From assembly GCA_027859205.1 (NCBI GenBank), contig JAQIBH010000195.1, positions 1-32,848 on the forward strand: a stretch of DNA of 32,848 nucleotides, read 5' to 3'. The DNA is from Bacteroidales bacterium (GTDB lineage: Bacteria; Bacteroidota; Bacteroidia; Bacteroidales; UBA12077). The notes beneath the pieces were generated by a model. That model was not told the origin of the DNA. It searched no databases and worked only from the letters and a program-made list of their open reading frames with translations. Positions within the stretch are counted from its first letter, which is position 1. Each line of letters starts with the position of its first letter. Shown piece by piece: positions 1-32,848 of the stretch. A program made the position numbers and the translations under genes.

Positions 1-112
1 TCTTTCAGATTTGCAGTCACCCACAACACCCTTGCCAATCGCTAATGCTTCCTATCAACTCGGCGCATACAGAGACTTACACTCTGTCAGATTATTACCA
101 TGCCCGACATAC
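1..112 (-). mobile_element. group IIC intron, 5' end (domain I), cut by window edge
   Basis: Read on the minus strand from 112, the sequence starts GTATGTCGGGCATGG, carries a small hairpin (AGAGTGTAAGTCTCT), then GCAAGGGTGT, a GTGGGTGAC segment and AATCTGAAAGA at the window edge. From memory, this order of blocks matches domain I of bacterial group IIC introns such as the Oceanobacillus iheyensis intron (GTGTGCCCGGCATGG, GCAAGGGTGT, AATCTGAAGGA). The first base lies just behind the T-run of an intrinsic terminator hairpin, which is the usual target of class IIC introns. The rest of the ribozyme and any reverse transcriptase/maturase lie outside the window, so whether the element is complete cannot be judged. 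Confidence 0.85.
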
Positions 113-113
113 T

Positions 114-140
114 AAAAAAGCTGTACACAAATTGTACAGC
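114..140 (-). terminator. Rho-independent terminator, insertion site of the intron
   Basis: GCTGTACA (120-127) pairs with TGTACAGC (133-140) around a 5-base loop. On the minus strand the stem is followed by six T residues (119-114). It probably ends the transcript of the secreted-protein gene at 220-888. The intron begins two bases after the T-run. Confidence 0.8.
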
Positions 141-219
141 TTAATAAACTTTGTTTCGTCCTAAAATAAGTTTTCATAAATCTACTTATTTATGAAAAAA
201 AGGATTCAATTTTATAACA

Positions 220-888
220 TTATATCTTATTATAATAATTAATTAATTCTATCATCTTGTTTTCATTCACAATTATAATAAATTTCTTTTTCAGATAATC
301 ATGAAAAGGCTTTTTATCAGACAAAATATCAAGAAAACTTCCTTTGGTTTTATTCATTAAAACGGCTGGTCCAGAACCCTTTTTTATGTAATATTCCTTA
401 ATAACTGATGATGTAGGTGCAGCATCAGAAGTTCCAAGAATCTTGTTAACTCTATAATCCTGCTCATTAGACCTTATATACCTTCTCTTAAGTAATTTGC
501 ATTCGCCATTTGCTATCACCTCAAAGTATCCGGAATAAATAAGATCTTCGCTAAGTACATAATCAGAATATATAAATTTTTGTACCCCAATAGAAATAAT
601 TTTTACCGATGACGGTTCTATTATCGATTTTAATTCAATTTGATCAGTAAAAATATTATATCGATAAAGATATCCATTAACATTCCTATCATTTTCTAAT
701 TGGATTAAACCTCCTTGCCATTCCTCATTTAAAAAGTAATTTACATTACTTAGTTTAACCTGTTTCTGGGTAAATGGTTCGATGGTTAAGCTATTTACCG
801 ACTCTTTATTGTTCAAATAACCAGGTCCTTGACCTTTAGCAACAATAACAGAACCTAACATTACAATTATTAAAAGTGTTCTTTTCAT
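220..888 (-). CDS. secreted protein of unknown function
   Basis: The protein has 222 residues and begins with a clear signal peptide (MKRTLLIIVMLGSVIVAKGQ). A Met eight codons upstream (position 912) is also in frame, but the signal peptide starts naturally at 888, so I prefer that start. The mature part contains no transmembrane segment and no motif I can assign. It is rich in beta-forming residues and carries a central block around NEEWQGG, NGYLYRYN and QKFIYSD. A periplasmic or outer-membrane-associated role is likely from the signal peptide alone. It is followed by an intrinsic terminator and the group IIC intron. I do not recognise the function. Confidence 0.75.
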   Translation of the reverse strand: MKRTLLIIVMLGSVIVAKGQGPGYLNNKESVNSLTIEPFTQKQVKLSNVNYFLNEEWQGGLIQLENDRNVNGYLYRYNIFTDQIELKSIIEPSSVKIISIGVQKFIYSDYVLSEDLIYSGYFEVIANGECKLLKRRYIRSNEQDYRVNKILGTSDAAPTSSVIKEYYIKKGSGPAVLMNKTKGSFLDILSDKKPFHDYLKKKFIIIVNENKMIELINYYNKI

Positions 889-1164
889 AAGGTTTGTTTC
901 ATATAATTTCATTTGACTACTAATTTTATTATAAGTTTAATTAAAGTTAATAACTTGTTTAGATGACTAGTTTAAAATAGATTTAAAACTCACAAATTTC
1001 ATCATTTTTCCACGAATAGCATCATTTTTTAGTCACCCGCATTTAATTCTAGGTGAAATTTTAGACGTGCAAATATAAGGCATTGTAATTATTAAACACA
1101 AAAAAATCAGTCACAGGAGAATATTACTCAGTGAAATAAATCATATTTCATAAAAACCCCGAAA

Positions 1165-3153
1165 TTATAATCCTATTGCTTTTAAGAAAGCTTCTTCGTT
1201 TGGCTCTCGTCCCAGAAATTCTTTGACAATCTCCATTTCGTCAATAGTTGCACCACGTTCAAGAACAATTTTTCTTAGTTTTAGTCCTATTTCTTGATTC
1301 ATAATTCCGTTTTGCTCAAATACAGAAAACATATCATCGGCAAATACTAATGCCCACAAATAACTATAATAACCCGCTGCATAACCATTTAAATGCCCAA
1401 ACCCTGCTTCAAAATGAGTTCCTTCCTGAAACTTATATAATGTTATTTTATTTTGCAATTCTTGAACAAGCTCTGTAGTCGATTTTGATCCATTTGCATC
1501 ATATTTATCATGAAATGTCATATCCAATGTTCCGTAAAAAATTTGCTGCAATACATGCAAGCCTGATCCAACATTTTTAGCAGCAAGCATTTTTTCATGT
1601 AATTTCTTTGGCAGCACCTCTCCTGTTTTATAATGTTTCGCAAATAAAGATAATGCATTGTAATCCCAAGCCCAATTTTCAAAAATCTGCGAAGGCATTT
1701 CAACAAAATCTCTTGCCACACTTGTACCTGCCTGAGAACCTAGTTCGGCTTTTGTAAGTAAATCATGCATTAAATGCCCAAATTCATGAAAAAAAGTTTC
1801 AACATCATTATGTGTCATTAATGCTGGAACATCTGCCGTTGGTTTTGGGAAATTACATACCAGACTTGCAGTTGGAAGTTGATACTCATCTCCTATTTTC
1901 TTTCCAGGGATCATTCCAAAACAAGCTGCGTGATTATATTTATTTTTACGAGGATATAAATCCAAATAAAAACGTGCTATCAATTTATTGTTTTCTTTTA
2001 CTTCGTAAAAAAGAACTTCGTCACTCCAAACCGAAGGATTTTTCACTTCCTCAAACGCAACACCATAAAGATGTTGAGATATTGTAAATAATCCTTGTAT
2101 AACATTTCCAAGTTCAAAATACTCCTTTAATTTTTGATTATCTAATTCGTACTTTTCCTTTAAAAGAATATTGTTATAAAATGAAGATTCCCATGATTCA
2201 ATACATTTTACTGAATTATCACCTAAATAATTGCGCTTTACTTCCAAAAGCTCCTTATAATCACGCTCCGCTTTTACACGAACCTTAACTTTCAAGCTAT
2301 TTTCAAAAGCCCACACATTCTGCGGATTTTTAGCCATTCTGTTTTCTATTCTGTATTCAGCAAATGTTTTATATCCAAGTAGAACAGCTTTATTTTCTCT
2401 CTCAATTAAAATTTGTTTTAAAATATCGAGATTTTTATCGGCTGCAGTATTTTTATGTTTCCTTGCTAATTCTTTACGTGCTTCATCCGATTTTGAATAT
2501 TTCATAAAAGGGATATAAGACGGTTGCTCCATACTGATTTTATACGATCCATTATCTTGTAGATGCGTCTTTTTATAATCCTCTGGTAATCCATTTATTT
2601 GATCTTCTGTAACTATTAAAAAATCCTCGTGAGAACTAATATTTGTATCGAACTGAATTCCTAAGTCAGATAATTTATCCTGAATTATTTTCAACTTATC
2701 TCGCTTATCTTTTGATAATGCGAAACCATTACGTTCAAATTCCTCAACCGTTTCTTTCAAGAATTTCTTATTCGCTCCAACTAACACATTTGCTTCTTTT
2801 GTTGATTCATATTCTTTTATTGCTTTATATAAATCTTCGTTTAACGAAATCTCGTTGAAAAACTTACTAAAGTCAGCAATACTCTCCAAGCACTTGTTTC
2901 TTATGTCATCATTGGGATGAACATAAGCCAAAAGTGAAATTACTTCGTTTACTTTCATCAAATCATTGAAAATATCATCTAAAGTTCGCATGGTATTTTC
3001 GAATGATTTATCGACATTATTAATTGCAAATATTACATTCAATTTCGGTTTAGCTTTACAAATTGATTTTTCGGTTGCATCTACAACGTTTTGAACTGTT
3101 ACACTTTGGAAATCTACAATTTTATTTAAATCCTTAAAAAATGGATTTGTCAT
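1165..3153 (-). CDS. M3 family zinc oligopeptidase (oligopeptidase A / Dcp-like)
   Basis: This 662-residue protein is the length of OpdA and Dcp (about 680). The zinc motif HEFGH lies at residues 456-460, and the third ligand Glu485 lies in RDFVEMPSQ, 29 residues after the first His, as in thimet oligopeptidase. FYLDLYPRKNKYNHAACF and the C-terminal HLNGYAAGYYSYLWA block are also typical of family M3. There is no signal peptide, so it should act in the cytoplasm, cleaving short peptides during peptide recycling. Whether it is an endo-oligopeptidase or a peptidyl-dipeptidase cannot be told from sequence alone. It stands alone; the next gene upstream is divergent. Confidence 0.93.
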   Translation of the reverse strand: MTNPFFKDLNKIVDFQSVTVQNVVDATEKSICKAKPKLNVIFAINNVDKSFENTMRTLDDIFNDLMKVNEVISLLAYVHPNDDIRNKCLESIADFSKFFNEISLNEDLYKAIKEYESTKEANVLVGANKKFLKETVEEFERNGFALSKDKRDKLKIIQDKLSDLGIQFDTNISSHEDFLIVTEDQINGLPEDYKKTHLQDNGSYKISMEQPSYIPFMKYSKSDEARKELARKHKNTAADKNLDILKQILIERENKAVLLGYKTFAEYRIENRMAKNPQNVWAFENSLKVKVRVKAERDYKELLEVKRNYLGDNSVKCIESWESSFYNNILLKEKYELDNQKLKEYFELGNVIQGLFTISQHLYGVAFEEVKNPSVWSDEVLFYEVKENNKLIARFYLDLYPRKNKYNHAACFGMIPGKKIGDEYQLPTASLVCNFPKPTADVPALMTHNDVETFFHEFGHLMHDLLTKAELGSQAGTSVARDFVEMPSQIFENWAWDYNALSLFAKHYKTGEVLPKKLHEKMLAAKNVGSGLHVLQQIFYGTLDMTFHDKYDANGSKSTTELVQELQNKITLYKFQEGTHFEAGFGHLNGYAAGYYSYLWALVFADDMFSVFEQNGIMNQEIGLKLRKIVLERGATIDEMEIVKEFLGREPNEEAFLKAIGL

Positions 3154-3412
3154 ATTATTATTTGAATTACATGGATTACTTTAAACTGAGCAACAAATTT
3201 GCAAAGAAATAGTTTAGTTTGCTGATTTTATCAGAAAATTTAAGTAACAAAATTAGTTTTTATTATATATCATACCTTTACTCATAAAATTACATTTTAA
3301 GTATGAGGTAAATGGCTTCATTCAAAATATTCAACAAATCAACATTAATGAAAAGTGAAAATTCCATAATTACGCCGTATTTTAGCTATATCATTTTTGA
3401 ATTAATCTTTTG

Positions 3413-4207
3413 ATGAATCTAAAAACAATTTTCAAGAAATTAAACTATACCTACATGCTATGGAAAATGCAATATTTTTCAGATCAAGAAGGAATAATGC
3501 GGAGATATATTCATGAGAAATATAATTGGGATTTGCACCTAAAAAAATCCAAGGATTTTATATTAAAATCGGCTAAAACTAAGAGAAAAGGTAAAGTTGT
3601 AGTTTTAGGAAGTGGTTGGTTACTGGATTTACCTTTAGATGAGTTATCGAAGCAATTTAATGAAGTTATTTTGGTTGATATTATTCATCCAAAACAGATT
3701 TTGCATAAGCTAAAAGACTACCCGAACGTAATTACAGTAAGGGAAGATATTACGGGAGGTTTGATCGACTATATTTATCATAACCTAAAATCGGATAAAA
3801 AGAAAAAGCAAATAACATTATTAACTCTAGCTAATTCTTTCTCGTTTTCGTTACCTAAAAACACAGATTTTGTAATTTCATTAAACATTATGTGTCAATT
3901 ACACATTATATTAACTGATTACATTAAAAGATATTATAAACTATCAGATGGTGTATTACAAAATCTAATAACGCAAATTCAACTATCGCACATAAAAATG
4001 TTGCCCAAAGGAAAATCTTGTTTAATTACAGATATTGAAGAAGAGATTTTAACCAAAAAAAATCAAACAATAGGAATTAAACCATTAATTCAAATAGATT
4101 TGCATAAAGTGAATTTTTCATCTTCATGGCAATGGAAATTCGATTCTTTGATGACTTACAAAGATGATGTTAAAACGTTTTTTAATACAATCGCAATAGA
4201 TTTTTAA
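3413..4207 (+). CDS. uncharacterised Rossmann-fold protein (possible SAM-dependent methyltransferase)
   Basis: The protein has 264 residues. I chose the ATG at 3413; an in-frame TTG directly before it is less likely. After an N-terminal basic and aromatic region, residues about 60-110 read VVVLGSGWLLDLPLDEL, then VILVDIIHP, then VREDITGG. This resembles a glycine-rich loop followed by an acidic end of strand beta-2, as in class I methyltransferases. No catalytic motif is visible further on, and there is no signal peptide. It is followed after 12 bases by a HAD phosphatase gene, so the two are probably cotranscribed. Methyltransferase activity is a guess from fold; the substrate is unknown. 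Confidence 0.75.
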   Translation: MNLKTIFKKLNYTYMLWKMQYFSDQEGIMRRYIHEKYNWDLHLKKSKDFILKSAKTKRKGKVVVLGSGWLLDLPLDELSKQFNEVILVDIIHPKQILHKLKDYPNVITVREDITGGLIDYIYHNLKSDKKKKQITLLTLANSFSFSLPKNTDFVISLNIMCQLHIILTDYIKRYYKLSDGVLQNLITQIQLSHIKMLPKGKSCLITDIEEEILTKKNQTIGIKPLIQIDLHKVNFSSSWQWKFDSLMTYKDDVKTFFNTIAIDF

Positions 4208-4219
4208 ACCTTACACACG

Positions 4220-5050
4220 ATGAGTGAAAACTGGGAAATGATTATTACGGACTTAGATGGCACCCTTCTTAACGATAACAGAGAAGTAAGTTTGCAGGAT
4301 ATGAAATCCTTGTTTTGGCTTGGCGAAAATAATATAATCAGAGTTATTGCAACAGGTCGTAGTTTTTTTTCGACCCGAAAAGTAATAAAAGATAACTTTC
4401 CAATTGATTACTTAATTTTTTCATCGGGAGCAGGAATTTATGATTGGAAAAACAAAAAACTAATACACTCACAATATATACCTGATTATGAAGTGAAACA
4501 AATCTCAGAAATATTAATGAACCATGATATAGATTTTATGATTCATGAAATAATTCCTGAAAATCATAAGTTTGTATATTTTAGAACAGAAATTCATAAT
4601 CCTGACTTTGAACGTAGGATAAATGTATATAAAGACTTTGCCGTTGAGCTAAATCCTAATTCAGAAAATTACGCAAATGCTTGTCAGATTATAGCCGTGC
4701 TTCCGAATAATTTAGATCTTTTTGATGAAATAAAATTAAAATTTAGCGATATTAAAATTATCCGAACAACTTCGCCTTTAGATGGAGATTCTATATGGAT
4801 GGAAATTTTTCCAGAGACAGTTTCGAAAGGCAATGGGATTGATTGGTTGTGTAAAAAACTGAAAATAGATAAGAAGAATACAATAAGTGTCGGGAATGAC
4901 TATAACGACATAGATATGCTTGAATATACCTCTGAAAAATTTATTGTTAATAATGCTCCTGATGATTTAAAAGAAAAGTTTCCAATTTGTAAAAGCAATC
5001 AGGAAAGTGGCTTTACTGATGTTGCTTCACAATTTTTTGATGTTTTTTAA
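4220..5050 (+). CDS. Cof-type HAD-IIB phosphatase
   Basis: The protein has 276 residues. HAD motif I is DLDGTLL (nucleophile Asp11, acid/base Asp13), motif II is in IRVIATGRS, the motif III Lys is in SKGNGIDWL, and motif IV is SVGNDYNDIDML. The large cap between motifs II and III is the C2B type of the Cof subfamily. Relatives hydrolyse sugar phosphates, pyridoxal phosphate or flavin precursors; the substrate here cannot be assigned. It is cytoplasmic and follows the unknown Rossmann protein by 12 bases. Its 3' end overlaps the convergent minus-strand gene by 24 bases. Confidence 0.92.
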   Translation: MSENWEMIITDLDGTLLNDNREVSLQDMKSLFWLGENNIIRVIATGRSFFSTRKVIKDNFPIDYLIFSSGAGIYDWKNKKLIHSQYIPDYEVKQISEILMNHDIDFMIHEIIPENHKFVYFRTEIHNPDFERRINVYKDFAVELNPNSENYANACQIIAVLPNNLDLFDEIKLKFSDIKIIRTTSPLDGDSIWMEIFPETVSKGNGIDWLCKKLKIDKKNTISVGNDYNDIDMLEYTSEKFIVNNAPDDLKEKFPICKSNQESGFTDVASQFFDVF

Positions 5051-5629
5051 TTCAATTAGTTTACCAAATCTATACCTAACACCTATAGAAATATCAATTA
5101 ATTTAGGATAGCCCGGAACTAAAGTCACTGATAAATCTAAAAATTTCTTTAACTTGTAATTAAACTCTAGCTCCCCAGCATACCATAAAAATTTATATTG
5201 CCAAAAATCTGTTTCATTCCCATTATAAAACCCAGAATTTACATAATTATCAAATTTAGAATACCAGCTTCTCCTGTAAATAAATGTTGGACCTATTCCT
5301 CCATTAATTGAAAATTTATTTGATTGTAAAACAACTCCGCGTAGACCAACATGTAATAAACCCGAGAATAGTCCACCACAATCTGAATAATAGGCAGTAA
5401 TTATCTTTAACGAAAGTTTGTCTTTATAAATGAAGTTTTCGTATCCAAAATACAATCCCAAATTAATTACGGCTATACCATTTCTATCAATTTTTGTTGG
5501 CATATTATCAGCATTAACATCGCCATCGGGATGAATACTTAGACCAAAAAATTTAACAGTTAAATTATCCTGTGAAAAAACCGAGAGAAAAAAAAGAAAA
5601 AAGACTAGAACTAAAACACTCCTCCTCAT
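5027..5629 (-). CDS. small secreted protein, probable outer-membrane beta-barrel
   Basis: The protein is 200 residues from the Met at 5629, where a hydrophobic signal peptide begins (MRRSVLVLVFFLFFLSVFSQ). An in-frame Met nine codons upstream (5656) is less likely. The mature part alternates polar and aromatic or hydrophobic residues (LGLYFGYENFIYK, WYAGELEFNYKLKKF, LVPGYPKLIDISIGVRYRFGK), as expected for amphipathic strands. The run ISIGVRYRFGK could be a closing strand. There are no enzyme motifs. The function is unknown. The 3' end overlaps the convergent HAD gene. Confidence 0.72.
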   Translation of the reverse strand: MRRSVLVLVFFLFFLSVFSQDNLTVKFFGLSIHPDGDVNADNMPTKIDRNGIAVINLGLYFGYENFIYKDKLSLKIITAYYSDCGGLFSGLLHVGLRGVVLQSNKFSINGGIGPTFIYRRSWYSKFDNYVNSGFYNGNETDFWQYKFLWYAGELEFNYKLKKFLDLSVTLVPGYPKLIDISIGVRYRFGKLIELKNIKKL

Positions 5630-5730
5630 GAAAATACACTCCTTAATAAGTCTCAAATTTAATCTGTTTTTTATCTAAAAAAGACAATTCAAATCTACTT
5701 CCAAGTTTGTTTAAAGAATACAAATAATTC

Positions 5731-6207
5731 CTATTTGTCAACAAATCCTTCAATACCAGGATAATGAAATTTTTGTTTTGCAACATCTTGAGGAAATATA
5801 AAATATTTTGCTTCTGCTACTGAACAAATGATGCCTTCCGCATTTAAAATCTCGGCGTGTATCGTTGCAAATCTTCTATTTTGATCAATCAATTTAGCAC
5901 GAACACGCAATGGACCTTTATCTGTATATACCGTATTTTTATATTTAACATTTAATGTTGCTGTAAAACCTACAGTTTTTGCTTTTACAAAAACAACCCA
6001 GCTCGATATTTCATCGAGTATTGTTGATTGGATTCCTCCATGTAAAATATTTCCATATCCAGACAAATATGTTTTAGGTTCCCAATTACTAATAATGTAA
6101 TCATCTTCTTCGTAAAACTCCATTTGTAAGCCAAATTGATTATTTGGAGAACATCCAAAACAATTATAGCCTTCAAGTTTTGAGTATGGGTTTTTAATTT
6201 TTTTCAT
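5731..6207 (-). CDS. PaaI-type hotdog thioesterase
   Basis: The 158-residue protein has the hotdog-fold signature LHGGIQSTILDEISSW. HGG followed by an Asp/Glu about eight residues later is the acyl-CoA thioesterase pattern of the PaaI/YbgC group. It is followed by TLNVKYKNTVYTDKGPLRVRA, the next strands of the fold. The N-terminal NCFGCSPNN segment is common in this subgroup. It is predicted to be a cytoplasmic hydrolase of an acyl-CoA; the chain is not predictable. It lies 130 bases after the NimA-like gene on the same strand, so cotranscription is possible but not clear. Confidence 0.88.
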   Translation of the reverse strand: MKKIKNPYSKLEGYNCFGCSPNNQFGLQMEFYEEDDYIISNWEPKTYLSGYGNILHGGIQSTILDEISSWVVFVKAKTVGFTATLNVKYKNTVYTDKGPLRVRAKLIDQNRRFATIHAEILNAEGIICSVAEAKYFIFPQDVAKQKFHYPGIEGFVDK

Positions 6208-6337
6208 CTTGATTTATAATAAATTAATCGTTAATAATGCTTTGTCGGCAAGCACACAGAATTTTATTATATAATTTTCATATGGAATGTAATCTTTCCC
6301 AATAACTACATGGAGTCGAAGAATGTTTTAGTCTTTT

Positions 6338-6811
6338 TTAATATTCAAAAGATCGCCCTGTAATGGAATCAATAGGTATTTTAATCAAATAAATGTTATC
6401 AACCGAAGGTTTAGAGTATTCGAATTCTTTTCCCGAATAGTTTTTCATGAAAATATTTAGCCCCTTAATCTTCTCATTATAATCTTCAACAAACAAAGCA
6501 TTCCCATGTATCAAAACACTTCTATAAGCATATCGCCAGGAACAAGCCACATGTTCATGCCTTGAGAATAGTTTATGATCAGTATCGAACTCAATACAAA
6601 CTTTATTATTTCTTTTTAATATATCGACCTTTTTTCCTTCTTTAGCACAATGCAGCCAAATGGCCTGATTATCATATCCAAAATTCATAGCTAAAACATA
6701 AGGTGTATCTACGTCTACCATTCCTACTCGACAGATTTTACACTTCCCAATAATTTCTTCCAACTTATCAAGTTCAACAATATCTTTAATTGCTTTATCA
6801 CGTTTTACCAT
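6338..6811 (-). CDS. NimA-like / pyridoxamine 5'-phosphate oxidase family flavin protein
   Basis: The 157-residue single-domain protein resembles the FMN-binding split-barrel group that includes the Nim nitroimidazole reductases. The pattern VLAMNFGYDNQAIWLHCA, then EGKKVDILKRNNKVCIEFD, then CSWRYAYRSVLIHGNALFV follows the order expected for the flavin-binding strands of that family. It lies 41 bases behind the TPR histidine kinase on the same strand, so it may share its transcript. Members reduce small molecules with FMN or F420-like cofactors; the physiological substrate is unknown. Resistance to nitroimidazoles should not be assumed. Confidence 0.87.
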   Translation of the reverse strand: MVKRDKAIKDIVELDKLEEIIGKCKICRVGMVDVDTPYVLAMNFGYDNQAIWLHCAKEGKKVDILKRNNKVCIEFDTDHKLFSRHEHVACSWRYAYRSVLIHGNALFVEDYNEKIKGLNIFMKNYSGKEFEYSKPSVDNIYLIKIPIDSITGRSFEY

Positions 6812-6852
6812 AACAATTTTCGTTTAGTTTATAAGTTCAAAATCTTAAGATT

Positions 6853-8940
6853 TTAGTTTTTTTCGAGATTAAATAAAGGTAAAGTAAAAGTGATTGTAGT
6901 ACCCTTTCCTTTATCACTTTCTACGAAGATGTTGCCATTATTCAAACTAACAAATTCTTTACAAAAGAATAATCCTAATCCTTTTCCTGATTCACCCTGA
7001 GTACCTTTACAATTACCATTATCTAATTGAAAAACTAAGTCCTTTTTTTCATCAGAAATACCTATTCCAGAATCTTTTACCCAAATTTTAGCAAATGAAT
7101 TATTTTCTTCAAATCCAATAATAATTTCTCCTTTTTCGGGAGTGAATTTAACTGCATTATTTAATAAATTCCTAACAACTGCTGACAACATGTTTTGATC
7201 AGCAAAAACTACTATATCCTTAGAACAAATAAATTCTAAACTAATATTTTTAATTTTAGCTATTGGTTTATATATTTCAATTGATTTTAAAATCGCTTTT
7301 TTCAAGTAAAAACTTTTAGGATGAATAGGGAACTTGTTTTGCTGTGTTAATGCCCAATTCAATAAATCATCAACTAATGAAAGTACATTATTAACAGAAA
7401 TCTCAAGTGTTTCTGAAAATTTATAAAGCGAATCATAATCTTGGTTTTCTAACCAATAAGGAATTAAGCGAGCTATACTGTCTACAGATATAAGAGGGCT
7501 TCTTAAATCGTGAGCAATTATTTGAAAAAGCTTATCCTTAGTTTTATTTGATTCTAATAATTCATCATTTTGTTTAGCAATTTCGCTTCGCTGATCAAGG
7601 ATTTTACTATTTTGCTTTTGAAGTAATGTATATAATTTCTTACGCTTTTTATTTTCTAGCCAAAAATAAATCGCTAATAATAGAGTCAAGATTATTGCGA
7701 TAAATAAAATATTTCGTTGAAGACTTTTCTGCTTGTTTTCAACTTCTCTTTTCGACAATTCCAGTTTCTGTAATACCTGTTCTTTCTCCATAAAAGCAAT
7801 CTGCTGTTCACGTTTTTCAGCATCATACTTCTGCTCTAAAGTTGCTATTTGTTTTATCTTTCCCAGATCTAAAATACTATCCTTTAATTCAATATATAAT
7901 TTGGAATATATAAGACCATTTTTATATTGCTTTTGATTTTCATAAGCCCAACACAGACTAAAGGCAATAACAGATTGTTTGCCAAGTTCACCTAACTCCT
8001 TTGCCAATTGGAAACTTTCCAATAAATATTTTTCTCCTTCAGAAAATTTGCCGGTTTTTATTAATACTAAACCAATACCTCGCAGTGTGTAAATTTTTAA
8101 TGATTTTCCTCCTATTTTCTGTTCTAATTCCAAGGCTTTCTGGTAGTAGTAATTGGCTTCAGAATATCTATTTATTTTCAGATAAGCATTACCCGTATTA
8201 TGAAGTAAAAGTGTCTTATCATAATTATTAACTGAAAGTGGAATTAAGTCAAGAGCTTCTTTATAATAATCTAATGCTATTTTAAATTCTCCTTTTGCAT
8301 TATATACTATACCAATATTACTTAAAACAATTGGGATGTTGTCATGTAATTCTAGTTTTTTCTTGATCTCCAGATTCTTGAATTGATATTCTAATGACTT
8401 ATCATATTGTTCCATTTCAAGATAAAGAAGTGCAATATTGTTTATAATTGATGAGATTAATGAGGAATCTTTTAATTCGTTACATATTGCAAGCCCTTGA
8501 AGGAAACTATTTAAAGAAGCTTCATAGTCACCCTTTCTTTTGTATAAATTTCCTAATGAATTTAATGTCAGCCCCTTATAAGATTTATTATTTATATTTT
8601 CAAATATTTCGAACGCCTTTTGAGAATAATCTAATGATTTATCATAATCTCCATAATATCTATAAACTATTCCTAAAATATAGAAACTATAAGCCACACC
8701 ACGCTTATACTCAAGAGATTGTGCTAATTTCAAAGCATCATTTCCTAAAATGAGCGAAGTGTCAATCTGAAATTTTGTATATTTTTTAGCTAATTTTGCT
8801 AGTTTCAATACTTTGTTAGTATCATTTGGCATACTGCGTATCGAAACTAGAATACTGTCAATAGAAATATCAGCATTTATTTTAGTACTATTTAATAATG
8901 CTAATAAACAAATAAATAATATTCCTACTGACCGTTTCAT
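6853..8940 (-). CDS. TPR-containing sensor histidine kinase
   Basis: The protein has 695 residues. A signal sequence (about 1-23) leads to a periplasmic region of tandem tetratricopeptide repeats (about 60-360, for example GDYDKSLDYSQKAFEIF, GNAYLKINRYSEANYYYQKALEL). A coiled coil, one transmembrane helix (about 408-426) and a second coiled coil follow. The HisKA domain has phospho-acceptor His477 in FQIIAHDLRSP. The ATPase domain has an N box (VVRNLLNNAVKFT), a G1 box (KDSGIGIS) and a G2 box (GKGLGLFFCKEF). No receiver domain is present and no response regulator lies next to it. In this family the TPR region is thought to sense a ligand or protein. A 36-residue peptide gene ends 46 bases upstream on the same strand, so the two may be cotranscribed. 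Confidence 0.93.
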   Translation of the reverse strand: MKRSVGILFICLLALLNSTKINADISIDSILVSIRSMPNDTNKVLKLAKLAKKYTKFQIDTSLILGNDALKLAQSLEYKRGVAYSFYILGIVYRYYGDYDKSLDYSQKAFEIFENINNKSYKGLTLNSLGNLYKRKGDYEASLNSFLQGLAICNELKDSSLISSIINNIALLYLEMEQYDKSLEYQFKNLEIKKKLELHDNIPIVLSNIGIVYNAKGEFKIALDYYKEALDLIPLSVNNYDKTLLLHNTGNAYLKINRYSEANYYYQKALELEQKIGGKSLKIYTLRGIGLVLIKTGKFSEGEKYLLESFQLAKELGELGKQSVIAFSLCWAYENQKQYKNGLIYSKLYIELKDSILDLGKIKQIATLEQKYDAEKREQQIAFMEKEQVLQKLELSKREVENKQKSLQRNILFIAIILTLLLAIYFWLENKKRKKLYTLLQKQNSKILDQRSEIAKQNDELLESNKTKDKLFQIIAHDLRSPLISVDSIARLIPYWLENQDYDSLYKFSETLEISVNNVLSLVDDLLNWALTQQNKFPIHPKSFYLKKAILKSIEIYKPIAKIKNISLEFICSKDIVVFADQNMLSAVVRNLLNNAVKFTPEKGEIIIGFEENNSFAKIWVKDSGIGISDEKKDLVFQLDNGNCKGTQGESGKGLGLFFCKEFVSLNNGNIFVESDKGKGTTITFTLPLFNLEKN

Positions 8941-8986
8941 TGAATTCTTTTATTAACAGGCTACCTCAAAGAATAACGACAAATAC

Positions 8987-9097
8987 TTATCCTGGATCCT
9001 CTTCTCCACCTCCTTCACCTCCATCTGGTATATCTGGATCTTCTGGCGGCATACGAGTATTCCATACTAACTTTTTTAATTCTTCTAAATTTTTCAT
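8987..9097 (-). CDS. 36-residue acidic Pro/Gly-rich peptide, copy 1 (upstream of kinase)
   Basis: A short open frame runs from ATG at 9097 to TAA at 8987. It encodes a basic/hydrophobic N-terminus (MKNLEELKKLVWNTRM) and then an acidic tail beginning PPEDPDIPDGG and ending EEDPG. It is real rather than chance because a second frame of exactly the same length lies 300 bases upstream (9395-9505). That copy has the same PPEDP start, the same EEDPG end at the same residues, and an alignable 5' leader. This copy lacks the Gly-Gly pair seen in the other one. It has ten acidic and four basic residues and no Cys. It lies 46 bases ahead of the TPR histidine kinase. I do not recognise the family; precursor of an exported peptide is an inference. 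Confidence 0.6.
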   Translation of the reverse strand: MKNLEELKKLVWNTRMPPEDPDIPDGGEGGGEEDPG

Positions 9098-9139
9098 GCT
9101 TATAAATTTTTAAGTTAAACAATATTACATTAAAGTTAA
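9098..9139 (-). promoter_or_regulatory. 5' leader of peptide gene 1, shared with peptide gene 2
   Basis: On the minus strand the 42 bases before the ATG contain TTAACTTTA, ATATTG, TTAAC and TAAAAATT in that order. The leader of peptide gene 2 holds the same blocks in the same order. The match extends to the start codon, so the duplication included the untranslated leader. Its job (promoter, translation signal or both) is unknown. Confidence 0.45.
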
Positions 9140-9340
9140 TATAAAAATGTACTTATACAATTATCTATAGGCAAAACTCTATATTATCGCATTGAGAATC
9201 AGCTCCTTTCACAAACCCACAATACGTTGGTGAATAAAATTAGAGCATAATTAATTACTCAATATATTTCTTATTTAAAATTTTAAAAATAAAGCTGAAT
9301 GTTCTTTGTTAATTATCCGCTTAAATTTTATTACACACTA

Positions 9341-9370
9341 AAACAAAAATAGCACAAGAAAAACTTGTGC
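9341..9370 (-). terminator. intrinsic terminator behind peptide gene 2
   Basis: GCACAAG (9352-9358) pairs with CTTGTGC (9364-9370) around a 5-base A loop. On the minus strand the stem is followed by a T-rich tract (TATTTTTGTTTT). It lies 24 bases after the stop of peptide gene 2, which suggests that this gene is a separate short transcript and that peptide gene 1 with the kinase has its own promoter. Confidence 0.65.
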
Positions 9371-9394
9371 CTTTAAATTGCAATATTTTTATTA

Positions 9395-9505
9395 CTATCC
9401 TGGATCCTCTTCTCCACTTCCTGGATCTGTTGGCTCTGGATCTTCTGGCGGATTACCCCCTCTAACAACTAACATTTCGTCAATACTTAATTCCTCTGTA
9501 AACAT
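9395..9505 (-). CDS. 36-residue acidic Pro/Gly-rich peptide, copy 2, with double-glycine leader
   Basis: ATG at 9505 to TAG at 9395, 36 residues. Residues 6-17 read LSIDEMLVVRGG. This fits the double-glycine export-leader pattern L-S-x-x-E-L/M-x-x-I/V-x-G-G, with Leu at -12, Ser -11, Glu -8, Met -7, Val -4 and Gly -2/-1. Cleavage after Gly17 would release the 19-residue NPPEDPEPTDPGSGEEDPG, which is strongly acidic, Pro/Gly-rich and free of Cys. Such leaders are known to be cut by C39-peptidase ABC transporters, none of which is in this window. The gene has its own leader and terminator and is a paralogue of the gene at 8987-9097, with 20 or more identical bases at the 3' end. The function is unknown; bacteriocin-like, RiPP or signalling peptide are all open. 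Confidence 0.65.
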   Translation of the reverse strand: MFTEELSIDEMLVVRGGNPPEDPEPTDPGSGEEDPG

Positions 9506-9543
9506 AACTTCTAATTTTTAGGTTAGCAATAATATAAAGTTAA
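9506..9543 (-). promoter_or_regulatory. 5' leader of peptide gene 2, shared with peptide gene 1
   Basis: The 38 bases before the ATG carry TTAACTTTA, TATTATTG, TAAC and TAAAAATT in the same order as the leader of peptide gene 1. Further upstream TTTATTTG (about 9545) resembles the Bacteroidota -7 box TAnnTTTG with one mismatch. Confidence 0.45.
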
Positions 9544-9596
9544 CAAATAAATTGAATCAAACAATTATTTATTTTTATATAATACATACTTCTACA

Positions 9597-9620
9597 AGCC
9601 TGCCTGCGCGTAGTCAGGCT
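9597..9620. repeat. GC-rich palindrome of the CCTGCCTG...CAGG type
   Basis: AGCCTG (9597-9602) pairs with CAGGCT (9615-9620), enclosing a GC-rich loop, in otherwise very AT-rich intergenic DNA. The sequence is related to the palindromes at 32432-32451 and 32578-32610, which share CCTGCCTG and a closing CAGG. A dispersed intergenic repeat is the likely explanation. Confidence 0.6.
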
Positions 9621-9644
9621 CAGCACCACATATGTTAAACCTTC

Positions 9645-10160
9645 TTAGTTGTAAATTTGCCTTTGCCATTCGAATAAAGCTACGGCTAAAGCATGAGACA
9701 CGTTCATTGAAGTAGTATTACCCAATAACGGAATATGTACAATCTCATGGCATTTATCAAGAAATACGGAATCAATTCCATTTATTTCGTTACCTACAAA
9801 TAAAGCAATTTTATTAGGAAGTTTAACTTGGTAAATATTTTCAGAATCACTTGAAGTTTCAATCGCAATCCATTTATAATCGGAAGGTATTTTTTCTTTT
9901 AATTCAACTTCATTACAGAAACTCCAATTAACTGAATTGTATGCCGAAGAAGCAGTTTTCTTAATTTTAGAGGATCTTATATTCTCATCCTTTGTAACAA
10001 ACAATACTTCTTTGCAAACTGAGTTTCCTGCTAATCGAATAATATTTCCGATATTTTCTGGTGTTTTTATATTGTATGCAACAATTATTGGTGGATTGTA
10101 TTCTTTTGGTATCTTGACATCATTAAATAATTCATTAGAATGGATTGTTCTCTTTGCCAT
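9645..10160 (-). CDS. SPOUT-class RNA 2'-O-methyltransferase (TrmH/SpoU family)
   Basis: The 171-residue protein carries the three SpoU motifs. Motif 1 is NIGNIIRLAGN, motif 2 is KIALFVGNEINGI, and motif 3 is HIPLLGNTTSMNVSHALAVALFE. Together these form the trefoil-knot SAM site. The short length, with no added RNA-binding domain, resembles TrmL or minimal TrmH proteins, so a tRNA ribose is the likely target. The exact nucleotide cannot be given. It lies 65 bases after the formyl-THF cyclo-ligase gene on the same strand. Confidence 0.9.
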   Translation of the reverse strand: MAKRTIHSNELFNDVKIPKEYNPPIIVAYNIKTPENIGNIIRLAGNSVCKEVLFVTKDENIRSSKIKKTASSAYNSVNWSFCNEVELKEKIPSDYKWIAIETSSDSENIYQVKLPNKIALFVGNEINGIDSVFLDKCHEIVHIPLLGNTTSMNVSHALAVALFEWQRQIYN

Positions 10161-10225
10161 GATTCAATTCTTAAAATAATAAAATGTTTAACAAGCACTC
10201 AGTTGTTTCATCTAATACTTTTTTA

Positions 10226-10771
10226 CTAAAGATAATCTGCTATCACAATATCCATTTTAACATCATGCACATCAACAGGTACAGAATCTAATAATTGAAA
10301 ATCGAAACATACCCCAATTTTGTATGCTTTAGTTGTTGTAAGTAATTTATCATAATATGCTTTTCCTCTACCTAATCTATTGTTCTGTTTATCAAAAGCG
10401 ACACATGGAACAATTATTAAATCAATTTTATCTGAATTTGTAATTATTTCGCCGGATGGCTCGCCTATGCCATAGGAATCTCCCTTTACTAAATCATCAA
10501 TTCCTGTAAAAAATTTCAGCTCAAGTTTATCTCCTTTTACCGATGGTAAAATAATCTGTTTTGTATTTGCCCACTTTTGAATAAAATCATGTGTATATAC
10601 TTCGTCGTTCATCGACCAGTAAAGCATTATAATTTCTGATTTTACAAATTCATTAAGATCTTCGATTTGCTTAAAAATATTTTTTGATTTAGACTTCTTG
10701 TCCTCTATGGAAACTACATCATTGAGCTTTTTAATTTGCTTTCGTATTTCTTTTTTCTGTTGATTAATCAT
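10226..10771 (-). CDS. 5-formyltetrahydrofolate cyclo-ligase
   Basis: The 181-residue protein has the family signature DLIIVPCVAFDKQNNRLGRGKAYYDKLL, whose GRGKAYYD segment binds ATP/Mg. The N-terminal KKEIRKQIKKL basic helix and the YWSMNDEVYTHDFI block are also typical. The enzyme converts 5-formyl-THF to 5,10-methenyl-THF with ATP, returning it to the one-carbon pool. It is cytoplasmic. It follows rprY by 61 bases on the same strand. Confidence 0.93.
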   Translation of the reverse strand: MINQQKKEIRKQIKKLNDVVSIEDKKSKSKNIFKQIEDLNEFVKSEIIMLYWSMNDEVYTHDFIQKWANTKQIILPSVKGDKLELKFFTGIDDLVKGDSYGIGEPSGEIITNSDKIDLIIVPCVAFDKQNNRLGRGKAYYDKLLTTTKAYKIGVCFDFQLLDSVPVDVHDVKMDIVIADYL

Positions 10772-10832
10772 TCTTTTGTGAACTCATAATTTTCAAATCT
10801 TAAATTGCACTACTTTGCAAAAATCAATATTA

Positions 10833-11525
10833 TTATACAATCAATTTATAACCTTTGCCATGAATATTTAATATTTGAACAGAACTATCTTCTTTTAAAT
10901 ATTTTCTTAGCTTAGTAATGTAAACATCCATACTACGGGCATTAAAATAGCTATCTTCTTGCCAAATAATTTTTAATGCAAAGTTACGTTCTAAAACATT
11001 ATTCATATTATTGCATAACAACCGTAACAAATCAGATTCTTTAGTTGTTAATTTTTGCTGTTTATCGCCATATTTCAGAATCTGTTTCTGAGAATCGAAC
11101 TCATAATCACCAATGATAAACGTTTCATTAGTTTCAGAAGCATTATTGCTATTCGTTCTTCGCAAAATAGCCTTAATTCTGAAAAGCAACTCTTCCATAC
11201 TAAAAGGTTTTGTCATATAATCATCAGCTCCAAGTGTAAATCCTTCAATAACATCGTCTTTTAATGATTTAGCTGTAAGAAAAATAAATGGCACTTTCGC
11301 ATTTATTTTCTTTATTTCTCTGGCCAAAGTAAATCCGTCCATTTTTGGCATCATCACATCAAGAATACATAAATCGTATTTATCTTTCTTGAATCCTTCA
11401 AGAGCCAACACACCGTTTACGAACAAATCTGTTTTTAACCCCTTTGCTATTAAATACTCACGTAGTAGTGCTCCAAGATTTTCATCATCTTCGGCTAATA
11501 ATACTTTTACATTTGTTTCATCCAT
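10833..11525 (-). CDS. rprY: OmpR-family response regulator, RprY-like
   Basis: The 230-residue protein has an N-terminal receiver domain with the acidic pocket AEDDEN, phospho-acceptor Asp56 (LCILDVMMPKMDGF), FIFLTAK and the switch Lys in DDYMTKPFS. A C-terminal winged helix (about 133-229) ends with SMDVYITKLRKYLKED and IHGKGYKLIV. The sequence is close to RprY of Bacteroides as I remember it, notably LTTKES-LL, the FNARSMDVYITKLRK block and the INIHGKGYKL end. Its start overlaps the kinase stop by 8 bases, so the pair is translationally coupled. Targets cannot be read from this window. Confidence 0.92.
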   Translation of the reverse strand: MDETNVKVLLAEDDENLGALLREYLIAKGLKTDLFVNGVLALEGFKKDKYDLCILDVMMPKMDGFTLAREIKKINAKVPFIFLTAKSLKDDVIEGFTLGADDYMTKPFSMEELLFRIKAILRRTNSNNASETNETFIIGDYEFDSQKQILKYGDKQQKLTTKESDLLRLLCNNMNNVLERNFALKIIWQEDSYFNARSMDVYITKLRKYLKEDSSVQILNIHGKGYKLIV

Positions 11526-13101
11526 TGTTTGTGTTATTAATTGGAATAAATATTTCGAATGTAGTTCCTCTTCTTACTTCTGATTTTAATCTAATATTAC
11601 CATTGTGAGCTTCAACAATTTTTTTCACATAACTTAAACCTAATCCAAACCCCTTTACATTATGCACATTCCCCGTTGAAACTCTATAAAACTGATCAAA
11701 AATTCTTTTTTGTTCCTGTTTTTTAATCCCAATCCCTTTATCAACTACCGATACATATACTCCTTTTTTATTTTGCCAGGTTAAAATAGTTATATTAGGT
11801 TCAGTATCACTGTATTTTAAAGCATTATCAAGCAAGTTAAATATAATATTTGTAAAATGAACTTCATCGATAAATAAAACGGGATTCTTTGCTTCTAATT
11901 TTGTGATTAATTCTCCTTTTTGGGATTTCACTTGAATATTAAAATTCTTAACAACGGTTTCAATTATATTGTGAATATTTATATTTCTACGCTTAAGTTT
12001 AAATTGTCCTTGATCGAATAAGGCAGTTTTCAAAACTTTCTCTACCTGATAACTTAATCGTTTACTTTCAGCTTCAATAATATTTGAAATATATACCAAA
12101 TTTTTTGATTCGGTCGGAATTGAATCGTCTTTCAGCATTTGAGATGCCAATGAAATAGTTGAAATTGGCGTTTTTAATTCATGAGTCATGTTATTTACAA
12201 AGTCATTTTTTATTTGCGACAGTCGTTTTTGTTTAAACATTATATGAATTGCTGAAGAAAATCCTAGAATAATTATAATCGTTAACAAGACAGATGACAA
12301 TGCCATAAATCCTGTTGACTTTAAGATAAAATTTCGTTGTTCCGGGAAATATACATATATAAAATTATTTTTGGCTTGAATATCACTTGGGAATAACTTT
12401 GCCGAGAATTTTTTTGATTTTACTTTAGCTTTATAATCTTTAGAATGATATACTGCTTTAAAGTTATTTTCAGTAATAACATATTCATATCTTATATCTA
12501 TTCCTAGTTCATTAAATATATTCTTAGTAATCTTTTCAATGGTTTCTTGATCTATTCGATCCTTAATATCTACATCAATCTGAATAAGCTTATTAACTAC
12601 GTTCTCTACAAAAACAGTTCTATTATTCAACTTCTCGTTATAATCTATATTTAATCTTAAGTTACCAAATGATTCTTGAGATGTTGCTTCGTTTAATTGA
12701 AATGTGGATTTATTAAATCGCATAATATTATCGCCCAACGACTTTAACTGAGCACTAATGCTTAAAGTATCTGATGTTTTTATAACAAACACTTCTTTTT
12801 CCTCTTCGATTGATGACAATCCAAAAGCAGTTTGACTTGTCCTATTAGATTGATAGTTAGTTGTTGGATGACCTGAGGCAGACACATCATCGTATGGATC
12901 CATTTCGTTTACAACCTGAAAAATCATTTCGCGATTTTCAATTTCTTTTACAATATTATCCAAACCCTTATTAACGAGCTGCTCAAATTGGTTTTCTTTT
13001 ATTTTTATTGCATTACTAATCCAATATGTTTGTACTAATATTAGACATATAAGTGTAAACGATAAAATTATTGTTATTATCCAAATTGATCTTTTCTGCA
13101 T
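11518..13101 (-). CDS. rprX: sensor histidine kinase, RprX-like
   Basis: The protein has 527 residues. Transmembrane helix 1 is at about 6-28 and helix 2 at about 264-289, enclosing a periplasmic sensor domain of about 235 residues with no family I can name. The HisKA domain has His307 in NNMTHELKTP. The N box is FNLLDNALKYSD, G1 is VDKGIGIKKQ and G2 is KGFGLGLSYVKKI. It is the partner of the overlapping RprY-like regulator. A TATATTTG box (13109-13116) lies only 8 bases upstream of the start; if it is the promoter, the transcript would be almost leaderless. The kinase-first order and overlap indicate one operon. Confidence 0.92.
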   Translation of the reverse strand: MQKRSIWIITIILSFTLICLILVQTYWISNAIKIKENQFEQLVNKGLDNIVKEIENREMIFQVVNEMDPYDDVSASGHPTTNYQSNRTSQTAFGLSSIEEEKEVFVIKTSDTLSISAQLKSLGDNIMRFNKSTFQLNEATSQESFGNLRLNIDYNEKLNNRTVFVENVVNKLIQIDVDIKDRIDQETIEKITKNIFNELGIDIRYEYVITENNFKAVYHSKDYKAKVKSKKFSAKLFPSDIQAKNNFIYVYFPEQRNFILKSTGFMALSSVLLTIIIILGFSSAIHIMFKQKRLSQIKNDFVNNMTHELKTPISTISLASQMLKDDSIPTESKNLVYISNIIEAESKRLSYQVEKVLKTALFDQGQFKLKRRNINIHNIIETVVKNFNIQVKSQKGELITKLEAKNPVLFIDEVHFTNIIFNLLDNALKYSDTEPNITILTWQNKKGVYVSVVDKGIGIKKQEQKRIFDQFYRVSTGNVHNVKGFGLGLSYVKKIVEAHNGNIRLKSEVRRGTTFEIFIPINNTNNG

Positions 13102-13191
13102 ATCGATACAAATATAAATGCTTGATTCGTTCTAAATGAATTATTTAACATTATTTAACAAAGGTTTAAATAACTTAACCAACGTAAACAA

Positions 13192-13199
13192 TATTTTTG
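13192..13199 (+). promoter_or_regulatory. Bacteroidota -7-type promoter box for a possible small RNA
   Basis: TATTTTTG fits the consensus TAnnTTTG. No convincing TTTG -33 element is found at the right distance. It lies about 60-90 bases upstream of a plus-strand terminator, with no gene between. Confidence 0.35.
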
Positions 13200-13202
13200 T
13201 AG

Positions 13203-13290
13203 TGACAATTAAAAATGCAAGAAAAGTTGTCACATAGGTTTATATTTTAGGGTTAGGAAAGAGAGGCGGGGGTCTCTCTTTTCATTTTTA
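13203..13290 (+). ncRNA. candidate small RNA with intrinsic terminator
   Basis: Between divergent rprX and the tail of the IPExxxVDY gene, the plus strand shows a promoter-like box (13192-13199). It is followed by a 7-bp hairpin (GTGACAA at about 13202 with TTGTCAC at about 13226). It ends in a strong terminator: AAAGAGAG (13258-13265) paired with CTCTCTTT (13274-13281), with a G-rich loop and then CATTTTT. An 11-codon frame (ATG at about 13214) lies inside, so a tiny leader peptide is an alternative. No known RNA family is recognised. Confidence 0.35.
13258..13289 (+). terminator. intrinsic terminator
   Basis: An 8-bp stem AAAGAGAG/CTCTCTTT encloses the loop GCGGGGGT, followed on the plus strand by TCATTTTT. 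On the minus strand the tail is poor in T, so the plus-strand direction is favoured, although the hairpin could also end the gene at 13298-13729. Confidence 0.65.
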
Positions 13291-13297
13291 AGAAATA

Positions 13298-13729
13298 TTA
13301 AAATATAAACAGTCTTCCTAACTTTTCAGATATATCATTAATTAGAAAAGCGGTACTAACAATATCAATTTTCTTTAGCTTCACTATTAAAGCATCCAAC
13401 AAGTTTTGATCGGGATTTCCTGAAACTCGGAAAACAAAATCTATATTTTTCATCTCTGGTATTAGAAACCCCTGTTCAGATTTATTGGAAATCAAATTAT
13501 AAGTGATGTAATTATTTTCGTCATCATAATTATACAATGAATAATTAATTATGATTTTGTGCTTAGGGTGATTTATTAATAAATCCTCATTTTTCTTTAA
13601 ATCTAAACCAAGGGCTTTATTGATTGCCCAACTCAGCCTGTAGTCATTCTCATGCGATGCAATCCCAATTAAACTATAATCGTTTTCAACTTCAATTGCG
13701 AGTTTATGAATTTTCTTTTTTGCAACCAT
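13298..13729 (-). CDS. IPExxxVDY family protein
   Basis: The 143-residue protein has the motif that names this Bacteroidota family, here IPEMKNIDFVF (Ile and Phe replacing the usual Val and Tyr). A conserved C-terminal segment DALIVKLKKIDIVSTAFLIN follows. There is no signal peptide and no known activity. In many Bacteroidota it sits directly behind rnc, as here (64 bases after it), so it probably belongs to the acpP-fabF-rnc transcript. Function is unknown. Confidence 0.85.
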   Translation of the reverse strand: MVAKKKIHKLAIEVENDYSLIGIASHENDYRLSWAINKALGLDLKKNEDLLINHPKHKIIINYSLYNYDDENNYITYNLISNKSEQGFLIPEMKNIDFVFRVSGNPDQNLLDALIVKLKKIDIVSTAFLINDISEKLGRLFIF

Positions 13730-13793
13730 TTCATCTATATTCTGAAATAAAATTAAAAATAATTACCTGCTAAATCTAATGAATCACTATTTA

Positions 13794-14534
13794 TTATACC
13801 GGAATTACGGAAATATCTGTAGTTTTTGCTAAAGCCTCTTTTGACGCATTTTGCTGAGCCTCTTTTTTAGACAATCCTTTACCGTAACCAAGAATCTGAT
13901 TGTCAAATACAATAGTTGAAGTAAAATATAAACTATTTTGTTCAGTACTTTCAACTTCTTCATCATTAAAAACAATTTCTACTTTATTTTTTTGTGCCCA
14001 CTCAATTACTTGACTTTTATAATCAGAATCGTTTAAAGCGAGTTCTTTCAAATCAATGTTCTGTGCAATAATTCTTTTTAATATAAAGTTTTTTGTTTTT
14101 TTATAACCTTTATCAACATATATTGCTCCTATTAACGCTTCTAAAGCATTCCCATATATATTACGAGTACCATTTATTTTGTTTTGAGCAACGACATGAA
14201 ACTGTAAACCCATTTTTAAAGCAATTTCATTTAATTGCTCACGACTTACAATTCTGGCTCTCATTTTTGTGAGAAAACCTTCTCTGTTAAAAGGGAAGTA
14301 TGAAAATAGAAAATCCGCAACAATTGATGCTAATATTGCATCTCCCAAAAACTCTAAACGCTCATTATTAAGTCTTTTGGTTCGATCTGAATTTATAGAA
14401 GCGGATTTATGTGTAAATGCGACAGTGTATACTTGTATATTCCTAGGATAATATCCCGTTAACTGATAAATCAGTTTATGAAACTTTTTATTTTTTGAAA
14501 AGTAGTAACTTACTGGCTTAAAATCTACTGACAC
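13794..14534 (-). CDS. rnc: ribonuclease III
   Basis: The protein has 246 residues. The catalytic domain holds the signature ERLEFLGDAIL (58-68) with its Glu/Asp metal ligands, and the second acidic pair is in NALEALIGAIYVDKG (Glu132, Asp141). A double-stranded-RNA-binding domain covers about 170-236 and ends GLSKKEAQQNASKEAL. The enzyme cuts double-stranded RNA in rRNA precursors and mRNAs. The gene begins 8 bases after the fabF stop, so it is cotranscribed with the fatty-acid genes, a common arrangement in this phylum. Confidence 0.96.
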   Translation of the reverse strand: MSVDFKPVSYYFSKNKKFHKLIYQLTGYYPRNIQVYTVAFTHKSASINSDRTKRLNNERLEFLGDAILASIVADFLFSYFPFNREGFLTKMRARIVSREQLNEIALKMGLQFHVVAQNKINGTRNIYGNALEALIGAIYVDKGYKKTKNFILKRIIAQNIDLKELALNDSDYKSQVIEWAQKNKVEIVFNDEEVESTEQNSLYFTSTIVFDNQILGYGKGLSKKEAQQNASKEALAKTTDISVIPV

Positions 14535-14542
14535 AAAAAGAA

Positions 14543-15796
14543 TTATTCGGTGTATTTTTTTACAATTACTGAAGCATTATGACCACCAAAGCCGAATGTA
14601 TTACTTAGTGCTGCTCTCACCTCTCTTTTTTGAGCTTTGTGTAGCGTTAAATTCAGTTTACCATCAATATCCGGATCAAGTTCCACATGATTAATAGTAG
14701 GAGGAATAACTCCATTTTGAATAGCGCAAATAGCTGCTAAAGTTTCAATTGAACCGGCAGCACCCAAAAGGTGACCAGTCATTGATTTAGTGGCGCTTAT
14801 ATTCATTTTATATGCGTGATCACCAAATACATTCTTAATGCCATATAGTTCTGCGGTATCGCCCCTTGGTGTTGCAGTTCCGTGTACATTTATATAATCA
14901 ATTTCTTCAGGTTGCATATTAGCATCACTAAGGGCGTTTTTCATAACATTCATAGCACCTAATCCTTCCGGGTGTGGAGCTGTTAAATGATGTGCATCTG
15001 CAGACATTCCACCACCAGCCACTTCGGCATAAATTTTTGCACCACGCTTTTTGGCATGTTCTAATTCTTCAAAAATTAATGCAGCTCCACCTTCACCCAT
15101 AACAAATCCATCACGAGTTTTACAAAAAGGACGTGAAGCAGTTTCAAATTCATCATTTCTGGTAGAAATAGCTTGCATTGATCCAAAACCTCCCATACCT
15201 GCCTCATTTACAGAAGCCTCAGAGCCTCCTGTAATGAAAATATTTGCTTTCCCTAAACGAATGTAATTTAGTGCGTCAATCATTGCATTAGTAGATGACG
15301 CGCAAGCAGATACTGTAGTAAAGTTTGGGCCACGGAAATTATATTTCATTGAAATATGCCCTGCAGCAATATCAGAAATCATTTTTGGTATAAAGAAAGG
15401 ATTAAAACGTGGAGTTCCATCACCATTTGCATAATTCCTTACCTCTTCCAAAAAAGTATTTATTCCTCCAATTCCTGATCCCCAAATAACGCCGGCTTTA
15501 TCAAGATCTATAGCGTCCAGATCAAGTTTTGAATCTTTTATTGCTTGTTCAGCAGCTACTAGAGCAAACTGAGCAAACAAATCTAGCTTTCTAGCTTCTT
15601 TTCTGTCAAAATATTGACTTGAGTCGTAGTTTTTAACTTCACAAGCAAATCTTGTTTTAAATTTAGATGCATCAAAGTGTGTAATAAGGTTTGAACCACT
15701 TACACCATCCATTAAATTTTCCCAATATTCTTCAACATTGTTTCCGATTGGCGTAATTGCCCCAAGTCCTGTTATAACAACACGTTTCAATTCCAT
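14543..15796 (-). CDS. fabF: beta-ketoacyl-ACP synthase II
   Basis: This 417-residue condensing enzyme has active-site Cys165 in TVSACASSTNA, His305 in NVHGTATPRGD and His342 in SMTGHLLGAAGS, the Cys-His-His triad of FabF. It ends in SNTFGFGGHNAS, typical of the family. It elongates acyl-ACP with malonyl-ACP in fatty-acid synthesis. It follows acpP, encoding its carrier protein, by 39 bases. Confidence 0.97.
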   Translation of the reverse strand: MELKRVVITGLGAITPIGNNVEEYWENLMDGVSGSNLITHFDASKFKTRFACEVKNYDSSQYFDRKEARKLDLFAQFALVAAEQAIKDSKLDLDAIDLDKAGVIWGSGIGGINTFLEEVRNYANGDGTPRFNPFFIPKMISDIAAGHISMKYNFRGPNFTTVSACASSTNAMIDALNYIRLGKANIFITGGSEASVNEAGMGGFGSMQAISTRNDEFETASRPFCKTRDGFVMGEGGAALIFEELEHAKKRGAKIYAEVAGGGMSADAHHLTAPHPEGLGAMNVMKNALSDANMQPEEIDYINVHGTATPRGDTAELYGIKNVFGDHAYKMNISATKSMTGHLLGAAGSIETLAAICAIQNGVIPPTINHVELDPDIDGKLNLTLHKAQKREVRAALSNTFGFGGHNASVIVKKYTE

Positions 15797-15835
15797 ACAA
15801 ATAAAATTTAAAACAAGATTTAATAATAATAAAAA

Positions 15836-16072
15836 TTACTTAGCGTGCTCTTCAATATATTTTGTAGCATCACCTACAGTACCAATATTTTCTGCTTGAT
15901 CATCTGGAATAGAAATATTGAATTCTTTTTCGAATTCCATAATTAACTCAACAGTGTCAAGAGAATCAGCACCTAAGTCATTAGTAAAACTTGCTTCCGG
16001 TGTAACTTCATTTTCATCAACTCCTAATTTATCAACGATAATTGCTTTTACTCTTGATGCAGTATCAGACAT
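15836..16072 (-). CDS. acpP: acyl carrier protein
   Basis: This 78-residue acidic protein has the phosphopantetheine attachment site [17 protein letters not shown], with Ser37 as the modified residue. It carries acyl intermediates for fatty-acid synthesis and is first in the acpP-fabF-rnc operon. A promoter-like pair of boxes lies 44-75 bases upstream. The intergenic space is shared with divergent purN. Confidence 0.97.
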
Positions 16073-16115
16073 AACTTTAAGTTTTTAATTAATAATTTAT
16101 TTAATTTTTACAGTG

Positions 16116-16147
16116 CAAAGAAATATAATTAACTGTGATAAATCAAA
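16116..16147 (-). promoter_or_regulatory. putative acpP promoter
   Basis: On the minus strand a TTTG element (16147-16144) is followed after 20 bases by TTTCTTTG (16123-16116), one mismatch from TAnnTTTG. Spacing fits the Bacteroidota sigma-ABfr promoter pattern, and the acpP start lies about 44 bases downstream. Confidence 0.45.
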
Positions 16148-16268
16148 GATATTTCCTTATTTTTTGTCATAAAAGGTGTTTTTTTTGATTTTTTAAAGCC
16201 ACTTTTACATTAATATTATAACAAATGAGCCAAGCCGTTTAGCTTATTAATCTCATTATCACACACAA

Positions 16269-16835
16269 ATGAACAAAATAGCAATATTTGCATCTGGATC
16301 CGGAACAAATGCCGAAAACATCATTAATTTTTTCAAAGAAAATAAAAAAATTGAAATCTCAATAATTTTTTCGAATAATAAAAATGCGTATGTTATTCAA
16401 AGAGCTATTAATCATGGCATTAAACATTATATTTTTTCTCGACCGGATTTTTATAATAGTGATAGGGTTCTTCAAATTCTCAGAGAAAATAACATAAACT
16501 TTATTGTATTAGCAGGATTTTTATTGTTGATCCCAGAGTACTTAATAAATGAATATCCAAATAAAATTATTAATATTCATCCTGCTTTATTGCCAAAATA
16601 TGGTGGAAAAGGTATGTATGGAATGAATGTTCATAAAGCTGTTGTTGAAAATAAGGAAACTGAATCAGGAATTACTATTCATTATGTAAATAAAGAATAC
16701 GATCAAGGAGATATAATATTCCAAGCAAAATGTCCTATTAAACTTACTGATACCCCAGAAGATGTTGCAAAAAAAGTGCACGAATTGGAATACAAATACT
16801 TTCCAACGATAATTGAAAAGACACTTTCTAACTAA
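16269..16835 (+). CDS. purN: phosphoribosylglycinamide formyltransferase
   Basis: The 188-residue protein begins with the phosphate-binding loop IAIFASGSGTNAENI. Asn102 and His104 in INIHPALLPKYGGKGMYG and the Asp of EYDQGDIIF (about 145) make up the active site of GAR transformylase. It transfers a formyl group from 10-formyl-THF to GAR in purine synthesis. It is divergent from acpP, the usual arrangement in Bacteroidota. Confidence 0.96.
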   Translation: MNKIAIFASGSGTNAENIINFFKENKKIEISIIFSNNKNAYVIQRAINHGIKHYIFSRPDFYNSDRVLQILRENNINFIVLAGFLLLIPEYLINEYPNKIINIHPALLPKYGGKGMYGMNVHKAVVENKETESGITIHYVNKEYDQGDIIFQAKCPIKLTDTPEDVAKKVHELEYKYFPTIIEKTLSN

Positions 16836-16875
16836 TACACAAATTTTAAAAAAGTATACTCAATTTTTCTAAAAT

Positions 16876-16902
16876 AAAAAAACACACCTTTTTATGGTGT
16901 GC
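16876..16902. terminator. bidirectional intrinsic terminator between purN and the convergent gene
   Basis: CACACC (16883-16888) pairs with GGTGTG (16896-16901) around a 7-base loop. An A-run (16876-16882) gives a T-run on the minus strand, so it best ends the minus-strand gene at 16934-18145. The plus-strand tail CTTTAAT may serve purN weakly. Confidence 0.65.
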
Positions 16903-16933
16903 TTTAATATTCAAATTAACTTTTTATTAATAT

Positions 16934-18145
16934 TTATCTCTTTTTAGTCCTACCTTGAGTTGAACCCGATCGACTATTGCCTGATTTGTTATCTGATTTC
17001 TCCCCTTTCGATCGACTTGTACTTTTTTTACTTGAACTTGAACTGGAGCTCGATTTTGCTTTAGCTGGTCTACTTGAGGAACTTTTAATTTGTACACTAG
17101 TACCACGAGAATTATTGTTTTGAGCATTTCTGTTAACCGAACTCTTACTCTGCACACTTCTACTATTCGAACTTCTATTTTGTGTGCTTCTACTATTCAC
17201 ACTGTTATTTTGAGACGACCTTGAAGTAGCCGTTCTATTTGTTGAGGTTCTATTGTTTTTTACCTGTCTACTTTGGCTATTTGATTGAGGTGAACCTTTC
17301 CATTCACTCTGTACTTTCCTACCGGTTGATTTAGTGCCAGAAGTCGATCTAGGTTTTGCCGATCTTGCATTTGATGATCTAGTGCTTGTGGTTGATCTTG
17401 CTGTTCCTCTTTGTCGATTTAGCTCCTGAGTATTCTTAACTCCTGTATTACGAGATGAAAATGATTCCTGAGGTTTGCTTCTCCCATAATCATTACGTCT
17501 TGATTTATTATGAATGTGTATAGCTGTATTACTTCGACGTACGTTTGAATAGTGATATGTATGATGAATATTTACATGTGAATATACATTGCGTCTATAA
17601 ACATGTGGTAAATGTGGATGCCAAGAATGATAATAAGACGGATAGTGATTCCAATAATAAGGTGAATGCCAGGAATAATAATGTGGGCCCCAGAAATATA
17701 AAACTACAGCTGGAGAATACACATAAACAGGTTCGATAATATAGTCTGGCCCATACATGTACACATCTCCAACCACTTGAATCCGTGTCTCTCCTTTATT
17801 GTCTTTCTCTACATCAATGGTTGCAACATCCTGGAATAAATCATTACCAATAACGGCTTGAATCGTAATTAAAAATGTTTGTTCTTGAGAGTTTTCAATA
17901 ACGCGCAAATAATCAACATAATCATCTCCGTTTAAATCAAGATTACATATTTGTTTTTCAGGGTCATTTAGCCTTTTTTCAAAATCTTCAAGATTTTTTG
18001 ATTCACCAAAAACAGAAGCTACAGCTTCTAAATCAAGATTATCGCTTATATCACTACTTTTAGATTCAACAGTAAATACATCTTGTGAAAATAATGCCTG
18101 CGAAAATATTGATAGTAGTACTAAATTTATAATTAATCCTTTCAT
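16934..18145 (-). CDS. secreted protein with EF-hand-like loop and long Ser/Arg/Asn-rich tail
   Basis: The protein has 403 residues and a signal peptide (MKGLIINLVLLSIFSQALFS). Residues about 50-130 form a compact domain with an EF-hand-like loop, DLNGDDYVD (Asp70, Asn72, Asp74, Asp78), followed by YLRVIE. Residues 130-200 are very rich in Tyr, His, Trp and Pro (for example YYSWHSPYYWNHYP). From about 200 to the end the chain is low-complexity Ser, Arg, Asn, Thr and Lys, strongly basic, and probably disordered. No enzyme motif is seen. The tail could bind a polyanion such as envelope polysaccharide or DNA; that is inference. A Ca-binding role for the loop is also untested. Confidence 0.85.
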   Translation of the reverse strand: MKGLIINLVLLSIFSQALFSQDVFTVESKSSDISDNLDLEAVASVFGESKNLEDFEKRLNDPEKQICNLDLNGDDYVDYLRVIENSQEQTFLITIQAVIGNDLFQDVATIDVEKDNKGETRIQVVGDVYMYGPDYIIEPVYVYSPAVVLYFWGPHYYSWHSPYYWNHYPSYYHSWHPHLPHVYRRNVYSHVNIHHTYHYSNVRRSNTAIHIHNKSRRNDYGRSKPQESFSSRNTGVKNTQELNRQRGTARSTTSTRSSNARSAKPRSTSGTKSTGRKVQSEWKGSPQSNSQSRQVKNNRTSTNRTATSRSSQNNSVNSRSTQNRSSNSRSVQSKSSVNRNAQNNNSRGTSVQIKSSSSRPAKAKSSSSSSSSKKSTSRSKGEKSDNKSGNSRSGSTQGRTKKR

Positions 18146-18231
18146 AATAACCTCCTTTTTATATTAACCAAATATTAGATTAAATTACTTATATAAATCC
18201 ATTGCAAATTTCAAGCCACACATACCATTTT

Positions 18232-18265
18232 AATGTATACCAATCTTGAGTCTTACAATGTATAC
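18232..18265. promoter_or_regulatory. direct repeat AATGTATAC upstream of the Ser/Arg-tail gene
   Basis: AATGTATAC occurs at 18232-18240 and again at 18257-18265, a period of 25 bases, about 90-120 bases upstream of the start at 18145. Two sites on nearby turns of the helix would suit a dimeric regulator. No regulator is known, and in AT-rich DNA chance cannot be excluded. Confidence 0.25.
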
Positions 18266-18394
18266 TACAAAGAAATATTGCTTTTTCGGGGATACATCTT
18301 ATTTATCAAACTGATGCATTTAAATATGTTACCGTAAAAAATATGCTAGTTGGATTATGAATACTTTCCGTATTAAATGATAAATTTGTTTTGA

Positions 18395-19114
18395 TTAAAA
18401 TACCAAATATTTTCGCCCTATATTAATATTTATCCCAAAATTAAATATAAAAAGCTGATGATCGAAGTTAAGATCTTGTTCTCCTATTGGTGTTGAGAGA
18501 CCAAATTGTGCAATAAATTTGACATATTTATAACCAATCTTTGAAGTTATTACTGGTTCAAAATATATCCCGTATTGACCCGATTTAAAATTAGTGCTCG
18601 TTGGGTTCATTTGAATTAAAACAAAACGAGGAGAAAAACTTCCATCAAAAATTCCAGTTGATATACCAATGCCAGGCTGAATAAAAAATCGATTATATCT
18701 TGCATCAGATAGTTCTTCTGTAAAACCGTTCTGAAAATATCCCTTTACCTCTCCATATCCATAGCCGCCATATATCTCATATCGTCCATTTTCCCCAATC
18801 TTATCAAAATAACCTGCACCGCCTTCTATAAACGCATGTTTATGATAATCGTTTGTTGAGTCATTGGATTCGTTTCCATAACTCCCATTAACCATTATAC
18901 CAATATGATCTGTAATGGCGATTGCTGTATGTGCATCAAAATTGCTATTTCCGGTGGCAATTGTTGTTTGAAACTCTCCCTGATTAGTAAATAAAGGCGA
19001 ATTAACCATATTAGGAATATATTCAGGACTACACGAAGTAAAAATAATTATTAATCCTAAAATAATTATTACTCTTTTTGAAATAGGCATTTTAAAAATT
19101 TTATTTTTCATCAT
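18395..19114 (-). CDS. lipoprotein with beta-strand-rich body
   Basis: The 239-residue protein begins with a basic N-terminus, a hydrophobic stretch (VIIILGLIIIFTS) and a lipobox Cys in IIFTSCSP, so it should be lipid-anchored. Two Met codons start the frame (19114 and 19111); either could serve. The body alternates aromatic and polar residues (YEIYGGYGYGEVKGYF, RFFIQPGIGISTG, FIFNFGININIGRKY), as in outer-membrane or porin-like barrels. The function is unknown. It lies 53 bases downstream of the M23 gene on the same strand. Confidence 0.75.
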   Translation of the reverse strand: MMKNKIFKMPISKRVIIILGLIIIFTSCSPEYIPNMVNSPLFTNQGEFQTTIATGNSNFDAHTAIAITDHIGIMVNGSYGNESNDSTNDYHKHAFIEGGAGYFDKIGENGRYEIYGGYGYGEVKGYFQNGFTEELSDARYNRFFIQPGIGISTGIFDGSFSPRFVLIQMNPTSTNFKSGQYGIYFEPVITSKIGYKYVKFIAQFGLSTPIGEQDLNFDHQLFIFNFGININIGRKYLVF

Positions 19115-19167
19115 GACACGGCATATAAAAATGCTTATAAAAATCAGTATAAATAGATCTTCATTTA

Positions 19168-20424
19168 TTACGAATTTGTTTTCTCAAGTTCGTCTTTTAG
19201 TTCTTGCTTACTTTTTTTAAATGCAGTAATGTTTTGTTCGGCAATAGGCTCAACAGGTGGGGCTTTTATTTTCAATGGATCAGTAGCTTGGCCATTTTTC
19301 CATACTCTGAAATCAAGATGCGGGCCAGTAGCATAACCAGTACTTCCCACATAACCTACAATTTGTCCTTGCGTTACTCTTTGTCCTACTTTAATGCCTT
19401 TTGGGTATCGTGATAAATGATTATAACCGGAAGTATATACGCTGTTATGACGAATCTTTATGTAATAACCTGCAGACTTAGTATATCCTTTTTTATAAAC
19501 AGTTCCATCACCAATACTATTAATTGGCGTTCCCGTTGGTGCAGCATAATCAACCCCTCGATGTGGCCGACGTATTTTTAAAATAGGGTGCATTCTACTA
19601 TTTGAATAACCTGAACTTATTCGAGAAAATCGCAAAGGTGATTTCAGAAATTGTCTACGTAAACTTTTCCCTTTTTCATCGAAAAAACTCTTAACACCAT
19701 TTTGTTCAAACTCATAAGCTAACAATTCTTCACCTCGATGATTAAAACTTGCGGCATAAATTTCACCAATGCCTATTGAGATACTGTCAACAAACTGCTC
19801 ATCATAAATAACCTTAAATTGATCTCCTTGTTCTAGTCCAAAAAAATCAACAGTCCATGCATAAATTTCAGACAATCTATTTGCCATCATTGGGTCAATA
19901 TTATTCTCAATCATTGTTGCCCATAAAGAAGATGATATTGTGCCTGAACTTGACTTTCTTATACTAACAATCTCTTTTTTACCTTTTATAGCACTTGGAA
20001 CGTTATTCAATGCTATTTTAAGGTATTCTGTGGGGCTATGTTTATATACAAAATAACTTAACGTTTTTGAGCTATCTTTAGCATAATATAACCGATAATA
20101 ATTCCCGGCCTTTATTCTTCGAATATCGAATACTTCAGCCGATTGTCGTGTTGCTTTCTCAACCTTGGAGTATTCTAATCCTGCATCAACAAGTAATTTA
20201 GCCAGATTTTGATTCCTTTTAATTCTGTTCTGAACTATATTGAATGAATCAATCGTAATTTCGTATTCCTTTTTTATATCGTAATATATAATATTCTGAT
20301 CAATTCCAACCGCATATATATTCTCGTTTCTTTTTAGAATGCGGCTTTCTGAAGTTTTATAAAAACTTACAAGAACAAAAATTAATGTAACGATACTTAT
20401 TATATATATATTCTTAATATGCAT
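19168..20424 (-). CDS. M23 family peptidase-like protein, cell-envelope
   Basis: The protein has 418 residues with one N-terminal transmembrane/signal segment. A middle region (about 60-250) resembles the OapA/LysM-like part of cell-wall endopeptidases. The M23 domain (about 265-385) has His288 and Asp292 in HRGVDYAAP and GYVGSTGYATGPHLDFRVW at about 357-373. The HxH motif reads His369-Leu-Asp371, so the usual zinc-binding His is Asp. HLDFR variants are, as I recall, common among Bacteroidota relatives. It is predicted to cut peptidoglycan cross-bridges, or to regulate such an enzyme if inactive. It follows the YitT gene by 53 bases. Confidence 0.9.
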   Translation of the reverse strand: MHIKNIYIISIVTLIFVLVSFYKTSESRILKRNENIYAVGIDQNIIYYDIKKEYEITIDSFNIVQNRIKRNQNLAKLLVDAGLEYSKVEKATRQSAEVFDIRRIKAGNYYRLYYAKDSSKTLSYFVYKHSPTEYLKIALNNVPSAIKGKKEIVSIRKSSSGTISSSLWATMIENNIDPMMANRLSEIYAWTVDFFGLEQGDQFKVIYDEQFVDSISIGIGEIYAASFNHRGEELLAYEFEQNGVKSFFDEKGKSLRRQFLKSPLRFSRISSGYSNSRMHPILKIRRPHRGVDYAAPTGTPINSIGDGTVYKKGYTKSAGYYIKIRHNSVYTSGYNHLSRYPKGIKVGQRVTQGQIVGYVGSTGYATGPHLDFRVWKNGQATDPLKIKAPPVEPIAEQNITAFKKSKQELKDELEKTNS

Positions 20425-20477
20425 ACTATTAGATATTTGCAGCCAAAATAAAAAATAAATTCCTAAAATTCAAACAT

Positions 20478-21332
20478 TTACGCTTTTATTCTATCAAAAC
20501 CCCTACCATAAACACCCATTACGTTGTTTAGGGAAATAAAAGCATCAGAATCAATATCCTTAATAATTCTTAATAGATTATTTGATTCTTGCTTTTTCAC
20601 AAGTACCATTAATATTTTGGATTCCTTTTTTGAATACCATCCTGTACCGTCTATTAACGTTATACCTCTGTGAATGTCACTGCTTATTCTATCTGCAATT
20701 TGCTCATGCATTTTGGAGAAAATAAATAATTGAACAGTTCTTTTAGCACCTGTAAGTATTAAATCAATGGCATATGCGGTAACAGCCATTGTAACATAGC
20801 CATAAACTATTTTCTCTATTGATTTAAAGATTAAAAACGATGAGGAAATAATAATGACATCAGCATACAATATAATTTTACCAGGACTTATATTACGGTA
20901 CTTATTGATGATCATTGCAATAATATCCGTGCCACCAGTGCTTCCTCCTTGACTAAATACAATACCTACTCCTACACCAACCATTATTCCGCCAACTACC
21001 GATGACATAAAGTTTTCAGTCACTATTGGTTCAACAATTATTCCTTGCAAAACCGAGAAGAAAAGTGTTAAAACAGCCGTTGCATAAATCGTTTTAATTC
21101 CGAAATTTTTACCAAGGGCCTTTATGCTTACTGCTATAAGAATTCCGTTTATTATAAGATATGGTATCCAAACCGGGATTTCCGTTGCATAAAATATTAA
21201 AGTTGCAACACCAGTTATGCCACCACCGGTTATTTCTGCAGGAATCAAAAAAGCTGTCCATCCCAAGGCATTAATAAAAAGGCCTAAGGTTATTATTGAA
21301 TACGACTTAAATTCTTTTAAAATTTTATTCAT
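20478..21332 (-). CDS. YitT family membrane protein
   Basis: The 284-residue protein has five or six hydrophobic helices up to about residue 195. Typical family segments are GLFINALGWTAFLIPAEITGGGITG, GVGIVFSQGGSTGGTDIIA and the C-terminal cytoplasmic domain (about 200-284) with the KEILMVLVKK-like strand (SKILMVLVKKQE) and DAFISLNNVMGVYGRGF. The family is widespread and of unknown transport role. It starts 18 bases after the leuS stop on the same strand and is likely cotranscribed. Confidence 0.9.
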   Translation of the reverse strand: MNKILKEFKSYSIITLGLFINALGWTAFLIPAEITGGGITGVATLIFYATEIPVWIPYLIINGILIAVSIKALGKNFGIKTIYATAVLTLFFSVLQGIIVEPIVTENFMSSVVGGIMVGVGVGIVFSQGGSTGGTDIIAMIINKYRNISPGKIILYADVIIISSSFLIFKSIEKIVYGYVTMAVTAYAIDLILTGAKRTVQLFIFSKMHEQIADRISSDIHRGITLIDGTGWYSKKESKILMVLVKKQESNNLLRIIKDIDSDAFISLNNVMGVYGRGFDRIKA

Positions 21333-21350
21333 TTCACTTTTGTATATGGA

Positions 21351-24134
21351 TTATATAACAATATTAATAATCTTTTTAGGAACAAAAATTACTTTCTTGG
21401 GAGATTTGCCATCTAACCATTTTTGAGCATTTTCATGCTCTAATACTTGCTTTTCAGCATCTTTAGCTCCAATTTCGATTGGTAGCTTTAATTTAAATCG
21501 CATTTTCCCATTAAACGAAACAGGATATTCGAATACACTCTCCATCAAATACTTGTCATCATGTTTAGGAAACTCTGCGTAAGTAATGCTTTCTGATTTA
21601 TCACAAATCTGCCAAAGTTCCTCAGCAATGTGCGGTGCAAAAGGTGATAATAAAACAACTAAAGGTTCTAGAATTTCTCGTTTATTACACTTCAGATCAT
21701 TTAACTCATTAACACAAATCATAAATGCACTTACAGATGTATTAAAAGAAAAACGAACAATATCTTCTTCAATCTTTTTAATCGTTTTATGTAAAACCTT
21801 ATATTCTTCATCTGTTGGATTTTCATCAGAGATTTTAACCTTGTTTTGATCATCGTGAAATAATCGCCAGAATTTACGCAAGAATTTATGAACTCCATCA
21901 ATTCCGTTAGTATTCCAGGGCTTAGACAGTTCTAATGGTCCTAAAAACATTTCATACATTCTCAATGTATCGGCACCATATTGCTCTATAATATCGTCTG
22001 GATTCACAACATTGTATAGAGATTTTGACATCTTTTCAACGGCATAACCACAATGATATTTCCCATCTTCAAGAATGAATTCAGCATTACTAAATTCCGG
22101 GTTCCAATTCTTAAAAGATTCTGTATCAAGAATATCATTACTAACCATATTTACATCAACATGAATAGGTGTAACATCAAAATCTTTTTTCAAATTAAAC
22201 GACACAAATTTATTTGTCCCTTTAACTCTGTAAACAAAATTTGATCTACCCTGAATCATTCCTTGATTAATTAGCTTTTTAAAAGGTTCATCTTTGCATA
22301 CCCAACCAATATCGAATAAAAACTTATTCCAAAATCTAGAATATACTAAATGACCTGTTGCGTGCTCTGTTCCACCAATATATAAATCAACATCCTGCCA
22401 ATACTCATTTGCTTCTTTGGAAACCAAGGCATCATTATTTTTGGGATCCATATATCGTAAGTAGTAAGCAGATGATCCAGCAAAACCAGGCATGGTACTT
22501 AATTCGAAAGGATAGCCTTCGTCAGTTTGCCAGTTTTTAGCTCTTCCTAAGGGCGGCTCTCCTTTTTCTGTTGGAAGGAAAGCATCAACTGCAGGTAATT
22601 CTAGTGGTAAATCTTCCTTTTTAACTGGATATGGAATTTCATCCTTAAAATATACAGGGAAAGGTTCTCCCCAGTATCTCTGTCGACTAAAGATCGCATC
22701 CCGTAATCGGAAATTAACTTTACCAGTTCCAATCCCTTCTTTCTCAAGATATGAAATAGTTTCCTTTATTGCATTGACTACATTAAGATTGTCAATAAAT
22801 CCGGAATTAATAATTTTCCCTTCTTTAGAATCGTATGAATCTTCCCAACTTGCGGGATCCGTTGGCTCTTCTCCTTCTTTTAACACAACCTGAATAATAG
22901 GCAAATCAAAATGGCGTGCAAACTTAAAATCTCGACTATCATGTCCAGGAACAGCCATAATTGCACCTGTCCCATATCCCATTAAAACATAATCACTGAT
23001 ATAAATTGGAATCTCTTGATTTGTCATTGGATTTATTGCATATCCCCCAGTAAATTGACCGCTAACAGTTTTAACATCAACTAAGCGTTCACGCTCTGAT
23101 CGTTTTTTTGTTTTTTGAATATATGACTCAACTAAATTTTTGAACTTAGAAGTAGTTATTTTTTCAACCATTTCGCTTTCCGGAGCTAAAACCATAAAAG
23201 TTACACCCCAAGTTGTATCAGGTCGAGTAGTGAAAACCTCCATTTCCAGATCTTGTCCTTTAACCTTAAATTTCATTTCGGCACCTTCAGAACGACCAAT
23301 CCAATTTCGCTGAATTTCTTTCAAAGAATCTGTCCATTCCAAATTCTCCAAATCATTTAAAAGCCTTTCTGCATATGCAGAAATCCGTAAAGACCATTGT
23401 TTCATTTTCTTTTGAACAACAGGAAAACCTCCGCGAACTGAAACTCCTTCTTTAATTTCGTCGTTTGCCAAAACTGTTCCTAGATCAGGACACCAATTAA
23501 CTTCAGTATCTGCAAGATAAGCTAGACGATAATTTAATAAAATCCCTTGTTGTTCTATTTCTGTTTTTTTATTCCATTCCTCACCTGAAAAAACATCCGT
23601 TTCGTCACAAACTGCATTTATATTTTTATTTCCTTCTTTTTCAAAGATTTCAATTAAATCTGAAATTGGTGCTGCTTTTTGAATTTCTTTATTATACCAA
23701 TGCTCGAAAAGCTCAATAAACACCCATTGTGTCCATTTATAATAATTCGGATCAGAAGTCCGAATTTCTCTATTCCAATCATAAGAAAATCCTATTTTCT
23801 CTAATTGTTCCTTGTAACGTTTAATATTTGTATCGGTTGTAATAGCGGGATGCTGCCCAGTTTGAATAGCATATTGTTCTGCAGGCAAACCAAAAGCATC
23901 ATAACCCATTGGATGTAATACGTTAAAGCCTTTTAACCTTTTATATCTTGAATAAATATCAGAAGCAATATATCCTAATGGATGTCCAACATGTAAACCT
24001 GCTCCAGATGGATAAGGAAACATATCAAGTACATAATATTTAGGTTTATTATTGTCAATATCAACTTTGTAAGTTTTATCTGCATCCCACTTTTTCTGCC
24101 ACTTCTGTTCTATTGCTCCAAAATTATATTCCAT
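21351..24134 (-). CDS. leuS: leucine-tRNA ligase
   Basis: The 927-residue class I synthetase has the HIGH motif as HVGH (48-51) in [16 protein letters not shown] and KMSKS at 701-705 in [16 protein letters not shown]. The editing (CP1) domain lies between them, with [18 protein letters not shown]. The anticodon-binding region and a C-terminal domain follow. It charges tRNA-Leu and hydrolyses mis-charged norvaline or isoleucine. The length is slightly above that of E. coli LeuS (860) because of insertions, which is usual for Bacteroidota. Confidence 0.97.
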
Positions 24135-24312
24135 AATTTATTCAATTATAAAGATTCATTTTTCAAACTGCGAAATTAGAAAAAGTTTATCAATAATTAG
24201 TAATCAGAACTAAATAAGGTTAGTCGATTAATACAAAGCAATAAAATATAAATTAAATCCATCCAGATACAGATATATTCAACGAAAACGCAACACTAAT
24301 TAATTATTTTTA

Positions 24313-24320
24313 TAAATTTG
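24313..24320 (+). promoter_or_regulatory. -7-type promoter box of tRNA-Arg
   Basis: TAAATTTG fits TAnnTTTG and lies 10 bases before the first base of the tRNA, a plausible distance for the 5' leader. No good -33 TTTG is found. Confidence 0.45.
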
Positions 24321-24330
24321 CACTCTTATT

Positions 24331-24403
24331 GGCCCAGTAGTTCAATGGATAGAATATCAGATTTCGGCTCTGAGGGTTGGGAGTTCGAGTCTTCCCTGGG
24401 TCA
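24331..24403 (+). tRNA. tRNA-Arg (anticodon UCG)
   Basis: The acceptor stem GGCCCAG (24331-24337) pairs with CTGGGTC (24396-24402), with one G-T pair and discriminator A. The anticodon stem TCAGA/TCTGA encloses the loop TTTCGGC, giving anticodon TCG. The T arm contains GTTCGAGTC. CCA is not encoded. The anticodon reads CGA and, with wobble, other CGN codons. Confidence 0.93.
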
Positions 24404-24410
24404 CAAAATT

Positions 24411-24440
24411 AAAAAAGGTTGGCGTTTGCCAACCTTTTTT
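24411..24440. terminator. strong bidirectional terminator after tRNA-Arg
   Basis: AAAAAAGGTTGGC (24411-24423) pairs with GCCAACCTTTTTT (24428-24440) around GTTT. The symmetric A and T runs let it stop the tRNA on the plus strand and the small secreted-protein gene on the minus strand. Confidence 0.88.
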
Positions 24441-24458
24441 AGTAACATTATTTTGAGA

Positions 24459-24854
24459 CTAATGTACCAAAAACAGTTTAATTAACGATGAACCAATTTT
24501 TTTGTCATCAAAATGTATTAAGATATCATAAAATCCTGTTTTTGTGCACTTAAACATAAATTTCTCGTAATATTTACTATTTACATAATTTGCTGCAACT
24601 ATTTTATCATTATCAAGGATTTGAACTACTGCAATACCCGGAAAATCTCCAATATGATTTAATACTACAAATTTATATAAAGAGTTTTTATTTAATGTGA
24701 TTGTAATAAAATATTCATTTTCGTATTGACTAGCCTTAATTTTCTTTAGTTCAAATTGAAATTCTTTAATAAAAATATCCTTTTGAGCAAAAGAATTTTC
24801 ACTTACTACCTGAACTAGTATAAAAGTCAAGAACAAATATAAAATCTTTTTCAT
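24459..24854 (-). CDS. small secreted protein of unknown function
   Basis: The 131-residue protein has a signal peptide (MKKILYLFLTFILVQVVSE, cleavage probably after FAQ). The mature part is beta-rich with no transmembrane segment (YFITITLNKNSLYKFVVLN, GFYDILIHFDDKKIGSSLIKL). The spacing of the strands suggests a small all-beta domain of the jelly-roll type; I do not recognise a family. It lies downstream of the ExbD genes on the same strand but behind a terminator, so it probably has its own promoter. Confidence 0.7.
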   Translation of the reverse strand: MKKILYLFLTFILVQVVSENSFAQKDIFIKEFQFELKKIKASQYENEYFITITLNKNSLYKFVVLNHIGDFPGIAVVQILDNDKIVAANYVNSKYYEKFMFKCTKTGFYDILIHFDDKKIGSSLIKLFLVH

Positions 24855-24991
24855 AGTAACTTTATATTACATAAAGATAGAATTTCCTTATTTTATTAAA
24901 AATATCAATCAATATACTAAGATATTTTGTACAAATATAAGTTTTATTAGAAAATGTTCTAAAAAAAATCTAACTTAAAGAATATAACAAA

Positions 24992-25020
24992 AAAAGGAGA
25001 TGAATTATTCATCTCCTTTT
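24992..25020 (-). terminator. intrinsic terminator of the ExbB/ExbD operon
   Basis: AAAAGGAGATGAA (24992-25004) pairs with TTCATCTCCTTTT (25008-25020) around TTA, a 13-bp stem. It lies 19 bases behind the last exbD stop. On the minus strand it is followed by a T-rich run. Confidence 0.82.
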
Positions 25021-25039
25021 AATATTTAAGCTATATATT

Positions 25040-25513
25040 TTATTCAATCACTTCAACTTTTCTAGTTGAATAATTGATTTTAAGTGCACTAGCTTTACGC
25101 AGTTCCTGCTTAACATCAACAATTACACCCATTTTAGTTTTATCATCTACTTTTAAAGAAACAGTCATTAACGGACGTTCATTTTCGTCCATTTTTTCTC
25201 TTTCTGCTGTAACATAGTCACGTATATCAGCTACTTTAGCAAAAGCATCGTTTAGCTGAATTCTAGGTTCTGTTCCATACAATGTCTGAAAAGTTAACTT
25301 TGGTTTACCAATATTAATATAGCTTACCAAAGATTTTTTTTCCAGTTTCTTCACTTCTGTAGCACCAGGCAAATGTTGATCAATTTTTAAAGTTGTTTCT
25401 CTCATTACAGTACTAACCATAAAAAAGAATAACAACATAAAAACGATATCCGGTAAAGAAGCTGTTGAAATTTCTTGTAATCCACCTTTTCCTTTTCTTC
25501 CAAATTTTGCCAT
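25040..25513 (-). CDS. exbD: ExbD/TolR family biopolymer transport protein, second copy
   Basis: The 157-residue protein has one N-terminal membrane helix (LPDIVFMLLFFFMVSTVM) with the conserved Asp22 that carries protons in ExbD, followed by a periplasmic domain. In the energy-transduction complex, ExbB and ExbD drive TonB-dependent outer-membrane receptors with the proton gradient. It starts one base after the stop of the first exbD and is last in the operon. No TonB gene is seen in the window. Confidence 0.93.
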   Translation of the reverse strand: MAKFGRKGKGGLQEISTASLPDIVFMLLFFFMVSTVMRETTLKIDQHLPGATEVKKLEKKSLVSYINIGKPKLTFQTLYGTEPRIQLNDAFAKVADIRDYVTAEREKMDENERPLMTVSLKVDDKTKMGVIVDVKQELRKASALKINYSTRKVEVIE

Positions 25514-25514
25514 A

Positions 25515-26090
25515 CTATTTTCCTCCGATATTTTTAGGTTCAGCTTCAGAAATAACTCGTGGATAATGGGCTCTTATAGCATCCTGTTTTTCTTTTGGTA
25601 AATCTGCATAATGCTTACCAAATCTTTGCATAGCTACCTTTTCTCTCACTTCACTAAACGCTGCAATTAACTCATTTTGTACCTTAATATAGGTACCATA
25701 AGTTGTTCCTCTATCATTTTGTAGTGAGACAATTCCTTTCGAAACCATTACCTCACCAAAATACTCGACTTCTCTTGGAGCTTTTTCCGGCAGATTAGCC
25801 TTATTTTCCGGATTTTCTATAAACTCTTTTGTCTTTTCTCGAAGTTTATATATATTCAATGGTATACCCTCAACCAAAAGCTGATCATTTGAATTAATTA
25901 GAACAACATAAACATTTCGCTCCTTAATTTCATCAGTATTTTCTGGCTGATCCGGATCATAAGGAGATAAGGTTCTGTATATACCAGAATCAATATCCAT
26001 TGTAGTGGCAACAAGGAAAAAGATAAGCAGCAAGAAGGCAATATCTGCCATTGATGCTGCACTAAATTGTCCTGTAGGTCTTATTGGCAT
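25515..26090 (-). CDS. exbD: ExbD/TolR family biopolymer transport protein, first copy
   Basis: The 191-residue protein has an N-terminal membrane helix (MADIAFLLLIFFLVATT) with the conserved Asp16, and then a periplasmic domain larger than that of the second copy. The two copies share the helix pattern but differ in the rest, so they are probably distinct subunits of one motor. Two dissimilar ExbD subunits beside ExbB are a recurrent arrangement in Bacteroidota. Confidence 0.93.
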   Translation of the reverse strand: MPIRPTGQFSAASMADIAFLLLIFFLVATTMDIDSGIYRTLSPYDPDQPENTDEIKERNVYVVLINSNDQLLVEGIPLNIYKLREKTKEFIENPENKANLPEKAPREVEYFGEVMVSKGIVSLQNDRGTTYGTYIKVQNELIAAFSEVREKVAMQRFGKHYADLPKEKQDAIRAHYPRVISEAEPKNIGGK

Positions 26091-26149
26091 AGACTATTTT
26101 TTTATAATTTAAAAAAAAGTCAGGTAACTAAAAGTCACCTAACAGTATA

Positions 26150-26581
26150 CTATTTAAAAATTTTGGAAACTTCACTATATGCCATTGACACGATAGCAAC
26201 AAAAGCCAAAATATATATAGAATAGAGCATCATTCCAGCAAACTTTAATGTAGAATGAACATCGTATTTAACTAAATCAGGATTTTTAATTCCTAAAACT
26301 TCCCCTGAAGCTAAAGCATAAGCTATAACAATTATAACAACTAAAGCAGCAATGCCTAATAAGCCTTTTTTAGCATTTTTTGGATTTGTAATCATTTGAA
26401 TTACAGGAAAAATAACTGTAAATCCAACTGCAATTCCTGTAAGCACATAAGCCCAAACAATAAAGAGGTTTGTAAACCTAGGTACACCGTTAATTTCCTC
26501 ACCACCTGCATAAAACAATAAAGTAAACAATGCAGAAATGGAAAAAAGGACAATTAAAGCTATCCTTAATATCTTATTCAT
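26150..26581 (-). CDS. small four-helix membrane protein of the ExbB/ExbD operon
   Basis: The 143-residue protein has four hydrophobic helices (about 5-25, 38-62, 72-92 and 112-135). It has no enzyme motif. It sits between exbB (6 bases after its stop) and the first exbD, a place where such a protein recurs in Bacteroidota. It is probably an extra inner-membrane part of the energy-transduction complex; this is inferred from position only. Confidence 0.8.
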   Translation of the reverse strand: MNKILRIALIVLFSISALFTLLFYAGGEEINGVPRFTNLFIVWAYVLTGIAVGFTVIFPVIQMITNPKNAKKGLLGIAALVVIIVIAYALASGEVLGIKNPDLVKYDVHSTLKFAGMMLYSIYILAFVAIVSMAYSEVSKIFK

Positions 26582-26587
26582 AGTTAA

Positions 26588-27424
26588 TTATTTTTTTAGA
26601 TTGTACTTTACTAATATATCAATTAAAGAAATTGAAGCATCTTCCATATCGTTAACAATGCTATCGATCTTTGAAATAATATAGTTATAAAATACTTGAA
26701 GTATAACTGCTACGATCAAACCAGCAACAGTTGTAAGTAAAGCTACCTTAATACCTCCAGCAACAAGTGATGGAGAAATATCACCTGCAGCTTCAATTGA
26801 GTCAAATGCACCAATCATACCAATTACTGTACCCATGAAACCTAACATAGGAGCTGTAGCAATAAATAATGAAATCCAAGTTATACCTTTTTCTAATAGT
26901 CCCATTTGAACACTACCATAAGCAATAACTGATTTCTCAACAACCTCAACTCCTTCATCCATTCTGTCAAGACCTTGATAGAAAATACTTGCAACAGGCC
27001 CTTTTGTATTACGACAAATTTCTTTTGCTGCCTCTACACCACCTTGACTTAAAGCGTCTTCAATAGCCACTAAAAGCTTATTGGTATTAGTTGAAGCAAG
27101 ATTCAAATAAATAATTCTTTCAATAGCAATTGCTAAACCTAAAATTAAACAAAGAAGTACAATACCCATAAATTCAGGCGTACCTTCAATAAATTTAGTC
27201 TTAATCTTTTTGTGTAATCCAGGTTTTTTTTCAACAACAGCAACAACTTCTTCGGTGATTTCTTCTTCAACGATAGTTGTATCTTCCATAACTTCTTCCA
27301 TATCCATAGAATCAGTTTGTTCAACAGTCATTTCATCAGTTGTTTCATCTTGAGCAACTGTGTAGAATGACGATCCTAATAAAAGCATTCCAAAAACTGC
27401 TATAAATGCAAATAATTTTTTCAT
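26588..27424 (-). CDS. exbB: MotA/TolQ/ExbB proton channel family protein
   Basis: The 278-residue protein has a signal-like N-terminus (MKKLFAFIAVFGMLLLGSS) and an acidic linker of about 45 residues. The three-helix channel domain (about 80-278) holds FMGIVLLCLILGLAIAIERIIYL, then APMLGFMGTVIGMIGAFDSI and VALLTTVAGLIVAVILQVFYNY, the family signature. The acidic, probably periplasmic or linker segment is longer than in E. coli ExbB. It is first of a four-gene operon with a small membrane protein and two ExbD subunits. Confidence 0.93.
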   Translation of the reverse strand: MKKLFAFIAVFGMLLLGSSFYTVAQDETTDEMTVEQTDSMDMEEVMEDTTIVEEEITEEVVAVVEKKPGLHKKIKTKFIEGTPEFMGIVLLCLILGLAIAIERIIYLNLASTNTNKLLVAIEDALSQGGVEAAKEICRNTKGPVASIFYQGLDRMDEGVEVVEKSVIAYGSVQMGLLEKGITWISLFIATAPMLGFMGTVIGMIGAFDSIEAAGDISPSLVAGGIKVALLTTVAGLIVAVILQVFYNYIISKIDSIVNDMEDASISLIDILVKYNLKK

Positions 27425-27502
27425 GGTTTGTTTTCTGTTTAAATTATTAACGATTTTTATTTATGTAAAATTATTAAAATATTCACAATTTAAAAACTAT
27501 TG

Positions 27503-27590
27503 CGGAGAAAGAGGGATTCGAACCCACGATACCCTTGCGAGGTATACACGCTTTCCAAGCGTGCGCCTTAAGCCACTCGGCCATTTCTCC
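27503..27590 (-). tRNA. tRNA-Ser (anticodon GGA)
   Basis: The minus strand reads GGAGAAATGGCCGAGTGG at the 5' end and pairs with TTTCTCC at the 3' end. The anticodon stem CACGC/GCGTG encloses TTGGAAA, anticodon GGA. A long variable arm (ACCTCGCAAGGGT) is present as in class II tRNAs, and GGTTCGAATC forms the T arm. It decodes UCC and UCU. Confidence 0.96.
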
Positions 27591-27642
27591 TTCACAAATC
27601 TCCCTCAATTCAGGGGCACAAAATACAAAAAATTAAGTAAAA

Positions 27643-28689
27643 TCAGCTAATTAATTTAGTTATTTCTCCACTTATTGATTGATTTAACATTAATTTAGTT
27701 GTATTGTTATCAAATTTTTGACCGAGTAAATGCATTAATTTAGCAACTGCAGCTTCTGTCGTAATATCGTAACCGCTGATCACTTCTCGTTTTAACAATT
27801 CATTTCCGGTTTCATACTTTGTCATATCGACACTTCCTGCAACACATTGTGTAACATTTAAAATTATTTTATCTTTTTTAAGTATATTATCTATTTCATC
27901 TAAAAACCATTTTTCAGTCGGAGCATTTCCCGAACCATATGTTTCTAAAATAATGGCTTTTACATTTTTTAAATTAAAAATTGTATGTATTGTTTCTTGA
28001 TTTATTCCTGGAAAAATTTTTAAAACTACTATTCTAGTATCAAGTTGGGTATGAATAACCAAATCTTTTTTGCTTGTTGAATAATGAATCGCTCCATAAT
28101 TAAACTTTAGATTTATTCCTGCTTCCGCAAGATTAGGATAATTAGGTGATTCAAAAGCATTAAAATGCTCTGAATTATATTTTGTTGTCCTGTTACCTCT
28201 CATTAGTTTATTCTCGAAATAAATACATACTTCTGGTGCAAGTGGTTGGCCGTTCTTCTCAGATGCTGCAATCTCAATTGCTGATATTAAATTTTCTTTC
28301 CCATCTGTTCTCAAAGTTCCAATGGGCAATTGAGATCCTGTGAAAATTACAGGTTTATCAAGATTTTCAAGCATAAAACTTAATGCAGAAGCAGAATATG
28401 CCATAGTATCTGTTCCATGTAGAATCACAAATCCGTCATATTTCTTATAGTTTTCTTTTATCAATTTAACTAATTTCACCCAAACATCTGGATTTAAATT
28501 AGATGAATCGATAATTGGTGAAAAAGAAATAGTAGAAAGATTAAATCCAAAGCGTTTTAATTCCGGTACTTCATTTAGAATTTGATCGAAATCAAAAGAG
28601 GATAAAACTCCTGATTCAGAATCCTTTATCATACCAATGGTACCACCAGTATAAATTATCAAAATAGATTTTGTTCTTATATCCACCAT
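27643..28689 (-). CDS. ansA: type I L-asparaginase
   Basis: The 348-residue protein begins with IIYTGGTIGMI (active-site Thr in the TGGT motif) and has the second triad motif VILHGTDTMAYSASAL (Thr93, Asp94). No signal peptide is present, so it is the cytoplasmic, low-affinity type rather than the periplasmic type II. It converts asparagine to aspartate and ammonia. It starts 5 bases after the TatD stop, so the two form an operon. Confidence 0.93.
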   Translation of the reverse strand: MVDIRTKSILIIYTGGTIGMIKDSESGVLSSFDFDQILNEVPELKRFGFNLSTISFSPIIDSSNLNPDVWVKLVKLIKENYKKYDGFVILHGTDTMAYSASALSFMLENLDKPVIFTGSQLPIGTLRTDGKENLISAIEIAASEKNGQPLAPEVCIYFENKLMRGNRTTKYNSEHFNAFESPNYPNLAEAGINLKFNYGAIHYSTSKKDLVIHTQLDTRIVVLKIFPGINQETIHTIFNLKNVKAIILETYGSGNAPTEKWFLDEIDNILKKDKIILNVTQCVAGSVDMTKYETGNELLKREVISGYDITTEAAVAKLMHLLGQKFDNNTTKLMLNQSISGEITKLIS

Positions 28690-28694
28690 ATAAT

Positions 28695-29462
28695 TTACAA
28701 CTTAAATAGTTGTTTTGCATTAAAAGTGGTTTTTTCTGCCACTTCTTCTAATGTAATATTTTTAATTTCGGCAATTTTTTTTGCAATGTGAATAAGATTT
28801 GCACTTTCGTTCCTTTTTCCCCTATTTGGGACAGGCGCCAAATATGGTGAATCTGTTTCTAAAACGATATGATTTATATCAATATTATGCACAACCTTAT
28901 TTAAATCTGAATTTTTAAATGTAACAATACCTCCTATTCCAATTTTAAAACCCCATTCTATAATACTTTCAGCCTGAATTTTATTTCCTGTAAAAGCATG
29001 AAAAACTCCATAAAGATTATCATCTATTACCTCATCCATTATTTTAAATATTTCATCAAATGATTCCCGAGCGTGTATAACAATTGGTAAATCATATTTT
29101 TTAGCTAAATCAATTTGATATCTAAATGCATCCTCTTGCTGAATGATAAATGTTTTATCCCAATATAAGTCAATTCCTATTTCTCCAATTGCATAAAATT
29201 TTCTTTTTTTAAGCCAAAATTCAACATACTCAAGTTCCTTTTTATAATTTTCATTTACTGATGTAGGATGTAATCCCATCATAGGATAACAAAAATCAGG
29301 ATATTTTGAAGCTATATCCAACAAAGAATCTATTGTTGCTGAATCGACGTTAGGAAGCAAAATTTTTTCTACACCATTTTTTTTAGCGTTTATTACAACC
29401 TGAGCACGATCTGTATCAAACTCCAACAAAAATAAATGTGAATGTGTATCTATTAATTGCAT
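28695..29462 (-). CDS. TatD family metal-dependent hydrolase
   Basis: The 255-residue TIM-barrel protein has the metal motif DTHSHL at the N-terminus, GEIGIDLYWD, PIVIHARES, GVFHAFTGN and LETDSPYLAPVPNRGK, all in the order of the TatD/YcfH/YjjV group. These proteins act as 3' to 5' or endo-DNases and in removing damaged nucleic acid ends. It is first of a two-gene operon with asparaginase. Confidence 0.93.
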   Translation of the reverse strand: MQLIDTHSHLFLLEFDTDRAQVVINAKKNGVEKILLPNVDSATIDSLLDIASKYPDFCYPMMGLHPTSVNENYKKELEYVEFWLKKRKFYAIGEIGIDLYWDKTFIIQQEDAFRYQIDLAKKYDLPIVIHARESFDEIFKIMDEVIDDNLYGVFHAFTGNKIQAESIIEWGFKIGIGGIVTFKNSDLNKVVHNIDINHIVLETDSPYLAPVPNRGKRNESANLIHIAKKIAEIKNITLEEVAEKTTFNAKQLFKL

Positions 29463-29582
29463 GTAATTTTTTAAGCGCTACAAACATAAAAAAATTCTTT
29501 TTTATTATTCAGATTCCGTGGTTAAAATTGTATAATATTTTCATAAATTATATATATGATAAACTTATTAGGCTATACCCTA

Positions 29583-29615
29583 AAAAAACAAAAAGGGAGA
29601 CAAAAAATGTCTCCC
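29583..29615 (-). terminator. intrinsic terminator of gdhA
   Basis: GGGAGACA (29595-29602) pairs with TGTCTCCC (29608-29615) around five A residues. On the minus strand a T-rich run follows (TTTTTGTTTTTTTA). It lies 24 bases behind the gdhA stop. Confidence 0.82.
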
Positions 29616-29639
29616 TCAATATATATTAAGATAAATTAA

Positions 29640-30980
29640 TTATACAGCACCTTGAGCAAGCATTGCCTCTGCTACTTTTACAAATCCACCGATATTAGCA
29701 CCGTTAACATAGTTAATAAATCCGCTGGAGTCTTTACCAAACTTTTCACAAGTTGCATGAATATCTTTCATAATCTGATGTAATCTTTGGTCTACTTCTT
29801 CTCTGGTCCAGCTTAATCTCAAGCTATTTTGTGACATTTCTAAACCAGAAACCGCAACGCCACCGGCATTAGCAGCTTTCCCAGGACCATAAAGAATTTT
29901 ATTCTCAATGTAAACTTCAACTGCTTCTGGTGTCGAAGGCATATTTGCACCTTCAGAAATTACGAAACATCCATTAGCAACAAGAACTTTAGCTTCTTCC
30001 TCATTAAGTTCATTTTGAGTAGCACATGGAAGAGCCACATCACATTTTATTTCCCAAGGACGTTTTCCTTCGTAATACTCACAACCATATTGGTCAGCAT
30101 ATTCTTTAATCCGACCGCGCTTAATATTCTTAAGTTCCATTATATAAGCTAATTTCTCAGAGTCTATTCCGTTTGGATCATGAATAAATCCTGCAGAATC
30201 GGATACAGTAACAACTTTACCGCCAAGCTCATTTACCTTTTCAGTAGCATATTGAGCAACGTTTCCTGAACCTGATACCGTAACTACCTTACCTTTAAAG
30301 CTATCCCCTCTAGTTTTTAACATTTCTTCTGCAAAATAAACTGCTCCATAACCAGTAGCTTCAGGGCGGATCACACTTCCACCGTACTGAATACCTTTTC
30401 CAGTAAGGACACCAACAAACTCATTTCTGATACGCTTATACTGACCAAACATATAACCTATTTCGCGCCCACCAACACCAATATCACCAGCAGGAATATC
30501 TGTATTCGCACCAATATGCTTGCAAAGTTCTGTCATAAAACTTTGGCAAAAACGCATTACTTCGTTATCTGATTTTCCTTTTGGATCAAAATCAGAACCA
30601 CCTTTACCACCACCCATTGGAAGTGTTGTTAAACTATTTTTTAATACTTGTTCAAAAGCTAAAAACTTAAGAATACTCAAATTTACAGTTGGGTGAAATC
30701 TTAGTCCGCCTTTGTATGGGCCAATCGCGCTATTCATTTCAATACGATATCCTTTGTTAATTTGAATTTCTCCTTTATCGTCCAACCAAGGAACTCTAAA
30801 CAATATAACTCTTTCCGGCTCTGCTATTCTTTCAAGAACTTTAGCATGTTTGTACTTTGGATTCTCCTCGATGTAAGGAATAAGAGATTCGGCTACCTCC
30901 TGCACTGCCTGATGAAATTCGTTTTCATTTGCATTTTTGGCAATAATTTGAGCCATGAATTGTTCTACACGTGGATCCAT
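29640..30980 (-). CDS. gdhA: glutamate dehydrogenase (NADP-type), first copy
   Basis: The 446-residue protein is the length of hexameric GDH. Substrate-binding GPYKGGLRFHP and catalytic Lys126 in LPMGGGKGGSDFDP are present. The Rossmann region holds TVSGSGNVAQYATEKVNELGGKVVTVSDSAGF, close to the NADP-dependent enzyme of E. coli, so assimilation of ammonia is the likely direction. A second GDH lies about 1.6 kb upstream, beyond dprA, on the same strand. Confidence 0.95.
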   Translation of the reverse strand: MDPRVEQFMAQIIAKNANENEFHQAVQEVAESLIPYIEENPKYKHAKVLERIAEPERVILFRVPWLDDKGEIQINKGYRIEMNSAIGPYKGGLRFHPTVNLSILKFLAFEQVLKNSLTTLPMGGGKGGSDFDPKGKSDNEVMRFCQSFMTELCKHIGANTDIPAGDIGVGGREIGYMFGQYKRIRNEFVGVLTGKGIQYGGSVIRPEATGYGAVYFAEEMLKTRGDSFKGKVVTVSGSGNVAQYATEKVNELGGKVVTVSDSAGFIHDPNGIDSEKLAYIMELKNIKRGRIKEYADQYGCEYYEGKRPWEIKCDVALPCATQNELNEEEAKVLVANGCFVISEGANMPSTPEAVEVYIENKILYGPGKAANAGGVAVSGLEMSQNSLRLSWTREEVDQRLHQIMKDIHATCEKFGKDSSGFINYVNGANIGGFVKVAEAMLAQGAV

Positions 30981-31026
30981 AATTTTTTTTTAGGTTTTTA
31001 GTTAGTAATTTATGGTTTGATGTTAA

Positions 31027-31034
31027 CAAACTTA
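31027..31034 (-). promoter_or_regulatory. -7-type promoter box upstream of gdhA
   Basis: TAAGTTTG fits TAnnTTTG and lies about 47 bases ahead of the gdhA start. A good -33 element at the standard distance is missing. Confidence 0.35.
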
Positions 31035-31171
31035 TGCAAAAAAAACTAAAAGAAAATATGCTAATACATAAAATTCACTGTTAACAAAATAACAAAACTG
31101 ATTATCCTCCTGTACTTTACAACCAGTATGGACTTAAGACATCACTTGTTTTACAACTCTCCTAACCTAAA

Positions 31172-32293
31172 TCATAAATATATTGGAGAAATCAATTTGT
31201 ATTTTTTACCCGGCAATGTTCTTACAACACCCATAAACTCTAAGTTTAATAATATTGGAGATACTTTACTTGTTGACATATTGGATTTTAGACATATTGT
31301 ATCGATAGGAAGCTCACTGAATTCCTTGAGAATTTCAGCAATAATTTTTTCTTCATTACTCAAATTAACGAACAAATCTCTTTGTACAGCGTCTTTATCT
31401 TTTTTTCCAGGTTCCCATCCCAGCATATATTCTAAATCCTCAATTGAAGTTAGCATTGCTGCTTTATTTGCTTTGATTAAACTATTACAACCTTTAGAGT
31501 AAGTATCAGATACTCGACCGGGAACGGCAAAAACATCACGATTATATGAATTGGCTATGTCGGCAGTGATCAAAGATCCTCCTTTTTCGCCCGATTCAAT
31601 AACAATTGTTGCATCTGATAAACCAGCTATAATCCTGTTACGTTTAATAAAATTGGCTTTATCACGAATGGATTTACTTGGAAAATCAGTTATCAGCATA
31701 CCTTGATTCAGAATATCTCTTGCAAACTTTTTATGCGATGCCGGATATATAATATCCAATCCGTGACCCAAAACAGCAATGGTTTTCATTCCATTATCTA
31801 ATGCTGCTTGATGTGCAATAGCATCAATGCCATAAGCCAAACCACTTACAATTATTGGGTTATGATCTCGTTCTTTCAAATCTCTAATTAATTTTTTACA
31901 GAAAGCTATCCCTTCATTTGTAGCCTTACGCGTTCCGACAATACTAAGAACTTTTCGAGAATTCAGATCCACATCACCCAATGTATATATTAATATTGGG
32001 GCGTCTTCACAGTGCTTTAATCTTTCAGGATAGTTTTTATCGAGATAAAAAATCGGAGTAATTTTATTCTTTTTGATAAAAGAAATTTCTTCTTCAGCCT
32101 TTGGTATTACATTAGAATTTACTATTAAATTAGCAAGTACTGATCCAATGCCCGGTATTTTAATTAGATTCTTTTTCGACTCTGTAAATACACCTTCGAA
32201 ACTCCCAACATAAGACACTAGTTTTTTTGCTGTAATATGCCCTACTTTAGGAATAAGGCTAAGTGCTATTTTATACTTTAAATTATCAATCAC
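31172..32293 (-). CDS. dprA: DNA-processing protein DprA
   Basis: The 373-residue protein has an N-terminal helix-hairpin-helix-like part (IALSLIPKVGHITAKKLVSY). The Rossmann core (about 85-290) has IVGTRKATNEG, IVSGLAYGIDAIAHQAAL, TIAVLGHGLDIIYPASHKKFA, ESGEKGGSLITADIA and VFAVPGRV. A short C-terminal winged-helix segment follows. It loads RecA onto incoming single-stranded DNA during transformation. The gene is ubiquitous and does not by itself prove competence. Confidence 0.95.
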   Translation of the reverse strand: MIDNLKYKIALSLIPKVGHITAKKLVSYVGSFEGVFTESKKNLIKIPGIGSVLANLIVNSNVIPKAEEEISFIKKNKITPIFYLDKNYPERLKHCEDAPILIYTLGDVDLNSRKVLSIVGTRKATNEGIAFCKKLIRDLKERDHNPIIVSGLAYGIDAIAHQAALDNGMKTIAVLGHGLDIIYPASHKKFARDILNQGMLITDFPSKSIRDKANFIKRNRIIAGLSDATIVIESGEKGGSLITADIANSYNRDVFAVPGRVSDTYSKGCNSLIKANKAAMLTSIEDLEYMLGWEPGKKDKDAVQRDLFVNLSNEEKIIAEILKEFSELPIDTICLKSNMSTSKVSPILLNLEFMGVVRTLPGKKYKLISPIYL

Positions 32294-32378
32294 TATTAAT
32301 CATTTATAAATTATTACATGAAATTAAAGAAAAAAAATGATTGTCCATAACATTCCTAAATAAATGCTATAAAGTATA

Positions 32379-32466
32379 TCATTCTTGTGAAAGTAGGAAT
32401 CTAATGTAAGGAAACCTTAGATTCCGCAACACCTGCCTGACGGCAGTCAGGAGTGCGGAATGACAG
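32379..32466. repeat. intergenic palindromic repeat of the TCATTC...GGAATGACA type
   Basis: TCATTCTTGTGAAAGTAGGAATC begins a region with nested inverted repeats. GGAATCTAA (32396-32404) pairs with TTAGATTCC (32417-32425). ATTCCGCA (32421-32428) pairs with TGCGGAAT (32454-32461) and encloses CCTGCCTGACGGCAGTCAGG. The TCATTC...GGAATGACA frame is the form of dispersed repeats seen in many bacterial genomes. With the two hairpins below it fills most of the 339-base space between dprA and the next gene, where no coding frame is seen. Confidence 0.7.
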
Positions 32467-32521
32467 TAAGGTTATTGTTTATTTTTAGTAGAATAACGGA
32501 TATACATTAAAAATAATTTAT

Positions 32522-32556
32522 AAAAAAAGAAGGTACCCAAAAGAGAGTACCTTCTT
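32522..32556 (-). terminator. intrinsic terminator of the second gdh gene
   Basis: AAGAAGGTAC (32527-32536) pairs with GTACCTTCTT (32547-32556) with a 10-base loop. On the minus strand seven T residues follow. Confidence 0.8.
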
Positions 32557-32577
32557 ACCATAAATTACAAACCTATC

Positions 32578-32610
32578 TACCCTGCCTGCCGGCAGGCGAC
32601 AGGCAGGGTA
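32578..32610. repeat. GC-rich palindrome TACCCTGCCTG...CAGGCAGGGTA
   Basis: An 11-bp perfect stem (32578-32588 with 32600-32610) encloses CCGGCAGGCGA, in DNA that is otherwise very AT-rich. It is a relative of the CCTGCCTG palindromes at 9597 and 32432. It stands between the stop of the second gdh and its terminator, so it would be transcribed into that mRNA's 3' end. Confidence 0.7.
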
Positions 32611-32632
32611 AAAACTAGCAATTATTATTTAA

Positions 32633-32848
32633 TTAAATAATCCCTTGATCTAACATTGCATTAGCTACTTTTAAGAAACCTGCAATATTTGCTCCTTTCA
32701 CGTAATCAACATGTCCGTCAGTTCCTGTGCCATATTTAACACAAGCTTCGTGAATACTGCACATAATTGAGTGTAATTTTTCGTCAACTTCTTCTCTACT
32801 CCAACTTAATTTCATAGAGTTTTGAGACATTTCTAATCCTGATGTTGC
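32633..32848 (-). CDS. glutamate dehydrogenase, second copy, C-terminal end only
   Basis: The frame is open to the window edge and ends at 32633. The visible 71 residues begin ATSGLEMSQNSMKLSWSREEVDE. They include YVKGANIAGFLKVANAMLDQG and match the C-terminus of the first copy at about 39 of 65 aligned positions, counted by eye. It is a divergent paralogue rather than a recent duplicate. Whether it uses NAD or NADP depends on the part outside the window. Confidence 0.92.
   Translation of the reverse strand, partial: ATSGLEMSQNSMKLSWSREEVDEKLHSIMCSIHEACVKYGTGTDGHVDYVKGANIAGFLKVANAMLDQGII

Follow-up and report, generated by a model that had tools for sequence, protein, structure and literature searches.

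Acidic tail peptides encoded beside a periplasmic TPR sensor kinase suggest an undescribed peptide-signaling system in a Bacteroidales genus

Introduction

Double-glycine (GG) pheromone systems of the ComC/ComAB/ComDE type are known from streptococci. RRNPP receptors (Rap, NprR, PlcR) are cytoplasmic and read re-imported peptides. The signal read by the sensor kinase FimS in Porphyromonas gingivalis is described as unknown, with a small polypeptide suggested as one candidate (PMC11053733). Bacteroidales RiPP clusters combine GG leaders and PCAT export with modification enzymes (rSAM, LanC, YcaO or LanM) and occasionally contain a TPR gene (PMC10352776).

Here, we analyzed a 32,848-nucleotide stretch of DNA from a Bacteroidales bacterium (hereafter the window), in which two small peptide genes precede a TPR sensor histidine kinase. 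A sequence-only reading of this DNA had proposed that the peptide could be exported and read by the kinase. We compared the locus with genomes of the same genus, of the order and of the class, and the results suggest an undescribed peptide-signaling system at this locus. In open-licence papers, we found neither these tail peptides nor any pairing of GG peptides with TPR-CHAT proteins or TPR kinases described.

Results

Two paralogous peptide genes with different leaders precede the kinase

Two frames of 111 bases (36 codons) that both end in EEDPG, as previously described from the sequence, are present on the minus strand at 9395-9505 (peptide A) and 8987-9097 (peptide B). The stop codon of B lies 46 bases ahead of the ATG of the kinase (6853-8940, minus strand, 695 aa), also in agreement with the earlier description. 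The full translations are MFTEELSIDEMLVVRGGNPPEDPEPTDPGSGEEDPG for A and MKNLEELKKLVWNTRMPPEDPDIPDGGEGGGEEDPG for B. Alignment of the two at the DNA level spans the promoter region, the start codon and the tail up to the stop codon, with a score of 119 compared with 43 for the best of 200 shuffles. The 3' ends share 22 identical bases, so that the tail of B (PPEDPDIPDGGEGGGEEDPG, 8990-9049, minus strand) is nearly the same as that of A. Judged by this alignment, A and B are true paralogues. Homologues occupy the same syntenic place in same-genus genomes. The initial observation is confirmed and is stronger than first described.

In peptide A, a canonical double-glycine export leader, EELSIDEMLVVRGG, precedes the core NPPEDPEPTDPGSGEEDPG. 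The leader (MFTEELSIDEMLVVRGG, 9455-9505, minus strand), read from the sequence and a leader alignment, has GG at -2/-1 and hydrophobic residues at -4 (V), -7 (M) and -12 (L), the pattern that defines GG leaders, as well as E at -8; we claim this class for A only. Homologues with the same leader occur in same-genus genomes. The predicted mature core (9398-9454, minus strand), placed by the position of the GG, comprises 19 residues, is acidic and rich in Pro and Gly, and matches the tail of B. In contrast, B has no GG leader, and no signal peptide was found in B or its counterparts. The leaders are therefore not equivalent, and the notion of two equal secreted paralogues finds no support, as B, the more conserved partner, is without a recognizable export signal. 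Support for the proposed export is limited to A, which has a GG leader and for which a C39-ABC exporter exists elsewhere in the genome.

Comparison of A with B gave a pN/pS of 1.65, because the leaders are divergent and the tail is common. Between GG peptides of different genomes, pN/pS was 0.39-0.75. Synonymous change exceeded non-synonymous change in most comparisons, showing coding constraint.

A Pfam search with peptide A, a very short query, gave no match. The leader of A matched TIGR03893 with an E-value of 0.017 and 15.5 bits against a cut-off of 32.95; that short GG leaders fall below such library cut-offs counts against the export reading. This weak match to a type 2 lantibiotic leader would fit A as a precursor from which a bacteriocin or another modified antimicrobial is made, and RiPP clusters of Bacteroidales commonly have GG leaders and C39 transporters (PMC10352776). 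We consider an antimicrobial precursor very unlikely, however, given that neither A nor B contains Cys, that the cores are strongly acidic, that no modification or immunity gene was recognized by eye among the window ORFs, and that B lacks GG while the linkage to a sensor kinase is genus-wide.

The exporter lies in a separate locus of a type found across the order

The genome of the window encodes one clear C39-ABC transporter, accompanied by HlyD, on contig C138 (G000:C138; 118.8 bits, cut-off 22), with the catalytic Cys and His present by eye. Thus, the earlier statement that no exporter adjoins the peptides is correct for the neighborhood, but an exporter does exist on another contig. Of 20 genomes of the genus, 18 have a C39-ABC transporter; no match was obtained in G010 and G005, both of which are incomplete MAGs. 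Judging from G017 (L136), a contig gap interrupts the exporter locus of the window's genome: on one side lies C178, with a TPR-CHAT gene at its end, and on the other C138. In G017, the stretch corresponding to this gap holds a GG peptide. The exporter-locus GG peptides of the genus are conserved around a core of a different kind, GGDGDPDDDLWPP, unlike the tails at the kinase locus.

We also searched 393 genomes of the order with the GG peptides and read the retrieved loci together with L018. In most of them, a TPR-CHAT protein lies near a GG peptide whose core is acidic and often rich in Pro, and many also encode a C39-ABC transporter and HlyD. Pfam assigned CHAT in one of these proteins, and the others were recognized through their BLAST similarity to it. 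The GG peptide/TPR-CHAT loci (L018, L136-L143, L145-L149 and L151-L154) come from many families of the order. Small genes that accompany the transporter and HlyD look like ECF sigma and anti-sigma factors, judged from their sequences. The pairing of a GG peptide with a neighboring TPR protein therefore recurs, with either a kinase or CHAT as output. As a tentative extension, to which we give less than an even chance, Bacteroidota would have a peptide-signaling system in which one ligand tail, encoded both in an exported GG form and in a GG-less form, would be read by periplasmic TPR kinases or TPR-CHAT proteins, with a common sensing module, a swapped output, and tails matched within each locus to give locus specificity.

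Three further features were seen in these loci. At L145:5537-6458, four tandem GG peptides with a common C-terminus (YPTIDGDFDYWPEPEV) and variable middles lie beside a TPR-CHAT gene. At L019:1079-2079, two or three small frames with a LytTR-type look (by reading) stand just before the C39-ABC transporter, and likewise at L136. In G017, an acidic run is common to the exporter-locus GG peptide (L136:4231-4401, DDDDDNWPP) and a kinase-locus peptide (L058:4641-4733, DDDDDNPG), possibly by chance.

A tail ORF accompanies nearly every TPR kinase of the genus

The connection between peptide and kinase had been drawn from position and duplication. Its basis is now wider, as it recurs in nearly every same-genus genome that has the kinase. 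Tail ORFs were scored by a fixed composition rule, set once the tails were known. By this rule, a tail ORF lay within 450 bases upstream of 18/19 scored TPR kinases compared with 4/191 other genes (about 1/188 without truncated kinases); all these counts are from a single genus, and the events are not independent. With a post hoc rule and dependent events, the p-values therefore say only that the linkage pattern is non-chance. At the 19th kinase (G013), a less acidic tail ORF was seen upstream by eye. Of the four other scoring genes, three encode truncated members of this kinase group, and one comes after a GG peptide of the exporter locus. On these comparisons of gene neighborhoods, the link between tail peptide and TPR kinase no longer rests on one position.

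The earlier reading had suggested testing whether the tails recur beside TPR kinases in relatives, and within the genus they do. No tail ORF was found upstream of TPR-sensor homologues elsewhere in the class (0/28), a control that speaks for the link to the kinase. A test for the HisKA motif was negative in 28/28 of these homologues, so that their output domains probably differ and the control does not strictly consist of TPR-HisKA kinases.

At nearly all loci of the genus, the usual order is an RNA methyltransferase, the small tail ORF(s), the TPR kinase, a 157-aa protein and a 158-aa protein. Restriction to one genus and a region around the kinase that is syntenic in most genomes would also be found if A, B and the kinase had stayed together by descent and not by function. 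We give this little credence, since G015 keeps the tail ORF despite different upstream neighbors, some genomes have two tandem TPR kinases with a separate tail ORF before each, and tail type tracks the sensor-domain tree, in which a short-tail kinase group, Pro-rich ones included, is well supported.

The tail is carried either by a B-like peptide of about 30 aa or by a 112-118-aa protein, at a distance from the kinase that ranges from about 9 to some 470 bases. The longer carrier (loci L012, L015-L017, L054-L057, L060, L063, L064, L066 and L068) has 28 invariant columns, several of them within the tail, and pN/pS between the 112-aa proteins is 0.13-0.48. Searches of Pfam and NCBIfam with the 112-aa protein gave weak sub-cut-off matches only and no known family, and it apparently represents an undescribed protein family. 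This family is essentially confined to the genus: among 393 genomes of the order, a single weak match was found outside it (E-value 0.0018, with an internal stop). An invariant YPY.NLF lies near the start of the carrier, in addition to the conserved tail residues. A single-sequence model of the 112-aa carrier had a beta-rich N-terminal part and a mean pLDDT of 47.7, and was dropped as a basis for a fold search.

The position of the tail ORF directly before the kinase would also suit an intracellular role, either as an upstream leader ORF that tunes translation of the kinase or as a small protein that assists or holds back the kinase until it arrives at the membrane; Pro and acidic runs can slow ribosomes. 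Against such a role, which we regard as improbable, there is wide variation in both distance and carrier, the pN/pS of the 112-aa form shows constraint on the protein, and the tails are held in common with exportable GG peptides.

GG cores resemble the tails of their own loci

A GG-type peptide is present at 5/18 kinase loci, those of G000 (the window's genome), G005 (where the motif is KGD), G011, G018 and G014. In G000, G005 and G011, no other tail resembles the GG core as closely as that of its own neighbor. When cores and tails were permuted among the five loci, the true assignment was the best of 120, and the locus permutation gave p 5e-5 for the matching. In G018 and G014, the own neighbor ranks fifth among very similar 112-aa tails, which counts against an exported ligand. 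The most telling case is G011, which carries both tail types: its GG peptide CPEDDPPPPPPPPGPGEDD matches the neighboring Pro-rich peptide PEDPPPPPTPPTPGEDD and not the Gly-rich 112-aa tail. In G007 (L065:5781-5990), a frameshifted remnant of a GG leader, LAIEEMLVFKG, remains 3' of the TPR kinase, so that GG forms come and go and the GG-less form stays.

The scarcity of GG peptides at kinase loci and the decayed form in G007 count against active export of the tail, as does the fact that B and its counterparts, the universal partner, have neither a GG leader nor a signal peptide. These features could point to sensing of kin lysis or danger, in which GG-less tail proteins are cytoplasmic and reach the periplasmic TPR kinase of neighbors only on lysis, and the GG form is a secondary, sporadic means of export. 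GG-less carriers without an export signal do stand at nearly every kinase locus of the genus, and the GG forms are sporadic and decaying. Even so, the tails of the GG forms match their own locus, suggesting that active export matters, and the 112-aa carrier would need processing or outer-membrane passage; we consider signaling by lysis unlikely.

The predicted TPR fold is consistent with a peptide ligand

Pfam searches with the kinase placed TPR_12 and HATPase_c above cut-off and HisKA just below it. By eye, a signal sequence and TPR repeats are followed by one TM segment and, after it, KKRKK. A structural model built from two sequences only had a pLDDT of mostly about 90 in the TPR region and was poor elsewhere. 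The closest solved folds of the modeled TPR domain (residues about 60-353; 7882-8763, minus strand) were the TPRs of LGN and Pins (Z about 30), many with extended peptides bound, followed by designed TPRs, Rap/NprR receptors (Z 20-24) and KLC1. As LGN scores above Rap/NprR, the TPR fold is widely shared.

Seven residues of the sensor domain (N127, N131, K134, R135, N168, N208 and N248) are at least 95% conserved across the kinases compared. We take the conserved Asn positions to be those that hold peptide backbones in LGN/Rap-like TPRs. Lys and Arg in the TPR would suit an acidic ligand. The predicted fold and the conserved Asn ladder are consistent with a peptide ligand for the kinase. Two observations count against the proposed signaling: the TPR fold binds many kinds of partner, and no response regulator lies directly beside the kinase.

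A promoter-like element precedes the tail ORFs

The element TTAACTTTA occurs 29 bases before the start of A (9535-9543, minus strand) and 33 bases before the start of B (9131-9139, minus strand). It was found 12-35 bases before the start at 15/27 tail ORFs compared with 1/246 other ORFs, counts that are not independent because the upstream regions are homologous. The element resembles the Bacteroidota -7 box and may simply be a promoter. A genome scan with a longer promoter-like motif gave 13 sites compared with 29 for the reversed control, showing no enrichment, so no regulon can be claimed. In the compared loci, only one non-tail gene has TTAACTTTA shortly before its start (29 bases), a window gene with a signal-like start (220-912, minus strand, 230 aa).

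Discussion

We propose that the acidic Gly/Pro tails are ligands of the periplasmic TPR domain in the adjacent histidine kinase, the tail being exported via the GG form, and we hold the chances of this to be even. Peptide A would be made with its double-glycine leader, and the C39-ABC transporter with HlyD would cut after the GG and export the peptide, releasing approximately NPPEDPEPTDPGSGEEDPG. The core would then bind the TPR groove as an extended chain and shift kinase activity, the signal probably passing from cell to cell or serving self-monitoring. Peptide B, which is linked to the kinase and is the better conserved of its two partners, would carry this tail without a GG leader; in relatives, its place is taken by a short peptide or by the tail of a 112-aa protein. 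The weak point of this mechanism is B, because the conserved partner has no export signal; it could leave by another route, be released on lysis, or act inside the cell.

If the proposal is correct, Gram-negative Bacteroidota would have a further route of peptide signaling, and the TPR-CHAT loci could be expected to follow a similar scheme with a different output. The locus offers a concrete and cheap test, with a named 19-residue peptide and a named sensor.

In its likely operation, the locus would work like GG-pheromone signaling in which a TPR protein has replaced the polytopic reader. It shares with streptococcal ComC/ComAB/ComDE a short GG-leader peptide, a C39-ABC exporter and a histidine kinase as candidate reader. 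Unlike in the Com systems, neither exporter nor response regulator adjoins the peptide and a GG-less carrier of the same tail exists, and the reader would be a periplasmic TPR kinase, whereas the Com kinase is polytopic. On the features compared, the kinase falls outside the ComD, RRNPP and FimS families. A TPR domain flanked by a signal sequence and a single TM segment serves as its sensor, which sets it apart from ComD-type GG-pheromone kinases. The RRNPP systems (Rap, NprR, PlcR) have the TPR receptor fold (Rap/NprR, Z 20-24) and short secreted peptides in common with this locus; they differ from it in that the TPR domain here is periplasmic, as read by eye from the signal sequence and TM segment, and fused to a kinase, so that the fold agrees with an RRNPP receptor and the location does not.

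The order's GG peptide/TPR-CHAT/C39-ABC loci resemble the window's locus in leader type, acidic Pro-rich core and TPR protein neighbor, but have CHAT as output instead of a kinase and usually contain the exporter. The Bacteroidales RiPP clusters (PMC10352776) are similar in GG leader, PCAT-type export and TPR gene; here, in contrast, no modification enzyme was recognized and a sensor kinase accompanies the peptides. Lichenicidin A2 type lantibiotics (TIGR03893) were rejected as a family for A, at 15.5 bits against 32.95, with no Cys in A or B and no LanM-like gene among the window ORFs by eye.

FimS is the best NCBIfam match of the kinase (NF053520, 223.6 bits), at a score below the equivalog cut-off of 600 bits that marks membership. 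Both proteins have a periplasmic TPR domain, HisKA and HATPase, but the kinase described here has small peptide genes upstream and no neighboring response regulator. As the ligand question is open for FimS (PMC11053733), this locus makes the question of what periplasmic TPR kinases bind testable.
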